Source: Kushneria sinocarnis
GTDB lineage: Bacteria > Pseudomonadota > Gammaproteobacteria > Pseudomonadales > Halomonadaceae
Length of the DNA: 64,000 bases
NCBI RefSeq assembly: GCF_003633775.1
Contig: NZ_RBIN01000008.1
Coordinates: 1 to 64,000 of the forward strand
Direction: 5' to 3'
Positions 1 to 64,000 of this stretch are shown here, piece by piece; within the stretch, counting starts at the first letter, position 1, and every line of letters starts with the position of its first letter. The notes below the pieces were generated by a model. That model did no database searches and was not told the DNA's origin. It was given only the letters and a program-made list of their open reading frames with translations. The position numbers were made by a program, and so were the translations under genes.

Positions 1-3
1 ACG

Positions 4-94
4 GACCACCTGAGGTGGTCAGAAAATGATCGCTGACGCGATGGTTGTGCCACTCTGAGCCCTTCAACCGCTCAGAGACGAATTGATCAGCGAT
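4..94. repeat. Nested inverted repeats at the left edge
   Basis: Three perfect inverted repeats lie together. GACCACC/GGTGGTC (4-10/14-20) has a 3-base loop. CTCTGAGC/GCTCAGAG (53-60/70-77) has a 9-base loop. ATCGCTGA/TCAGCGAT (29-36/87-94) encloses the second pair. The cluster sits where the reading frame of the sulfotransferase fragment closes (TGA at 84-86). It could be the end of a mobile element or a folded transcript. No transposase is visible, so its nature is unknown. Confidence 0.5.
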
Positions 95-614
95 TCCTAA
101 GGGACCCTGGAGGCAACCGAACAAAAAACCCCTGTTTGCTTTCGAGCACTTCAATTATCTCGGCCTGATTCGACATTACCAGCAGCTCTTTGGTATCGAC
201 AGGGTACATGTCTTTGCCTATGAGCAGCTGCGTCATGACCCTCAGTCATTCATGCGTGATTTTTCTGCCCGTACAGGCCTGGATTTCGATCCTGATTCAA
301 TCAGGACAGGCAGCGAAAACTCTTCATATCTGCACCGAACCCTGGCTCTGGCGCGTTTTCTCAACCATTTCACTTATCGGGATGTCGCTGACAAGAAATA
401 TCTCGTGTCGCTGTTTCCCAAGCACAAGCCCATCAGAAGAATTCTGGAAAGATTCAATCATAGTGCTCTTGCCGGACGCCGACTCTCCTCCGAGGAGCTA
501 CTGGGCAGCCAGATCAGTGATGACATTGAATCGATTTATAACGAAACCAATCCTGCCCTGGCTCGCGAAACAGGTCTGCCGCTTGCCGAACTCGGCTATC
601 CCGGCCTTGCCTGA
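87..614 (+). pseudogene. Sulfotransferase fragment, 5' end missing
   Basis: The open frame runs from just after a TGA at 84-86 to a TGA at 612-614. Its translation reads like the C-terminal half of a bacterial sulfotransferase: an EHFNYLGLIRHYQQLFG stretch, then FAYEQLRHDPQSFMRDF, which resembles the strand and helix after the PAPS-binding core, followed by a helical C-terminus (SLFPKHKPIRRILERF). The N-terminal PAPS-binding loop is absent, and the first ATG (252) lies well inside the conserved part. The gene therefore looks truncated, either by an insertion or rearrangement at the inverted repeats on its left or by a frameshift there. It is probably non-functional. The fold assignment is from pattern recognition, with sulfotransferase-fold genes nearby as support. 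Confidence 0.6.
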
Positions 615-656
615 CGCAGGAATTGGCAGACGATCCCGAGGCGAATCGCAACAGCA

Positions 657-1547
657 TCAATCCGATCCGGCAAATACGGAGGATTGTTCATCCAGGGGGC
701 TTCCGAGCGGACGACTCATATCCGTCCTGTTTCTGACAACTTCCTCAGAGTAAAGAAACCGTTCGAAGGCTTTAACGTCTACCGAGTGCCCCTGATCCAC
801 CAGGATCTTCTTCTTGGTCCAGCGTGCCAGGGTACACAGCTCTATAAAGGGTAGCCCGGCCTCGAAGGCAGGCAGGTCAAGCCTCTCCAGCAGCCGGCGA
901 TGGAACAGGTCCCAGAAGGGTTCCGGCCATCGCCAGCGCGCCTTCATCAGCCCGGTGCCCAGCAGCTGGCCGGACTGCAGGCTTTCGGCATCGATGGCGC
1001 AGACCCGACCATCCGGTCGCTGCACGAAGTTCTTGAAGCCCGGGTCCGTATAGTCGTAGCCGAGCCATAACTGTCCCGGCATCAGACGCTCGGCCGCCTC
1101 CGTCAGCTCTCCGTGAAGTCGGCCATCGAGCAGCCCGACCTGATGGAGGAATTTCAGATCCTGCTGCAGCTGCCGGGGAAAGGGCGTTTCCCGCGGCGGC
1201 ATTCGTTCCGGATCATGGTCATAAAGCTCAACGTAGATATCCAGCAGACGGTCCACGAGCGCGTGATCGGGCCTTTGCAGCGTTTCGCCTTCGACATACT
1301 CGAGCCAGAGGGCACTTTCATGGCGGAAGATGACTGTCGGGAAGAGCTCACTGCTTTCGAAGGCCCTGAGGCGGCGCTCGATGTCGGCAGCAATCGATGA
1401 GTCATCAAAGGTCAGATACTTGGTGTACAGGCCATTGACCGAGAGCAGGGAGACATCCTGACCTTTCTGCTGTCGCCTGGCGGACAGACGCCTGACCACG
1501 CGGGTCATGCCGAAGCGGCTTTTACCTTGCAACAGTGATCTGATCAT
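657..1547 (-). CDS. Kinase-like (APH/LPS kinase fold) hypothetical protein
   Basis: About 296 residues. I do not recognise the family, but the middle has the layout of a protein-kinase-like catalytic core. GYDYTDPGFKNFVQRPDGR has the spacing of a catalytic-loop aspartate and metal-binding asparagine, and VCAIDAESL resembles the DFG-type IDxE segment of APH and LPS (Kdo/heptose) kinases. This would suit phosphorylation of a glycan or small molecule during envelope assembly. ATG 1547 is preferred: GAGG lies 9 bases upstream, whereas the longer GTG start at 1580 has no well-placed site. The gene is separated from the upstream sulfotransferase/GT operon by a 300-base gap with its own AT-rich patch and a TTAA-N7-TTAA element, so it is probably transcribed on its own. 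Confidence 0.55.
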   Translation of the reverse strand: MIRSLLQGKSRFGMTRVVRRLSARRQQKGQDVSLLSVNGLYTKYLTFDDSSIAADIERRLRAFESSELFPTVIFRHESALWLEYVEGETLQRPDHALVDRLLDIYVELYDHDPERMPPRETPFPRQLQQDLKFLHQVGLLDGRLHGELTEAAERLMPGQLWLGYDYTDPGFKNFVQRPDGRVCAIDAESLQSGQLLGTGLMKARWRWPEPFWDLFHRRLLERLDLPAFEAGLPFIELCTLARWTKKKILVDQGHSVDVKAFERFLYSEEVVRNRTDMSRPLGSPLDEQSSVFAGSD

Positions 1548-1707
1548 GATCGATGGCCTCGAGCGTGCCTCTGATCGCACCCTGGTCGTCTATCGCAGCT
1601 CATGAGTCCCGCCCATGAAGGGCACCATGAAAAGCGGCGAAGGGTGTCACCCACCCGGTGGATGGCAGAGCAGGGGCTATTACCCCTTATTTGAAAACAG
1701 CGTTCAC

Positions 1708-1724
1708 GTTAAGTGTCCATTAAT
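1708..1724. promoter_or_regulatory. PmrA-box-like TTAA-N7-TTAA element upstream of kinase-like gene
   Basis: GTTAAG-TGTCC-ATTAAT: two TTAA cores 11 bases apart start to start, in a 267-300 base gap upstream of the minus-strand kinase-like gene. The same spacing recurs at 6831, 9449 and 24228. The PmrA consensus is YTTAAK-N5-YTTAAK. TTAA is self-complementary, so orientation is ambiguous. Confidence 0.4.
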
Positions 1725-1847
1725 ACCTGTATAAAAGTAACAGAAGCTGTCATCAAGGCCCAATCGGGTCGATAGTCACAAGGCAAGCGGTCGGAACAGT
1801 CCGCCAGGCGTCAGCCAGCGAGCATTACGGACAGGCATGGCGCTTGA

Positions 1848-3017
1848 TCAGCGCGGCCGGGCCAGCAGCACTTCGACATACTGGTTGATCGCGCCGCCCA
1901 CCGAGAAATCATCCGCCCGCTGTGCCAGCAGGGCGCCGTTGACCGGCTCACACAGGGTTGCTTCGATGGCATCGGCCAGCGCCGGCTCATCGCCGACCGG
2001 TACCAGCCGACCATAACGCCCCTGCCCCAGGATTTCCGCCGGCCCTGCCGGGCAGTCGGTGGCCACTACCGGACAGCCGCAGGCCATGGCCTCGATCAGC
2101 ACACTCGGCATGCCCTCCGAAATCGAGGAGAGCACCAGCAGATCGGCGCGCGCCATCCACGCAAAGGGGTTATCGATCCGCCCGGGCAGGGCCACGGCCT
2201 GCTCGAGACCGAGTTCACTGCGCAGGGCCTCCAGATGACTGCGCTGGTCGCCCTCCCCCAGAATGATCAGGCGGACCTCACCCATGCGTTGGCGCAGGCG
2301 TGCCAGCGTGCGCAGCAGGGTGGGATAATCCTTCTTGGTCACCAGCCGGCCGACCGCCAGCAGCACCGGCACCTCGGCATCCTCCAGCCAGCTACACTCA
2401 ACCGGCTCGGCTGCCCGCTCCTGCAGTTCGGGACCCACCACCTGATTGTAGATCACGCGAATGCGCTCGGCGGGCAGCGTCGTCACCCGCTGCAGGTTAT
2501 CCGCCACGCCATGGGAGACGGCAATGGCGCCCTCGGCCGACGGATAGAGCAGCGGAATCAGCCGGTCCCGCCGGCGGGCGCGCACGTTGCGATACGCCTC
2601 GCTCGAGGCCAGATGGACCACATTGCTCTGTCGAATCACCACCGGCACCCTCGAGCCCGCCAGCCGTCCGGCCGCCAGCCCGGCAAGATTGGGCGGAATC
2701 GACATGGTAAACAGTACATCAGGGCACTCACGGCGCAGATAACGCGCGATCAGCGGTACACAGAGCGCCAGACGCTGCTTGTTGCGCAGGCGATCCACGA
2801 AACCGCGCCCCAGCTCGAGTAGCCGGGCACCCTCGGGGACGGCTTCACGCCAGTGCGGACTGCTGCCCGGCACCAGCAGATCGACCCGATGCCCGGCTGC
2901 CATCAGGGCCCGGGCAACGCTGATCATCATGCGCTCACGCGATCCCAGCGGCAGCGCACCCATCAGCATGGCAATGCGTGCGGGTCGATTCGATCGGGGT
3001 TCGGCAGATGAGCTCAC
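1848..3017 (-). CDS. Glycosyltransferase family 4 (GT-B fold)
   Basis: 389 residues, the usual length for GT4. The N-terminal half has a glycine-rich first strand (IAMLMGALPLGSRERM) and AGHRVDLLVPGS. The C-terminal half has the linker VLLAVGRLVTKKDYPTLL and the donor-binding E-x7-E element SISEGMPSVLIEAMACGCPVV. It is therefore a retaining transferase that moves a sugar from a nucleotide-sugar donor, probably at the inner membrane face during glycan assembly. The GTG start overlaps the stop of the upstream sulfotransferase (GTGA), so the two are translationally coupled. It is the last gene of a cysC-sulfotransferase-sulfotransferase-GT4 operon. The sugar specificity cannot be read from the sequence. 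Confidence 0.85.
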   Translation of the reverse strand: MSSSAEPRSNRPARIAMLMGALPLGSRERMMISVARALMAAGHRVDLLVPGSSPHWREAVPEGARLLELGRGFVDRLRNKQRLALCVPLIARYLRRECPDVLFTMSIPPNLAGLAAGRLAGSRVPVVIRQSNVVHLASSEAYRNVRARRRDRLIPLLYPSAEGAIAVSHGVADNLQRVTTLPAERIRVIYNQVVGPELQERAAEPVECSWLEDAEVPVLLAVGRLVTKKDYPTLLRTLARLRQRMGEVRLIILGEGDQRSHLEALRSELGLEQAVALPGRIDNPFAWMARADLLVLSSISEGMPSVLIEAMACGCPVVATDCPAGPAEILGQGRYGRLVPVGDEPALADAIEATLCEPVNGALLAQRADDFSVGGAINQYVEVLLARPR

Positions 3018-4081
3018 GGCTCGGCTCCGGCACGCCCCGGCTGTCGAGATGTCGAAGTCTGCTCCCCGGCAGCAAAGCGCCGAAGGAAGTCATGGCGCGA
3101 CAGGTAGCCTTCCACCTCATCCGCCAGCTCGGGAGGCCAGCTCACCTGATCACCGGTCCGGCTGGGCTTCTGAAAGACGATCGAAGCGCAGTCGTCCAGG
3201 TAGCGATCGGACACCGGGGTACAACCGAGCGCTTCCAGCAGGGCGCGCAGCTCCCGCCGCGGGTCCGCGATCAGATCATCAAGATAGACATCCCGCACCC
3301 GGTCCGGGTAGCGCGCCTTGAGCTGCGCCATCAGGTCGGTATTGGCAAAATAGCCCCGTGCCGCGGCGTCCAGGCTGGTGTGCGTGCGACGGGCCCGGGT
3401 AGCGATATTGTCCCACGGGTTGCGGATGACATGAATGAACTCGAAGGGAACCGGCAGCAGCGAATCGAGCCGATCGATCAGCTCGGGATGGCGACGCAAC
3501 AGGCGCAGGGTGCCATTGCCCTTCTTGTCGCCGGCCACGGTCAATTGCTCATAGCGCCCCTGGTACTGGTTCGGGACCTGATAGTCGTACCCGGTATATT
3601 CGCGGCCGAGGTAGTCAAACAGCATGGCATTGAGCTTGATCGCCCGTACCACCCGCTCGAAGTCATGCCCGTGGTGAAAATGCTTGAGCGCATGCATCTC
3701 ATGGGCAATGACCACCGCGGGATGCGCATCCAGCAGTGAGCCGACCAGCGAATGACCACTGCGGCTGTAACCGACGAAGAACACGAAGCGCGCCGGGGAC
3801 TGCGCATCAGGGCACCAGTCGGCCAGCGCCGGGCCGCTGCGCGCGAGCAGACGATCCACCAGCCGGTAGCTCTGCATCGACTCCCGGGCGGGCTGCACGC
3901 CCCGCACGATGCGGGCGGCATCACTCAGCGCAGCAGCATGATCCTGACGCAATAACTGCCAGCCGCCACTCAGCGCCCAGCCGGCGCCGCGTGCCAGCTC
4001 TCCGGTCAGCTGCCGGGCACGTTCACGCCGCTTGGCGGTCAGCCCCCGCGAGGGCGTGCGGGCCGTCTCGAAAGCGGTCAT
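3014..4081 (-). CDS. Sulfotransferase family protein
   Basis: 355 residues. The PAPS-binding P-loop-like motif is FVFFVGYSRSGHSLVGSLLD (around residue 90), followed by the HPAVVIAHEMHALKH segment typical of the family. The 3'-phosphate-binding strand shows as FEFIHVIRNPWDNIATRARR. Family knowledge says it transfers sulfate from PAPS to a hydroxyl or amino group of an acceptor, here most likely a sugar. The start is directly after the TGA of the upstream sulfotransferase-like gene, and its own stop overlaps the GT4 start. Together with cysC upstream this is a self-contained sulfation unit. The acceptor is unknown. Confidence 0.8.
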   Translation of the reverse strand: MTAFETARTPSRGLTAKRRERARQLTGELARGAGWALSGGWQLLRQDHAAALSDAARIVRGVQPARESMQSYRLVDRLLARSGPALADWCPDAQSPARFVFFVGYSRSGHSLVGSLLDAHPAVVIAHEMHALKHFHHGHDFERVVRAIKLNAMLFDYLGREYTGYDYQVPNQYQGRYEQLTVAGDKKGNGTLRLLRRHPELIDRLDSLLPVPFEFIHVIRNPWDNIATRARRTHTSLDAAARGYFANTDLMAQLKARYPDRVRDVYLDDLIADPRRELRALLEALGCTPVSDRYLDDCASIVFQKPSRTGDQVSWPPELADEVEGYLSRHDFLRRFAAGEQTSTSRQPGRAGAEP

Positions 4082-5059
4082 TCAGGCAGCACCCCGACTG
4101 GTGAGACGCCCCCGACCGAACCGGCGCAGTTTCGACACCGGCGAGTCCAGACTCCGCTCGAGATAGTCGATGTGTCGCAGTGCCGGCCCCATGGTCAGGA
4201 ACTCCTGCTGCACGCGTGCCATGTCACGCCAGAGCTCGGGGGCCTCGGTCGACACCCGATCGCTGGCCAGCCCCTCCAGCCACTGCCAGACCTGGTCGAT
4301 CAGCGGATTGAGGCGGGCCCGGGCATCCGGGTCCTCCCCCTGATGGTGGCGCAGCGCGGGATTGACGAATTCGCGACCGAAGACCCCGATCTCGCGTTCG
4401 ACTTCCTCGGTGACAGGTAGCGACAGTCGCGCCGCGAGCCGATGCATCTGCTGCTCCGGTTCACTCATCAGCCGATCGTAATCCACCACTGTAAAGCGAT
4501 GGCTGCGCAGCAGATGAAAATAGGGCACCAGCCGAATCAGGCACTCGAGATCGCTTTTCTCCTGGCGGCCGCGCACTTCACTGAGCTTGGCACGCGAGCG
4601 CGCCACCGATAGCGGATGGCGCGCGGCAATCACATAGCTGACCTCTACACCGAGAGTCGCGAACACCTGCTCCCAGAAGGGCAGCAGGCGCATGACACCA
4701 CCGGATTTGAAGCCCCACAGCGGCGAGTTGCCGAAGCGCTCGCGAATCACGCGCACGGCTTCATCATGCAGCGCGTGCCAGTGACGGGTCTGCCACTCCT
4801 GCTCATCGATCAGGCGCAGGCTGGTGCCGGTGCCCTGCAGTTCGAATTCGTGATGCAGGCGCTTGTTGATCGAAAGCAGCGCCTCGTCCTCGAAGAACCC
4901 CTTGGGGTTCTTCGACGTGCCGCGCTTGAGCTGACCCCCGAGGTCCACCCCCAGCGATTGCACGCCGCGGGTCAGGGTACTGGTCCCACTGCGACCGGCG
5001 CCGATCACCACGATCGCCCGCTGGGGGGCGTCCCCGGTCGCACTTGTTTCAACAGTCAT
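4082..5059 (-). CDS. Sulfotransferase-like P-loop protein
   Basis: 325 residues from ATG 5059, which has AGGAG 7 bases upstream. A longer frame reaching 5230 has no ribosome site and is low-complexity, so it was not used. The N-terminus carries AIVVIGAGRSGTSTLTRGVQ, the P-loop of sulfotransferase-fold proteins, then KNPKGFFEDEALLSINKRL, characteristic of the bacterial sulfotransferase_3-type group. VSYVIAARHPLSVARSRAK matches the 3'-phosphate-binding strand. It is the second gene of the cysC operon, and its stop abuts the next sulfotransferase. The two differ clearly in sequence, so they may act on different acceptors. Sulfotransferase activity is inferred from the fold and context. Confidence 0.75.
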   Translation of the reverse strand: MTVETSATGDAPQRAIVVIGAGRSGTSTLTRGVQSLGVDLGGQLKRGTSKNPKGFFEDEALLSINKRLHHEFELQGTGTSLRLIDEQEWQTRHWHALHDEAVRVIRERFGNSPLWGFKSGGVMRLLPFWEQVFATLGVEVSYVIAARHPLSVARSRAKLSEVRGRQEKSDLECLIRLVPYFHLLRSHRFTVVDYDRLMSEPEQQMHRLAARLSLPVTEEVEREIGVFGREFVNPALRHHQGEDPDARARLNPLIDQVWQWLEGLASDRVSTEAPELWRDMARVQQEFLTMGPALRHIDYLERSLDSPVSKLRRFGRGRLTSRGAA

Positions 5060-5141
5060 GCCTGCTCCTGTTATGGCTGTCCGGCAAGCAGGGGCGAAGG
5101 CACGGTCGCCCGATGCATCACCCCGGCCCGGCCCCCATGGC

Positions 5142-5777
5142 TCAGCCGACGCTACCTGCGCTGTCGGATGCCCCGGACAGACAGAGTGCCAGCAGCTGTT
5201 CGATGTGGCGCTGCGGGCTGTCCGTGGCATGCAGGCTCAGCTCCGGCTGCATCGGCGGCTCATAGGGGCTGTCGATGCCGGTAAAATCATGAATCTCGCC
5301 CGCCCGGGCACGACGATAAAGCCCCTTGGGATCGCGCTGTTCACAGAGCCCGAGCGGCGTATCAACAAAGACTTCCTGAAACTCTCCGGGTCGGAACAGG
5401 GATCGGGCCTGCTGACGGTCACGGGCAAAGGGAGAGATGAAGGCCGTCAGCACGATCAGCCCGGACTCGACGAACAGATGCGCCACCTCACCGATCCGGC
5501 GGATGTTCTCGCTGCGATCGGCCCGACTCATGCCGAGATCGCGACACAGTCCGTGACGGATGTTGTCGCCATCGAGCAGCATGGTATGGCAGCCACGCCG
5601 GTTGAGCTCGGCCTCGAGCACATTGGCCAGCGTCGACTTGCCGGAGCCGGAAAGCCCGGTAAACCAGATGCAGCGCCCGGCATGGGGCTTGAGTCGCCCG
5701 CGCATCTCGGGCGTGACGCTACCGGTATTCCAGACCACGTCCGCAGGGCTGTCGTTATCGCGATACTCGAAGGCCAT
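5142..5777 (-). CDS. cysC: Adenylylsulfate (APS) kinase
   Basis: 211 residues, the usual length. CysC phosphorylates APS with ATP to give PAPS, the universal sulfuryl donor. The P-loop CIWFTGLSGSGKSTLANVLE is intact, as are the MLLDGDNIRHGLCRDLG substrate segment, the SRADRSENIRRIGEVA lid and the C-terminal RDPKGLYRRARAGEIHDFTG motif. No cysD or cysN (ATP sulfurylase) lies next to it. Instead it leads an operon with two sulfotransferase-fold genes and a glycosyltransferase, so it looks dedicated to glycan sulfation rather than general sulfate assimilation. The next gene starts 82 bases downstream. Confidence 0.93.
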   Translation of the reverse strand: MAFEYRDNDSPADVVWNTGSVTPEMRGRLKPHAGRCIWFTGLSGSGKSTLANVLEAELNRRGCHTMLLDGDNIRHGLCRDLGMSRADRSENIRRIGEVAHLFVESGLIVLTAFISPFARDRQQARSLFRPGEFQEVFVDTPLGLCEQRDPKGLYRRARAGEIHDFTGIDSPYEPPMQPELSLHATDSPQRHIEQLLALCLSGASDSAGSVG

Positions 5778-6008
5778 GAACCCATCGCTACAGGTGAGTG
5801 TGGCGGCAGTATAGCCGTGAAGCGGGAATAGATGAGCTCATTACGCTGACAGACCGACATTATGGAAAACTTAAAATGCCGTCGAAAGGCGTCAGCGACC
5901 TGCCACTGTCATGCCAATGGAGACGATAGTCCGGGCAAGGTTGATTTCGCAGGGCGCAGACCGGATGATCGGCTCATTCAATCCCGAAGCCAGATCAGGT
6001 TTTCCATC

Positions 6009-6725
6009 ATGAGCTATCTCGATTTCGAGGCCCTGGAGAAGATGGATGAACGGGCCTTCCTGAACCGGCATCCCTATCCCTGGGCCAATCCGGCGGGCCT
6101 GCTGACCGATGAAGGTTTCCGGGCCCTCAAGGAGAGTCTGCCGGAAGAGGAGCGCTTTACCCGGATCTTCGGCAAGCCGCGTCAGCACGGCCAGAAGCCG
6201 CATGATCGGCTGTCGCTGGATTACGAACCCGGCATGGAACTCTCCCCCCACTGGCAGGCCTTCATGGAAGAGCTGCACGGGCCGCAGTATCGGCGTTTTC
6301 TGGCGCGCATGCTGGACACGAACCAGTTCAGCCTGAAGTGTCACTGGCACTATACGCCGGCCAGCTGCTCCGTATCACCGCACTGCGATGCCAACTGGAA
6401 GCTCGGCTCGCACATCTTCTATTTCAACACCGAGGAGGACTGGCGGCCCGAATGGGGCGGTCAGACGGTGGTGCTGGACGATCACGGCCGCTTCAAGACC
6501 CGAAGCGCCCCCGAGTTCGAGGATTTCGACGAAGAGATCGAATCGACCGCCATGGGCAACCAGAGCTTTCTGTTCACCCGCCGCGGCAACTCCTGGCACG
6601 GCGTGCGCGAAATCACCTGCCCGCCGGAGTACTACCGCAAGGTCATGATCGTGGTCATTCGCGATGCCCGCCCGCTCCGGCAGTTCACCCAGACGGTCAA
6701 GGGGTGGCTCCGGCGCGCCGCCTGA
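6009..6725 (+). CDS. 2-oxoglutarate/Fe(II)-dependent oxygenase family protein
   Basis: 238 residues from ATG 6009. The frame extends upstream to 5862, but that part is unlike protein and the family start matches MSYLDFEAL. The Fe(II) triad is visible as SVSPHCDANWKLGSHIFYF (HxD) and, 80-odd residues later, GNSWHGVREI with the distal histidine and a following arginine that would hold 2-oxoglutarate. This is a double-stranded beta-helix hydroxylase. The substrate is unknown. Its position between the sulfation operon and the ELM1-type glycosyltransferases suggests modification of a sugar, lipid or protein of the envelope. It is divergent from cysC, with 231 bases between them. Confidence 0.75.
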   Translation: MSYLDFEALEKMDERAFLNRHPYPWANPAGLLTDEGFRALKESLPEEERFTRIFGKPRQHGQKPHDRLSLDYEPGMELSPHWQAFMEELHGPQYRRFLARMLDTNQFSLKCHWHYTPASCSVSPHCDANWKLGSHIFYFNTEEDWRPEWGGQTVVLDDHGRFKTRSAPEFEDFDEEIESTAMGNQSFLFTRRGNSWHGVREITCPPEYYRKVMIVVIRDARPLRQFTQTVKGWLRRAA

Positions 6726-6830
6726 GAGCCGGCCCGACCATGCGCCGCTTGCAATCCCGACGGGGCCGGCAGGATGTCATGCCGGCCCCGATCGCTTCGT
6801 CGAAAGATATCGTCATGGCTGGCAAAGGCC

Positions 6831-6847
6831 GTTAACCCCGTCTTAAA
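6831..6847 (+). promoter_or_regulatory. PmrA-box-like TTAA-N7-TTAA element
   Basis: GTTAAC-CCCGT-CTTAAA, TTAA cores 11 bases apart, 43 bases before the GTG start of the first ELM1-type gene. The spacing is identical to the elements at 1708, 9449 and 24228. No convincing -10 hexamer is seen downstream. Confidence 0.4.
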
Positions 6848-6889
6848 ATTCTCCGGGCACCATCGCAGCCATTGCCACCGGATGCCAAT

Positions 6890-9322
6890 GTGACACGCTT
6901 GTCCAGCCCCTCGCTTGCCTCGCGCCCGGTTCGGGTCGAACGCGCTGCCTCGTCCGATACACCGCACTGTATCGTCCTGCCGATACTGGAGGATGGCGGC
7001 GAACAGCACCCGCCGGTGCGCATTTTCGTCGGCAGTGAAGCCGCCCAGTTGCGCGCCCAGCGGGTGCTGCTCTTCTCCATCGAGCGGGTGCGCGATCCGC
7101 GGCGGGAGTATCGCATCCATCTGCTGAAGGAGATCGAGGGGTTCGATCGCTCCCGCTGGCGCACCGGTTTCACCAACTACCGCTATGCCGTCCCCGGCTT
7201 TGCGGGCGGCCACGGGCGTGCCATCTACAACGATGTGGCCCAGATCTATCTCGAAGACCCTGCTCACCTGTTCGATCTGCCGATGGGGGAGCACGGCTAT
7301 CTCTCCATCACGCCGGAGGACACCTCGGTCATGCTGCTCGACTGCGAGCGCATGTCGCCCTACTGGAACGCCACCACGGCCGGCGCTGCCGACAAGCAGA
7401 CCCTGCTGCAATACGCCAGTGAGGTGCCGGGACTGCGTGGGCCGCTTGATGCCGGCTGGAATACCCGGGATGAGGAGTACGCCGAACAGGTACCGCATCT
7501 GCTGCACTATACGTCGCTGCACCAGCAGCCCTGGCAGCCGAGGCCGGACCGCTACTCCTATCAGCCTCATCCGCTGGCGGACATCTGGTTCGCGCTCGAG
7601 CGTGAAGCGGATCAGATCGGCTATGGCCCGTTCAGCGCCGAGACGCCCAGCCCGTGGTTCGAATCGGCACTGCAGAAAGCGGAGGCTCACGCCGCGGGTC
7701 CGCTACCGGTCAGCGAGACCGCCCGCGAAACCGCTCGTCAGCTCTCGCTCGATGAGCTGCTCTGGTGTCATCCCGACACAAGCCGGTCGGCACCGCCGCC
7801 CCTGCCGGCGGCCCGATGCCGGGAGCGCTCACCGCGTCAGCTCATTGCCGGCTTGCAGGACACCTCGAACGATGACCCCGGGGTCCATGACGGTATCTCG
7901 GTCACCGATTTCCTCGAACATCTTCCCGGCGAAGACATTCCATGGCTGCTCGAGGAGCTGGCCCGGCGTAGCCAACGACTGCTCCATGTCGGTCTGCAGC
8001 TGCCCGCCGATGCTTATGCGTCCCCGCCATTGAGCATGACCCGCTGGTGGCGGCGAGAGCTGCGCAAGCTGACCCGACGCCATCCGCAACTGAGCTGGCT
8101 GCTGGATATCCGGCGTGGCTCGGCGTCACGGCCGGAGAGCGTCAGCTCCACCCTGACCGGCGCCCGCCGGCCCGACGCTCCCGAACACGAGCAGCCCCGG
8201 GTCTGGGTACTGACCGGTGTTCATCGCGGCGACAACGCCCAGCTGCGGCTGCTGGCCGACCGGCTGGGCTGGCCCTGGGAGGAGAAACCGCTGGTCTTTC
8301 GCCCCCGTTCGATCCGGATTTTGCAGGGCGCCCGCCCGACCCTGCAGATCCTGACACCCGACAACCGGACCCGGTTCGCTCCGCCGTGGCCGGACATCGT
8401 GCTGGGCATCGGCCGGCGCAGTGTCAACGTGGCCCGCTGGATCCGCCGGCAGTCGCGCGGCCATACCCAGCTGTTCTGGCTGGGGCGCCCCCGGGTGGCA
8501 CTCGATCATTTCGACCTGATTGCCACCACCCCGCAGTATGGCCTGCCGGCGCGCGACCACATCATTCACAATCTGCTGCCGCTCAATCGACCGAATCTCG
8601 ATGACGTTGCCCGTGATGAATGGGCCCGGCGGCTGAGTGCGCTGCCCCGCCCCTGGCTGGGCGTCATGATCGGCGGGGCCACCCGGGTCAAGCCGTTTTC
8701 GGTGGAGGATGCCGTGCGCATGGCCACCCGGGCCTGCGAGCTGGCAAGACAGCGCGGCGGTACACTGCTGATCTCGACCAGTCCGCGTACCCCGTCACGG
8801 GTCACCGAAGCCTTTTTCGCCCGGATCGATGTGCCCTGCCATACCTATGACTGGCAGGCCCACCAGGGCGCCGACAATCCGCACCAGGCGTTCCTGGCAC
8901 TCTGCGACGGCTTCATCGTCTCGGATGACAGTGCCTCGATGATGGCCGAAGCCATCACCACCCGCCGGCCCACCTGGCTACACACCCTCGATGGCGCTTC
9001 CCCGGACCGCCTCGACCGACTGCTTGCCGGCATCCACGGCTGGCTCTGCCGACGCACCCGGCAACTCAACAGCCGCGGCGTGCATCGCCAGCAGGACTGG
9101 CAGGGCCGGTTCTACGACTATCTCTTCACGCGAGGCCTGATCGCCCGCCCCCGCGATCTCTACCGGCTTGATCAGACCCTGCGCATACGCGGTCTGGCGC
9201 GCTCACTGCCTACCTCGGCCTCACAGCCTGCCGATCCCCGGGAAATCATCCCCATGGCGGATGAACTCGAAGCCACGGTCGAGGAAATGCGGCTGCGGGC
9301 CGGCGAACGCCAGCGGCGCTAG
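6890..9322 (+). CDS. ELM1/GtrOC1-type multidomain glycosyltransferase, copy 1
   Basis: About 810 residues. GTG 6890 is chosen because it puts the first conserved Arg-Pro at residue 12, exactly as in the paralogue downstream. A TTG at 6872 is the alternative. Three parts are visible. Residues ~40-235 resemble a GT8-like GT-A domain, with NDVAQIYLEDPAHLFDL at the metal-site position and LHYTSLHQQPWQP, like the HxxxxxKPW motif. Residues ~335-410 (FLEHLPGEDIPWLLEEL, MTRWWRREL) match the C-terminal end of class I methyltransferases, without any SAM-binding glycine loop. Residues ~438-710 are an ELM1/GtrOC1 domain (GVMIGGATRVKPFSVEDA, FIVSDDSASMMAEA). The DxD of copy 2 is DVA here. It is presumably a cytoplasmic enzyme of LPS or glycan assembly. 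The acceptor and donor are unknown. Confidence 0.7.
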   Translation: MTRLSSPSLASRPVRVERAASSDTPHCIVLPILEDGGEQHPPVRIFVGSEAAQLRAQRVLLFSIERVRDPRREYRIHLLKEIEGFDRSRWRTGFTNYRYAVPGFAGGHGRAIYNDVAQIYLEDPAHLFDLPMGEHGYLSITPEDTSVMLLDCERMSPYWNATTAGAADKQTLLQYASEVPGLRGPLDAGWNTRDEEYAEQVPHLLHYTSLHQQPWQPRPDRYSYQPHPLADIWFALEREADQIGYGPFSAETPSPWFESALQKAEAHAAGPLPVSETARETARQLSLDELLWCHPDTSRSAPPPLPAARCRERSPRQLIAGLQDTSNDDPGVHDGISVTDFLEHLPGEDIPWLLEELARRSQRLLHVGLQLPADAYASPPLSMTRWWRRELRKLTRRHPQLSWLLDIRRGSASRPESVSSTLTGARRPDAPEHEQPRVWVLTGVHRGDNAQLRLLADRLGWPWEEKPLVFRPRSIRILQGARPTLQILTPDNRTRFAPPWPDIVLGIGRRSVNVARWIRRQSRGHTQLFWLGRPRVALDHFDLIATTPQYGLPARDHIIHNLLPLNRPNLDDVARDEWARRLSALPRPWLGVMIGGATRVKPFSVEDAVRMATRACELARQRGGTLLISTSPRTPSRVTEAFFARIDVPCHTYDWQAHQGADNPHQAFLALCDGFIVSDDSASMMAEAITTRRPTWLHTLDGASPDRLDRLLAGIHGWLCRRTRQLNSRGVHRQQDWQGRFYDYLFTRGLIARPRDLYRLDQTLRIRGLARSLPTSASQPADPREIIPMADELEATVEEMRLRAGERQRR

Positions 9323-9448
9323 TCGGCTCCGCCGCGGCGGCCGCTGCCACACCCCTTTCCACCGGCGCGACTGCTCCTGCCCGAAACACCCCGGCTCGGC
9401 CCGGCCACGCCCTCGGTGGCGAAGCGCTTCCGTTCCCCTGAAGGAGTT

Positions 9449-9488
9449 GTTAATGTTTTCTTAATCTTCATGAACAACGTTTTATAAC
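9449..9488 (+). promoter_or_regulatory. Candidate promoter with PmrA-box-like element
   Basis: GTTAAT-GTTTT-CTTAAT (9449-9465) has TTAA cores 11 bases apart. The downstream half sits where a -35 would be, 17 bases before a TATAAC -10 (9483-9488). The gene starts at 9500, so the leader would be very short. The layout is that of an activator box overlapping the -35. The regulator is inferred only from motif similarity to PmrA. Confidence 0.45.
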
Positions 9489-9499
9489 CCGGATCTCCC

Positions 9500-11905
9500 A
9501 TGCCGCTACCAGGAAACTCTCCCACCCCGGACCGCCCTTTCCGGATCGAACGCGCCACCAGCCCCGAGATGCCGCACTGCGTGGTGCTGCCGGCCATGAC
9601 CGCCACACCGGCCGAAGCGCCACCGGTACGTATCTATCTGGGCACCGAGCAGGCGCAGATCCGCGCCCAGCGCGTCTTCCTCTTCTCGGTCGAGAAGCAC
9701 CGTGACCCCGCCCGGGAGTATCGGATCTATCTGATGAAGGATCTGTCGGGCTTCAATCAGAGCCACTGGCGCACCGGCTTTACCAATTACCGCTATGCCA
9801 TCCCGGCGTTTGCAGGCGGTGAAGGGCGCGCCATCTACAACGATGTCGATCAGATCTATCTGGAGGACCCGGCCCATCTGTTCGATCTTGCGCTGGAGCA
9901 GCACGGATATCGGTCGATTTCGCCGGAAGATACCTCGGTCATGCTGATCGACTGCGCCCGCATGCTGCAGCTGTGGAACCTGAAAAGCGCCCGCAGCGGC
10001 CGCAAGCGCGAGCTGATCAACACCGCGGCCAGAACCGCCGGGCTGTGGGGCAAGCTGGAGGATGGCTGGAACACCCGCGACGAGGAGTACTCGCAGCTCA
10101 CCGCCCGGGTGCTGCACTACACGGCGCTGCACAAACAGCCCTGGCAGCCGACCCCCGCGGTCTACTCCTACCACCCCCACCCGCTGGAAGATCTCTGGTT
10201 CGAGCTCGAACGGGAAGCGGATGCCCTCAATTACGGCCCCTTCACCGCCGAGATGCCGAGCCCGTGGTTCGAGGAAGCCCTGAATGCACTCGACCAGCGC
10301 CCGCCGGCGCCCTTCACCGCCAGCGAAGGGGCGGCTCGACTCGTTTCCGCACTCGACCTGCATGATCTGTACTGGTACCACCCCCCTGCACAGCCGGCAG
10401 CAGAGGCACCGCTGGCAGTCGAACAGGTCACCTCGTGCGCGCTTCACGGAACCCGGGAGGCGCACGCCGATGGGGTCGCCGTGACCGGTCTGCTGGAACA
10501 TCTGCCCGGCGAAGACACGCCATGGCTGCTGGAACAGCTGGCCCGCCATGCCCGAAAACTGCTCTACATCGGTCTGGAACTGTCGGCGGAGGCCGAAGCC
10601 GCCGATACCGGCCTGGACAGTACCCGCTGGTGGCAACGCCAGCTGCGCACCCTGACCCGGCATCATCCGCGGCTCGCCTGGCAGCTGGATATCCGCCGCG
10701 GCCGAAACGGCGGCGTGGCAGTCATTCAGTCCGCCATGACCGGCGCCCGGCTCACGCAGGGCGCCGAAGCGTCCTCACCGACCGTCTGGCTGCTGCTGAG
10801 CGAGCATGTCGGCGACAATGCCCAGCTGCGCACGCTGGGCACCGAACTGGCGTGGCCGGTGATCGAGAAGCCACCGCTGATCGATTTCAAGCCGGCCCGC
10901 ATGATGCCGCTGACCCGCCCGTCGCTGCGGGGAGTGAATCAGGCGCGACGGGACGAACTGCAGGCGCCGTGGCCGGACATCGTCATCAGCACCGGCCGGC
11001 GCAACGTCAACCTGGCCCGCTGGATCCAGCAGCAGTCGGGCGGCCATACCCAGCTGATCTGGGTGGGGCGCCCACGCGCACCGCTGCACTGGTTCGACCT
11101 GATCGTGACCACGCCCCAGTACGGGTTGCCGGCACGCGAGCATATCCTGCACAACCTGCTGCCGCTCAATCGGCCACCCGAGGTGGCCGAGGATGTGCTG
11201 AAGGCCTGGCAGGCACGTCTCGGTGACCTGCCGCGCCCCTGGTATGGCGTGCTGATCGGGGGGACCGGCAGCCTGAAGAAGTTCGATGCCGAGGATGCCC
11301 GACGGATGGTCGAGGCAGCCGCCGGGCTGGCACGGCGCGACGGTGGTTCGCTGCTGATCACCACCAGTCCGCGCACCCCGACCGAGGTTCGCCGGGTGCT
11401 GCAGGCCGAGCTGGCCGTGCCGAATCACCTGCACGAATGGCACCTCGGGCAGCAGGATCATTTTTATCCGGCCATGCTGGCACTGGCCGACGGTTTCATC
11501 GTCTCCGATGACAGCGCTTCCATGATGGCCGAAGCCATCAGGACGCATCGACCGGTCTGGCTGCATCAGCTCGAGCCACTCCCCCTCTCCCGGCACGCCA
11601 GGCGTCAGGCCCGATTCGCCCACTGGATGCACCAGCGCACCCGTCAGACCAGCGCCCGCGGCACCCATCGCCAGCAGGACTGGCGGGGTCGCTTCTTCGA
11701 TCGACTGTATATCAACGGCATTGTGCGCACGCCCCGCGACCTCGGCCAGCTCGACGAAACCCTGCAGATCCGTGGCCTGTGTCAGCCGCTGCAGGGCGCG
11801 GGTGAACCGGCATTCCGGCCCCCCGCCATACCTGTGCCGGACGAGATCAGGGCGACCGTCGAGGAGATCCGACGAAGGGCCGGCGAACGTTACTGGAAGG
11901 AGTGA
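9500..11905 (+). CDS. ELM1/GtrOC1-type multidomain glycosyltransferase, copy 2
   Basis: 801 residues, a paralogue of the preceding gene over its whole length, with the same three-part layout. The GT8-like part carries GRAIYNDVDQIYLEDPAHLF with an intact DxD (DVD), and LHYTALHKQPWQP, a better match to the GT8 KPW motif than copy 1. The middle part has LLEHLPGEDTPWLLEQL and STRWWQRQL from a methyltransferase C-terminus. The ELM1 part has WPDIVISTGRRNVNLARWIQ, GVLIGGTGSLKKFDAEDA and FIVSDDSASMMAEA. The pair arose by tandem duplication. Separate upstream elements and a 177-base gap suggest each has its own promoter. The GT2 gene follows immediately. Copy 2 looks the more likely to be fully active. 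Function is inferred from the domains. Confidence 0.72.
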   Translation: MPLPGNSPTPDRPFRIERATSPEMPHCVVLPAMTATPAEAPPVRIYLGTEQAQIRAQRVFLFSVEKHRDPAREYRIYLMKDLSGFNQSHWRTGFTNYRYAIPAFAGGEGRAIYNDVDQIYLEDPAHLFDLALEQHGYRSISPEDTSVMLIDCARMLQLWNLKSARSGRKRELINTAARTAGLWGKLEDGWNTRDEEYSQLTARVLHYTALHKQPWQPTPAVYSYHPHPLEDLWFELEREADALNYGPFTAEMPSPWFEEALNALDQRPPAPFTASEGAARLVSALDLHDLYWYHPPAQPAAEAPLAVEQVTSCALHGTREAHADGVAVTGLLEHLPGEDTPWLLEQLARHARKLLYIGLELSAEAEAADTGLDSTRWWQRQLRTLTRHHPRLAWQLDIRRGRNGGVAVIQSAMTGARLTQGAEASSPTVWLLLSEHVGDNAQLRTLGTELAWPVIEKPPLIDFKPARMMPLTRPSLRGVNQARRDELQAPWPDIVISTGRRNVNLARWIQQQSGGHTQLIWVGRPRAPLHWFDLIVTTPQYGLPAREHILHNLLPLNRPPEVAEDVLKAWQARLGDLPRPWYGVLIGGTGSLKKFDAEDARRMVEAAAGLARRDGGSLLITTSPRTPTEVRRVLQAELAVPNHLHEWHLGQQDHFYPAMLALADGFIVSDDSASMMAEAIRTHRPVWLHQLEPLPLSRHARRQARFAHWMHQRTRQTSARGTHRQQDWRGRFFDRLYINGIVRTPRDLGQLDETLQIRGLCQPLQGAGEPAFRPPAIPVPDEIRATVEEIRRRAGERYWKE

Positions 11906-11910
11906 AGGCC

Positions 11911-12942
11911 ATGAGTTCGTCCCCCCGGGTAACTGTCTTCATTCCCGTCCACAATCGCCAGCACTACATCGTGACGGCAGTCGACAGCATTCTCGCCCAG
12001 ACCTTCACGGATCTGGAGCTGCTGGTCATCGACGATGGCTCGACCGATGCCACCCTGGAGGTGCTGTCGCGCTATCGCGATCCGCGCCTGCGCATCGAGA
12101 CCAACCCGCGCAACCTGGGCATTCCGGCCACTCGCAACCGGGGGCTGGGGCTGGCGCGGGGCGAGTATATCGCGCTGCTCGACAGCGATGACCACGCCTG
12201 GCCCGAGCGCCTGGCCCGTCAGGTGAGCGTGCTCGATCGTCATCCCGAGCTGGCCCAGCTCGGCAGCGCCTGCAATTTCATGGATGCCCGGGGGCAGCTG
12301 CTGAAACGCGTGCGGCGCCGTCCCGTCGACGCCGCCGAGGTGGATGCCAGCCTGCCCTTCTACTGCGCCCTGACCAACCGCACCCTGCTGGCGCGCACGG
12401 CCGTCCTGCGGGAGGCCGGCGGCTATGACGAGAGCTTCCCTCGCTGTCAGGATTACGAGCTGCACCAGCGGCTGTCGCGCACCCACCGCATGGCCAACCT
12501 GCCGGACATTCTGGTCTGCGGTCGGGAGCATGCGGCGCGTTTTACCCGCCAGACCCGCGATGTCGGCCGCGAGCGCAAGCAGGCGATCTGTCAGCGGGCG
12601 CTGGAAGAGCTCGGCATCACGCCGACGCCCGAAGAACTGGCCGGCCACTACGACCTCTCCCGCCCTGCCGGGCTGGGCGAGGCACTGGACGCCGATTACC
12701 TGGCATGGGCGGAGCAGTGGCTGCGCCGGATCGAGACGGCCAACCGGCGCAGCCATCGTCACCACCCCGAGGCACTGGCGGCGGTAACCAGCGAGCGCTG
12801 GGCCAATGTCTGCTGGAGCGCACGCCGTACCCTCGGCCATCGCCTCTGGCGGGAGCTGCTGCGCTCTCCCCTGACACGCCGCTGGCCGGCACGCCTGAAG
12901 CACTACTGGCAGCACCGCAACCCTGCGGCATCAGGCCTCTGA
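11911..12942 (+). CDS. Glycosyltransferase family 2 (GT-A fold)
   Basis: 343 residues from ATG 11911, which has AGGAG 8 bases upstream. A GTG at 11902 overlapping the previous stop is possible. The N-terminus is a textbook GT2 domain: VTVFIPVHNRQHYIVTAVDS, LELLVIDDGSTDATLEVL, NLGIPATRNRGLGLARGEYI and the DxD-type LDSDDHAWPERLARQV. The C-terminal ~120 residues are helical and basic. It probably adds a sugar in the same glycan pathway as the two upstream ELM1-type proteins, with which it forms a short operon. Its 3' end overlaps the convergent kinase gene by 12 bases. The sugar is unknown. Confidence 0.87.
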   Translation: MSSSPRVTVFIPVHNRQHYIVTAVDSILAQTFTDLELLVIDDGSTDATLEVLSRYRDPRLRIETNPRNLGIPATRNRGLGLARGEYIALLDSDDHAWPERLARQVSVLDRHPELAQLGSACNFMDARGQLLKRVRRRPVDAAEVDASLPFYCALTNRTLLARTAVLREAGGYDESFPRCQDYELHQRLSRTHRMANLPDILVCGREHAARFTRQTRDVGRERKQAICQRALEELGITPTPEELAGHYDLSRPAGLGEALDADYLAWAEQWLRRIETANRRSHRHHPEALAAVTSERWANVCWSARRTLGHRLWRELLRSPLTRRWPARLKHYWQHRNPAASGL

Positions 12943-13971
12943 GACAAGGGCGGCGGCAATCGCTCTGGCCAGTGCCGCACTCGGCATGACCGGTCGGCTC
13001 GCCTGCGCCGCGCGGTGACCGGTCATCTGTTCAAGCGTCTGCTCGATACGCCCGAGCGACAGTCGCTCGGGCGCTCGGCCCAGCAGCGTGTGGCGGGAGA
13101 AGGGCTTCTTGGTGGAGTAGCGCAGCAGCATGATCAGCAGCCGCTCGGCCGCCGGCCGCGAGTGACCGATGATCGCTCGCAGCAGGCGCGTTCCCGCCTG
13201 TTCAAGCCCGGGCTCGATACCGCCGCGCTTGCCGTTCAGTTCATGCATCAGCACGCCGAGGTGGATGGCAGCAGCCGCGTCGGGGTCGGCATCGAGGCTG
13301 ACCCGGGCACAGTCGATCACCTTCAGCGCAGGCAGGCAGTTGCCCCGGCCGGAGGGCGCCGGAGATGCCAGCAGGTTGCCGGGATGAAGATCGAGGTGAC
13401 AGAAGCCGGCGCGGTACAGCTGGCGGAGGGTCTCGAGCAACGCTCTCAGCAGCTGCACCCGGCGCGTCCCGTCCGCCTGTAGCAGCGCACTGGTCAACGT
13501 CGGCCAGTCACCCAGCCAGCTGCTGATCAGCACCTGGCGAGTCGGCAGGCCGAATTCGAGCTGCTCACCCAGCGCCAGCATGCCCACGCCGAGGGAGGTG
13601 CGCTGCTCCAGTGCCAGCGCATGACGAAATTCGGCACTGCCATGGGTCAGCCCCAGCCAGCGGTGACTCACTCCCAGCAGCGCCCCGAGGCGATGATGCC
13701 GGGGCAACACCATCCGCTTGGCGAACCAGTGGCGCTCGGCGGTGTCCGCATCGTCGATGCGATAGCACCAGCGCGAGCGGGTCTGTTTGGCGCGCAGCGC
13801 CACCACCTGCGGGGAGTCCTGCCGGAGGAAGTCATCGAACAGCTCGGCGGGCCGCCGGCCGGCCGGATCGGCCAGCCACCACTGCCAGCCCGACCCCGAC
13901 CCGCGCCATGGCCCCTCGAGCCGCCGGCGCATCCAGCGCGGACGCACCAGCGACCAGCCTGCTCGCGTCAT
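12931..13971 (-). CDS. WaaP-like lipopolysaccharide kinase family protein
   Basis: 346 residues from ATG 13971, whose ATGA overlaps the lptG stop. A longer in-frame extension covers lptG and is not real. The kinase-like core shows RHWFAKRMVLPRHHRLGALL (with the lysine expected of the ATP site), the catalytic loop FCHLDLHPGNLLASP and the metal-binding ALKVIDCARVSLDAD, the arrangement of LPS core kinases (WaaP/InaA/Kdo kinase family). It would phosphorylate a sugar of the LPS core in the cytoplasm before export. Translational coupling to lptGF, the LPS export permease, supports an LPS role. The exact site of phosphorylation cannot be read. Confidence 0.75.
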   Translation of the reverse strand: MTRAGWSLVRPRWMRRRLEGPWRGSGSGWQWWLADPAGRRPAELFDDFLRQDSPQVVALRAKQTRSRWCYRIDDADTAERHWFAKRMVLPRHHRLGALLGVSHRWLGLTHGSAEFRHALALEQRTSLGVGMLALGEQLEFGLPTRQVLISSWLGDWPTLTSALLQADGTRRVQLLRALLETLRQLYRAGFCHLDLHPGNLLASPAPSGRGNCLPALKVIDCARVSLDADPDAAAAIHLGVLMHELNGKRGGIEPGLEQAGTRLLRAIIGHSRPAAERLLIMLLRYSTKKPFSRHTLLGRAPERLSLGRIEQTLEQMTGHRAAQASRPVMPSAALARAIAAALVSEA

Positions 13972-15026
13972 GCCGAACGGCGCAGCAGATAGAAGCCGAG
14001 CAGGAAACAGCCCAGCGTCGGCGTCAGGATCGCCCAGATGGGCGAAAAGCCGAACACGGTCGCGGCCGGTGCCAGCAGGTCCTGCAGATACTTGAATACC
14101 AGCCCCACGATGGTGCCGTAGAACACCCGGGTGCCGGCTGCCACGCTGCGCAGCGGACCGAACACGAAGGACGCGGCGACCAGCACCAGCGAGGCCAGCA
14201 TCAGCGGCAACAGCAGCTTCTGCCAGAAGTAGAGCCACGAGCTGGTCGCCGACAGCCCCTGGCTGTTGAGGTAGTGGGCGTAGCGCCACAGGTCCTGCAT
14301 CGAGCGGCTGTCCCGGTCGGTAATGATCAGCCGCAGCAGCTCGGGCGTCAGTGAGGTCTGCCAGGTGGCACTGTCCTGCGTGGTGGTGGTCGTGGCATCG
14401 TCACTGAAGTGGGTCGTGCGGATGCCCTGCAGCTGCCAGTGATCACCCTCGCGCACCACCCGATCGGCATGCTGGGCGGCCACCAGCTGCTGACCGTCAT
14501 AGCGGTAGCGGTTGAAGTCGATCACCGTATCGTCGGTCCGGATCGAGCCGAAGCGATAGAAGCTGTCGCCCTCGCGCTGCCAGCCGCCATCCTCGGAGGC
14601 AACACTGCTGCCCTGGCGCTGTTCGGCGCGAAACGACTGGGCGTACTGCTCGCTCCAGGGCGCCGCATACTCGCCCACCAGCATGGTAATGATGATCACC
14701 ACGCCCAGCGGCTTGATGACGCTCCACAGGATGCGCAGCAGCGAGCGCCCCGCGGCCCGCATCACCGTCAGCTCATTGTTCGAGGCCATTGCGCCGAGCC
14801 CGACCAGCGCGCCGATCAGTACGCTGACCGGTGCATACTGGTAGAAACGCCACGGCAGGCGCAGAAAGGTGTAGAAGAGCACATTGAGCGTGGTATAGGA
14901 GTCGGTGACATCCTCGATGTCGCTGATGAAGTTGATCACGAAGTCCAGGCCCAGCAGCAGCACCTGTACCACGAACATCGACATCAGCACGGTGCGCGCG
15001 GTGTAGCGATCGAGTCGGTTGAACAT
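13968..15026 (-). CDS. lptG: LPS export ABC transporter permease LptG
   Basis: 352 residues. LptG is one of the two membrane subunits of the LptB2FG complex, which extracts LPS from the inner membrane and hands it to LptC/A. The N-terminus has hydrophobic helices (VLMSMFVVQVLLLGLDFVI), then PVSVLIGALVGLGAMASNNE, the cytoplasmic coupling region. A periplasmic beta-jellyroll follows at about 130-250, then three C-terminal helices ending GCFLLGFYLL. The start overlaps the lptF stop (TGATG), and its own stop overlaps the WaaP-like kinase start, so the three genes form one coupled operon. Confidence 0.95.
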   Translation of the reverse strand: MFNRLDRYTARTVLMSMFVVQVLLLGLDFVINFISDIEDVTDSYTTLNVLFYTFLRLPWRFYQYAPVSVLIGALVGLGAMASNNELTVMRAAGRSLLRILWSVIKPLGVVIIITMLVGEYAAPWSEQYAQSFRAEQRQGSSVASEDGGWQREGDSFYRFGSIRTDDTVIDFNRYRYDGQQLVAAQHADRVVREGDHWQLQGIRTTHFSDDATTTTTQDSATWQTSLTPELLRLIITDRDSRSMQDLWRYAHYLNSQGLSATSSWLYFWQKLLLPLMLASLVLVAASFVFGPLRSVAAGTRVFYGTIVGLVFKYLQDLLAPAATVFGFSPIWAILTPTLGCFLLGFYLLRRSA

Positions 15027-16111
15027 CAGCGTCTTCCTCCCACGACGCCATCACGCCACGACAGCCACAGCCCCAGCAGCAGGAAGACGGCATGAATCGG
15101 CCACATGCCGATGGCGGCACTGTAGCGGCCATTGCTCAGGGCGTCCTGTGCGGCCAGCAGCAGACTCATGTAGGCGATATAGATGAATATGGCCGGCAGC
15201 AGCTTGGCAAACCGCCCCTGACGCGGACTGGCACGCGACAGTGGCAGCGCGATCAGGGTCAGGATGGGCACCATCAGCGCCAGCGACACGCGCCACTGCA
15301 GCGCGGCCGTGGCCCCCTCGTCATCGCGCGCCAGCAGATCCGGAGTGGAGAGCAGCTCGGTATCATCGTAGCTCGCCTGGCCGCTCCGGTTCTGCAGCCG
15401 CAGGGCGTAGGTCTCGAACTTCAACCGCTCGGCACGATGGTCACCGGGCGTGACCGCATAGCGGGCCCCTTCGGAGAGCACCAGATAGCGGCTGTCGCTG
15501 TTGTCGCCGCTGCCGCTGGTCTGATAGCCGCTCTCGCCGCGGGTCAGGATCTGACGCCGGCTGCCGTCGGCGCGCTGATCGCTCTCGGCAATGAAGACAT
15601 TGTTCATGCGACTGTCATCGCCGTTGGTGCTTTCGGCATAGACCGTACGGTCCCCGATCTCCTGAAAGCGCCCCGGCGCCAGCGCACTGAAATCGGCCTG
15701 ATCCTCCTGCTGGGTCAGCATCGTCTCATTGTGTGCCAGCCCATAGGGCGTCAGCCACAGGCTGCAGGCCCCCACCAGCACCGCCACCAGTGCTGCCGGC
15801 CAGAGCGTGGCGCCCAGCACGGCCCGCGGGCTGATACCGCAGGCCGCCAGCACCGTCATTTCACTGTTCAGGTAGAGCTGTCCGTAGGCCAGCATGATGC
15901 CGAGAAAGAAGGCCAGCGGCAGAATCAGCTGCACGAAGCTGGGCATGTTGTAGAGCATCAGACTGCCCAGCAGGCCGGCCGGAAACTCGCCTTCGGCCAC
16001 GTCACTGAAATAGCGGATGAACTTGTTGCCCATGATGACCAGCAGCAGCACGCCGGTCACGGCGCCCATGGTGGTCAGGATTTCACGGGTCAGATAGCGA
16101 TAAACGATCAA
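15026..16111 (-). CDS. lptF: LPS export ABC transporter permease LptF
   Basis: 361 residues from TTG 16111, which has GGAGAG 7 bases upstream. This gives the family's normal N-terminus LIVYRYLTREIL, whereas the longer frame to 16189 does not. LptF pairs with LptG and ATPase LptB to drive LPS out of the inner membrane. Visible parts are the first helix block (VTGVLLLVIMGNKFIRYF), the coupling helix region MLAYGQLYLNSEMTVLAACG, a periplasmic domain at about 140-260, and C-terminal helices LMVPILTLIALPLSR and AIGMWPIHAVFLLLGLWLSW. It is the first gene of lptF-lptG-kinase, divergent from pepA as in many gammaproteobacteria. Confidence 0.95.
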   Translation of the reverse strand: MIVYRYLTREILTTMGAVTGVLLLVIMGNKFIRYFSDVAEGEFPAGLLGSLMLYNMPSFVQLILPLAFFLGIMLAYGQLYLNSEMTVLAACGISPRAVLGATLWPAALVAVLVGACSLWLTPYGLAHNETMLTQQEDQADFSALAPGRFQEIGDRTVYAESTNGDDSRMNNVFIAESDQRADGSRRQILTRGESGYQTSGSGDNSDSRYLVLSEGARYAVTPGDHRAERLKFETYALRLQNRSGQASYDDTELLSTPDLLARDDEGATAALQWRVSLALMVPILTLIALPLSRASPRQGRFAKLLPAIFIYIAYMSLLLAAQDALSNGRYSAAIGMWPIHAVFLLLGLWLSWRDGVVGGRR

Positions 16112-16324
16112 GCCGTGGCTCTCCGTTGCGTCGGCTCCAACCGGGAGATGTTCGTGTCGGTCATGCCTGCCGGTCCCGTCCGGATGCATGCAAGAGCGCG
16201 TGCCATTGCGTAAACTGAGGCCATCATGCGGGAATCGACCCCGGAGGGTCCCCCGATGCCGTTGCCGGCGTCGACGGCGCCGGCATTATCGCCAATCCAG
16301 GTTTTCCTGTCTCGTGGAGTCGTC

Positions 16325-17821
16325 ATGGAATTTTCAGTCCTTACCGTCAATCCGGCGCGCGCGGAGGCCGATTGTATCGTCGTGCCCGTCATCAGGGGCA
16401 GCCAGCTGCCTCCGGCGGCAGCCCGGCTCGACGACGCCAGCGAGCGCCTGATCGGTCAGCTGATCGAACGCGGCGACTTTGTCGGAGACCTCGGCACCAC
16501 CCAGCTGGTTCCGTTCGCGCCCGGACTCAATACCGCTCGCCTGCTGCTGGTCGGCTGCGGCGAGCAGGAGAAGCTCGACGAGGCACGCCTTCGCACCGCC
16601 CTCGATGCGGCCATGAGCGCCCTGCTCAGGCTGCCGATCGAGGAGGCCGCCATTGCCTTTACCGATACCGAGCTGGGCCCGCGCGGGATCGACTGGAAAT
16701 CGCGCATGATTGCCGAAGCCGCCCGACGCGCCGCCTACCGCTTCGACGAGTGCAAGTCCCAGCGTAGCGAACCGGCCTCGCTGCGCCAGCTCGCCCTGCT
16801 GGTCAGCGACCCCAGCGAGGCCGAGCGCGCCGAGGCCGGCATGCGCATCGGCGCCGCCATCGGCAATGGCATCAACGTGGCGCGCCGCCTCGGTGACCTG
16901 CCGGGCAACATCTGTACGCCCACCTACATGGCCGAGCAGGCCCGGGCCATGGGTCGCGGCAGCGGGCTTACGGTTACCGTACACGATGAGCAGGCCCTCG
17001 AGGAAATGGGCGCCGGTGCCCTGCTCGCCGTCGGCCGCGGCAGTGCCGAACCCTCGCAGCTGATCGTGATGGAGTACCGGGGTGCCGATGATCCCGACGA
17101 GGCGCCGCATGTGCTGATCGGCAAGGGCATCAGCTTCGACAGTGGCGGCATCTCGATCAAGGGCGGTGCCGACATGGACGAGATGAAGTACGACATGGGC
17201 GGCGCCGCCGGGGTCTTCGGCACCATGAGCGCGGTCATGGAAATGAAGCCGAAGCTCAATGTCGTCGGCATCGTGGCCTCCGCGGAAAACATGCCCGACG
17301 GGCATGCCATGCGGCCGGGCGACATTCTGACCACTCTCAGGGGGCTGACGGTCGAGGTGCTCAATACCGATGCCGAAGGGCGGCTGGCGCTGTGCGATGC
17401 CCTGGCCTATGCCGACCGCTACCGGCCGGCTTCGGTGATCGATATCGCCACCCTCACCGGTGCCTGCGTGATCGCGCTCGGCTCGCACGCCATCGGCATG
17501 ATGAGCAACGAGGATACCATGGCCGAGCAGGTCACCGAGGCCGGAGTCACCGCCTGGGACCGCGCCTGGCGCCTGCCGCTGTGGGAGGAGTATCAGGGTC
17601 AGCTCGATTCCGCCTTCGCCGACCTCGCCAACATCGGCGGCCGCAAGGCCGGTGCCATTACCGCCGGGTGCTTCCTGTCGCGCTTCGTCGGCGAGTGGCC
17701 CTGGGCCCACCTCGATGTCGCCGGCACTGCCTGGAACGGCAAGAAGGGGGCGACCGGCCGACCGGTGGGGCTGCTGTCGCAGTATCTGCTCGATCGCGCC
17801 GAACACCGCTTCGGGGAGTAA
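16325..17821 (+). CDS. pepA: Leucyl aminopeptidase (M17, PepA)
   Basis: 498 residues from ATG 16325, which has GTGGAG 5 bases upstream and the family start MEFSVLTVNP. The in-frame ATG at 16226 adds an unlikely tail. PepA is a hexameric cytosolic metallo-aminopeptidase and, in some bacteria, also a DNA-binding protein. Metal and active-site motifs are complete: IGKGISFDSGGISIKGGADM with catalytic Lys and Asp, and the M17 signature NTDAEGRLALCDALAYA. The N-terminal macro-like domain occupies about 1-160. It is divergent from lptF and followed at 120 bases by ilvE. Confidence 0.96.
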   Translation: MEFSVLTVNPARAEADCIVVPVIRGSQLPPAAARLDDASERLIGQLIERGDFVGDLGTTQLVPFAPGLNTARLLLVGCGEQEKLDEARLRTALDAAMSALLRLPIEEAAIAFTDTELGPRGIDWKSRMIAEAARRAAYRFDECKSQRSEPASLRQLALLVSDPSEAERAEAGMRIGAAIGNGINVARRLGDLPGNICTPTYMAEQARAMGRGSGLTVTVHDEQALEEMGAGALLAVGRGSAEPSQLIVMEYRGADDPDEAPHVLIGKGISFDSGGISIKGGADMDEMKYDMGGAAGVFGTMSAVMEMKPKLNVVGIVASAENMPDGHAMRPGDILTTLRGLTVEVLNTDAEGRLALCDALAYADRYRPASVIDIATLTGACVIALGSHAIGMMSNEDTMAEQVTEAGVTAWDRAWRLPLWEEYQGQLDSAFADLANIGGRKAGAITAGCFLSRFVGEWPWAHLDVAGTAWNGKKGATGRPVGLLSQYLLDRAEHRFGE

Positions 17822-17941
17822 CTCCCCTCGCCCCGCCCGGCCGGGGCGAACTTCCCCGCATGCAATGCCTTGTGTCATTCTGAACGGATTGGTCGGAGCG
17901 CCCTGTGCTCCGGCATTCGCCCGGCAATGGAGAACGATGCA

Positions 17942-19042
17942 GTGACCACCCCTGCCTTTGACGTCCGCCCCACCACCCAGGCCACCGAAGCCAATGTGCG
18001 AGCCGAGATCCTGGCCAACCCCGGTTTCGGCCGCTACTTCACCGATCACATGGTGCATGTCCGCTGGACGAAGGACGATGGCTGGCACAGTGGCGAACTG
18101 CGCCCCTATGGTCCGCTGACGCTGGACCCGGCAGCCTCGGTACTGCACTACGCCCAGGAGATCTTCGAGGGCATCAAGGCCTATCGCCATGCCGATGGCT
18201 CGGTATGGACCTTCCGCCCGGAGAAGAACGCCGCCCGCTTTCGCGATTCGGCGCGCCGTCTGGCCCTGCCCGAGCTGGATGATGAGACCTTCATCGAGTC
18301 GCTGCGCACCCTGGTCCGTCAGGACATCGACTGGGTGCCGACACCGGCCAGCGAAGCCGAGGAGTCCAGCCTCTATCTGCGCCCCTTCATGATCGCCAGC
18401 GAGAAGTTCCTCGGCGTCAAGCCGTCGAAGGAAGTCGACTACTACGTCATCGCCTCGCCGGCCGCCGCCTATTTCAAGGGGGGCGTCAAGCCGGTGTCGA
18501 TCTGGCTCTCCTCGAACTACAACCGCGCCGCCCCCGGCGGTACCGGTTTCGCCAAGTGCGGTGGCAACTATGCCGCCTCGCTGGCCGCCCAGCAGGAAGC
18601 CGAAAACCACGGCTGCGATCAGGTCGCCTTTCTGGATGCGGTCGAGAACAGATGGGTCGAGGAACTCGGCGGCATGAACCTGTTCTTCGTCTATCGTGAC
18701 GGTCGGCTGGTCACCCCCGCACTGACCGGCACCATTCTCGAGGGCGTGACCCGCGACTCCATCCTGCAGCTGGGCCGGGACGCCGGCCTGACCCCGGAGG
18801 AGCGCCCGATCAGCATCGACGAATGGCGCGAGGGCGTGAATTCCGGCGAGATCAGCGAGGTCTTTGCCTGCGGCACGGCCGCGGTAATCACCCCGATCGG
18901 CGAACTGGTCACCGAGCATGAGCGCATCGGTGGCGGCAGCGAGGAAGGCGGCAGGATCGGCCGGCAGCTGCGCAAGCAGCTGCTCGATCTGCAGTATGGC
19001 CGTACCGAGGACCCCCACGGCTGGCTGACCCGGCTCGCCTGA
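17942..19042 (+). CDS. ilvE: Branched-chain amino acid aminotransferase
   Basis: 366 residues from GTG 17942, with GGAG 9 bases upstream. ATG 17927 has no ribosome site. This is a class IV PLP enzyme of the long BCAT group, catalysing the last step of leucine, isoleucine and valine synthesis and its reverse. Evidence includes LHYAQEIFEGIKAYRHADGS, SSLYLRPFMIASEKFLGVKP, the PLP-lysine segment GGTGFAKCGGNYAASLAAQQ, the VEELGGMNLFFV strand and the C-terminal EVFACGTAAVITPIG phosphate-binding loop. It stands alone between pepA and an SDR gene. Confidence 0.95.
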   Translation: MTTPAFDVRPTTQATEANVRAEILANPGFGRYFTDHMVHVRWTKDDGWHSGELRPYGPLTLDPAASVLHYAQEIFEGIKAYRHADGSVWTFRPEKNAARFRDSARRLALPELDDETFIESLRTLVRQDIDWVPTPASEAEESSLYLRPFMIASEKFLGVKPSKEVDYYVIASPAAAYFKGGVKPVSIWLSSNYNRAAPGGTGFAKCGGNYAASLAAQQEAENHGCDQVAFLDAVENRWVEELGGMNLFFVYRDGRLVTPALTGTILEGVTRDSILQLGRDAGLTPEERPISIDEWREGVNSGEISEVFACGTAAVITPIGELVTEHERIGGGSEEGGRIGRQLRKQLLDLQYGRTEDPHGWLTRLA

Positions 19043-19112
19043 GGCCGGTCCGGAGCAGGGTCCATGCGCCCTGCTCTCCTCGCGATTGATCATGCAACCA
19101 GGGAGAGATGTG

Positions 19113-19859
19113 ATGAGCGGGATCATGGTGATTACCGGTGGCAGTCGCGGGATCGGAGCTGCCACCGCGAAACTGGCCGCCGAACGCGGCTATCAGGTGG
19201 CCGTCAACTATCGCAGCGACTCGGCCGCCGCCGAACAGGTGGTCAGCGAGATCGAGCAGGCCGGGGGGCGCGCCATTGCCGTGCAGGCGGACATGGCGGT
19301 CGAGGCCGATATCGTGCGGCTGTTCGAAACCGTCGATCGTGAGCTCGGCCGACTCGACGTGCTGGTCAACAATGCCGGTATCATCGACCGGGTCGCCCGC
19401 GTCGACGAGATGAGCTTCGAGCGCGTCGACCGCATGATGCGCATCAACGTCACCGGCCCCTTCATCTGCGCCCGGGAAGCCGTCAGACGGATGTCCACGA
19501 AGCATGGCGGCCGGGGCGGCGCAATCATCAACATCTCGTCGGCGGCCTCGCATCGCGGCGGCTCCGGCGAGTATGTCGACTATGCCGCCTCCAAGGGCGC
19601 CATCGACACCTTCACCGAAGGGCTGGCGAAGGAAGTGGCCGCCGAAGGCATTCGGGTCAATGCCATCCGCCCCGGGGTGGTGCGCACCGAGATTCATGCC
19701 AGTGGCGGCAACCCCGACAAGCCCGACAACTCGAGCTCGGGGATTCCCATGGGGCGCGCCGGCGAGGCCCGCGAGATCGCCACCGGCGTGCTCTGGCTGG
19801 CCAACGAGGAAGCCTCCTTTACCACCGGCGCCCGGCTGGATATCGACGGCGGGGTCTGA
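19113..19859 (+). CDS. SDR family NAD(P)-dependent oxidoreductase
   Basis: 248 residues from ATG 19113, with GGGAG upstream. This is a classical short-chain dehydrogenase: the dinucleotide loop is VITGGSRGIGAATAKLA (residues ~5-20), followed by the NNAG element VLVNNAGIIDRVAR, catalytic serine in IINISSAASHRGG, and the YVDYAASKGAIDTF Tyr-x3-Lys pair. The C-terminus TGARLDIDGGV is typical of the glucose dehydrogenase/FabG-like branch. The basic N-Y-R after strand 2 (VAVNYRSDS) suggests NADP preference. The substrate is unknown. It is 70 bases downstream of ilvE and may be cotranscribed. Confidence 0.88.
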   Translation: MSGIMVITGGSRGIGAATAKLAAERGYQVAVNYRSDSAAAEQVVSEIEQAGGRAIAVQADMAVEADIVRLFETVDRELGRLDVLVNNAGIIDRVARVDEMSFERVDRMMRINVTGPFICAREAVRRMSTKHGGRGGAIINISSAASHRGGSGEYVDYAASKGAIDTFTEGLAKEVAAEGIRVNAIRPGVVRTEIHASGGNPDKPDNSSSGIPMGRAGEAREIATGVLWLANEEASFTTGARLDIDGGV

Positions 19860-19895
19860 ACGGGAAGTACCACGAAACCACGCCGCTGCGTGAGC

Positions 19896-19960
19896 GGAAG
19901 AGGGAGAAACGGGCCGGAGCCTGGCGCAGGCGGCCGCTGCTGCCGTTTCCTCCCTTTTCC
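19896..19960. repeat. Long imperfect hairpin between SDR gene and holC
   Basis: Arms 19896-19912 and 19943-19960 pair almost perfectly (one bulge and one mismatch). The loop contains a second small stem, GCCTG/CAGGC. There is no terminal T-run. It may end the ilvE-SDR transcript or structure the holC leader. Confidence 0.4.
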
Positions 19961-19995
19961 ACCCTCCTCTTGCCGCTGCCCGTCCGGAAACAACC

Positions 19996-20427
19996 ATGAC
20001 CCGCATCGATTTCTATATCCTTCCCCAGACCACGCTCGACGCCCGACTGGAGTTCGCCTGCCGGCTGGCCGAAACCATTCATCGCAAGGGCTATCGGCTG
20101 CACGTGCACACCGAGGATGAAACCATGGGACGGGACTTCGACGACCGCTTGTGGAACTTCCGCTTTGATGCCTTCGTGCCGCACCACCTGCTGGGGGAAG
20201 CCGGCGATCATCCCGCACCGGTCACCATCGGCTGGCAGGATACGCCCGAACCCGGCATCGAGGCCCTGCTCAACCTGCATCCGGAGATTCCGCCCTGGTT
20301 CTCACGCTTCGAGCGCGTCGCCGAGATCATCAACCAGCACCAGGGCATTCTGCATGCCAAGCGCGAGTGCTGGCAGACCTACAAGAGCCGCGGCTATCAG
20401 GTCGAGGCTCACCACCTCGAGGGCTGA
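19996..20427 (+). CDS. holC: DNA polymerase III chi subunit
   Basis: 143 residues, the usual length. HolC links the clamp loader (through psi) to SSB at the replication fork. The N-terminus RIDFYILPQTTLDARLEFAC and the HVHTEDETMGRDFDDRLWNF segment are diagnostic, as are FVPHHLLGE and the C-terminal helix around residue 110-130. It lies between pepA and valS, part of the conserved pepA-holC-valS neighbourhood, though here ilvE, an SDR gene and a TenA-like gene have been inserted. It is convergent with the TenA-like gene, with 3 bases between. Confidence 0.93.
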   Translation: MTRIDFYILPQTTLDARLEFACRLAETIHRKGYRLHVHTEDETMGRDFDDRLWNFRFDAFVPHHLLGEAGDHPAPVTIGWQDTPEPGIEALLNLHPEIPPWFSRFERVAEIINQHQGILHAKRECWQTYKSRGYQVEAHHLEG

Positions 20428-20430
20428 GGG

Positions 20431-21093
20431 CTACAGCGAGGGCGCGAGGGTGACATAGGCCGCATCGAAGAACTGCAGCTCCAGCTCAACGGCGCGGTTG
20501 AAGGCCTGCACGACGGCCGTCGGGTAGCCCTGCTCGCCCAGCCGGTCGAACTCGGCGCGCAGCCAGGCCACCCACTGCTCGAAGTCGGCGTTGTTGTGCA
20601 GCACGATCCAGTCGCGCTGTTCGAAACGCTCCGGCAGGGTATCGGCGCGGCGTGCCCAGTCGAGATAGAGCCACTCGGCAACCGTCAGCACGGCCAGGAT
20701 CCGTGCATAATCCTGCGACCGGCGGACCTCGTCCATCAGGTCGATGAAGGCCTGGGTCGGTGCGGCGCGCTGCGGCCCGGTACGCTCGGCAGACGGCACC
20801 CCGAGGGCGTCGAAGGCATTGTCGAAATAGTCGTTCTCGTCGCCGGACACCACCCCGAGCTGGCGCGCCAGCACCCGGCGCGAGTCGGGCCGGTCGGCAC
20901 AGGCCACCGCCGCACCGAGCAGCGCCGTAAAGGCGTCCACGAACTGGTAATCCTGTACCAGATAGTGCGCCAGCACCTCATCGGCCACCTCGCCACTGAT
21001 CAGCTCATCGACAAACCGGTGGTGAACCGCACGACCCCATTGTGGTTCACTGCCCTGGCGCAGGCGCTCGCTCGGCCGTTCACTGTCGCTCAT
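20431..21093 (-). CDS. TenA family protein (likely TenA_E type)
   Basis: 220 residues from ATG 21093, which has GGAG 8 bases upstream. The upstream ATG at 21108 lacks one. The protein is all-alpha in the TenA/haem-oxygenase-like fold: VDELISGEVADEVLAHYLVQ, DYQFVDAFTALLGAAVACAD and the C-terminal AVELELQFFDAAY. TenA proteins hydrolyse aminopyrimidines or thiamin for salvage. The catalytic cysteine segment of classical TenA is replaced here by LTVAEWLYLDWA, with a glutamate and no cysteine, which fits the TenA_E subgroup. It is divergent from valS and away from any thi genes. The substrate is uncertain. Confidence 0.78.
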   Translation of the reverse strand: MSDSERPSERLRQGSEPQWGRAVHHRFVDELISGEVADEVLAHYLVQDYQFVDAFTALLGAAVACADRPDSRRVLARQLGVVSGDENDYFDNAFDALGVPSAERTGPQRAAPTQAFIDLMDEVRRSQDYARILAVLTVAEWLYLDWARRADTLPERFEQRDWIVLHNNADFEQWVAWLRAEFDRLGEQGYPTAVVQAFNRAVELELQFFDAAYVTLAPSL

Positions 21094-21164
21094 CGGGGCT
21101 TGCTCCATTGTGGGGAATTGCGCACCCAGTGTAGTGCACGGCAGTGAGTGCGTGGCGGGCAGGG

Positions 21165-21194
21165 TTAGAACGCGGCCCGGGCTGACGTTATACT
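21165..21194 (+). promoter_or_regulatory. Candidate valS promoter
   Basis: TTAGAA (21165-21170) and TATACT (21189-21194) with an 18-base spacer, about 60 bases before the valS start. The -10 is good and the -35 is moderate. Confidence 0.4.
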
Positions 21195-21254
21195 CGGGGC
21201 CATTTCAGCGATCCGCTGCGCCCTTCGAGCCCACTTCACAACGCCGCGAGCCTC

Positions 21255-24104
21255 ATGGACAAGACCTACCAACCCGAATCGATCGAAACCCGCTGGTATC
21301 AGCGCTGGGAAGCCGACCAACGTTTCGTACCCAGCGGTCATGGCACACCGTTCTCGGTCATGATTCCCCCGCCCAATGTCACCGGCAGCCTGCACATGGG
21401 TCACGCCTTCCAGGATACGCTGATGGATACCCTGGTACGCTTCCGGCGCATGCAGGGCCATAACACGCTCTGGCAGGTGGGCACCGATCACGCTGGTATC
21501 GCCACCCAGATGGTGGTCGAGCGCAAGGTCGCGGCACAAGAGGATAAAACGCGTCATGACCTGGGGCGCGAGACCTTCATCGACCGCATCTGGGACTGGA
21601 AGCAGGAGTCCGGTGGCCACATCACCCGCCAGCTGCGGCGCATGGGGGCCAGCGTCGACTGGTCACGCGAACGCTTCACCATGGATGACGGCTTCTACAA
21701 CGCCGTGCGTGAAGCCTTCGTGCGCCTGCATGACGAGGGGCTGATCTATCGCGGCAAGCGGCTGGTCAACTGGGACCCCAGCCTGCTGACGGCCATCTCC
21801 GACCTGGAAGTGGAAAATCGCGAGCAGCAGGGGCAGTTCTGGCACTTTCGCTACCCCCTGGCCGATGGCGAGCGCACCGCCGCCGGCGAGGACCATCTGG
21901 TAGTCGCGACCACGCGTCCCGAAACGCTGCTGGGCGACACCTGCGTGGCGGTCAATCCGGCGGATACACGCTACGCCTCGCTGATCGGCAGTCATGTCGA
22001 GCTGCCGCTGGTGGGCCGGCGCATCCCGATCGTGGCCGATGAACACGCCGACATGGAGAAGGGCTCGGGCTGCGTCAAGATCACCCCGGCGCACGATTTC
22101 AACGACTACGCCGTGGGCCGGCGCCACGACAGCGCGCTGATCAACGTCTTCACACGCCAGGCGCACATCCGCGACGAGGCCGAGGTCTTCACGATCGAAG
22201 GGCGCCCCAGTGACGCCATCGATCCGACCCTGCCCGAGGCCTATCGCGGGCTGGCACGCTTCGAGGCCCGCGAGCGCATTGTCGCCGACATGGACGCGCT
22301 GGGGCTTTTGGAGAAGGTCGAAACCATCACCAATACCCTGCCCTATGGCGACCGCTCGGGCGATATCATCGAGCCGCTGCTGACCGATCAGTGGTTCGTG
22401 GCCGTCGAGGAGCTGGCGAAGCCGGCGATTGCCGCCGTCGAGAACGGCGACATCCGCTTCGTGCCGAAGAACTACGAGAACATGTACTTCGCCTGGATGC
22501 GCGATCTGCAGGACTGGTGCATCTCGCGCCAGCTCTGGTGGGGCCATCGCATTCCGGCCTGGTATGACGCCGAGGGCAATGTCTTCGTGGGTCGCACCGA
22601 GGAGGAGGTCCGCGAGAAGTACGGCCTGGCCACCGATATCGCGCTTTACCAGGATGAGGATGTGCTCGACACCTGGTTCAGCTCGGGACTGTGGACCTTC
22701 GCCACCCTGGGCTGGCCGGAGCAGACTCCGGAGCTGGCTACCTTCCACCCGACCAGCACCCTGGTCACCGGCTTCGACATCATCTTCTTCTGGGTCGCCC
22801 GGATGATCATGATGACCCTGAAGTTCACCGGCGAGGTGCCGTTCGAGACGGTCTATGTCCATGGGCTGGTGCGCGACAGCCAGGGCCAGAAGATGTCGAA
22901 GTCCAAGGGCAACGTGCTCGATCCCATCGACCTGATCGACGGTATCGAACTCGATACCCTGGTGGACAAGCGCACCGACAGCATGATGCAGCCGCAGAAG
23001 GCCAAGGCGATCGCCAAGGCGACGAAGACGGAGTTTCCGGCCGGCATCGAGGCCCACGGCACCGACGCCCTGCGCTATACCTTCCTGTCGCTGGCGACCA
23101 CCGGTCGTGACATCAAGTTCGACATGGGCCGGCTGGATGGCTATCGCAACTTCTGCAACAAGCTGTGGAATGCCGCCCGCTATGTGCTGATGAACACCGA
23201 GGGCGAGGATTGCGGACTCGACGGCGAGGTGATGCTGTCGCTGGCCGATCGCTGGATCATCTCGCGCCTGCAGCAGACCGAAGCCCAGGTGACCCGGGCG
23301 CTCGAGGAGTACCGTTTCGATCACGCCTCCCAGGCGCTCTACGAATTCGTCTGGAACGAGTACTGCGACTGGTATCTGGAGCTCTCCAAACCGGTACTGT
23401 GGGACGAAACCGCACCGCTGGAGTCCAAGCGCGGCACCCGGCGTACCCTGGTACAGGTACTCGAGGCCATCCTGCGGCTGGCGCATCCGATGATGCCGTT
23501 CATTACCGAAGAGATCTGGCAGAAGGTCTCGATCCTGGCCGGTGTCGATGTCGAGCGCCTCGGCACCTCGATCATGGTACAGCCCTGGCCGGTGGCGGAA
23601 ACCACCCGTATCGATGAAGCCGCGATCGAGGATATCGAGTGGCTCAAGGGCGTGATCGTCGCCATTCGTGAAATCCGGGGCGAGATGAACATTGCGCCGG
23701 CGCGCACCCTCTCGGTCCATCTGACCCATGGCGATGAGCGCGACCGCCAGCGGCTGGAAGACAACGCCCGGTTCCTCGGCAAGCTGGCGCGGCTGGAGAG
23801 CATCCGCTTCACCGACCCCGCCGATGTACCGGTCTCCGCGGTGCAGCGGGTTGGTGCCATGGAGATCCGGGTACCCATGGCCGGGCTGATCGACCGCAAT
23901 GCCGAACTGGCCCGTCTTGACCGCGAGCTGGAAAAGCAGGAAAAGGTGATCGCCGGCATCGAGAAGAAGCTCGCGAACGAGAGCTTCACCGCCAAGGCCC
24001 CCGCCGAAGTGGTGGAAAAGGAGCAGGGCAAGCTGCGCGAGGCGCAGTCAAACCGCGAGGTATTGCGCGAGCAGCGTGCCACCATCGAGACGCTGGACGC
24101 CTGA
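21255..24104 (+). CDS. valS: Valyl-tRNA synthetase
   Basis: 949 residues, full length. It charges tRNA-Val. The class I motifs are intact: HIGH-type [20 protein letters not shown] near residue 40 and [20 protein letters not shown] near 540. The editing (CP1) domain, recognisable from [20 protein letters not shown], lies between, and [15 protein letters not shown] follows it. The C-terminal arm is a coiled coil ([20 protein letters not shown]), typical of ValS. It is followed 23 bases later by a strong intrinsic terminator, so the gene ends its transcript. Confidence 0.98.
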
Positions 24105-24127
24105 TCCGGCACGGGCTTCGCCCGACC

Positions 24128-24159
24128 GGCCCCGCAGTCATCGACTGCGGGGCCTTTTT
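24128..24159 (+). terminator. Intrinsic terminator of valS
   Basis: Perfect 12-base stem GGCCCCGCAGTC/GACTGCGGGGCC with a 3-base loop, followed directly by TTTTT (24155-24159). Confidence 0.93.
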
Positions 24160-24211
24160 GTTGATGACATCCGCCGCAGGATGGCAACGGGCCGTGCTAT
24201 CGCTGCCATTG

Positions 24212-24251
24212 TTAAGAAACACTGTTCCTTAATCAGGCTTTAAAATATACT
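24212..24251 (+). promoter_or_regulatory. Regulatory region of the PAP2 gene: inverted repeat plus PmrA-box-like element
   Basis: TTAAGAAAC-ACT-GTTCCTTAA (24212-24232) is a 9-base inverted repeat with one mismatch. Overlapping it, CTTAAT-CAGGC-TTTAAA (24228-24244) has TTAA cores 11 bases apart, as at 1708, 6831 and 9449. A TATACT (24246-24251) follows at once. Confidence 0.45.
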
Positions 24252-24286
24252 CGACCTTATTCATTTGCTGACATGTCGAGCCTGCC

Positions 24287-24988
24287 ATGCACCTGCGCCG
24301 CATTCTGATCTTCAATCTGCTGGGCGCCGCCCTGCTGTTCAGCTGGGGCTGGCCCCACCTGCTGCTCTGGACCGATCTCGATGAGCGGATCTTCTGGTTC
24401 TTCAACAACCTGATCACGCCACAGGGAGGTACCTGGGACACCCTGCTGGCCGCCCTGAACAACCGGCTGTTCGATATCGCCTCCTTCGCGGTGATGGGCC
24501 TGCTGTTCCGGCGGGCGATGCGTCACGATCCGCGCCCACTGCGTCATCGCAACCGCCGCTGGCTGGGGATCGGCCTGACCATGCTGCTTACGGCAGGAGT
24601 GATGGCCATGCTGACCGACAAGGGCATCCGCTATGGCCATCCCAGCCCGACCCGCTTTTTCGAGCATGCGCGTCATCTGGCCGATGTGGTCACCTTTCCC
24701 ACCAAGGATGGCGCCAGCAACAGCTTTCCGGGGGATCACGGCCTGATGCTGATGATCTTTGCGGCCTTCATGCTGCGCTTCGCCGATCGTTACACGGCGT
24801 GGCTGAGCATGGCGTTCGTGGTACTGCTGAGCGCGCCACGCATCATGGTGGGTGCGCACTGGTTCAGCGATGTCTACATGGGCTCGCTGTCGATTGCCCT
24901 GCTGATCCTGCCGTGGCTGTTGTGCACGCCGCTGGCCTCGCAGCTGGCCACCCGAATCGGGCGGCTGCTCCCCATGCGCTCCGCCTGA
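24287..24988 (+). CDS. PAP2-family lipid phosphatase/phosphotransferase
   Basis: 233 residues, an integral membrane protein with about five or six helices (ILIFNLLGAALLFSWGW, WLGIGLTMLLTAGVMAML, ALLILPWLLC among them). The PAP2 catalytic motifs are complete: a lysine-containing first motif region (KGIRYGHPSPTRFF), NSFPGDHGLMLMIFAAFML, and RIMVGAHWFSDVYMGSLSI with the nucleophilic histidine. These enzymes remove or transfer phosphates on lipid substrates at the periplasmic face, such as undecaprenyl pyrophosphate, lipid A (LpxE/LpxF/LpxT types) or phosphatidylglycerol phosphate. The serine-proline-threonine first motif and the upstream PmrA-box-like element make a lipid A role attractive but unproven. 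Confidence 0.82.
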   Translation: MHLRRILIFNLLGAALLFSWGWPHLLLWTDLDERIFWFFNNLITPQGGTWDTLLAALNNRLFDIASFAVMGLLFRRAMRHDPRPLRHRNRRWLGIGLTMLLTAGVMAMLTDKGIRYGHPSPTRFFEHARHLADVVTFPTKDGASNSFPGDHGLMLMIFAAFMLRFADRYTAWLSMAFVVLLSAPRIMVGAHWFSDVYMGSLSIALLILPWLLCTPLASQLATRIGRLLPMRSA

Positions 24989-25031
24989 TGCGCGCCAGCC
25001 CCATCCCTGGACGACCCTGCCCGCGCGACAC

Positions 25032-25063
25032 AAAAAACCGCCCGATACAGCGTATCGGGCGGT
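25032..25063 (-). terminator. Intrinsic terminator of gloA
   Basis: Perfect 12-base stem ACCGCCCGATAC/GTATCGGGCGGT, loop AGC. On the minus strand it is followed by a T-run (As at 25032-25036 on the plus strand). It lies 26 bases past the gloA stop. Confidence 0.9.
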
Positions 25064-25088
25064 GATCGGCACTGCGGCAGGCGCGGGT

Positions 25089-25532
25089 TTACCAGCTGCC
25101 GGTATTTTCCATCGAAGCCCAGGGCTCGCTGGGCTCCAGCGCCTCACCCTTCTGCAGCAGCTCGATCGAGATGCCATCCGGCGACTTGACGAAGGCCATG
25201 TGACCGTCACGGGGCGGCCGGTTGATGGTCACACCGTTGTCCATCAGCTTCTGGCAGGTGTCATGGATGTTGTCCACGCGATAGGCCAGATGGCCGAAAT
25301 TGCGGGCATCCTTTGTCAGTTCCTCGGGATCCCAGTTCCAGGTCAGCTCCAGCTCCGGGCTCCTGAGCTCGCTGGAGCGCTGCTCATCCTCGTCCGCGGC
25401 GAGGAAGATCAGGGTAAAGCGACCCTTTTCACTCTCCCGGCGCCGGACTTCCTTCATGCCCAGCAGATCGCAGAAGAAATGCAGCGACTCATCGATGTCG
25501 CTGATTCGGATCATGGTGTGCAGGTATTGCAT
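25089..25532 (-). CDS. gloA: Lactoylglutathione lyase (glyoxalase I)
   Basis: 147 residues from ATG 25532, with GGAG 6 bases upstream. A frame to 25829 exists but is not protein-like. GloA converts the hemithioacetal of methylglyoxal and glutathione to S-lactoylglutathione. The four metal ligands of the VOC fold are in place: H5 (MQYLHTMIR), E62 (ELELTWNW), H81 (NFGHLAYRVD) and E124 (GISIELLQKG). The short form with an SEKGRFTLIFL segment fits the Ni-dependent bacterial class. It is transcribed alone and closed by a strong terminator. Confidence 0.94.
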   Translation of the reverse strand: MQYLHTMIRISDIDESLHFFCDLLGMKEVRRRESEKGRFTLIFLAADEDEQRSSELRSPELELTWNWDPEELTKDARNFGHLAYRVDNIHDTCQKLMDNGVTINRPPRDGHMAFVKSPDGISIELLQKGEALEPSEPWASMENTGSW

Positions 25533-25712
25533 AAGGGGCTCCATGCGATTGGATGACCGAAACCACTCGGTCATGCTCGTGACAGGCCCATGATAGCAGG
25601 CCCGGCCAGTGGTCGCTGGCATGCCATGGGCAGGAGTGGCAAAGTAACTGCCGACCGATGAAGGCCTTTTCATTGATGGGCGGTTCCATGACCACCCTGC
25701 GGGAGCAGACCC

Positions 25713-26117
25713 ATGATGACCCTCTTCTACAACGAACCGGCCGGCAAGCTGCTGCTGCGTCTCGGCCTTGCCACTACCCTGCTGCTGCACGGCATTGCCA
25801 AGGTGGGCAACAGCGATGCCGTCGCGCATATCGGTACCCGGCTGCAGCAGTGGGGCGTACCCGGCCAGGGCGCCTGGCTGGTGTTCGTGGGCGAACTGGT
25901 CGCACCCTTGATGATTCTGCTGGGCTGGCGGGCCCGACTGGGCGGCGGGCTGGCCGCCATCAACATGCTGGTAGCCATCGTGCTGTTCAAGCTCGACGCC
26001 CTGTTCTCGCTCAACCGGGTCGGCGGCTGGTCGATCGAACTGGAAGTGCTGCTGCTGTGTGCAGCGCTGGCAGTGCTGTTCATCGGTAGCGGGCGTTATG
26101 CCGTTCGCCCGGACTGA
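25713..26117 (+). CDS. DoxX family membrane protein
   Basis: 134 residues, four predicted transmembrane helices: LLLRLGLATTLLLHGIAKV, WLVFVGELVAPLMILLGW, GGGLAAINMLVAIVLFKL and ELEVLLLCAALAVLFIGSG. The first helix with the HGIAK motif and the GELVAPLMILLG segment are typical of DoxX. GGGAG precedes ATG 25713. The next ATG, 3 bases on, is equally possible. DoxX proteins are linked to redox or thiol homeostasis, but this one's partner is not evident. The next gene, the TonB receptor, has its own Fur-type control. Confidence 0.82.
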   Translation: MMTLFYNEPAGKLLLRLGLATTLLLHGIAKVGNSDAVAHIGTRLQQWGVPGQGAWLVFVGELVAPLMILLGWRARLGGGLAAINMLVAIVLFKLDALFSLNRVGGWSIELEVLLLCAALAVLFIGSGRYAVRPD

Positions 26118-26171
26118 ACACCAACGAGGGGATGCGTAAAGAAGTCAGCGAGTGTAGGATTGATTTCCGAA

Positions 26172-26186
26172 TGAGACTAACTATCA
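26172..26186 (+). promoter_or_regulatory. Candidate Fur box upstream of siderophore receptor
   Basis: TGAGACTAACTATCA matches the 7-1-7 Fur pattern TGATAAT-N-ATTATCA at 11 of 14 positions. It lies 80-94 bases before the ATG of a TonB-dependent siderophore receptor, where Fur control is expected. Confidence 0.55.
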
Positions 26187-26265
26187 ATTCCATTCGTCTT
26201 CGCGCATTCGGCTCTTTGATCAACAACCCGCCCGGCGGGATCTTATTCCAGGGAACAACGCGATC

Positions 26266-28548
26266 ATGTCGGCTTCATCGCTCAATTACGTTTTCCGTCC
26301 ACCTGTCGGCCGCTCCCTGCTGCTGACGGCGCTCCTCGGCACGCTGGCCCAGCCGGCACTGGCCGAGGGTGAAACCACCACCTCCACAGCCAATACCTCG
26401 GCACAAGCCACGACCGCCGAGACGGTTACCGTCACCTCGGATCGGCTGCGTGATGCCCTTGCACCCACCGAAGGCTACACCGCTGACAGCAGTACCAGTG
26501 CCACCAAGACCGATACGCCGCTGAACGAGACGCCGCAGTCGGTTTCGGTGGTGACCCGGGAGCAGATCGAGGATCAGGGCTCGGAATCGGTCCAGCAGTC
26601 GCTGCGCTACAGCCCGGGGGTCTTTGCCGGTGGGCGCGGTGCCGGCAACAGCCGCTACGATTTCATTCGTCTGCGCGGCTTCGGCGGCACCAGTAACCTG
26701 GATAACGTCTATCTCGACGGGCTGAAACTGCTCGGTGATGCCGGCGCCTACAATACGCCGCAGATCGATCCGTACTTTCTCGAGCGGGTCGATGTCTTCA
26801 AGGGCCCCTCATCGGTGCTCTACGGTCAGAACCAGCCCGGCGGCATGGTCTCGCTGACCAGCAAGCGTCCGCGCTTTCAGCCCTTTCATGAACTCCAGAC
26901 CGAGTTCGGCAACAACGGCCAGCGCGCCGCCCGCTTCGACTTCACCGGCCCGCTCAACGATGAGCAGACCATCGCCTACCGGCTGGTCGGCCAGGCCGAC
27001 GCCTCGGACACCATGTATCACCACAGCGAGCAGGAGCGCTACACCCTCGCGCCCTCGGTGACCTTCGCCCCCGACGAGGACACCACGCTGACCCTGATGG
27101 CCTATCTGCAGCACGATCCCGAGAGCGGCTTCTACGGCTTCGTACCGGCGGACGGCACCATCCATGATCATAACGGGCGAACGATCAGCCGCCACTTCTT
27201 CGATGGTGACCCCGACTACAACCGTTTCGACCGCTACCAGCGGATGTTCGGCTATCACTTCGAGCACCGCTTCAACGATGTCTTCACCGCGCGCCAGAAC
27301 TTCCGCTACCTGTCGATGGATATCGATTACGACCAGGTTTACGGTCGTAATTTCGCCGCCGACGACAGCAATATGCTTGAGCGCGGTGTCGCCAGTTCTA
27401 CCGAGTCGCTGAAGGCCTACGCCGTCGACAACCAGCTGCAGGCCGATTTTGACACCGGCCCGGTCACACATACCGTACTGGTGGGGCTGGATTATCAGCA
27501 CCGTCGGAATACCGGAAATCAGCAATTCGGAAGTACTGATGATTATGCGGACGAATACGGTTGCCCACAGGGTCAAACAAGCTGCGGTTCTGTCTCGCCC
27601 ATCAACGCCTTTGACCCCTCGTATGATGACATCCAGCTTGCTTATGGGGCTGGCAGTAGCTTCATCCACAAGGTCGAGCAGACCGGGGTCTATCTGCAGG
27701 ATCAGCTGGCCCTCGGCGGCTGGCGGCTGAATCTGAGCGGCCGCGAGGACTGGGCCCGGGCGACCACGGAAAGCAGTACGACCGATACTTCCCGCGATAA
27801 TCAGAGCCATTTCAGCGGTCGCGCGGGACTGCTGTACGCCTTTGACAACGGGGTTTCCCCCTACCTCAGTTACTCGGAATCGTTCAATCCGAGTACCCGC
27901 GCCGACGAAAATGGCGACATCCTCGGCCCGACCGAAGGCAACCAGTACGAGGCCGGGGTCAAGTATCAGCCGCCGGGCACCCGCGATCAGTACACCGTCT
28001 CGGTCTACCGGCTGACCCAGACCGATGTGCCGTCAGCAGTCGATGATCCGACCTATGACGGGACGTATTACGAATCCATCGGCAAGGTGCGCACCCATGG
28101 GGTAGAGCTCTCGGCGAAGACCCACCTCACCGAGCAGTTCGCGCTGATGGCCTCCTACACCTATACCGACATGGAATTCGCCAAAACCAACGACAGTACC
28201 GAAGACAACACTCCCCCCGAAGCGCCGCGGCACATGGCTTCCGCCTGGGGCAAGTATGACTTCGACAGCGGCAGCCTCAACGGGCTGGCGCTCGGCGCCG
28301 GGGTGCGCTATGTCGGCAGCAGCTGGGCGGACGATGAAAACACCGTCCAGGTACCGGCCTACACCCTGGTGGATGCCATGGCCTCCTATGACCTGGGCAG
28401 GCTCACGCCCGATCTGAACGGGCTGAATGTTCGGGTCAACGCCAACAACCTGCTGGACAAGGATTACGTCGCCTCCTGCACCAGCCTGCGCAACTGCTTC
28501 TACGGCCAGGAGCGCAACGTGACCGCCACCGTCAGCTACCGTTTCTGA
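26266..28548 (+). CDS. TonB-dependent siderophore receptor
   Basis: 760 residues. A signal peptide ends at PALA-EGE (residue ~34). A TonB-box-like stretch is ETVTVTSDRL. The plug domain (about 75-200) begins TPLNETPQSVSVVTREQIED and contains the RLRGFGG segment and ERVDVFKGPSSVLYGQNQPG, both characteristic of FhuA/FpvA-type ferric-siderophore receptors. The rest is a 22-strand barrel ending in the outer-membrane signature NVTATVSYRF with terminal Phe. It imports ferric siderophore across the outer membrane with TonB-ExbBD. The ligand is uncertain. The upstream Fur-like box supports iron control. Confidence 0.93.
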   Translation: MSASSLNYVFRPPVGRSLLLTALLGTLAQPALAEGETTTSTANTSAQATTAETVTVTSDRLRDALAPTEGYTADSSTSATKTDTPLNETPQSVSVVTREQIEDQGSESVQQSLRYSPGVFAGGRGAGNSRYDFIRLRGFGGTSNLDNVYLDGLKLLGDAGAYNTPQIDPYFLERVDVFKGPSSVLYGQNQPGGMVSLTSKRPRFQPFHELQTEFGNNGQRAARFDFTGPLNDEQTIAYRLVGQADASDTMYHHSEQERYTLAPSVTFAPDEDTTLTLMAYLQHDPESGFYGFVPADGTIHDHNGRTISRHFFDGDPDYNRFDRYQRMFGYHFEHRFNDVFTARQNFRYLSMDIDYDQVYGRNFAADDSNMLERGVASSTESLKAYAVDNQLQADFDTGPVTHTVLVGLDYQHRRNTGNQQFGSTDDYADEYGCPQGQTSCGSVSPINAFDPSYDDIQLAYGAGSSFIHKVEQTGVYLQDQLALGGWRLNLSGREDWARATTESSTTDTSRDNQSHFSGRAGLLYAFDNGVSPYLSYSESFNPSTRADENGDILGPTEGNQYEAGVKYQPPGTRDQYTVSVYRLTQTDVPSAVDDPTYDGTYYESIGKVRTHGVELSAKTHLTEQFALMASYTYTDMEFAKTNDSTEDNTPPEAPRHMASAWGKYDFDSGSLNGLALGAGVRYVGSSWADDENTVQVPAYTLVDAMASYDLGRLTPDLNGLNVRVNANNLLDKDYVASCTSLRNCFYGQERNVTATVSYRF

Positions 28549-28569
28549 CCGGCCGATCGCCGGCTCTTC

Positions 28570-28600
28570 GGGCGCCATTGCATCGCAATGGCGCCCTTTT
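28570..28600 (+). terminator. Intrinsic terminator of siderophore receptor
   Basis: Perfect 12-base stem GGGCGCCATTGC/GCAATGGCGCCC with a 3-base loop, then TTTT. It is 21 bases past the receptor stop and just before the convergent UDG-fold gene. Confidence 0.9.
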
Positions 28601-28622
28601 CATGCCCATCGCCCGGAGCCGG

Positions 28623-29315
28623 TCAGAAGGTCAGCGAATCGGGCGTCAGTTCGACCTGCTCCAGCCGCTGCTTCAGCAGCCCCGGAAAGCGCGCATACCA
28701 GGTCTGGTTGAGCGGCGAGGGGTGCGGCAGCGGGTAGAGCGTAAAGGTCTGTTGGCGCCCCTCGGGATCTTCCAGGGTCACCTCGCAGTGGGATTCGAAA
28801 CGATCCTCGCGCTTCCAGAACGCCTCCAGCCGGTCGCGCTCCTCCTTCGGCTGATCGATGCCGAACCAGAGAAAGGCTTCCCGCCCCAGCGTAATCAGGG
28901 TGCGCCCCTCCCAGAGGGTCACCAGCAGTTCGCGCATCAGCGGATGAAAGCGCCTCTTGACCTTCATCGACCACGCCTTGTTACCCGTGGGCTTGTAGGG
29001 CACCGTATTGATCCAGAAGAAGTCGCGCCCCAGCCGCTGCGCTGTCTCGAAGTCGGCCGGCGGCTCGCCGTAGAGATGCTCACCGAGCACCCGACGCACG
29101 ATCTGCCCCCCGGCGCCGATGAAGGGCTCCCCGTGCCGGACTTCTTCACGACCGGGATCGCGGCCGAAGAAGCCCAGTCGGGCGTTGCGCTGGCCCAGCC
29201 CGATGATGGGCTCCTGCGGATCGCGCCCGAAGCGCTGATAGACTGCCGTGTCGATTCCCTCGGTCTCTGCTGACAACTCCCTGAAGGCTTTTAGATGGCG
29301 CTTGTCGAGCGGCAT
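28623..29315 (-). CDS. Uracil-DNA glycosylase family protein
   Basis: 230 residues. It has the UDG-superfamily water-activating region GFFGRDPGREEVRHGEPFIG followed by AGGQIVRRVL, as in family 4/5 enzymes, a FFWINTVPYKPTGN strand, GRTLITLGREAFLWFG, and the HPSP motif LYPLPHPSPLNQTW. Unlike family 4 and 5 UDGs it has only one cysteine, so no iron-sulfur cluster can be built. It is likely a base-excision enzyme or a relative that has lost or changed specificity. It is convergent with the siderophore receptor and divergent from the YdjM-like gene. Confidence 0.72.
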   Translation of the reverse strand: MPLDKRHLKAFRELSAETEGIDTAVYQRFGRDPQEPIIGLGQRNARLGFFGRDPGREEVRHGEPFIGAGGQIVRRVLGEHLYGEPPADFETAQRLGRDFFWINTVPYKPTGNKAWSMKVKRRFHPLMRELLVTLWEGRTLITLGREAFLWFGIDQPKEERDRLEAFWKREDRFESHCEVTLEDPEGRQQTFTLYPLPHPSPLNQTWYARFPGLLKQRLEQVELTPDSLTF

Positions 29316-29422
29316 GCCACACTCCCTGAAACCGATGGATGCATTCAGCGCAGGTCCTCGTTCCCCTGCCGTGACAAGGGTAGCGGGCCGAGCACAGCTT
29401 CGCGCTCTGACAAGGAGAACAC

Positions 29423-30505
29423 ATGGATTCGGTAACCCAGGCGTGTCTGGGCGGCACCATCGGCGGTGCCGTACTGGGGCGCCAGCTCGGCCGCCGTGCG
29501 CTGGTGGCGGGTGCGGCTCTGGCCACCCTGCCCGATCTCGACAGCTTTCTCGACTTCGGTGACGCCGTTGCCGACTACACCTATCACCGCAGCTTCAGCC
29601 ACTCCCTGCTGGTGCTGACCGGCGTGGCCACCCTGCTGGCCGCCCTGCTGTCCCGCTGGCGGCGTACCCGCGCCATCGGCTTTCGGCACTGGTGGTGGTT
29701 CTGTGCCCTGATCCTGCTGACCCATCCGCTGCTGGATGCCTTTACCACCTATGGCACCCAGCTGCTGTGGCCGATCCCGTCGCCCCCGGTGGCCTGGAAA
29801 ACCATCTTCATCATCGATCCGCTCTATACCCTGCCGATGCTGATTGCGCTGGTCGTGGGCCTGATTCGGGGCGCCCCCCGGCGCGCTTCCATCATCGGAC
29901 TGGGTCTGGCGACGCTCTATCTCGCCTTCACGGTGGGCGCCAGGGCCGAGATCATGGCGCGTCTGGCGCCGCAACTGGCCGAGCGCGGACTGGACGATCA
30001 GGCCGTCATGGTGCAGCCGGCCCCCCTGACCAGCCTGCTGTGGCGGGTCACCGTCATCGATGACGAGCGTCAGCTCGAAGGCATGATCAGCCTGTTCGAT
30101 GAGGCCGATGAGCTGCGGCTGGACAGTTTCTCCCGCTCGACCGAACTGGCCCCGGCCTCGCTGGAATTTGCCGCGGGCCGCCGGCTGGCCTGGTTTGCCG
30201 GGCCATTCCGACGCTACGATGTGGTCGATGACCGGCTGGTGGTCACCGACACCCGGATGGGCATGCCGGGCCATCACTTCTTTGCCTTCGCGATTGCCCG
30301 GCGCCCTGACCCTGCAGCCCCGTGGCAGGCGATGCCGGCCCGCTCGGCCGACAGCAGCAGTATCTCGATGGCTATGCTGCAAACCCTGCTGCAGCGCATC
30401 CTTGATCCGGACGCCTTCTGCCCGGCCGATCTGGCGCTGCAGGGCGAGGTTCAGGGCGAACTGTTGCAGTCACAATGCCGGCCCGAGCACATGGCGACAG
30501 GGTGA
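29423..30505 (+). CDS. YdjM-like membrane-bound metal-dependent hydrolase
   Basis: 360 residues. The N-terminal ~200 are the YdjM/DUF457 membrane domain. It has MDSVTQACLGGTIGGAVLG at the start, metal-ligand clusters LATLPDLDSFLDF and YHRSFSHSLLVL, helix WWWFCALILLTHPLLDAFTT, and the YTLPMLIALVVGLI helix. The C-terminal ~150 residues are a soluble beta-rich domain. The conserved H/D clusters imply a metal-dependent hydrolase at the membrane. The E. coli member is LexA-regulated, but I see no LexA box here. The substrate is unknown. Confidence 0.78.
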   Translation: MDSVTQACLGGTIGGAVLGRQLGRRALVAGAALATLPDLDSFLDFGDAVADYTYHRSFSHSLLVLTGVATLLAALLSRWRRTRAIGFRHWWWFCALILLTHPLLDAFTTYGTQLLWPIPSPPVAWKTIFIIDPLYTLPMLIALVVGLIRGAPRRASIIGLGLATLYLAFTVGARAEIMARLAPQLAERGLDDQAVMVQPAPLTSLLWRVTVIDDERQLEGMISLFDEADELRLDSFSRSTELAPASLEFAAGRRLAWFAGPFRRYDVVDDRLVVTDTRMGMPGHHFFAFAIARRPDPAAPWQAMPARSADSSSISMAMLQTLLQRILDPDAFCPADLALQGEVQGELLQSQCRPEHMATG

Positions 30506-30627
30506 CCGCAGGGCTTCACCACGACAGGCCTGCCGAATGAAACCGATGACAAATCGGCGCTGGCCTGTCAGATTCATGCAGGAAGAGATTCATGCCGCGG
30601 TTGGCATTCGAGGTTCCGAGCAGGCAG

Positions 30628-30646
30628 GATTGAGTTGTGCTCAATC
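30628..30646 (+). promoter_or_regulatory. Palindromic operator upstream of metR
   Basis: GATTGAG-TTGTG-CTCAATC is a perfect 7-base inverted repeat with a 5-base spacer. It contains the LysR T-N11-A form and is close to the MetR consensus TGAA-N5-TTCA. It ends 31 bases before the metR start, so autoregulation is likely. Confidence 0.65.
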
Positions 30647-30676
30647 TTTCAAATCCGATAATGAACAAAATTCACC

Positions 30677-31609
30677 ATGCTCGAGTTTCGTCATCTACGC
30701 ACCCTGATTGCACTGCGTGACACCGGCTCGCTGGTCGAGGCTGCCGAGCGGGTCCATCTGACCCAGTCCGCCCTGTCACACCAGCTCAAGGATCTGGAAG
30801 AGCGTATCGGCAGTCCGCTCTTTCATCGCAAGACCCGCCCGGTGCAGTTCACCCGGGCCGGCCAGCGCGTGCTGACACTGGCCGAACAGGTCCTGCCCCA
30901 GATCCGTCTGGCCGAACGCGATCTGAGCCGGCTGGCGGGCAGCGAACAGGGCCGGCTGCACATGGCCATTGAATGCCACAGCTGTTTCCAGTGGCTGATG
31001 CCCACCATTGATCAGTTTCGCGACCACTGGCCGGAAGTGGAGGTCGATATCCCCAGCGGTCAGAGCTTCGATCCACTGCCGCTGCTCTCCAGCGAACAGC
31101 TCGATCTGGTCATCACCGCCGATCCCCAGCCGCTGACCGGGATTCACTACGCCCCCCTGTTTCGTTACGAGGGGCTGCTTGCCGTCGCGCGTCAGCACAA
31201 GCTGGCCGGCCGCGACTGGGTGGAACCGCCGGATCTGCGCGATGAAACCCTGATCACCTATCCGGTGGAACAGTCGAGGCTGGATGTCTTCTCGCACTTT
31301 CTGATTCCGGCCGGCATTGCACCGCGCGAGATTCGTACGGCCGAACTGACCATCATGATGATGCAGCTGGTGGCCAGCGAGCGGGGCGTCAGTGCCCTGC
31401 CCAACTGGGCACTGACCGAGTATCTCGAACGCGGCTATGTGCGCGCCCTCTCGCTGGGGGAACACGGCCTCTGGCGCACGCTCTACGCGGCAGTGCGCGA
31501 AGAGCAGCTGACCCAGCCGTGGATGGAAGACTTCCTGCGCACCGCCCGGGAGACCTCGTTTTCGGTGCTGTCGGGCATTCGCCCGACCGGTGACAGCGGC
31601 TTTCACTGA
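30677..31609 (+). CDS. metR: LysR-family regulator, MetR type
   Basis: 310 residues. The N-terminal winged helix (MLEFRHLRTLIALRDTGSLV, AERVHLTQSALSHQLKDLE) is the MetR form of the LysR HTH. The effector domain (about 90-300) contains HMAIECHSCFQWLMPTIDQF and FDPLPLLSSEQLDLVITADP, as in MetR, which senses homocysteine and controls methionine and folate genes such as metE. No metE or metF lies in the window, so its targets are elsewhere. A perfect palindrome just upstream suggests autoregulation. It is convergent with the histidine kinase gene. Confidence 0.9.
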   Translation: MLEFRHLRTLIALRDTGSLVEAAERVHLTQSALSHQLKDLEERIGSPLFHRKTRPVQFTRAGQRVLTLAEQVLPQIRLAERDLSRLAGSEQGRLHMAIECHSCFQWLMPTIDQFRDHWPEVEVDIPSGQSFDPLPLLSSEQLDLVITADPQPLTGIHYAPLFRYEGLLAVARQHKLAGRDWVEPPDLRDETLITYPVEQSRLDVFSHFLIPAGIAPREIRTAELTIMMMQLVASERGVSALPNWALTEYLERGYVRALSLGEHGLWRTLYAAVREEQLTQPWMEDFLRTARETSFSVLSGIRPTGDSGFH

Positions 31610-31619
31610 GCCGACCGGT

Positions 31620-33245
31620 CTACTCCGGGCTGTCGGCGGCCCTGTGCTGTATCGGCAGCACCAGCGAAAAGCGGGCCCCGCCCAGGGTGGTGGAAGTGTC
31701 GATGGCAACCTGGCCCTGATGCCACTGGGCCACCCGCGCCACGATCGCCAGTCCCAGCCCGTAGCCGCCCTGACGCTCACCGCGACGGGTACGGCTGTCA
31801 TCGAGCCGGGTAAAGGGCTTGAAGATGCGCTCGCGATCGCGTCGCGGCACCCCCTGGCCATCATCCTCGACATCGAACATGACCGAGTCCTCCTCGTTCA
31901 GGAGCGTGACCGTGACCCGGCGACGGGCATGATGACAGGCGTTGGCCACCAGATTCTGCAGCGCGCGCTGGATATAGCGGGCATCCACCACGGCGTCGGC
32001 GGGCTCGCCCTTTACCGTGATCTCGAGTGCGGGGTACATCGGCGCCAGCGAATCGACCACCTGCTCGGCCAGCGGCATCAGCGCCGTGGCGGTCGGCTCG
32101 AACATCAGACCGGTTTCGGTGGCGCTATCAAGGCGTGCATAGGCCAGAATCTCGTCGATCAGCCTGTCGATCGACTCGATGTCGCGATCGACCTCGCCGA
32201 GCTGACGCCGGATGGTCGGCGAATCGCTCATGTCCTCGACCATCTGCAGCGCAAAGCGAATGCGTGCCACCGGTGTGCGGAACTCATGGGAGACCGCCCG
32301 CATCATCTCCTGCTGCGCCGACAGCACGGCCTGCACCTGGGCGGCCATGCTGTTGAAGGCGGCGCCGAACTGGCCGAGATAATCGCTGCCGCGCGCCTCG
32401 ACGCGGGCATCGAAATCGCCCGCGGCAAAGCGCGAGGCTGCCTGCTCCATATGCCGCAGGCGCGACTCGACGCCCCGCACCAGCAGGTACACGATGATGC
32501 CCATCAGCATCAGCATGACCACCATCACCGCGCCGATGGAAACAACCGGCAGGGGCTCGAAAGGCCTGACCGGCCCGACCGTGATCCAGCGACCGTCCGC
32601 CAGCCGGGTATAGAGCGCCAGGCTGGGCCGCTCGGGCTCGACGTTCATGACCACCTGACCGGCATCGAGCTGCTCCAGCTGACTCGATGACAGCCCGGCC
32701 GGACTGCCGCTGCCGATGCCCATGGTCAGGGCGGTCTGATCACGCAGCGTCTGAAAGCGTGCCTCGCGCTGATCCTCGGGCACCGCATTGAGCCACTGGC
32801 GCAGCATCAGCATCAGCTGCTGTGGCTGACGCTCGGAGAGGCCGGTGAAATGCGCCACCAGCAGCGTGTCGGAGTCGGGCATGCGGCGAAACAGCCGCCA
32901 CCCCGAGTCACCGCTGGCCGGCCGGGTCACCACATCACCGTGATCGAGCTGGCGCCGCTCCCAGTAACCCAGCGCCAGCATTTCGGTATCAGTCAGCGCC
33001 AGGCCCATGCCGGTGCGATCCTGTTCCTGCTCCAGCCACGCGTTGCGACGCTCTTCGGGCTGGGCGGCGACCAGCGCCGTCAGCAGTGCCATCGGCGCCT
33101 CGGCAAGCCGCTCGCGATACTGCGCAGCCCGCCAATCGTTGACCATCGAGATGCCGAACAGACCCACGGCAAGGATCAGCAGCAGAGCGGCTACCAGGGC
33201 GATATAGACACGCAGGAAGACACCACCGGTCGACGCTCGGGACAT
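31620..33245 (-). CDS. rstB: Sensor histidine kinase, RstB type
   Basis: 541 residues, somewhat longer than E. coli RstB. TM1 is at 10-32 (RVYIALVAALLLILAVGLFG), with a ~200-residue periplasmic sensor, TM2 at about 230-255 (IGAVMVVMLMLMGIIVYLLV), HAMP (MEQAASRFAAGDFDARVEAR), the phosphoacceptor helix AVSHEFRTPVARIRFAL, and the ATPase with N box (ALQNLVANACHHA), DDGQGVP and GYGLGLAIV boxes. The catalytic parts match RstB. It would phosphorylate the RstA-like regulator 73 bases upstream. The stimulus is not known. Confidence 0.88.
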   Translation of the reverse strand: MSRASTGGVFLRVYIALVAALLLILAVGLFGISMVNDWRAAQYRERLAEAPMALLTALVAAQPEERRNAWLEQEQDRTGMGLALTDTEMLALGYWERRQLDHGDVVTRPASGDSGWRLFRRMPDSDTLLVAHFTGLSERQPQQLMLMLRQWLNAVPEDQREARFQTLRDQTALTMGIGSGSPAGLSSSQLEQLDAGQVVMNVEPERPSLALYTRLADGRWITVGPVRPFEPLPVVSIGAVMVVMLMLMGIIVYLLVRGVESRLRHMEQAASRFAAGDFDARVEARGSDYLGQFGAAFNSMAAQVQAVLSAQQEMMRAVSHEFRTPVARIRFALQMVEDMSDSPTIRRQLGEVDRDIESIDRLIDEILAYARLDSATETGLMFEPTATALMPLAEQVVDSLAPMYPALEITVKGEPADAVVDARYIQRALQNLVANACHHARRRVTVTLLNEEDSVMFDVEDDGQGVPRRDRERIFKPFTRLDDSRTRRGERQGGYGLGLAIVARVAQWHQGQVAIDTSTTLGGARFSLVLPIQHRAADSPE

Positions 33246-33318
33246 CAGCCGTTGCCCCCGCCAGGACGCATCGAAGCGGCTTCAGTCAGGCCAGCGAGGC
33301 GAGCAACGGGCAGCATGG

Positions 33319-34029
33319 TTACAGCTCCCGGACAAACAGATAGCCCTTGCTGCGAACCGTCTTGATGCGCTGGGGATGGTGGGGATCGTCACCGATCTTG
33401 GGACGGATGCGCGACACGCGCACATCGATCGAACGATCCTGACCGTCGTAACGGATACCGCGCAGGGCGGAGAAGATCTCTTCCCGGGTCAGCACCCGGC
33501 CGGCATTGGAGGCCAGCAGCCAGAGCAGATCGAACTCGGCACTGGTCAGGTCGATACGCTCGCCGTTGAGCCAGGCCTCGCGGGTGGAAGAGTCCACCAC
33601 CAGGTCGCGGAACTCGAGCCGGGTTTCGCCACCGGCCGCCTCGGCGGCATCGGAACGGCGCAGCAGCGCTCGCATGCGTGCCAGCAGCACGCGCGGCGGC
33701 ACCGGCTTGGGCACATAGTCGTCGGCCCCCATCTCCAGGCCGAGCACCTGATCCATGTCATCGGTGCGCGCCGTCAGCATCAGGATCGGTCCGGTATACT
33801 GCTGACGTACCCGTCGGCAGATCGACAGACCATCCTCGCCCGGCAACATCAGATCGAGAATCACGAGATCAGGGCGCAGGGCCAGAATACGTTCCGCTCC
33901 GTTGCTGCCATCATGCTCGACGGTGACCTGGAAACCGTTGCCTTCCAGATATTCGCGCGTCAGGGCTGCCAGACGTTCGTCGTCCTCGATGATGAGAATG
34001 TGTTCCTGAGCAGTCGTGGGCGTATTCAA
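33319..34029 (-). CDS. rstA: OmpR-family response regulator, RstA type
   Basis: 236 residues. The receiver domain has acidic pocket IIEDDERL, phospho-acceptor in DLVILDLMLPGEDGLSI, switch residues LMLTART and a conserved lysine in DDYVPKPVPPRVLLARM, the proline-rich form characteristic of RstA. The C-terminal winged-helix DNA-binding domain has LTSAEFDLLWLLASNAGRVL and the recognition helix RSIDVRVSRIRPKIG. It pairs with the downstream kinase. RstA controls envelope and stress genes in enterobacteria. Targets here are unknown. It is divergent from the RNR-like gene, with a 254-base shared control region. Confidence 0.9.
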   Translation of the reverse strand: MNTPTTAQEHILIIEDDERLAALTREYLEGNGFQVTVEHDGSNGAERILALRPDLVILDLMLPGEDGLSICRRVRQQYTGPILMLTARTDDMDQVLGLEMGADDYVPKPVPPRVLLARMRALLRRSDAAEAAGGETRLEFRDLVVDSSTREAWLNGERIDLTSAEFDLLWLLASNAGRVLTREEIFSALRGIRYDGQDRSIDVRVSRIRPKIGDDPHHPQRIKTVRSKGYLFVREL

Positions 34030-34283
34030 GGCTGTATCCGTCCGATCGTCTTGAAAGAGGCATCCGTGCCATCATCAGGCGCGGCGCTTGTATGAAGTAA
34101 TCCGCGCGGCCGAGCGCGATAGCCATCAACTGGGCACCTTAATGGATTTTTCAATCAGGCCCAATTGCCGCAGCGGATATTGCATTATTCCACATGACCC
34201 TTCCCCGCTCATGGTGCGATCGTGCCATGCAAGGGCAGGCCATACTACCCGTTCCTCGTTCCACCAGCCACCGGGAGCCGCCG

Positions 34284-35909
34284 ATGTGCGCTCATTCACA
34301 CCCGTCGGACAGCCATTCGCATACCGGCGCAGGATCATTCGCTGACACCATTGCGCAGGGTATCGAAACGGGTCGGCTCGACCCGCACCTCGAGCGTTTC
34401 GAGCTGCCCCGGCTGGCCCGTGTCGTACAACGGCGTGAAACCACCATCCTGGACAATACCGATTGCCGAACGTTCCGGGCCCTGTCCAACGAATCCCCCG
34501 CCGGGCTGCTGATGCGCACTGCCATGGGACTGGCGTGTCATGAGTCACGGCCCGACGAGCAGGCGCTGCACTTCTTTGAGCTGATGGCCGATGGTGACTT
34601 CCTGCCTGCACCGATGGTGCTGCGCCATGCCGGTACCCGAACGATAGCGGCGCCCGAGGGCGTGATGGACCCGGCGGCCACCGCCGCCCGGGGAGCCAAT
34701 GACTGGCGGGAGGGAGACACCCTGGTGCTCTCCTCGCTCGCTGCCGAGCAATGGCCGCGCCCGCCTGCAGGCTGCTGCCTCGCCCTGAGCGCCTGGCACG
34801 CCGATCTGGATACCTTTCTCTCGCGCCTCGTACCGACACCGGGCATTGCCACCATGATCTGGCTGCCCGACCTGTTCATGAAGCGCCTCGCCGAGGATGG
34901 CGAGTGGAGTCTGTTCCCGCCGGCGCAATGTCCGGAGCTGAATGTGCTCTACGGCGCCGCCTTCGAGGCGCGCTATATCGAGCATGAGCGCCACGCGGCC
35001 CGGACCCCCGGCCAGCATGTCGAACGTCTCCGGGCCCGCGAGCTCTGGCAGCGGCTGATGCAACTGCTGAACGAATGTGGCGGCCCCTGGCCGGCCTTTC
35101 GTGACACCTGCAATCTGGCCAGCCTGCAGCGCCACGCCGGCGTGGTGCAGGCCACCAGCGCCGATGGCGCGCTGCTGCTCAACAGCGATGCCGATACCAC
35201 CGCAACCGCCGTACGGGGCGTCATCAACCTTGAACGCCATCTTCACGGTGACCTGCCCGATGCAGCACGCCTGCGGGAGATCGCCCGGAGCGCCGTGCGC
35301 ATGCTCGACAATGCCATCGAGCTGCTGGCAGCCGATCCCCGGGCGGCTCGCTCGCTCCGCTACTACCGGGCACTGGGCATCGCCCCCGGCGGGCTGGCCG
35401 AGGCCCTTGCCGGCCCGGAAGCGCATGACCGGTCTCAGCAGCTCGACGCCCTGGTCGGCCACTTTGCCCGGGCAGTCATCGAGGCCTCGCGGATACTGGC
35501 CGTTGAGCGCGGTGCCTGCCCCGCCTTCGCCGGCTCGCTCTGGCAGCAGGGGGCACTGCCGCAGGATGCGCCCGCCATGATCCGGCGTGAACGGGGCGAT
35601 GAGTGGTGCGACTTCCCGGATGACAGCGAGGTACCGAGCGCGACTGCCGGGCTGCGTGACGAAATTGCGTGTCAGGGGCTTCGCAACCTCGCCCTGATGG
35701 CCGCAGGCGCACACGGCGGGTTGTCGCAATTACCGATTTCACTCGCCGATGGCTCGGCCTTTTCACTGGAGCAGATGGCCGGCGCACAACGCCATCTCGA
35801 TCAGGGCTGGGCAGTAGCAGGGCCCCTCCGAAGGGAAGGCGGGGAAGCGCCGAGCCTTCGAATCCAGCGCGCCTGGCGGCTGGGCATTCGAACCCTGCCG
35901 GCACCGTGA
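34284..35909 (+). CDS. Ribonucleotide reductase large-subunit-like pseudoenzyme
   Basis: 541 residues from ATG 34284, with GGGAG 6 bases upstream. A His/Ser-rich start is followed by a chain that aligns with class I RNR alpha (NrdA) core: LMRTAMGLACHESRPDEQAL (~76-95), WLPDLFMKRLAEDGEWSLF (~193-211), PWPAFRDTCNLASLQRHAGV (~268-287), TAVRGVINLERHLHGD, SAVRMLDNAIEL, RYYRALGIAPGGLAEAL, GSLWQQGALPQDAP and QGLRNLALMAAGAHG. The catalytic Asn-x-Cys-x-Glu of NrdA (NLCTE/NLCLE) is S-A-D-G-A at 292-296. Both redox cysteines of the barrel are gone, there is no ATP cone, and the C-terminal third with the radical-transfer tyrosines and CxxC tail is missing. It cannot reduce nucleotides by the known mechanism. 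It may bind nucleotides or RNR subunits. The homology is clear to me and the function is unknown. Confidence 0.75.
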   Translation: MCAHSHPSDSHSHTGAGSFADTIAQGIETGRLDPHLERFELPRLARVVQRRETTILDNTDCRTFRALSNESPAGLLMRTAMGLACHESRPDEQALHFFELMADGDFLPAPMVLRHAGTRTIAAPEGVMDPAATAARGANDWREGDTLVLSSLAAEQWPRPPAGCCLALSAWHADLDTFLSRLVPTPGIATMIWLPDLFMKRLAEDGEWSLFPPAQCPELNVLYGAAFEARYIEHERHAARTPGQHVERLRARELWQRLMQLLNECGGPWPAFRDTCNLASLQRHAGVVQATSADGALLLNSDADTTATAVRGVINLERHLHGDLPDAARLREIARSAVRMLDNAIELLAADPRAARSLRYYRALGIAPGGLAEALAGPEAHDRSQQLDALVGHFARAVIEASRILAVERGACPAFAGSLWQQGALPQDAPAMIRRERGDEWCDFPDDSEVPSATAGLRDEIACQGLRNLALMAAGAHGGLSQLPISLADGSAFSLEQMAGAQRHLDQGWAVAGPLRREGGEAPSLRIQRAWRLGIRTLPAP

Positions 35910-36269
35910 AACGATGACACGCCCCGGGGAAGTGCAGATGGAGAAAACGGCCCGATTCGAAAAATTCCGCTCGATCTTTGCCAGCCATACTCCGGCACGA
36001 CTGCCCATGTTACCGGAAATTACCGACAGCAAAAGAATAAACGCCTTGAAAACAGCAACCTGCCAGAGGTTTGCCAAACGGGAGAGGAGCCGGTACAAAC
36101 GAGCAACACCCCGGCGTTGGCGCGCCGGGGTGTCATGAATACACGTCGAAAGTTGGCGCTTTCGCGTGCCGAGCAGGCGATGGCCTACCCACTGGTGATC
36201 AAAGTTTGACCGCCATCCCTGTTCGAGTCAAGGCAATCAATCACTTAACCGATCGACTCGGGGGAACAG
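35910..36269. other. 360-base gap with a hairpin
   Basis: No convincing gene is present. Short frames here lack ribosome sites and family character. The only structure is an 11-base perfect stem ACACCCCGGCG/CGCCGGGGTGT (36106-36116/36123-36133) with a 6-base loop and no T-run, which may end the RNR-like transcript or fold the leader of the next gene. A single TTAA at about 36244 has no partner. Confidence 0.6.
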
Positions 36270-36611
36270 ATGTCAATGCCGCTCAACGCCTATATCGTGA
36301 CCTGTACCGTGGAGCCCGAAACCCGGCGTTTCGAACGCATCGAACGCGAGCTCGACCGCTGCGTGTCCTGGACCGCCCTCTCCTCCACGACATGGCTGGT
36401 CGCCACCGAGCAGTCCGCCGAACAGCTGATGCGTCAGCTGCGCCTGCACGCCGAGAACACCGAGGCCGTCTACGTGATGGGGATGGCCGACCCCATGGAA
36501 GGCTATGGACCGCAGCGCATCAACCGATGGCTCAATCGTCACGTGCCGCATGGCAACGTGGTGCCGCTGCGTGCGGTGCGAGGCCGTGACGCAAGCCTCT
36601 CCACACACTGA
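36270..36611 (+). CDS. Small hypothetical protein, ferredoxin-like fold suspected
   Basis: 113 residues, with GGGGGAA just before ATG 36270. I do not recognise a named family with confidence. The order YIVTCTV (strand), ETRRFERIERELDRCV (helix), SWTALSSTTWLVATE (two strands), SAEQLMRQLRLHA (helix), EAVYVMGMADP (strand) is the beta-alpha-beta-beta-alpha-beta of Cas2/SinR-like small proteins, with a basic C-terminal tail. No cas genes or repeats are nearby, so it is not a CRISPR protein. It stands alone, 53 bases from convergent purK. Confidence 0.6.
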   Translation: MSMPLNAYIVTCTVEPETRRFERIERELDRCVSWTALSSTTWLVATEQSAEQLMRQLRLHAENTEAVYVMGMADPMEGYGPQRINRWLNRHVPHGNVVPLRAVRGRDASLSTH

Positions 36612-36635
36612 GCCATTGCATCGCATGATCAACCG

Positions 36636-36658
36636 AACGCCCCGCTTGCCGGGGCGTT
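36636..36658. terminator. Hairpin between convergent genes
   Basis: Perfect 9-base stem AACGCCCCG/CGGGGCGTT with a 5-base loop between the stops of the small gene (36611) and purK (36665). There is no clear T-run, so it is a weak or bidirectional terminator. Confidence 0.55.
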
Positions 36659-36664
36659 ACCGTT

Positions 36665-37783
36665 TCAGTCACGCTCGAAGCTGAACGCCACCGGCGGGGC
36701 ATCGGGCAGCTGCGCCACGCACTCACGCACCCCTTTCAGCAGGGCGGTATGGTCCTCGGCCACCACATTGACATGCCCGAGCTTGCGCCCCGGGCGCTCG
36801 CCCTTGTCGTAGCGATGCAGGTGAACATCGGAGCGCGACAGCAGCGCAGCCGGGTCGCCCTCCCGCCCGATCATGTTGATCATGCAGCTGGGAAAGCGCG
36901 CCGCGGTATCGCCCAGCGGCAGGCCGGCCACCGCGCGCAGATGATTTTCGAACTGACTGGTGACTGCACCGTCCTGGGTCCAGTGGCCCGAGTTGTGCAC
37001 CCGGGGCGCCATCTCGTTGGCCAGCAGCCGGCCGTCACGGGTCTGGAACAGCTCCAGCGTCAGCACCCCGACATAGTCGAGCGCTTCAAGCAGCGAGCGG
37101 ATGTAGTCGTTGGCACGCTGCTGGGTCGCGCTATCAAGATCCGGCAGCGGCGCCAGCGAGTAGCGCAGGATCCCCTCGGCGTGCTGGTTCTCCGCCATCG
37201 GATAGCAGCGTACCTCACCATCGCGGCCGCGCACGGCAATGATCGACACCTCGCGCACGAAATCGACCATGGTCTCCACGATCAGTTGCGTATGACCGAT
37301 ACCGTCCCAGACCTGCTCGGCCTCCTCCGGCTGACGCAGGATTCCCTGCCCCTTGCCGTCATAGCCCTCGGTCACCGACTTGGCAACCACCGGCGTGCCC
37401 AGTTCGGTCGCGGCATCGCGCAGGGCCTCGGCACTATCGACCAGCCGGTATTCGGGCGTGGGAATACCGAGCCGATCGAACAGCGCCTTCTCCTCACCCC
37501 GGTGCTGGCAGACCGCAAGCGCCCGGCTGCCGGGCAGTACCGGCTTGCGCGCCTCGATGAACTCGACCAGATCCAGCGGCAGGTGTTCGAACTCGAAGGT
37601 CACCAGATCGACCTGATCGAGAAAGGCCTCGACCCGGGTACGCTCCGGATCACTGATCACTTCACCGATGCCGGCGCTGGGTGAGCCGGTGGTGTCATAG
37701 AGTACGAAACGCTGCCCCAGCGGCATGCCGGCCAGCGCCAGCATGCGTCCCAGTTGTCCCGCTCCCAGAATTCCGATACGCAT
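36665..37783 (-). CDS. purK: N5-carboxyaminoimidazole ribonucleotide synthase
   Basis: 372 residues from ATG 37783, the family start MRIGILGAGQLGRMLALAG. Eight codons upstream is another ATG without family support. PurK uses ATP and bicarbonate to carboxylate AIR at N5 in purine synthesis. ATP-grasp features are present: SVTEGYDGKGQGILRQPEEA in the ATP loop, MVDFVREVSIIAVRGRDG, and NEMAPRVHNSGHWTQDGAVT with the metal/ATP ligands. It is 45 bases downstream of purE, in the usual purEK operon. Confidence 0.95.
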   Translation of the reverse strand: MRIGILGAGQLGRMLALAGMPLGQRFVLYDTTGSPSAGIGEVISDPERTRVEAFLDQVDLVTFEFEHLPLDLVEFIEARKPVLPGSRALAVCQHRGEEKALFDRLGIPTPEYRLVDSAEALRDAATELGTPVVAKSVTEGYDGKGQGILRQPEEAEQVWDGIGHTQLIVETMVDFVREVSIIAVRGRDGEVRCYPMAENQHAEGILRYSLAPLPDLDSATQQRANDYIRSLLEALDYVGVLTLELFQTRDGRLLANEMAPRVHNSGHWTQDGAVTSQFENHLRAVAGLPLGDTAARFPSCMINMIGREGDPAALLSRSDVHLHRYDKGERPGRKLGHVNVVAEDHTALLKGVRECVAQLPDAPPVAFSFERD

Positions 37784-37828
37784 GGCGCGTGCTTCCGTTG
37801 TCCGCATGGCCTCAGGTTGGCCGTATGT

Positions 37829-38329
37829 TCACGAATCGCGCGGGTCGCGCGGATCGGGCTGCTCCAGCACCTGCCGGGTCTGCTCGGTGCGAAAGTGCTC
37901 GACTGCCTCGCGTACGGCGCTGTCATGGTTGCCGATGATCTGGGCTGCCAGCAGCCCGGCGTTGGTGGCACCGGCCTTGCCGATGGCCAGCGTACCGACC
38001 GCGACGCCGCCCGGCATCTGGACGATCGACAACAGCGAATCGAGGCCGTTGAGCGCCTTCGATTCGACCGGCACCCCCAGTACCGGCAGCGGCGTGCGGG
38101 AAGCCACCATGCCGGGCAGATGAGCGGCTCCGCCGGCGCCGGCAATGATCACCTCGAGACCGCGCTCGGCAGCCCGGCCGGCATAGTCGAACAGCAGCTC
38201 GGGCGTACGATGGGCAGAGACAATCCGCGTCTCGCACCCGACGCCCAGCCGTTCGAGCATGTGGACGGCGTGTTCCATGATCGGCCAATCCGACGTGGAA
38301 CCCATGATCACTCCGACGCGTGCCTGCAT
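37829..38329 (-). CDS. purE: N5-CAIR mutase
   Basis: 166 residues. PurE (class I) moves the carboxylate of N5-CAIR to C4 of the imidazole. Active-site loops are complete: [17 protein letters not shown] near the N-terminus, [15 protein letters not shown], and [16 protein letters not shown], with [20 protein letters not shown] towards the C-terminus. The C-terminal tail is short and charged. It is the first gene of purEK. Confidence 0.96.
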
Positions 38330-38435
38330 GATGCGATCCCGTAATCCGTGTCAGCGCATTGGCCGCCCGAGGCGGCCGGGAAACCGAGCAGCATACCCTC
38401 AGGCGGGCCCGCGGGGAAGAGTTCTGCTGCCGGGA

Positions 38436-39074
38436 TCAGCGCCCGGGCGCGGTATGCCGAAAGCTTTCGCGCTGCTGCATGGCCTCCCACCAGCCGCGTA
38501 CGCCGGCATACTCCTTCAGTAGCGCTCGCCCCTCCTCGAGCCGGTCGACATGGGCCACGATCGGTGCCAGTAGCAGATCGGCATAGCTGAGCTGACCGGC
38601 CACCAGGGCGGTCCGGCCATTGATCGCCCGCTCGAGCAGCGAGAACTGATAATGGGCATCGGGCAACGCAGCCTCGACGATCGCCTCGTCCACCGGCTGC
38701 CCCAGCTGCGGGTTGATGAGGCGTTGGCGCACCAGCCGGCCGATCAGGGTGGGATAGAGATAGTTGTGGATGACCGCTGCCCACTGACGCATGTCGACAC
38801 GATCATCAAGGTGGCGGGGAAAGAAGGCCGGGGCCGGATAGTGTCCTTCGAGGAATTCGGCGATGGCATCAGTCTCGTAGAAAATGCGCCCGCCCGTCTC
38901 CAGCGCCGGCACCCTGCCGAAGGGATGGCGCGCCAGATGCGCCTCGCTGTGGGTTTCGCCACCGAGAACATCGACCGGCACCTGCTCGTAGCGTACTCCC
39001 TTCTCGGCAAACAGCATGCGCACGGTGCGCACATAGGTACTGTCATTGAAACCGTAAAGAACCAGCGTGCTCAT
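38436..39074 (-). CDS. Glutathione S-transferase family protein
   Basis: 212 residues from ATG 39074, with GGGAG upstream. The N-terminal thioredoxin-like domain has LVLYGFNDSTYVRTVRMLFA (with a serine or tyrosine available near residue 10-12 for thiol activation), HPFGRVPALETGGRIFYETD with the cis-proline and the glutathione gamma-glutamyl-binding Glu-Thr (more usually Glu-Ser), then an all-alpha C-terminal domain (AGQLSYADLLLAPIVAHVDR, the N-capping box). It likely conjugates or reduces electrophiles with glutathione. The substrate is unknown. It is separate from purE and the VOC gene. Confidence 0.87.
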   Translation of the reverse strand: MSTLVLYGFNDSTYVRTVRMLFAEKGVRYEQVPVDVLGGETHSEAHLARHPFGRVPALETGGRIFYETDAIAEFLEGHYPAPAFFPRHLDDRVDMRQWAAVIHNYLYPTLIGRLVRQRLINPQLGQPVDEAIVEAALPDAHYQFSLLERAINGRTALVAGQLSYADLLLAPIVAHVDRLEEGRALLKEYAGVRGWWEAMQQRESFRHTAPGR

Positions 39075-39186
39075 GATCCGCTCCCTGCCAGATTGCTTGC
39101 AGTGCCGACCCTGGGAATCGGCACTGCAAGCCTGGCACACTGGCCGGCCGAAACCATTCGAACGATGCCGGCCCCGACCGGCGGGT

Positions 39187-39627
39187 TCAGACCGACTGGC
39201 TCATCAGTTCGCCACCCGAGAGCTGGGCTTCAAGCCGCTCGGCATGGGCAAAACAGAGCTTGTTGCCTTCCGGATCACGACCGTAGGCGGCATAGAAATC
39301 CGGCCCGTAGTTGGGACGCAGATCGGGCACGCCCTCGCTGAGTCCACCCTGATCCACGACCCGCCGCCAGGCCAGATCCACGGCTTCCCGCGAAGGCGCG
39401 GAAAAACTGACCTGGGAGCCATTGCCCCAGGTCGCCGGCAGACCGTTCCAGGGGTACTGCAGAATGAAAAGCGGCCAGCGAGTGCCCGGACGGTGCCAGA
39501 CGATATCCGGAGGGCCACCATCACTGACGGATTCCAGCCGCACGAGACCGATCGGCTCCAGGACATGATCATAGAAAGCGGCCAGCCGCGGTAGATCCCT
39601 GGCGCCAAGCTGGATATGGCTGAACAT
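39187..39627 (-). CDS. VOC family protein (glyoxalase-related)
   Basis: 146 residues with the paired beta-alpha-beta3 modules of the vicinal-oxygen-chelate fold. It starts MFSHIQLGARDLPRLAAFYD (histidine ligand position 4) and ends NYGPDFYAAYGRDPEGNKLCF, a segment typical of glyoxalase/bleomycin-resistance relatives. The usual second-module glutamate is replaced in the final strand (KLCFAH), so metal use is uncertain. It is probably a small-molecule lyase or isomerase or a binding protein. The function is unknown. The GST upstream might hint at shared electrophile handling, but they are not clearly one operon. Confidence 0.75.
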   Translation of the reverse strand: MFSHIQLGARDLPRLAAFYDHVLEPIGLVRLESVSDGGPPDIVWHRPGTRWPLFILQYPWNGLPATWGNGSQVSFSAPSREAVDLAWRRVVDQGGLSEGVPDLRPNYGPDFYAAYGRDPEGNKLCFAHAERLEAQLSGGELMSQSV

Positions 39628-39905
39628 GCACGGTACTCCTCTCGTCCGTAATCGGGCCCTACGTGCCGACTATTATGGCCAGTAGAACACCCCGTTGTTA
39701 CGGGACTTGTGTGACAAACGGTGAGCGTGCCGCAGTGGCAGCATCCTCCTGCCCATGCAGTAATCCTGCCAGGTAGCGCTTCGCGCGCCGGGATGCTCCG
39801 GGAGGCGTGCGGTCACTCTCGCAGCGCCGTGCCCCGGCACACTTCTGGCGCAATGGCGCCCGGCGTGGTCGACGACCGCCCCGCCTTCGGTCATGACCGG
39901 ACTCA

Positions 39906-40622
39906 TCAGCGACAGACACTGTAACCACCGACCGCCAGATGGAAGTGATCAGCGTGGGCGGCATTGTAATCCGGGCCCAGCACGGTGGAGAACTCGTGAC
40001 AGGCGCCGTCGCGAATTTGGTGCAGAAAGCGGCTGCGCCGATCGTCCTGCTGCCAGTCATGGCGAACGGTAATGCGGGTGCCGTTATCGAGTTGCAGGCC
40101 GGCCAGGTCGAGGGCATCGGCAGTCGCATGCCGGCTGCGCCGGGCATCGCTGCGATTGTAGATATTGCGACAGGCGAAGCTGCCGTAATGATTGACCCGG
40201 CTGACCGGCGCATCGAAAAGCTTCCGTGCAGCCGGCTGTAAATGGTGCTGCTCGAAGCGCAGCCACGCCACCGCCAGCGGGCAGGAGGCCAGAAAGGAGT
40301 TGTTGAACTCGACCCCGGTCGAGTGAATGCGCACCGCGTCCTGCAGCTGACAGTCACCGATTTCGGGACTGCCGACACTGCGATACACCACCTCACCGGC
40401 CTGCTGCGCCTGTTCGAGCGTCGTCCGGCACGCCTGCGGGTCCCCGGCAATCCGCTCACGCTTGAGACGCGTGATCGGCGACGGCGGATCAGCAACATGC
40501 AGGGGCGCGAACGGATTGTAGCGTCTGGGCACCTCCTGCCACGGCCATGCACTCCAGTGCTGCCAGAGCCCGAGCAGAAACACGCCTGCAGCCAACACGA
40601 TCACAAGCAGGATATAGCGCAT
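39906..40622 (-). CDS. Extensin-like C-terminal domain protein (LAS peptidase fold)
   Basis: 238 residues. An N-terminal signal anchor (YILLVIVLAAGVFLLGLW) puts the rest in the periplasm. The domain has conserved cysteines and the zinc-peptidase pattern of the LAS/M15 fold: SRHATADALDLAGLQ (H-x6-D) and YNAAHADHFHLAVGG (H-x-H). In bacteria this extensin-like family is thought to act on peptidoglycan, though activity is poorly studied. It is transcribed alone. The 278 bases downstream, before the VOC gene, hold nothing I can recognise. Confidence 0.8.
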   Translation of the reverse strand: MRYILLVIVLAAGVFLLGLWQHWSAWPWQEVPRRYNPFAPLHVADPPSPITRLKRERIAGDPQACRTTLEQAQQAGEVVYRSVGSPEIGDCQLQDAVRIHSTGVEFNNSFLASCPLAVAWLRFEQHHLQPAARKLFDAPVSRVNHYGSFACRNIYNRSDARRSRHATADALDLAGLQLDNGTRITVRHDWQQDDRRSRFLHQIRDGACHEFSTVLGPDYNAAHADHFHLAVGGYSVCR

Positions 40623-40697
40623 GTCTCCGTCCGCTCAGCCGGATCCGTGGCGGCTCGCCGCGTATGGCGGGCGGCTGCCCCCGGGCAATGTCCGGAC

Positions 40698-40727
40698 AAA
40701 AAAATCCCGCGTAGGGGGTACGCGGGA
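40698..40727 (-). terminator. Intrinsic terminator of the BCCT transporter gene
   Basis: Stem TCCCGCGTA/TACGCGGGA with a 5-base loop. On the minus strand it is followed by seven Ts (As at 40698-40704). It is about 190 bases past the transporter stop, and the gap between holds no gene. Confidence 0.85.
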
Positions 40728-40918
40728 CAGGTGGGGGTGTTGCAATGCATCAAGGATGCAGGAAACGAAGCATTTCCGGGTCTGGCGTCCCGGACGCTGA
40801 TCAATATAGGGTGACATCCATTAACCTGCTAATTGTTAGATTGAATTCTTTCCATTGGCGCTTTCTATCAAGGGCAAGCGACGCCAGCCGAGGCCCGCCG
40901 TCGCTTGCCATGAAGGCC

Positions 40919-42589
40919 TCAGTCCTCGCCGGAGCTGGTACCACCGCGGAAATTGATCTGGCGATTGCGAATGGTGCCCGGACTGCGCCGGATACGCTCC
41001 TCGTGGGTACCGGCCAGCTCGTCGGCTTCAAAGGGATCAGCCCCGACCGGCGTATCACCATGCTGACGATAGAGATTGCGCAGCATGGCGCGGCGATCGG
41101 CGCGCAGCTCCCGGATGGTCATGTAGATCATGCCGTAGACGATCAGCGTGAACGGCAGCGCCGAGACCACCGCGGCCGACTGCAGTCCGGAGAGACCGCT
41201 CTTGCCCCCGGCAGTAATCAGGATCAGGCAGATCGCGGCAATCAGCACCCCCCAGGTCACCTTCTTGTACATCGGCGGGTTGAGCGAGCCCTTGTCGGTC
41301 ATCTGGGCGACGATATAGGCTGCCGAATCCGCCGACGTCACCAGGAAGATGAAGATCAGCAGCATCACCACCAGCGAGATCACGAACGAGAACGGCATCA
41401 GGTCCAGCATGTTGAACAGGGCCGAGGTAATGTTCTCGCTGGTCGCCTGCGCCAGACCGGCATTCTGGTAGAGATCCATGTGCAGGGCAGCCCCGCCGAA
41501 CACCCCGATCCAGAGGCAGGCCAGCAGCGGCGGCACGATCAGCACGCCGAAGACATACTCCTTGATCGTCCGGCCGCGCGAGACACGCGCCACGAAGGTG
41601 CCCACGAACGGCGACCAGGCGATCACCCACGCCCAGTAGAAGACCGTCCAGCTGTCGACCCAGCTGGTATCGCTGTAGGGTGACAGCCGCAGGCTCATGA
41701 TGAAGAAGTTCTGCAGATAGTCCCCGATGCCCAGGGTAATGGTTTCCAGAATGGCGACCGTGGGGCCGGTCACCAGCACATAGAGCATCAGCGCAATGGC
41801 CAGCCCCATGTTGAGGTTCGACAGCCGCTTGATGCCCTTGTCGAGACCGGAAATGGTCGAAAACATGTAGCAGACGAACATGGCAAACAGGATGATCGCC
41901 TGCCACATGAACCCTTCCGTCACGCCGAAGACGGCGTGCAGGCCACCGTTGATCTGCAGCACGGCCAGCCCGATCGAGGTCGCCACCCCCATCACCGTCG
42001 CCACCACGGCAAAGGTGTTGAGCACCCCGCCGGCGAGTACACGGCCACGTCCCAGCTTGGCCGTAAGCGGTGACATTACCGTGGAGACCAGCCCGCTCTG
42101 CCCCTTGCGGAACTGGGTATAGGCGATGATCAGCCCCACCACCGAGAAGGCGGCCCACTGATGCACGCCCCAGTTGAAGAAGGCGTACTGGATGGCATAC
42201 CGCGCTGCCTGGGGTGTTTCACCCTCCATGTCGCCATAGGGTGGATTGGCGAAATGGGTCATCGGCTCGGCCATGCCGTAGAACACCAGCCCTACCCCGA
42301 AGCCGGCGGCCAGCAGCATGCTGACCCAGGAGAAAAAGCTGTAGTTGGGCTTGCTCTCCTGGGGACCGAGCCGGATCTTGCCGTACTTGCTGAAGGCCAG
42401 TACCAGCAGAAAGACCACGAACCCGAATACCGAGAACATGTAGAACCAGCCGAACAGATGTGTCACTCCGCTCAGGGCTGCCGATGCCGCGGCACTGAAC
42501 CCTTCGGGAAAGATGGCCCCTGTCGCCACCAGAACCGCAATCACGAGTGCCGAAGCGATGAAGACACGCTGACGTGGAGGAATGGCCAT
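40919..42589 (-). CDS. BCCT-family betaine/choline/carnitine transporter
   Basis: 556 residues with 12 predicted helices, the family norm. It has the signature region FYWAWVIAWSPFVGTFVARV, the VFGGAALHMDLY and DSWTVFYWAW segments, and SADSAAYIVAQMTDKGS in TM9-10. BCCT carriers import compatible solutes (glycine betaine, choline, ectoine) driven by Na+ or H+. In a halophile this gives osmoprotection. The C-terminal ~60 residues are cytoplasmic and charged, suitable for osmosensing, but shorter than in BetP. The substrate cannot be fixed. It is monocistronic, downstream of the pst operon. Confidence 0.92.
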   Translation of the reverse strand: MAIPPRQRVFIASALVIAVLVATGAIFPEGFSAAASAALSGVTHLFGWFYMFSVFGFVVFLLVLAFSKYGKIRLGPQESKPNYSFFSWVSMLLAAGFGVGLVFYGMAEPMTHFANPPYGDMEGETPQAARYAIQYAFFNWGVHQWAAFSVVGLIIAYTQFRKGQSGLVSTVMSPLTAKLGRGRVLAGGVLNTFAVVATVMGVATSIGLAVLQINGGLHAVFGVTEGFMWQAIILFAMFVCYMFSTISGLDKGIKRLSNLNMGLAIALMLYVLVTGPTVAILETITLGIGDYLQNFFIMSLRLSPYSDTSWVDSWTVFYWAWVIAWSPFVGTFVARVSRGRTIKEYVFGVLIVPPLLACLWIGVFGGAALHMDLYQNAGLAQATSENITSALFNMLDLMPFSFVISLVVMLLIFIFLVTSADSAAYIVAQMTDKGSLNPPMYKKVTWGVLIAAICLILITAGGKSGLSGLQSAAVVSALPFTLIVYGMIYMTIRELRADRRAMLRNLYRQHGDTPVGADPFEADELAGTHEERIRRSPGTIRNRQINFRGGTSSGED

Positions 42590-42706
42590 GAAGCGCTGGC
42601 TCCCCTTTCATTTGAATGATCGTTACCACTCTAGTCATCTTCCCCTGAACGTCACGATGACACCTTTGTCACCCGCCGGACACCAGGGGACCGACCGGGC
42701 CCGATG

Positions 42707-42732
42707 AAAAGGGGACGCCTCATGGCGTCCCC
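42707..42732 (-). terminator. Intrinsic terminator of the pst operon
   Basis: Perfect 9-base stem GGGGACGCC/GGCGTCCCC with a 4-base loop, then TTTT on the minus strand (As at 42707-42710). It begins 36 bases past the pstB stop. Confidence 0.85.
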
Positions 42733-42767
42733 TCTTCCCTCATTCAACCTGGCTTATTTTCCAGGAA

Positions 42768-43706
42768 TTATCCATAACGCCCTGTTATGTAATCCTCGGT
42801 CTGCCTGTGGGCCGGATGGGTAAAGATGGTATCGGTTGCATCACACTCGATCAGTTCGCCCAGGTACATGAAGGCGGTGATATCCGACACGCGCGCCGCC
42901 TGCTGCATGTTGTGGGTCACGATCACGATGGTGTAGTCACGCTTGAGCTCGTTGATCAGATCCTCGATATACCCCGTGGAGATGGGATCGAGCGCCGAGG
43001 TCGGCTCATCCAGCAGGATCACCTCGGGCCTGACCGCGATGGTACGGGCAATGCACAGGCGCTGCTGCTGACCGCCGGAGAGCGCCTGCCCGCTCTGCCT
43101 GAGCTTGTCCTTGACCTCGCCCCACAGGGCGGCCTTCTTCAGCGCCCACTCCACGCGCTCATCCATCTCGCGCCTCGACAGCCGCTCATAGAGCTTCACG
43201 CCGAAGGCAATGTTGTCGTAGACCGACATCGGAAACGGCGTAGGCTTCTGGAACACCATGCCGATGCGCGCCCGCAGCAGATTGACGTCGACCCTGCGAT
43301 CCAGCACGTTCTGGCCATCGAGCAGCAGCTCGCCTTCGGTCTTCAATCCCGGATAGAGATCATGAATGCGATTGAAGCAGCGCAGCAGGGTCGACTTGCC
43401 ACAGCCGGACGGGCCGATGAAGGCAGTTACCCTGTTGGCCGGCACCGTCATGGAGATATCCTTCAGCGCCTGAAACTTCCCGTAGTGGAAGTTCAGGTTC
43501 CTCACCAGCAGCTTGGCCTCGTGCTCCGACTGTTCGCTGCCCGGCGTGGCCGAGTCGCCCCGGGATTGCGTGGCGCTGTCGCTGCCTGCAGCCGAGCCTG
43601 CCACACTCCGGTTGCCGGGCGCCTGTCGCTCGCCGGAACGCTCCCTGACCGTGGTGGCGCCGTCATCGGCAAAAACGGGCGCGAAGTATGCTTGAGTTTG
43701 GGTCAT
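42768..43706 (-). CDS. pstB: Phosphate ABC transporter ATP-binding protein
   Basis: 312 residues. PstB is the ATPase of the high-affinity PstSCAB phosphate importer and part of PhoR signalling. Walker [21 protein letters not shown], the Q-loop [20 protein letters not shown], signature [19 protein letters not shown] and Walker [16 protein letters not shown] are intact. It carries an unusual N-terminal extension of about 60 residues, low-complexity and rich in Ser/Ala/Gly/Arg, before [14 protein letters not shown]. It is the last gene of the operon, and no phoU follows. Confidence 0.96.
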
Positions 43707-43730
43707 GTCAGGACTCCCGAACCTGGTGGT

Positions 43731-44567
43731 TCATCCTTTTCTGGCGGAAATGACACGCGCCAGGATGTTCAGAATCAGTACGGCGGCGGTAAGAATCAGC
43801 GCCCCTGTCCACGCCAGCTCCACCTTGGCCGGTATGAAGGAATTGATGGTCATGTTCTGGTAGAGCACCATCGGCAGGTTGGGCATCTCGCTGTTCAGGT
43901 TGAACACCCACTGGTTGGAGTTGAGCGCCGTGAACAGCAGCGGTGCCGTCTCCCCGCTGATCCGCGCACAGCCCAGCAGGATGCCGGTAATGATGCCGGC
44001 GCGGGCGCCGGTGTAGCAGACCCGGATCACCACCCACCAGCGATGGGCACCCAGCGCCGAAGCCGCCTCGCGCAGGGTGCCGGGCACCAGCAGCAGCATG
44101 TCCTCGGTCGAGCGAATGACCACCGGAATGATCAGCACCATCAGTGATGCCGCACCGGCCCAGCCGGAGAAATGGCCCATCGGCAGCACGATGATGGCGT
44201 AGATGTAGAGCCCGATGATGATCGATGGCGCCGACAGCAGTACGTCATTGATGAAGCGGATGGTGTTGGCCAGATGCGAGCGGCCGCCATACTCCGCAAG
44301 CCAGGTACCGGCAGCAATACCGACGATCGAGCCGCCGGCGGTGGCCAGCGCGGTCATCACCAGGCTGCCCAGGATGGCATTGCCCAGTCCGCCGTCGGAC
44401 ATCCGGGTCCGCTCGAAGAAGACACTCGGAGAGAGCGCCGGCAGCCCTTCGATCAGCAGCGACACCAGGATCATCAAAAGCCAGGCAATGCCGAACAGGG
44501 CAGCAGAGAGACAGAGCACCATCACGAAGCGATTGAGTCGGCGGCGACGTTGGTAAACGGGATTCAT
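43731..44567 (-). CDS. pstA: Phosphate ABC transporter permease PstA
   Basis: 278 residues, six predicted helices. It has the ABC permease EAA-type loop LREAASALGAHRWWVVIRVC and the PstA-specific ALNSNQWVFNLNSEMPNLPM stretch near the C-terminus. With PstC it forms the membrane channel for phosphate. AGGAG precedes the ATG. It starts 16 bases after pstC and ends 24 bases before pstB, so it is cotranscribed. Confidence 0.95.
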   Translation of the reverse strand: MNPVYQRRRRLNRFVMVLCLSAALFGIAWLLMILVSLLIEGLPALSPSVFFERTRMSDGGLGNAILGSLVMTALATAGGSIVGIAAGTWLAEYGGRSHLANTIRFINDVLLSAPSIIIGLYIYAIIVLPMGHFSGWAGAASLMVLIIPVVIRSTEDMLLLVPGTLREAASALGAHRWWVVIRVCYTGARAGIITGILLGCARISGETAPLLFTALNSNQWVFNLNSEMPNLPMVLYQNMTINSFIPAKVELAWTGALILTAAVLILNILARVISARKG

Positions 44568-44583
44568 CGCGGTTCTCCTCGCC

Positions 44584-45531
44584 TCAGGGGGCCCGGTTCT
44601 CGATGCGCCGCAGCATCAGCCGGGCGATGGCCAGCACAATGAAGGTGATCACGAACAGCACCAGCCCCAGCAGCAGCAGGGCCGAACGCTGCAGGCCGTC
44701 CGCTTCGGGGAACTGGTTGGCAATCAGCGCGGCAATCGAAGTGCCCTGCCCGGTCAGGGTGGGATTCAGGAACAGGCTGTTGCCGATGACGAAGGTGACC
44801 GCCATGGTCTCGCCCAGCGCCCGGCCGAGACCGAGAATGACGCCGCCGACGATGCCGCCGCGTACCGAGGGGAAGATGACGTTGCGCACCACCTCCCAGG
44901 TGGTACATCCCAGCCCATAGGCGGATTCGCGCATCATCGGCGGCACGGTGACCATGACATCCCGGGTGATGGCGGTAATGAAGGGAATGATCATGATCGC
45001 CAGGATCAGCCCGGCCGTGGTCAGTCCGGTGCCGGCAGGAAACAGGGCCGGAAAGTGATCGCGCAGAAAGGGGCTCAGCACTTCCACGCCCCACATGCCA
45101 TAAATGATCGAGGGCACGCCGGCCAGCAGCTCGACCATGGTGCCCAGCGGGCGGCGCAGCGCTACCGGGCACATTTCGGTCAGGAAGATGGCGATTCCCA
45201 GCGAGACAGGTACTGCGATGATGATCGCGATGAGCGAGGTCACCAGCGTACCGTAGATGGCGGGCAGGGCGCCGAATCGCTCGATGTTGGCGGCCCAGCG
45301 ATCACCGGTGAAGAAGGACCACCCCAGCTCCTGAAAGGCCGGCCAGCCGGCGGCGACCAGCGACCCCATGATGGTGGCCAGCAGTACCAGTACGGCAAGC
45401 GCCAGGGTCAGCGTGCCCTTCTCGAACAGCTTGTCGATGACTCCGTTACGCCTGAGTGCGCTCTGTTCACGCTCGTTGGCACCCAGCAGGTCCTGCTGCT
45501 GACGGGCACTGACGTTACGGGAAGAGGTCAT
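44584..45531 (-). CDS. pstC: Phosphate ABC transporter permease PstC
   Basis: 315 residues. An N-terminal cytoplasmic tail (~30) is followed by six helices. Signatures are PVSLGIAIFLTEMCPVALRR, the LLAGVPSIIYGMWGVEVLSP segment typical of PstC, and the EAA loop MRESAYGLGCTTWEVVRNVI. It is one half of the membrane channel of the phosphate importer. It lies downstream of pstS across two hairpins, which probably lower its expression relative to the abundant binding protein. Confidence 0.95.
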   Translation of the reverse strand: MTSSRNVSARQQQDLLGANEREQSALRRNGVIDKLFEKGTLTLALAVLVLLATIMGSLVAAGWPAFQELGWSFFTGDRWAANIERFGALPAIYGTLVTSLIAIIIAVPVSLGIAIFLTEMCPVALRRPLGTMVELLAGVPSIIYGMWGVEVLSPFLRDHFPALFPAGTGLTTAGLILAIMIIPFITAITRDVMVTVPPMMRESAYGLGCTTWEVVRNVIFPSVRGGIVGGVILGLGRALGETMAVTFVIGNSLFLNPTLTGQGTSIAALIANQFPEADGLQRSALLLLGLVLFVITFIVLAIARLMLRRIENRAP

Positions 45532-45556
45532 GGCATTCCATCGTTACTGTACGCGC

Positions 45557-45615
45557 TCCCCGGCACCGAAGCCGGGGAACCATGGAAAAACGGCTGCAGG
45601 CACCCGCCCGCAGCC
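45557..45615 (-). terminator. pstS/pstC intercistronic attenuator hairpins
   Basis: On the minus strand, GGCTGC/GCAGCC arms (45592-45615) are followed by a T-run (As at 45586-45590 on the plus strand). A second perfect stem TCCCCGGC/GCCGGGGA (45557-45578) lies just before pstC. Together they fit partial termination after pstS and 3'-end protection. Confidence 0.65.
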
Positions 45616-45638
45616 TCCGCGTGAGCTCAGCAGCGTGC

Positions 45639-46685
45639 TTACTGCTGCCAGACCGGCTGGCCATTCGGCCCCTTGATCTGCGACCACACCTGCTGGCGCA
45701 CCATATCCGCCACGTCCTGGGGCATCGGGATATAGTTCAGTTCGGAAGCGGCCTGATCGCCGTTCTGATAGGCCCAGTCGAAGAAGTCGAGTGCGCGTCT
45801 GGCAGCATCGGCATCCTGCACCTGGGTGTGCATCAGGATGAAGGAGGCCCCCACGATCGGCCAGCTGTTGTCACCCGGCTGATTGGTCAGCACCAGATAC
45901 ATGCCCTCTGCATTGGCCCAGTCGGCATTGGAAGCCGCCGCCTGGAAGCTGTCGGGGCCGGCGGTCACGAAGTTGCCGGACCGGTTTTCGAGCTGCGCCA
46001 CGTTCAGATTGTTCTGTTCGGCATAGGCCGACTCGACGTAGCCGATGGCACCGTTGGTGTTGCCGACCTGGCTTGCCACCCCGGCGTTGGCCTTGGCGCC
46101 GACACCGCTCGGCCAGGCCACCGACTTGCCTTCGCCTACATTATTGGCGAAATCCTCGCTGACCTGCGCCAGGTAGTGGGTGAACAGAAAGTTGGTGCCC
46201 GAACCTTCCGCGCGATAGACCGGCGTGATCTGCTGGTCCGGCAGCTCGAGATCCGGGTTGAGCTCGGCAATCGCCTCATCGTTCCAGTTCGAGATGTTGC
46301 CCTGATAGATCCCGGCCAAGGTCTCGCCATCCAGTTTCAGCGCCCCGTCCTCGATGCCGTCGATGTGCACCACCGGCACCACGCCGCCCATGATCTGCGG
46401 CCACTGCACCAGGCTGTTCTTCTCCAGCTCCTCCGGCTTCATGGGGGCATCGGAGGCACCGAAGGTCACGGTTTTGGCGGTGATCTGCTGAATGCCGCCT
46501 CCCGAACCGATGGCCTGGTAGTTGAGGCCAATGCCGCTTTCATCCTGGTAGGCATCCGCCCACTGGGAGTAGACGGGGTACGGGAAGGTGGCCCCGGCAC
46601 CGGTGATCGTTTCGGCGGCGGCGGCCGAAGTGGCGCCCAGTGCCAGCGAAGTGGAGAGCAGTGTGGCTGCAACACGCTTCAACAT
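45639..46685 (-). CDS. pstS: Phosphate-binding periplasmic protein
   Basis: 348 residues from ATG 46685, with AAGGAG 10 bases upstream. The longer frame to 46760 is rejected. A signal peptide ends at SAAAAE (about residue 24). The mature start ETITGAGATFPYPVYSQWAD, phosphate-binding YQAIGSGGGIQQI and IYRAEGSGTNFLFTHYLAQ (with Arg and Ser ligands) are classical PstS. It delivers phosphate to PstCA under starvation. It is the first gene of pstSCAB, with a Pho box upstream and hairpins separating it from pstC. Confidence 0.96.
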   Translation of the reverse strand: MLKRVAATLLSTSLALGATSAAAAETITGAGATFPYPVYSQWADAYQDESGIGLNYQAIGSGGGIQQITAKTVTFGASDAPMKPEELEKNSLVQWPQIMGGVVPVVHIDGIEDGALKLDGETLAGIYQGNISNWNDEAIAELNPDLELPDQQITPVYRAEGSGTNFLFTHYLAQVSEDFANNVGEGKSVAWPSGVGAKANAGVASQVGNTNGAIGYVESAYAEQNNLNVAQLENRSGNFVTAGPDSFQAAASNADWANAEGMYLVLTNQPGDNSWPIVGASFILMHTQVQDADAARRALDFFDWAYQNGDQAASELNYIPMPQDVADMVRQQVWSQIKGPNGQPVWQQ

Positions 46686-46766
46686 GATGACTTGACTCCT
46701 TGAGACCTTGCCCTGCGATGGTGAGGGTCGTTGCCTTTCCGGCTGCACAAAAGCTAGCAAGTCAAT

Positions 46767-46784
46767 GTGTCAGTTTTATTGCAG
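46767..46784 (-). promoter_or_regulatory. Pho box of pstS
   Basis: Read on the minus strand, CTGCAATAAAACTGACAC matches the 18-base PhoB box CTGTCATAAATCTGTCAC at 14 positions. It is 82 bases before the pstS ATG. Confidence 0.7.
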
Positions 46785-46831
46785 CCACCCCGCCACACAT
46801 CCCGCCATGACCTCCCGTTCGGGGCGCCCTG

Positions 46832-47230
46832 TCATCTGAAGGCGCCCCCGAGCTGGCGCAGGACATTGAAGGTGGCCATGCCCACGCCGGTCATGAGCAG
46901 TGAGCCCGCCACGTGAATGCCGATGCCTGCCAGCGCCATGCCGTAACGGCCGGCCTGCAGGTTGGAGAACATCTCGGCGGAAAAGGTGGAAAAGGTCGTC
47001 AGCGCGCCCAGAAAGCCGGTCACGACGAACATGCGCCACTGTGGCGGGAGCTCCGGCAGCGCGGCAAACAGTGCAATGGCGAGCCCGATCAGCCAGGCCC
47101 CGAGCAGGTTGGCCGCCAGGGTCCCCGGCGGAATGGCCGGAAACAGCGCATTCAACCCGAGCCCCAGCAGCCAGCGCAGGTTGGCCCCCACGGCGGCGCC
47201 GGCACCAATGGCAAGCATGGATAACCACAT
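46832..47230 (-). CDS. crcB: Fluoride ion channel CrcB (Fluc)
   Basis: 132 residues from ATG 47230, with GGAGGAAG upstream. The longer frame to 47350 is not protein-like. There are four helices: [60 protein letters not shown] and a C-terminal helix ending [13 protein letters not shown]. The GAxxGAxxRW start, the N in the second helix and the TTFSTFS central Na+/fluoride motif are all present. It works as an antiparallel dimer exporting fluoride. The 5' leader has a strong hairpin but no fluoride riboswitch that I can recognise. Confidence 0.93.
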
Positions 47231-47308
47231 GAAGAGTCTTCCTCCGACGGTAGCGAAACCGGTGAATCGTTCGTCGAAGCACGCACCCTGAACAGGTAGG
47301 AGGGTCCT

Positions 47309-47342
47309 GCCTGCAGACGCACTTCGACCGTGCTCTGCAGGC
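47309..47342 (-). ncRNA. Stable hairpin in the crcB leader
   Basis: Arms GCCTGCAG/CTGCAGGC (47309-47316/47335-47342) with an inner GCAC/GTGC stem and a 7-base loop, 79-112 bases before the crcB start. No T-run follows. It may be a leader element of crcB. It does not fit the fluoride riboswitch consensus as I know it. Confidence 0.35.
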
Positions 47343-47496
47343 ATCATCAATCACGCAGGTGATGGTTCGAGTGCCAGCACACTCGGGAGGCATGCCATCT
47401 CCGGGAGCCTTCTTTTGCCACACTTGCGCTGCGGGCACAAGTCATGCCCCGGAATGCTGTAGAATGACGGGCCGATTCAACCAGGAGAGCCCGGTC

Positions 47497-48336
47497 ATGC
47501 TGCAGATGGGTCGCTTCAATACGCTGAGGATCGTCAGGCGGGTCTCCTTCGGACTCTACCTCGACGGCGACCGCTTCGGTGAAATCCTCCTTCCGCGCCG
47601 CGACATGCCGAGTGAGGATGACTGCCGCACGGGCAGCATGCTGACCGTCTTCATCTATCTGGACAGCGAGGACCGGCCGATCGCCACCACCCGGCAGCCG
47701 GCCATTCAGGTAGACGAATTCGCCTCGCTCAGGATCATCGAGCGCACCCCGGTGGGGCTGTTCCTCGACTGGGGGCTGCCCAAGGATCTGCTGCTGCCGC
47801 ACTCGGAAGTGCGCGGCAACCCTGCCCCGGGCGATTACCGGCTGGTCCATGCCTATCTGGATGAGCGCACCCACCGGATTACCGCCACCATGCGGCTCAA
47901 TCGTCATCTTGATCTGGTACCGCCCCGCTATCGCAACGGTCAGCCGGTCGAACTGCTGATCACCGGCCCCACCGACCTGGGGTTCAATACCATCGTCGAC
48001 AATACGCATACCGGCCTGCTGCATCACTCCGAGGTCCACGACCCGCTGCGTACCGGCATGCGTGTGCAGGGCTATATCCGGCGCGTGCGCGATGACGGTC
48101 GGATCGATCTCGGGCTCACCCCGCCCCGCGAGCAGATTGCCGATGCCCTGGGCGAGCGCATCCTGAGCCGGCTGGAAGAGAATGGCGGCACCCTGGCGAT
48201 CAGCGACCGCAGTTCACCGGCGCTGATCCAGCAGTCCTTCGGTGTCAGCAAGGCCACCTTCAAGAAGACCATTGGCGGCCTCTACAAGCGCCAGCTGATC
48301 ACCATCCTGCCCGACCACATCGAACTGCGTCGCTGA
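47497..48336 (+). CDS. CvfB-like S1 RNA-binding protein
   Basis: 279 residues from ATG 47497, with AGGAG 9 bases upstream. An upstream frame to 47359 is rejected. It matches the CvfB/YitL family: three S1-like OB domains (starting FNTLRIVRRVSFGLYLDGD; EFASLRIIERTPVGLFLDWG; ELLITGPTDLGFNTIVDNTH) and a C-terminal winged helix (QSFGVSKATFKKTIGGLYKR). CvfB binds RNA and in Staphylococcus affects virulence gene expression. In Gram-negatives the role is little known. It stands alone between crcB (divergent) and the malic enzyme gene. Confidence 0.88.
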   Translation: MLQMGRFNTLRIVRRVSFGLYLDGDRFGEILLPRRDMPSEDDCRTGSMLTVFIYLDSEDRPIATTRQPAIQVDEFASLRIIERTPVGLFLDWGLPKDLLLPHSEVRGNPAPGDYRLVHAYLDERTHRITATMRLNRHLDLVPPRYRNGQPVELLITGPTDLGFNTIVDNTHTGLLHHSEVHDPLRTGMRVQGYIRRVRDDGRIDLGLTPPREQIADALGERILSRLEENGGTLAISDRSSPALIQQSFGVSKATFKKTIGGLYKRQLITILPDHIELRR

Positions 48337-48454
48337 GTCCGGGGCTGCCGACCATGGGATATGGCCTCTGGACCGCCACCGCCATCTCCCGTAACGTTCC
48401 GTTGCGTTATACTCGAAATCGTGAGCCTCAATTTACCATGCCGTGAGTCGTCCC

Positions 48455-50149
48455 ATGTCGCAGACCTCATCCCGCCCGCTCTACATCGTTCATTCCGGCC
48501 CCACGCTGCTCGAAACGCCGCTGCTCAACAAGGACAGCGCCTTTACGCTCGAGGAACGGGTGGCCTTCAATCTGGTGGGGCTGCTGCCGCAGAACATCGA
48601 AACCATCGAGGAGCAGGCCGAGCGCGTCTATCAGCAGTACAGGCTGCAGACCACCGATCTCGATCGCCACATCTATCTGCGCTCGATCCAGGACAGCAAC
48701 GAGACCCTGTTCTTCCGCGTGCTGGAAGAGCATCTCGAGGAGATGCTGCCGATCATCTACACCCCGACGGTCGGCGAGGCGTGCCAGTCCTTTTCACAGA
48801 TCTATCGTTCCCACCGCGGGCTCTTCATCTCCTATCCGCACCGCGATCACATCAACGACATCCTGCACAGCGCCACCAAGGATAACGTCAAGGTGATTGT
48901 CATCACCGATGGCGAGCGCATTCTCGGGCTCGGCGACCAGGGCATCGGCGGCATGGGCATTCCCATCGGCAAGCTCTCGCTCTATACCGCCTGCGGCGGC
49001 ATCAGCCCGGCCTATACCCTGCCGGTGGTAATCGATGTCGGCACCAACAACCCCGATCTGCTCGATGATCCGATGTACATGGGCTGGCGGCACGAGCGCA
49101 TTACCGGCGACGAGTACTACGACTTTGTCGATCAGTGCATCCAGGGCATCCGTCGGCGCTGGCCGAACGCCATCATCCAGTTCGAGGATTTCGCCCAGGC
49201 CAATGCCATGCCGCTGCTGGAGCGCTACCGCGACGAGGTCTGCTGCTTCAACGATGACATCCAGGGCACCGCCGCGGTCTCGCTGGGCACCCTGCTGGCG
49301 GCCTGCAAGGCCAAGAACGAGAAGCTCTCCGAGCAGACCATCACCTTTGTCGGCGCCGGCTCCGCGGGCTGCGGCATTGCCGAACAGATCGTCGAGGCGA
49401 TGCAGGAAGAGGGGCTGGAAGAAGCCGAGGCGCGCCGTCGCATCTACATGATCGACCGCTACGGCCTGCTCACCGACGACATGACCAACCTGGTCAATTT
49501 CCAGCGCCGGCTGGTCCAAAAGCGCGAGGACCTCGCCGACTGGGATACCGACGACGAAGGCGATCTGGCACTGATCGACGTGGTCCGCAATGCCAGACCC
49601 ACCATCCTGATCGGGGTATCCGGCCAGCGCGGGCTGTTCACCGAGGAAGTCATCACCACCATGCATCAGCACTGCAGTGCCCCGCTGGTGATGCCTCTCT
49701 CCAACCCCACTTCCCGCGTGGAAGCAACGCCCAAGGAAATTCTGGAGTGGACCAACGGCGAGGCGCTGGTGTCTACCGGCAGTCCCTTTCAGCCGGTAAC
49801 CGTCAACGATCGTCGCATTCCCATCGCCCAGTGCAACAACGCCTATATCTTTCCCGGCGTAGGGCTGGGGGCCATCGCGGTCAACGCTTCACGCATCACC
49901 GATGGCATGCTGACAGCCGCTGCCCGGGCCCTGTCCGACTGCTCACCGGTCGCCATTGACGGCTATGGCGCGGTACTGCCGCCGCTCTCCGACATCCAAA
50001 GCGTCAGCCGTACCATTGCCTTTGCCGTGGCCAAACGTGCCCAGGAAGACGGCGTTGCCCTGCAGAGCAGCGACGACGATATCACTCAGGCGATCGAGAC
50101 CAATTTCTGGCTACCCCGCTATCGCCACTATCGTCGCGCCTCCTACTGA
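48455..50149 (+). CDS. maeA: NAD-dependent malic enzyme
   Basis: 564 residues from ATG 48455 (a GTG at 48443 is possible; neither has a strong ribosome site). It decarboxylates malate to pyruvate with NAD+. The family signature regions are clear: [59 protein letters not shown], the metal site [31 protein letters not shown], and the dinucleotide loop [16 protein letters not shown]. The length and motif types put it with the large E. coli SfcA/MaeA group. It is monocistronic, ending at a hairpin shared with the convergent MFS gene. Confidence 0.95.
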
Positions 50150-50168
50150 TCCCCTGTCCGATCGGACC

Positions 50169-50192
50169 ATCGGCGCCCCAAGGGGCGCCGAT
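50169..50192. terminator. Hairpin between convergent maeA and MFS genes
   Basis: ATCGGCGCCCC/GGGGCGCCGAT, an 11-base palindrome with a 2-base centre, between the stops at 50149 and 50236. There is no long T-run. It probably acts in both directions. Confidence 0.6.
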
Positions 50193-50235
50193 TAAGGTAC
50201 TGATCACTGCGGCATGGCAGGCGCTGTGGAGTGCG

Positions 50236-51645
50236 CTACTGCGCCCCGACACGCCCCCGGCCGCGATCCTTGGGATAGAAGGTCCCCGCCTTGAGATCCG
50301 CCTCGATCTGCTCCAGCGTGCGCCCTTTCGTCTCGGGGATGTAACGCACGATAAAAACCACGGCCAGCGCAGTAATCGCGGCATATAGCCAGAAGGTACC
50401 GGAAGTGCCCAGGGCGTTGATCAGCGACAGCGTGCTCAGACTGACCAGCAGGTTGAAGATCCAGTGGCTGAAGGCCCCGACACTGGCGCCCTTGCCGCGC
50501 ACGAACAGCGGATAGACCTCGGCATTGATCAGCCACAGGCAGACGCCGAAACTGCAGTTGAGCGCCATGTAGATGGCCAGGCAGGCCACCAGTATCCACT
50601 GGGCCGGGCCGGACTCCGGTGCACCGCCCATGAACAGTATGCCCATGACGACCAGTGCCACGGCCGAGCCGGGCACCATCCACAGCAGAAAGCGCTTGCG
50701 GCCGATGCGATCGACCATGAGGATGCCGAAGATGGTCGCCAGATTGATCATCACGGCGCCCCCCACTGCCGCCAGCACCGAGGCACTCTCGTCGAACCCG
50801 GCATTGCTGAGGATGGTCGGTGCATAGTAGATGATGGCGTTGTTGCCGGTAATCTGCGAAAACATGGCGATACCGAAACCGGCGATCAGCGCCGGCCGGA
50901 TCCAGCTGCTGAACAGATCGCGCCAGCTTCCTTCCGGACGGGCGGCAACCTCCTTGATCTCGTCGATTTCCTGGCGCGCACTCTCGCGGCTGCCGCGCAC
51001 CCGTTCGAGGATGCCCAGCGCCTGCTCCTCCCGGCCGTGGCCGAGCAGCCAGCGGGGGCTCTCCGGCAGCAGCAGCATGCCCAGCATCAGGATCACGGCC
51101 GGAATCACCCCGAGCCCGAACATCCAGCGCCACTGGTCGCCCAGGCTGTAGCCCACCAGATAGGCCGTCAGAATGCCGAACACCACCATGAACTGGAACA
51201 TCACCACCAGCTTGCCGCGATGCGCCGGCGGCGTGACCTCGGCGATATAGACCGGAATGATCTGCGTGGCACTGCCGGCCGACAGCCCCAGCATGAAGCG
51301 GGCGGCGATCAGCACGCCGACACTCGGCGCCAGCGCCGAGAGCACCGAGCCGATGCTGAATACCAGCCCGACCAGCACGATCGACCAGCGACGTCCCAGC
51401 CGATCCGACAGCGGACCGGTACACAGACACCCCACCAGCGCACCGAGAATGATGGCACTGGTCACCACCTGCTTGAGAGTGTCATCAAGGGCGAACTGTT
51501 TCGACAGCCCGAGCAGGGCCACACCGATGATGCCGGTATCATAGCCGAACAGTAGTCCGCCCAGAGCCGCAATGACGGAGACCAGGATCACCAGTGTCCG
51601 ACCGCCGGGGCCTCGCTGAACGGCCGAGGCAGATGACTGATTCAT
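50236..51645 (-). CDS. MFS sugar porter (XylE/GalP/IolT-like)
   Basis: 469 residues, 12 predicted helices. Sugar-porter signatures are all present: GGLLFGYDTGIIGVALLGL in TM1, GPLSDRLGRRWSIVLVGLVF, PVYIAEVTPPAHRGKLVVMF, LPESPRWLLGHGR, and the C-terminal PETKGRTLEQIEADL. The TM7 QITGNNAIIYYAP element resembles the QQxxG-N-Y sugar-binding motif of XylE, GalP and IolT. It is a proton symporter for a monosaccharide or cyclitol. It is near the polyol block but transcribed separately from it, with 317 bases to the next gene. Confidence 0.9.
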   Translation of the reverse strand: MNQSSASAVQRGPGGRTLVILVSVIAALGGLLFGYDTGIIGVALLGLSKQFALDDTLKQVVTSAIILGALVGCLCTGPLSDRLGRRWSIVLVGLVFSIGSVLSALAPSVGVLIAARFMLGLSAGSATQIIPVYIAEVTPPAHRGKLVVMFQFMVVFGILTAYLVGYSLGDQWRWMFGLGVIPAVILMLGMLLLPESPRWLLGHGREEQALGILERVRGSRESARQEIDEIKEVAARPEGSWRDLFSSWIRPALIAGFGIAMFSQITGNNAIIYYAPTILSNAGFDESASVLAAVGGAVMINLATIFGILMVDRIGRKRFLLWMVPGSAVALVVMGILFMGGAPESGPAQWILVACLAIYMALNCSFGVCLWLINAEVYPLFVRGKGASVGAFSHWIFNLLVSLSTLSLINALGTSGTFWLYAAITALAVVFIVRYIPETKGRTLEQIEADLKAGTFYPKDRGRGRVGAQ

Positions 51646-51962
51646 GAGTTGCTCCCGCTTGCTGAATCGTTTCAGCTTTCAGCTGACAATAGTTTTGAAT
51701 GAATAAGCAGACTATCAGCCTAGTGAACCGACCCCGGTTTCTGCCAGTTCGATACCATCATTTGCCGAGCATCGGCCGCCCTCCATGATGGGCCGCAGGC
51801 TACCGCAACGGCTCGCGAGCCGGCGACACACGCCCCCGGCACGCCATGTGGTCACTTTGACTGCAGCAAAGCGCCATGCGACCAGGGTAGAATGCGGCGC
51901 CTGCCGACTTTACCGCGAAGCGACAGCACGATCCGGGCGGCCATTCACTCTCGACCCGGCGG
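51646..51962. other. 317-base gap upstream of the MFS gene
   Basis: It holds the presumed MFS promoter (the AT-rich patch around 51680-51715 is the only low-GC part) and the 3' flank of the sugar kinase gene. I see no gene, strong hairpin or recognisable operator. Confidence 0.5.
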
Positions 51963-52643
51963 CTACGCCTCGGCAAGGGCAATCCCCGTGTCGCTCCAGC
52001 GCAGCCGGCGATCGGCGCGATGCGCCACCGCCTCGACCCGTTCGGCATTGGGGCGATCGGTGGCTGCTACCCAGGCCCGGGCCTCCTCTTCGCTGCGGCC
52101 GAAGTGCACGTGCCGATTCACCAGCCACTGCTCGCGCAGCGTGCTCTCCACCTCCAGAAACCAGACCTCGTCGAGCAGCTCACGCACCCGCGACCAGGCG
52201 CCCTCCTCCAGCAGCAGATAATTGCCCTCGGTAATCACCAGCGGCACTTCGGCGGGGACGGCAATGCTGGCGGCGATCGACTCCTCGAGTTCGCGGTAGA
52301 AACCAGGCGCGTAGATCGTGGCATCAGTCTCGTCCGATTGACGCAGTCGCGCCAGCAGCGCCCGATAACCATGCGCATCAAAGGTATCCGGGGCACCCTT
52401 GCGCTCGCTGCGTCCCAGCCGGGCCAGCTGACGATTGGAGAGATGAAAGCCGTCCATCGGCACGCTCTGCGCCCGACCCGCCAGTCGTGCCACCAGTCCC
52501 TCGGCCAGTGTCGACTTGCCCGAACCGGGGGCGCCGACAATGCCCAGCAGCCGGCGCCGCCCGCCATCGAGCATGGCGCCGGCTGCCTGCACCACTGCGT
52601 CATCGATCAGTGCGCCATCATCGGGCACGTTTTCCGAGGCCAT
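51963..52643 (-). CDS. FrcK-like sugar kinase (uridine kinase/PRK fold)
   Basis: 226 residues. The P-loop LLGIVGAPGSGKSTLAEGLV is followed by SVPMDGFHLSNRQLARLGRS and KGAPDTFDAHGYRALLARLR, the pattern of the small uridine-kinase-like P-loop kinases annotated as FrcK or nucleoside/nucleotide kinase family proteins. VPLVITEGNYLLLEEGAW is the Walker B-like strand. In rhizobia frcK sits with fructose ABC transport genes. Here it lies at the end of the polyol block, so phosphorylation of the fructose made by mannitol dehydrogenase is a reasonable guess. A pantothenate- or uridine-kinase-like role is the alternative. A terminator separates it from tal, so it has its own promoter. Confidence 0.72.
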   Translation of the reverse strand: MASENVPDDGALIDDAVVQAAGAMLDGGRRRLLGIVGAPGSGKSTLAEGLVARLAGRAQSVPMDGFHLSNRQLARLGRSERKGAPDTFDAHGYRALLARLRQSDETDATIYAPGFYRELEESIAASIAVPAEVPLVITEGNYLLLEEGAWSRVRELLDEVWFLEVESTLREQWLVNRHVHFGRSEEEARAWVAATDRPNAERVEAVAHRADRRLRWSDTGIALAEA

Positions 52644-52730
52644 TAGCCGCTCCCTTGCTCGTCCTGAAGTTCATTGCGAACAGCACCGGCCCATCATGAC
52701 ACCACTGTCGCAGCATGAAATACCGACATT

Positions 52731-52759
52731 AAAAAACCGGCCCCTGGGGGCCGGTTTTT
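52731..52759. terminator. Bidirectional intrinsic terminator downstream of tal
   Basis: ACCGGCCC/GGGCCGGT stem flanked by six As on one side and five Ts on the other, so it works on either strand. It ends the minus-strand tal transcript 26 bases past the stop. Confidence 0.9.
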
Positions 52760-52785
52760 CAGCGTCTGAGGTATCACCGCGGTGA

Positions 52786-53754
52786 TTACAGCCGCTTCTC
52801 GATGAGACCTTCGAGTTTTTCCTGGTCTTCGGCAAACTTGCGGATACCCTCGGCCAGCTTGTCGTTGGCCATGGGATCCTGGTTGTGCCCCCAGCGAAAC
52901 TCCGTTTCGGTCATCTTCGCGGGGCGCTGTTCGCCGCCACCATCGGAAGCGTTGTCGGTCAGCTTGCGCTCGACCGTCCCTTCGCTGTTGGCCAGCTCCT
53001 CGAGCAGGTTCGGCGAGATGGTAAGACGGTTGAGACCGGCCAGCGCCTTGATCTGATCGGTATTGCGGAAGCTGGCGCCCATCACCACGGTGTCGTAGCC
53101 GTAGCGGTTGGAGTAATCCGCCACGCTACGCACGAACTTCACACCCGGATCATCGTCCGGTGCATAGTTTTCCACACCGTCGCGCTGCTTGTACCAGTCG
53201 GTGACACGGCCCACGAATGGCGAGATCAGGAATACGCCGGCCTCGAAGCAGGCACGCGCCTGAGCGTCGCTGAACAGAAGTGTCAGGTTGCAGTTGATAC
53301 CTTCCTTCTGCAGCACTTCAGCGGCCCGGATGCCTTCCCAGGTCGACGCCAGCTTGATCAGGATTCGATCACGGCTGACACCGGCCTTCTCGTAGAGATC
53401 GATCAGCTTGCGTGCCTTGTCCATGCTGGCCTGCTGATCGAAGGAGAGCTTTGCGGCCACCTCGGTGGAGACCCGGCCGGGCACCAGTTTGGTGATTTCG
53501 GTACCGACCACGACCGACAGCCGATCAACCGCATGCTCGAGCCGCGTTTCGCGGTCCTGACCTTCGGTCTCCTTCTTGACCTCGGCGAGCGTCTTGTCGA
53601 TCAGCTCCTGATAACCCTCGAGATCGAAGGCCTTGAGCAGCAGCGACGGATTGGTAGTGGAATCATAGGGCTGATACTTCTTGATCGCCTCCAGGTCACC
53701 GGTGTCGGCCACGACCTTGGAGAGTTCCTTCAGGGATTCCAGCTGCGTTGCCAT
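52786..53754 (-). CDS. tal: Transaldolase
   Basis: 322 residues from ATG 53754, with AGGAGG 4 bases upstream. The longer frame to 53868 is rejected. It is a TalB-type enzyme of the non-oxidative pentose phosphate pathway. Signatures are [20 protein letters not shown] at the start, Schiff-base lysine in [20 protein letters not shown], and [20 protein letters not shown]. It lies 131 bases downstream of mtlY, so it may share its transcript. It would process the pentose phosphates made from xylulose. Confidence 0.96.
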
Positions 53755-53885
53755 ATCGCCTCCTGATTCGATGTCAGCGGCCGGGTACCCGAAGTACCCG
53801 CACCGCGGAAACTGTTCGTCCGGCACCGACCATCGCGGGGCCGGCGGCGGCCGTGCCCCCGGATGCACCGGATATTGTAGCAGAA

Positions 53886-55388
<1,503 letters not shown>

Positions 55389-55415
55389 GAAACTCTCCCG
55401 TTATCGTGATCGTCG

Positions 55416-56891
55416 TCAGTCGGCCTGACGCAGCGCCTCGACGGTGGCCTGCGCGCCCTCGCGATGCAGATGCGACAGCGCTTCGCTGTAGGCCTCGACA
55501 AAGCGCGGCTCATCGACCAGATCACCGAACAGCTCGCGATTCTCGATGAAGGCCGTTGGATTGTCGCGATTGTGCTGCGCGATGGCGTGCAGCTCGTCCT
55601 TCAGTCGATCGACGATCTCGATCGGTTCGCCCTGTTCATCCACCCCCTCGGCATAGCGTGCCCAGCTGGCGACCACCGCCGCCGAGCGCCTGATCTCGCC
55701 ATCACGCTCGAGCTGCTCGCGAATCACCGGCAGCAGCCATTTGGGAATCCGGTCCGAGCTCTCCGCACAGAGCCGCGCCAGGGTATCGCGGATCTCGGGG
55801 TTAGCGAATCGCTCGATCAGGGTGTACTTGTACTCATCCAGGTCTACCCCGGGCACCGGTGACAGGGTCGGTGTCGCCTCCTCGTTCATGTAGTCGAGCA
55901 GGAAATTGGCAAACAGCTCGTCCTGACAGACCTCGTGGGCATAGCGATAGCCGGCGAGATAGCCGAAATAGGTCAGGGCCTGGTGGCTGGCATTGAGCAG
56001 ACGCAGCTTCATCAGCTCATAGGGCATGACATCGTCGACCACCTGCACGCCGACCTCCTCGTAGGGCGGGCGGCCCTGGTTGAAGTGGTCCTCCAGCACC
56101 CACTGGGTAAAGGGCTCGCAGACCACCGGCCAGCCATCGTCGATGCCGAAGCGCTCGGCCACCTCGCGGCGGTCGTCATCGGTGGTCACCGGCGTGATGC
56201 GATCCACCATCGAGTTGGGAAAGTGGATCGTCTCGTTCATCCAGCGGCCGACCTCGGGCGCCTTGCGCTCGGCATAGGCGGAAAACATCTTGCGCGCCAC
56301 GTCACCGTTGCCCTGGATATTGTCGCAGGACATGATCGTGAACGGCGCCATGCCCCGTTCGAGCCGGCGCCTGAGCGCCTCGGTAACCAGCCCGAAGGTG
56401 GTCTTCGGGGTTGCCCCCACCTCGAGGTCATGCTGCACATCGGGGTGTTCGAAATTGAACTCGCCGGTCACGTGGTGGAAGTTGTAGCCCCCTTCGGTAA
56501 TCGTCAGCGAGACGATCTTCGTACTCCCGGCCGCCATCTGCTCGATCACTGCCTCGGGATCTTCGGGGGCATACAGATAGTCCAGAATCGAACCGATCAC
56601 CCGCGGCTCGTACTGGCCGTCGGCGTGCTTGAGCACCAGGGTGTAGAGCCCGTTCTGGGCATCCATGATCTCCTTCATGCGCTTGTCCGCGGGCAGCACC
56701 CCGACCCCGCAGATGCCCCATTCCAGTGCCTTGCCCTCGTTCATCAGGGCATCGAGGTACATCGCCTGATGGGCACGATGAAATCCACCCACGCCGAAGT
56801 GAACAATACCGATTTCGGCATCACCGCGGTTGTACTGCGGGGTCGCGACGCCTTCGAGCTCCGCCAGCGTGGCTGCGTTGAGCGACTTCAT
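55416..56891 (-). CDS. mtlD: Mannitol 2-dehydrogenase (polyol dehydrogenase, long chain)
   Basis: 491 residues. It is a long-chain secondary-alcohol dehydrogenase that oxidises D-mannitol to fructose, and often D-arabitol or sorbitol, with NAD+. It has the N-terminal dinucleotide strand IGIVHFGVGGFHRAHQAMYL, SCDNIQGNGDVARKMFSAYA and FPNSMVDRITPVT. The catalytic block is MPYELMKLRLLNASHQALTY, with the lysine of KxxxxNxxH. The length is normal. It lies 77 bases downstream of mtlK in the mtlEFGKDY operon. Confidence 0.95.
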   Translation of the reverse strand: MKSLNAATLAELEGVATPQYNRGDAEIGIVHFGVGGFHRAHQAMYLDALMNEGKALEWGICGVGVLPADKRMKEIMDAQNGLYTLVLKHADGQYEPRVIGSILDYLYAPEDPEAVIEQMAAGSTKIVSLTITEGGYNFHHVTGEFNFEHPDVQHDLEVGATPKTTFGLVTEALRRRLERGMAPFTIMSCDNIQGNGDVARKMFSAYAERKAPEVGRWMNETIHFPNSMVDRITPVTTDDDRREVAERFGIDDGWPVVCEPFTQWVLEDHFNQGRPPYEEVGVQVVDDVMPYELMKLRLLNASHQALTYFGYLAGYRYAHEVCQDELFANFLLDYMNEEATPTLSPVPGVDLDEYKYTLIERFANPEIRDTLARLCAESSDRIPKWLLPVIREQLERDGEIRRSAAVVASWARYAEGVDEQGEPIEIVDRLKDELHAIAQHNRDNPTAFIENRELFGDLVDEPRFVEAYSEALSHLHREGAQATVEALRQAD

Positions 56892-56968
56892 GTGTCCTGC
56901 TCCCGAAAGATTGAATGGATCGTACCTTGCAGCACCGCACGGGACAGCACTTCGGGCTGCCCCGGGGG

Positions 56969-58126
56969 TCAGGCGGTTGCTGCCGACTCGACCGGCTGCC
57001 GTGCCAGCGCCTGCTCGGATACCACATCGAACAGATGCAGCCTGGCAGACTCACAGGTCAGCGTAATCGTATCGCCCGAACGGGCCCGGGTATCCCCTTC
57101 CAGCTGGGCAGTAATGCGATGCCCGTCGATCTCGAGCTGTACCATGGTGACCGATCCCAGCGGCTCGACCACATCGACGGTGCCGGAAAGACCGTTTTCG
57201 AGTGCGCCAGCATCGCCTTCGTGATGCTGCAGGTGCTCGGGGCGGATACCGACCCAGACCTCCTGACCGCGATGGGAGTCGAGCAGGTCACCGGTAAAGG
57301 CATCACCGGCGCGGAAACGGGCCGTCTCCCCCTTGAGCGAACGGGTATCGTCGCCGACCCGCATCTTCATGAAGTTCATCGACGGCGTGCCGATGAACCC
57401 CGCCACGAACATGTTGGCCGGCCGGGCATAGAGGGCATTGGGCGTGTCGATCTGCTGGATACGCCCGTCGCGCATGACCACGATGCGCTGCCCCATGGTC
57501 ATCGCCTCGGTCTGATCGTGGGTGACGTAGAAGGTGGTCACCCCCAGCTTGCGGTGCAGCTTGACGATCTCGGCGCGCATGTCGACGCGCAGCTTGGCAT
57601 CCAGGTTGGAGAGCGGCTCATCCATCAGAAAGACCTGCGGCTGACGCACGATTGCCCGCCCCAGCGCCACCCGCTGGCGCTGCCCGCCGGAGAGCGCGCG
57701 CGGCTTGCGGTCCAGCAGATGGGTGATGTCGAGAATCGAAGCGGCCTCATTGACCCGCTGGTCGATTTCACTCTTCGGCGCCTTCTTCAGCCGCAGCGAG
57801 AAGGCCATGTTCTCGAATACCGACATGTGCGGATAGAGCGCGTAGCTCTGAAAGACCATCGCGATGTCCCGATCGCGGGCCGCGACATCGCTAACATCAC
57901 GCCCGCCGATGCGGATTTCGCCTTCGGTATTGTCTTCCAGCCCGGCGATCATGCGCATGGTGGTGGACTTGCCGCAGCCGGAGGGGCCGACCAGCACCAC
58001 GAACTCGCCATCCTCGGTCACGAGGTTGAAATCATCCACTGCCGGGGCTTCCTCGCTCCGGGCCGCCTTGCCCGTCAGACCGCCACCGTAGCGCTTGACC
58101 ACGTTTTTCAGTTCCACGACTGCCAT
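56969..58126 (-). CDS. mtlK: Polyol ABC transporter ATP-binding protein (MalK/UgpC type)
   Basis: 385 residues from ATG 58126, with AGGAGAG upstream. It is the ATPase of a CUT1 sugar importer, energising MtlF/MtlG. Walker [22 protein letters not shown]-loop IAMVFQSYALYPHMSVFENM, signature RALSGGQRQRVALGRAIVRQ and Walker B VFLMDEPLSNLDAKLRVDMR are present. The C-terminal TOBE/regulatory domain runs from about 245 to 370. CUT1 ATPases can be shared among transporters. The operon position ties this one to mannitol or arabitol. Confidence 0.94.
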   Translation of the reverse strand: MAVVELKNVVKRYGGGLTGKAARSEEAPAVDDFNLVTEDGEFVVLVGPSGCGKSTTMRMIAGLEDNTEGEIRIGGRDVSDVAARDRDIAMVFQSYALYPHMSVFENMAFSLRLKKAPKSEIDQRVNEAASILDITHLLDRKPRALSGGQRQRVALGRAIVRQPQVFLMDEPLSNLDAKLRVDMRAEIVKLHRKLGVTTFYVTHDQTEAMTMGQRIVVMRDGRIQQIDTPNALYARPANMFVAGFIGTPSMNFMKMRVGDDTRSLKGETARFRAGDAFTGDLLDSHRGQEVWVGIRPEHLQHHEGDAGALENGLSGTVDVVEPLGSVTMVQLEIDGHRITAQLEGDTRARSGDTITLTCESARLHLFDVVSEQALARQPVESAATA

Positions 58127-58184
58127 GAGAGAGCTCTCCTGTCCTGCCGCCCCTTCGCGCACTGCCCGCAGGGACGACGAGTGG

Positions 58185-59006
58185 CTATTTGACGGCGCCG
58201 AAGGTCAGGCCCCGTACCATCTGACGCTGGGCAAACCAGCCCAGCACGACGATCGGTGTCACGGTCAGTACCGAAGCGGCCGACATCTTGGCCCAGAACA
58301 GGCCCTCGGCACTCTTGAACGAGGCGATGAACACCGCCAGCGTCGCCGCGTTGTGGTCGGTCATGGTCAGACTCCAGAACGACTCGTTCCATGCCAGGAT
58401 CAGCGCCAGCAGCCCGGTGGAGGCCAGCCCCGGCAGTGCCAGCGGCAGGATGACCCGGAACATGGTCTGCATGGTGCTGGCGCCATCGATGTCGGCGGCC
58501 TCGACGATGTCCTTCGGCACGTCGCGAAAGTAGGAGTACACCATCCACACCATGATCGGCAGGTTCATGGCGGTGAACAGCATGATCAGGCCCCAGTCGT
58601 TGTCGATCAGTCCCAGACTCTTGTAGATCAGGAAGATTGGAATCAGCACCCCCACGGCCGGGATGAACTTGGTCGAGACCATCCAGACCAGGGTAAAATC
58701 GGTGCGCTTCGAGGGGTAGAACGCCATCGCAAAGGCGGCCGGCACGGCCAGCGCCAGTCCCAGCAGGGTCGAGACCATGGCGGTGAAGAACGAGTTGAAG
58801 GCGTAGTGCCAGTAGCCGGCTCCCTGCGCCAGCGCCGTGCGAAAGCTCTCCAGGGTCGGCGAGAAGAGGAACTCGGGCGTCGTGCTGAAGGCCGTCTGCT
58901 CGGTCTTGAAGGCCGTCAGCACCATCCACAGGATGGGAAAGAACATGATCAGCGCGACCAGCCAGCCGACCACCGCCAGTCCGATATTGGAGCGTTGCGC
59001 GTTCAT
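58185..59006 (-). CDS. mtlG: Polyol ABC transporter permease (MalG type)
   Basis: 273 residues from ATG 59006, with GGGAG upstream. Its ATGA overlaps the mtlF stop. The frame to 59300 is only the antisense-like extension over mtlF. There are six helices, with the first at 8-28 (IGLAVVGWLVALIMFFPIL). The CUT1 EAA motif is VEAADIDGASTMQTMFRVIL. The C-terminus GLTFGAVK matches MalG/MtlG/SmoG, where it contacts the ATPase. It forms the membrane channel with MtlF. Confidence 0.93.
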   Translation of the reverse strand: MNAQRSNIGLAVVGWLVALIMFFPILWMVLTAFKTEQTAFSTTPEFLFSPTLESFRTALAQGAGYWHYAFNSFFTAMVSTLLGLALAVPAAFAMAFYPSKRTDFTLVWMVSTKFIPAVGVLIPIFLIYKSLGLIDNDWGLIMLFTAMNLPIMVWMVYSYFRDVPKDIVEAADIDGASTMQTMFRVILPLALPGLASTGLLALILAWNESFWSLTMTDHNAATLAVFIASFKSAEGLFWAKMSAASVLTVTPIVVLGWFAQRQMVRGLTFGAVK

Positions 59007-59944
59007 CGTGCACTCCCTGCGTTGAGATTGCCGGCCACGAAGCGGATCAGGAAGATGGCGAAGATGTTGGCCAGGATCACCGCCCCGATGGCGGCTGCCG
59101 ACGACAGGCCGATGTCGTACTGGAAGAAGGCATTGAGATAGATGTAGTACGGCAGGTTGGTAGTCGCCGTGCCCGGCCCGCCGCTGGTGGTGGCGTAGAT
59201 CTCGGCAAACGAGGTCAGGAAGAAGATGCTCTCCAGCATCACCACCACATAGAGCACCTGCCCCAGGTGGGGAATCACGATATGGCGGAACTCCTGCCAC
59301 CGGTTGGCGCCGTCAAGGCGGACCGCCTCGATCTGATCCTCCGGCAGGGACTGCAGCCCGGTCAGCAGGATCAGCAGCGCAAAAGGCGTCCACTCCCAGG
59401 AGATCATGATGATGATCGACAGCATGGGGTGGTGCGCCAGCCAGTCGATCGGCTCCAGCCCCAGCGAGCGCATGGCCCAGGAGATCAGCCCGTAGACCGG
59501 ATGAAAGAGCATGTTCTTCCAGATCAGTCCGGTCACCACCGGCATCACGAAAAACGGCGAAATCGCCAGAGTGCGCGCCACGCCGCGGCCGATGAAGGTC
59601 GCATTGAACAACAGCGCCAGCAGCAGCCCCAGCCCCACCGTGACGGCCAGGCAGGCCACCACCAGTACCAGGGTATTGCCCAGCGCATCCCAGAAGGTGG
59701 CATCGGTCAACAGGATGGCGTAATTGCCGATGCCGGCGAAGCCTCGCATCATCGGCATCATCAGATTGTAGTTCTGGAATGAGTAGTAGATGGTCATGCC
59801 CAGTGGCACGATCATCCACACCAGCAGGAAGATCACTGCCGGCGCCATCAACCGCTTGACCGGTGCCCGGCGCCGGCGACTCGCGCCCTGTCCTGACGCG
59901 CTCCCAGCCGTTCCGGTGCCCTTTGCCGTCACTTCGCTCGTCAT
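59003..59944 (-). CDS. mtlF: Polyol ABC transporter permease (MalF type)
   Basis: 313 residues. A basic, disordered N-terminal ~32 residues (SRRRRAPVKRL) precede six helices, the first VIFLLVWMIVPLGMTIYYSF. The EAA loop is IEAVRLDGANRWQEFRHIVI. TSGGPGTATTNLPYYIYLNA is typical of CUT1 permeases for polyols (SmoF/MtlF). It starts 99 bases after mtlE and overlaps mtlG by 4 bases, so the two permeases are translationally coupled. Confidence 0.93.
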   Translation of the reverse strand: MTSEVTAKGTGTAGSASGQGASRRRRAPVKRLMAPAVIFLLVWMIVPLGMTIYYSFQNYNLMMPMMRGFAGIGNYAILLTDATFWDALGNTLVLVVACLAVTVGLGLLLALLFNATFIGRGVARTLAISPFFVMPVVTGLIWKNMLFHPVYGLISWAMRSLGLEPIDWLAHHPMLSIIIMISWEWTPFALLILLTGLQSLPEDQIEAVRLDGANRWQEFRHIVIPHLGQVLYVVVMLESIFFLTSFAEIYATTSGGPGTATTNLPYYIYLNAFFQYDIGLSSAAAIGAVILANIFAIFLIRFVAGNLNAGSAR

Positions 59945-60043
59945 GACGAGGCCTCTTTTGCACGAAGCCGGATGGGCATGGGCCGCATCCGGTCATCACT
60001 CACCGGCGCGCGGGCTCCCCCGCGCGCCACGCACGCTTGCTGC

Positions 60044-61360
60044 TTACTTGTCGTAGCCGGACTGCTTCATCAGCCGCGCAGTAAACTGCTGCGCCTGGTT
60101 CAGGCCCTGATCGACACTGGTCTGCCCGGCCAGCACACCCGCCATGATCTGGCCTACCCGGGTCCCGATGGCCTGGAACTGCGGAATGCTGATGAACTGG
60201 ATGCCGGTATAGGGCACCGGGTCCGCCGTGGGATTCTCGGGATCGGCACTGCTGATGGCCGTCCGCACCAGTGACGAGAAAGGCGCGGCCTGCTGGTAGC
60301 CCTCACTGTCATAGGTGGACTGACGCGTTCCCGGCGGCACTGCCAGCCAATCCTTCTTCTCGGCAACGCTCTGGATATACTGCTTCGAGGTTGCCCAGTC
60401 GACGAAGGCCTGTGCTGCATCGCTGTGCGGCGCTGACTTCGGCACGGCCAGTGCCCACGAATAGAGCCAGTTGGCGCCATTTTTGGTGGTCTGATAGGGC
60501 GCCTGGGCAAAGCCCACGCTGTCAGCCACCTTCGAGTTGTCAGGGTCGGAGACATAACCGGCAGCCACCGTGGAATCCACCCACATGCCACACTGCCCAT
60601 TGGCGAATAGCGTCTCGGATTCGGTGAACCCGTTGGAGGTCACCCCGGGCGGGCCATACTTGTTCATCAGCATCTTGTAATCGCTGGCCGCCTTGTGCCA
60701 TGCCTCGGAGGTCAGCTGCGGCTTCCATTCCATATCGAACCAGCGTCCGCCATAGCTGTTCACCATGGTGTCGAAGAAGGCCATGTTCTGACCCCAGCCC
60801 GGCAGACCGCGCAGACAGATGCCATAAACACCGTTGGAGGGATCATGGAGCTTCTGGGCAAACGCCTTCATCTGGTCCCAGGTCGGCCGGTCAGGCATTT
60901 CGATGCCGGCCTTTTTGAACAGATCCTTGCGGTAGTAGGTCATAGAGGATTCGGCATAGAACGGCAGCGCATAGAGCGTGCCGTCATACGAGAGCCCCTG
61001 CCGCACCGTCGGCAGCAGATCATCGACCTGGTAATCGTCAGGCAGGTTGTCCATCGGCTTGAGCCAGCCGTTCTTCGCCCAGATCGGTGTCTCGTAGTTG
61101 CTGACCGTAATCACGTCATACTGACCGCCACCGCTGGCAATATCGGTGGTAATCTTTTGCCGTAGCTCGTTCTCCGGCAGGGTGACGTAGTTGACCTTGA
61201 CATCCGGATGAGCCTTCGTGAACTCATCCGTCATCTTCTGCATGGTCACCATGTCGGGATTGTTGACGGTGGCCACGGTAATGGTGGTGGCCGCGCCGGC
61301 ACTGGTGGCCAGCCCCAGCCCCGCTACCCCGGCACCGATGATGACAGCTCCCCATCTCAT
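60044..61360 (-). CDS. mtlE: Polyol ABC transporter substrate-binding protein
   Basis: 438 residues from ATG 61360, with AGGAG 9 bases upstream. Upstream in-frame ATGs at 61411 and 61498 would spoil the signal peptide. The signal peptide RWGAVIIGAGVAGLGLATSA is cleaved after AGAA, giving a mature start TTITVATVNN. The rest is a CUT1 binding protein of the MalE/SmoE type: NPDMVTMQKMTDEFTKAHPD, VITVSNYETPIWAKNGWLKP and LPFYAESSMTYYRKDLFKKA are characteristic of mannitol/sorbitol-binding members. It is the first gene of mtlEFGKDY and captures the polyol in the periplasm. Confidence 0.93.
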   Translation of the reverse strand: MRWGAVIIGAGVAGLGLATSAGAATTITVATVNNPDMVTMQKMTDEFTKAHPDVKVNYVTLPENELRQKITTDIASGGGQYDVITVSNYETPIWAKNGWLKPMDNLPDDYQVDDLLPTVRQGLSYDGTLYALPFYAESSMTYYRKDLFKKAGIEMPDRPTWDQMKAFAQKLHDPSNGVYGICLRGLPGWGQNMAFFDTMVNSYGGRWFDMEWKPQLTSEAWHKAASDYKMLMNKYGPPGVTSNGFTESETLFANGQCGMWVDSTVAAGYVSDPDNSKVADSVGFAQAPYQTTKNGANWLYSWALAVPKSAPHSDAAQAFVDWATSKQYIQSVAEKKDWLAVPPGTRQSTYDSEGYQQAAPFSSLVRTAISSADPENPTADPVPYTGIQFISIPQFQAIGTRVGQIMAGVLAGQTSVDQGLNQAQQFTARLMKQSGYDK

Positions 61361-61482
61361 GATCCGTTTCTCCTGATTGAGCCGGCGCGCAAGCGCCCTT
61401 TTCCTGTTCATCGAACGCCGCGCTCCAGCGCGCGCCAATGGGTCCCTGTTGAATGTTGCGCTGCGTGGGGACGGGATTCTTT

Positions 61483-61751
61483 TATCATTTCGTATCATTT
61501 CCGTTCATGGCACGGCGCCGCAACGGACTCCTACACGCAAGGCCCCTTCAAACCGTCGCAGACTCAGCGAGTTACACCATATTGAAAGTGATACTACATG
61601 CCTTTGAACTTAAGTCCAGGCGACCAAAGAGATGCCCGGCAGCCCTGCCCGGGTCTCGCTGCATCCACTAAACTGATACGGCAATGATACACCAATGACA
61701 CATTTGCTCAGCACGGTATCATTTCGCTCTTCCGGGCGACGGCGTATCGTT
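61483..61751. promoter_or_regulatory. Cluster of GTATCATTT repeats between mtlE and its regulator
   Basis: The 423-base divergent gap (61361-61783) carries seven copies or near-copies of one element: TTATCATTT 61482-61490, GTATCATTT 61492-61500, GTGATAC 61588-61594, CTGATAC 61673-61679, AATGATAC 61683-61690, GTATCATTT 61716-61724 and GTATCGTT 61744-61751. The first two are a direct repeat at a 10-base period. AATGATAC and GTATCATTT face each other 25 bases apart. They are good candidates for the binding sites of the polyol regulator, controlling both directions. Confidence 0.6.
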
Positions 61752-61783
61752 CCGGTTTTGTACGAGAGGCAGCCTCGAGCATC

Positions 61784-62809
61784 ATGTCCACACGATCCCG
61801 CGCCCGGCTTGAAGATGTCGCCAGCGCCGCCGGAGTCAGTCGCATCACGGTATCGCGTGCCTTTTCGGCGCCCGAACGAGTGCATCCCGACACCCTCGAA
61901 CACGTGCTGAGACTCGCGGATCAGCTGGGCTATCGACCCTCGCGTCACCACAAGAAGCATGGCGGCGCATCACAGCGAGTGACGCTGGGCGTGGTCAACC
62001 CCAATATGAGCAACCCCTTCTTCAGCGGTCTTACCCGTGCCATCACCATGATCGGCCAGCAGCACGGCTTCGAGGTGGTCATGTTCGACTCCTACGAGTC
62101 GGAGGCTCAGGAGATGACCGCCATCGAGCGCATGATTCAGATGGGGGTATCAGCGGTCATCGTCTCGGTCATTTCCTCCAACTCCAACTACCAGCCGAAG
62201 TGGCGTCAGGCGCTTGCAGAAGCGAACATCCCACTGATTCTGGTAGACCGGGAGATCGACACCGCGCCCTATGCCGGGGTCTACATCGATAATCTCGACT
62301 GCGGTTACAAGGCGGGGGCATGGATGGCCCGGCAGCAGCCGGAGAGTGTGCTGGCCATTTCCGGCCTGCCCGGCTCCCGGGTCTCGATCGGCCGGACCTC
62401 GGGCATTCGCGAAGCACTGGGAGAGATCCCGCTGGATGTGCGTTACGCCGACTTCAACATGGAGCTGGCCTATCACCGGATGCGCGCACGGCTCGGAGAG
62501 GGCCCGCCGCCGAGCGGCGTGATCGGCCTCAACAACCAGATCACGCTGGGCATCATCCGGGCCTGTGTCGAAGCCGGTCTGCGACCGCTGCAGGACATCC
62601 TGCTGTTCAGCATCGACGAGGTTCAGCACGCCGATATCTTCGGCCTGCCGATCCCCTGCCTGCGTCATGACATCGACGAAATCGCCTATCGCACCGTGGC
62701 GCTCGCCCGCCAGGCGCTGGAGATGCCCCAGGCGGGCGGCTCACGGGTGGTGGTGCGCAGCACCCTGAAGGTGCCCGAAACGCACGCCCCGGCTAGGGGT
62801 GCGGAGTGA
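61784..62809 (+). CDS. LacI-family transcriptional regulator of polyol genes
   Basis: 341 residues. The N-terminal LacI HTH and hinge are RLEDVASAAGVSRITVSRAF and YRPSRHHKKHG. The effector domain has VTLGVVNPNMSNPFFSGLTR, PLILVDREIDTAPYAGVYID, AISGLPGSRVSIGRTSGIRE and ILLFSIDEVQHADI, the periplasmic-binding-protein-like fold that senses a sugar or sugar phosphate. It is divergent from mtlE, with a repeat-rich gap between, so it most likely represses the mtl operon. In Pseudomonas the mtl regulator is an AraC-type MtlR, so a LacI protein here is a different solution. Its 3' end overlaps the convergent channel gene by 17 bases. Confidence 0.9.
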   Translation: MSTRSRARLEDVASAAGVSRITVSRAFSAPERVHPDTLEHVLRLADQLGYRPSRHHKKHGGASQRVTLGVVNPNMSNPFFSGLTRAITMIGQQHGFEVVMFDSYESEAQEMTAIERMIQMGVSAVIVSVISSNSNYQPKWRQALAEANIPLILVDREIDTAPYAGVYIDNLDCGYKAGAWMARQQPESVLAISGLPGSRVSIGRTSGIREALGEIPLDVRYADFNMELAYHRMRARLGEGPPPSGVIGLNNQITLGIIRACVEAGLRPLQDILLFSIDEVQHADIFGLPIPCLRHDIDEIAYRTVALARQALEMPQAGGSRVVVRSTLKVPETHAPARGAE

Positions 62810-64000
62810 CCGGGGCATCGCCTGCCCCGCTGTCACCAGGGGCATCGGTGGCGCGTCCGTGGCGCTCCTCGATCCCGGCACGCTCGAGCTCTTCACTGCT
62901 CAGCGTGGCGCCGGCGCGCAACCGATAGCGCGGACGTGCCGACGGCTGCGACGACGCCTCCGCTTCGGACCTCGCCGGACGCAGGGCTTCGGCATTCTCC
63001 AGCGTCACGCTCATGCGCGGCATGGCCAGATCAACGCCCGCGGCATCCATGCGCCGCTTGAGACGCAGGTTGAACTCGCGTGCCACGTCCCACTGCATCA
63101 CCGGTGCCGTGCGGAAACGCGCCCGCACGATGGCCGCGCCCTGATCGAAGCTCTCGATCCCCTGCAGCTCCAGCGCCGACCAGATCTTGAAGCGGAACAG
63201 CGCATCCTCGCGCATCTCATCGGCTACCGCCTGGATCATGCCGATGGCGTCATCGATCGGCATCGCATGCGGCACCCGGATACGGAACAGCGCATAGCCG
63301 AACTCCCGGGAGTAGTTCTGGACCGCCTTGATCTGGCTGAACGGCACCGCATGGACGATGCCGTCGAGATCACGCAACCGCACCGTGCGCAGACTGAGCT
63401 TCTCCACGGTACCGACATTGCCCCCCACATCGACGAAATCATCGATCGCCAAGGTATCCTCGACCAGGATGAAGATGCCGGTAATCAGATCCTGCACCAG
63501 CGTCTGGGCACCAAAGCCCACCGCCAGACCGATCACCCCGGCACCGGCGAGCAGCGGCGTGACATTCACGCCCAGATTGGCCAGCGCCACGATGGTGGCG
63601 ATCACCACGATGGTGGCAAAGACGATGTTGCGCAGCAGCGGCGTGATGGTCTCCGCCCGGGCCCGCCGGGCCCGGCCGCGCTGGGAGCGTGAGGTCGAGG
63701 TCATGGCGCGGTGGATGGCGGTGTCGGCAATGATCCAGACCAGCCACGCCACCAGCAGGGTCACCCCGACACTGATCAGGGAGAGGATGATCCGTTCGCC
63801 CAGCTGACCGCTGCTGGCATTGAGCAGCGAACCGCCCCAGATGCGTGCCGCCAGCTCGGCAAACACGATCCAGCTGGCCAGGTGCGCCAGCGCATAGCCG
63901 AAGCGGATCAGCCGCTTGCCGTAGCGGGTACGCCGCCGTTCGGGAGCGCGCTGCGAACTGCGATAGAGCAGCCCGCCAACGATCAGCATGACCACCAGCA
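62793..64000 (-). CDS. MscS-family mechanosensitive channel, 5' end beyond window
   Basis: At least 400 residues. The frame is still open at 64000, so the N-terminus is missing. GTG 63995 is inside a helix (VVMLIVGGLLY) and unlikely to be the true start. The visible part has helix ASWIVFAELAARIWG, VGVTLLVAWLVWIIADTAIH, then the MscS pore helix VTPLLAGAGVIGLAVGFGAQ and TLVQDLITGIFILVEDTLAI, the beta domain (VGTVEKLSLRTVRLRDLDGI) and a C-terminal alpha/beta domain, with an extra ~70-residue charged tail. It releases solutes on hypo-osmotic shock, the counterpart of the BCCT importer. Confidence 0.9.
   Translation of the reverse strand, partial: LVVMLIVGGLLYRSSQRAPERRRTRYGKRLIRFGYALAHLASWIVFAELAARIWGGSLLNASSGQLGERIILSLISVGVTLLVAWLVWIIADTAIHRAMTSTSRSQRGRARRARAETITPLLRNIVFATIVVIATIVALANLGVNVTPLLAGAGVIGLAVGFGAQTLVQDLITGIFILVEDTLAIDDFVDVGGNVGTVEKLSLRTVRLRDLDGIVHAVPFSQIKAVQNYSREFGYALFRIRVPHAMPIDDAIGMIQAVADEMREDALFRFKIWSALELQGIESFDQGAAIVRARFRTAPVMQWDVAREFNLRLKRRMDAAGVDLAMPRMSVTLENAEALRPARSEAEASSQPSARPRYRLRAGATLSSEELERAGIEERHGRATDAPGDSGAGDAPVTPHP

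Follow-up and report, generated by a model that had tools for sequence, protein, structure and literature searches.

A predicted catalytically dead homologue of the ribonucleotide reductase large subunit at the nrdA site in two Kushneria species

The window analysed here, a 64,000-nt stretch of the Kushneria sinocarnis genome (G000), contains an uninterrupted reading frame for a 541-aa protein with the marks of a ribonucleotide reductase (RNR) large subunit (Table 1), which we refer to as the relic. Divergently transcribed from it lie genes for an RstA-like response regulator and an RstB-like sensor kinase, which score 257 and 276 bits and so miss the NCBI equivalog cut-offs of 330 and 478 bits, respectively. 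Two sequences of the relic are known, the one in the window and the one in another congeneric genome, G125; in both genomes the gene sits between rstA and a 113-aa reading frame (orf113) followed by purK.

Table 1. Features at and around the relic, in window coordinates
Feature	Coordinates	Strand	Basis and remarks
RstB-like sensor kinase	31620..33245	-	Profile matches, synteny
RstA-like response regulator	33319..34029	-	Adjoins nrdA in congeners and in 8 further genera; profile matches, synteny
rstA-relic intergenic region and 5' leader	34030..34283	+	88% identical between species; native NrdR boxes absent
Predicted dead NrdA homologue (relic)	34284..35909	+	541 aa; judged by synteny, native nrdA that has degenerated in place; Pfam, NCBIfam and PDB matches, alignment to congeneric NrdA, omega
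Segment of residues 272-319	35097..35240	+	41/48 identical between species vs 59% overall; inside the most identical stretch (windows of 30, 48 and 60; picked after looking)
Ex-catalytic loop	35157..35171	+	NLCTE to SADGA, residues 292-296; same in both species; alignments
113-aa reading frame (orf113) at the place of nrdB	36270..36611	+	Distant copies adjoin rstA in G005, G117 and G118

Profile and structure-database matches identify the protein as a homologue of class I NrdA. Pfam Ribonuc_red_lgN matches residues 70-119 (E = 1.3e-8) and Ribonuc_red_lgC residues 161-482 (E = 3.3e-39), the NrdA of P. aeruginosa (PDB 5im3) is matched at E = 4e-58, and the NCBIfam model PRK07207 yields 240.5 bits, its family cut-off being 965. 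When aligned with congeneric NrdA proteins (in one alignment with three of the eight full-length sequences, in another with all eight), the relic still has its helical domain and the scaffold of the barrel, up to and including the helix that precedes the Tyr-Tyr dyad, and its residues 495-538 align with the last NrdA helices. A sequence-only reading of this DNA had described a likeness to class I NrdA over about 480 residues; the homology is confirmed, and it continues to about residue 538.

The same alignments locate what has been lost, with individual residues and loops given the roles that we take them to have in NrdA. The catalytic loop NLCTE, whose Asn, Cys and Glu are retained in 8/8 native congeneric proteins, reads SADGA in the relics of both species, so that Ser292, Asp294 and Ala296 occupy the three catalytic positions exactly as the sequence-only reading had numbered them. 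That reading had also correctly noticed the absence of both barrel redox cysteines (the first is deleted together with a 10-residue loop, the second is replaced by A309) and of the ATP cone and C-terminal tail: 231 N-terminal NrdA residues, the ATP cones among them, have no counterpart, and the protein ends just short of the Tyr-Tyr dyad, without the dyad or the CxxC tail, 67 native residues being absent after residue 538. Beyond these, a 29-residue deletion after residue 149 presumably removed the effector (specificity-site) loops, the APTATIS phosphate loop is replaced, and 47 and 23 residues are deleted after residues 483 and 494, respectively.

An AlphaFold2 model of the relic, computed from 43 sequences (the window protein together with 8 loci from genomes and 34 of 80 viral loci), had a pLDDT of 77 and a pTM of 0.83, and superposed on 5im3 with a Z score of 39.1 and an rmsd of 2.8 over 497 residues (VIA-align); with 9 sequences as input, the model had been of poor quality (pLDDT 54). 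Since the input alignment consisted of NrdA proteins, the model supports the RNR fold rather than proving it. Sequence profiles and predicted fold thus both indicate an RNR barrel, and residue-by-residue homology over the helical domain and barrel ties the relic to the PRK07207-type class I enzymes represented by P. aeruginosa NrdA. Unlike a functional enzyme of this type, however, the relic lacks the catalytic residues, the redox cysteine pair, the ATP cones, the effector (specificity-site) loops, the Tyr-Tyr/CxxC radical-transfer tail and an nrdB in its operon. Judged from its sequence, it is a catalytically dead class I NrdA homologue that cannot act as a reductase.

Comparison with congeneric genomes revealed that the relic occupies the nrdA site. 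In 8/10 of these genomes we found a single full-length NrdA barrel (its frame spans about 1000 codons; of the PRK07207 type in G122, the sole congener tested) and a single NrdB, whereas the other two, G000 and G125, carry the relic plus one other NrdA and one NrdB each. The gene order lysR-rstB-rstA-relic is that of lysR-rstB-rstA-nrdA in all eight congeners with full-length nrdA, and two further genes are collinear with the window in these eight (the last one matching partly in L084). The divergent arrangement of rstA and full-length nrdA recurs in 8/8 genomes sampled from other genera, the comparison there covering the position and length of the gene. Around the relic, 12 of the 13 neighbours probed are 74-98% identical between G000 and G125 and one gave no match, as compared with 58-59% for the relic itself. 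No nrdB lies at the site, orf113 and then purK being found instead, and in G000 the one NrdB that was detected is encoded on another contig. By synteny, the relic is therefore the native nrdA itself, in place, rather than a paralogue that accompanies a normal gene of the same type; it shares its genomic site with the full-length nrdA of its congeners, and differs from it in having neither an adjoining nrdB nor NrdR boxes.

Similarity scores count against an origin in situ, with the relic scoring slightly higher against NrdA of another genus (up to 230 bits) than against congeners (up to 213.5). In a tree built on all columns, which carried a long-branch warning, both relics separated from every NrdA, and a tree on shared columns placed them beside a congeneric NrdA; as none of the four placements tried is rejected by the AU test, the in-situ origin rests on synteny. 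The RstAB-like system, which had been proposed as a possible controller of the gene, is indeed its divergent neighbour, but we do not take this as a sign of a dedicated controller: rstAB flanks full-length nrdA in the eight congeners and in eight other genera alike.

The region upstream of the relic has diverged from that of the native genes in its regulatory signals. When scored against what we take to be the NrdR box consensus, each of the eight native nrdA genes of the genus has two boxes, with 14-15 and 12-14 of 16 matches, spaced 31-33 bases apart. A box spacing of about three helix turns is given in PMC9110341. No NrdR boxes were detected in the upstream region of either relic (best score, 9 of 16), and the other nrdA of G000 has one box (13 of 16). 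The 254 bases between rstA and the relic are nevertheless more conserved between species than the relic coding DNA (88% versus 65.5% identity), although part of this conservation may belong to rstA.

The second NrdAB of G000 is encoded at L083:9723-13182, on contig 5, and its NrdA, of the PRK09209 type, retains SSNLCTE, the redox cysteines, the YY dyad and CxxC. Its counterpart in G125 is 98% identical over the 420 residues searched. A co-occurrence of the dead gene with one other nrdAB elsewhere, a check suggested along with the sequence-only reading, holds in both genomes. Over the same 420 residues the NrdA proteins of three other genera are 85-88% identical to that of G000, and the PRK09209 type therefore seems to have spread, or to have been patchily kept, within the family. 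The accompanying NrdB has the tail NGFDDL, as opposed to GGAL(S/T)WD in the native NrdB.

Despite the loss of its active site, the relic evolves as a protein-coding gene. Across its 1626 nt the copies in G000 and G125 contain no stop and are separated by four gaps, each a multiple of 3, as compared with four gaps in the 360-nt spacer 3' of the gene, none of which is a multiple of 3. The estimated omega is 0.20 (dN 0.33, dS 1.67; 2dlnL = 148.7 against omega = 1, p = 3e-34), a value derived from two sequences only at a dS near saturation. A decaying pseudogene whose frame had been kept by chance in a G+C-rich genome would fit the fast evolution of the relic (59% identity, versus 75-99% in ten neighbours whose omega is 0.01-0.10 at a dS of 0.64-1.63), as well as its lower GC3 (0.76 in G000 and 0.66 in G125, versus 0.80-0.83 in three G000 neighbours), its very long stem branch and its weakly constrained ends (residues 1-60 have an omega of 0.55, and residues 482-541 one of 0.62 that does not differ from 1). 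We nonetheless regard such decay as very improbable given the omega of 0.20 and the exclusively in-frame gaps, and because neutral drift simulated to half the relic dS, one lineage's share, introduced 4-20 stops in every one of 200 runs. Stops and frameshifts are absent, and an omega indistinguishable from 1 is confined to the last 60 residues taken alone. The intact frame in both species, together with the dN/dS of 0.20, therefore argues that the relic is no pseudogene, and bears out the earlier view of a scaffold and reading frame kept under purifying selection, with an orthologue free of stops rather than riddled with them. As the large deletions are common to both relics, the death of the enzyme preceded the species split and the constraint followed it.

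At the positions invariant in the eight native NrdA proteins, 140 residues are kept in the relics and 146 are replaced by the same new residue in both, including a run across the catalytic loop; at the remaining positions one relic (57 positions) or both (122) differ, the alignment at the ends being unsure. The most identical stretch of the two relics is the old catalytic region (residues 293-322, 90% in a window of 30; 273-320, 85% in a window of 48; 292-351, 78% in a window of 60), the best corresponding windows before residue 260 reaching 83, 79 and 75%. Within it, the loop SADGALLLNSDADT is identical in 14/14 residues, with 3/14 codons changed, all silently. A p value of 8e-5 for residues 272-319 is indicative only, since the segment was picked after looking. 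Window omega, by contrast, is lowest at residues 91-240 (0.00-0.05, shaky at such dS) and amounts to 0.17-0.28 in the rebuilt region. Selection has held both the scaffold and the rebuilt barrel centre, which suggests that the relic now serves another role.

Judging by conservation, the relic probably now acts as a binding protein whose small-molecule ligand or partner would sit at the rebuilt loop of the barrel; it may also have gained an enzymatic activity. One specific proposal is an enzyme or small-molecule sensor in which the RNR barrel would carry out non-radical chemistry or hold a new ligand, D294 and the SADGALLLNSDADT loop being placed where the active site used to be. It would account for the position of the rebuilt loop in the most identical stretch and for the fixation of the new loop residues before the split, but the conservation may equally be structural, three differing codons are a small sample, window omega is lower elsewhere, and neither a ligand nor a co-transcribed pathway gene is at hand; we consider it unlikely. 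Also on the unlikely side is the idea that, after its replacement, the old enzyme was converted in place into a protein of which the barrel serves radical-free chemistry or small-molecule sensing through the rebuilt catalytic loop. Were this true, no earlier exaptation of an RNR large subunit in bacteria would be known to us.

A regulator of the new reductase, that is, a truncated R1 that binds and titrates the C-terminal tail of NrdB, or NrdA, appears to us improbable. The relic does retain both segments matching WHADLDTFL and AWRLGIRTL, which we take to be helices of the NrdB-tail pocket, and it ends right after the second. However, its C-terminal 60 residues are the least constrained of the protein, the ATP cones and the presumed effector-loop stretch are deleted, and the NrdR boxes are lost. 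A role as NrdB decoy in particular is unlikely because the would-be tail-binding helix is under almost no constraint, the native NrdB has disappeared and the new NrdB has a different tail. Nucleotide sensing of the NrdA kind is likewise unlikely, as the active site, effector loops, phosphate loop and ATP cones are all gone. The two functions guessed from the sequence, nucleotide binding and regulation of RNR, thus found little or no footing.

We favour, as a probable account, that the native NrdA was displaced by an NrdAB encoded elsewhere, stripped in place and kept under selection as a pseudoenzyme. In the ancestor of the two species, the native NrdAB would have lost its job to the different NrdAB, and nrdB would then have been lost. 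The nrdA gene would have been stripped where it stood, shedding the ATP cones, effector loops, redox cysteines, radical-transfer tail and NrdR control while its catalytic loop was rebuilt, and the leftover scaffold of helical domain and barrel would since have been held by purifying selection. The order of these events is one that we infer; an R1 scaffold held by selection without its catalytic residues, the hallmark of an RNR pseudoenzyme, is what the two relics present. If this history is right, DNA synthesis should not depend on the relic gene, and deleting it should be feasible.

Few essential enzymes are as conserved as RNR. Yeast Rnr4, an inactive R2, is a subunit of it that survives without activity of its own; Rnr4 differs from the relic in being a small subunit that is still part of the enzyme. 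The closest precedent, as the sequence-only reading had anticipated in pointing to viral R1 homologues, is the inactive R1 of beta-herpesviruses (HCMV UL45, MCMV M45), which, according to PMC5469499, lacks the greater part of its catalytic residues and intervenes in host RIP1 signalling. As in those proteins, the R1 scaffold is kept in the relic and the catalytic residues are lost, retention for a role outside RNR being established for the viral proteins and probable for the relic; unlike them, the relic is encoded on a bacterial chromosome, at the site of nrdA. A full-text search with few terms, covering few subscription papers (PMC9669993 and PMC4390871 among its sources), yielded no bacterial use of the RNR barrel for another role, in line with the sequence-only reading, which knew of no bacterial case. 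On our best reading, what is new here is an RNR pseudoenzyme that is bacterial and was exapted at the enzyme's own locus after displacement.

The relic is narrowly distributed. Among 275 genomes of the family, a second copy was found in G125 only (E = 1e-193, 59% identity), the next best match (4e-68) lying in a long NrdA frame; because the PF02867 survey of these genomes covers best matches only, weak barrels may exist in other genera. A search of 389 other genomes from the order, a sample without G125, gave no further match at E <= 1e-70, and 368 others from the class gave none at E <= 1e-75. A contig scan using short exact peptide words, with near relatives excluded, returned 27 loci of 24-32% identity, and plasmid and phage matches were all below 60% identity (26-31% among the eight matches listed for each). 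Among the best 80 of 379 viral relatives, 79 contain N-x-C-x-E somewhere, the other being a 61-residue fragment that results from the choice of start. As a separate observation, 188 plasmid records contain a relative of this protein, and 143 of them are named Acinetobacter.

In 126 of the 275 family genomes the relic had no match or one weaker than 1e-48. Of these we picked 21 and searched them for rstA, which 20 possessed. With both relics and both NrdA types as tblastn queries, nothing was found beside rstA in these 20 genomes (within 1.5 kb; 377 bases in L096), nor did the 16 kb around rstA in four of them contain a relic or NrdA. If these 20 lineages once had nrdA by rstA, its loss has been clean and its retention in the two Kushneria species exceptional. 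The state before displacement (the eight congeners), the 20 genomes without native nrdA or relic by rstA and the exapted state (two species) can be compared at one site, which makes the fate of a displaced essential enzyme directly amenable to study.

The reading frame at the place of nrdB, orf113, is found beside rstA in 3/20 of the genomes without relic (G005, G117 and G118), as distant copies of 34-37% identity. Its omega is 0.037, and it matches no Pfam family above cut-off and no NCBIfam model. Upstream of it, about 160 bases (36109-36269) that match no Rfam family at its gathering score are nearly identical between G000 and G125, with a folding z of -2.9 and a terminator-like hairpin on the minus strand (36135-36104); this stretch is possibly a small RNA or a leader.
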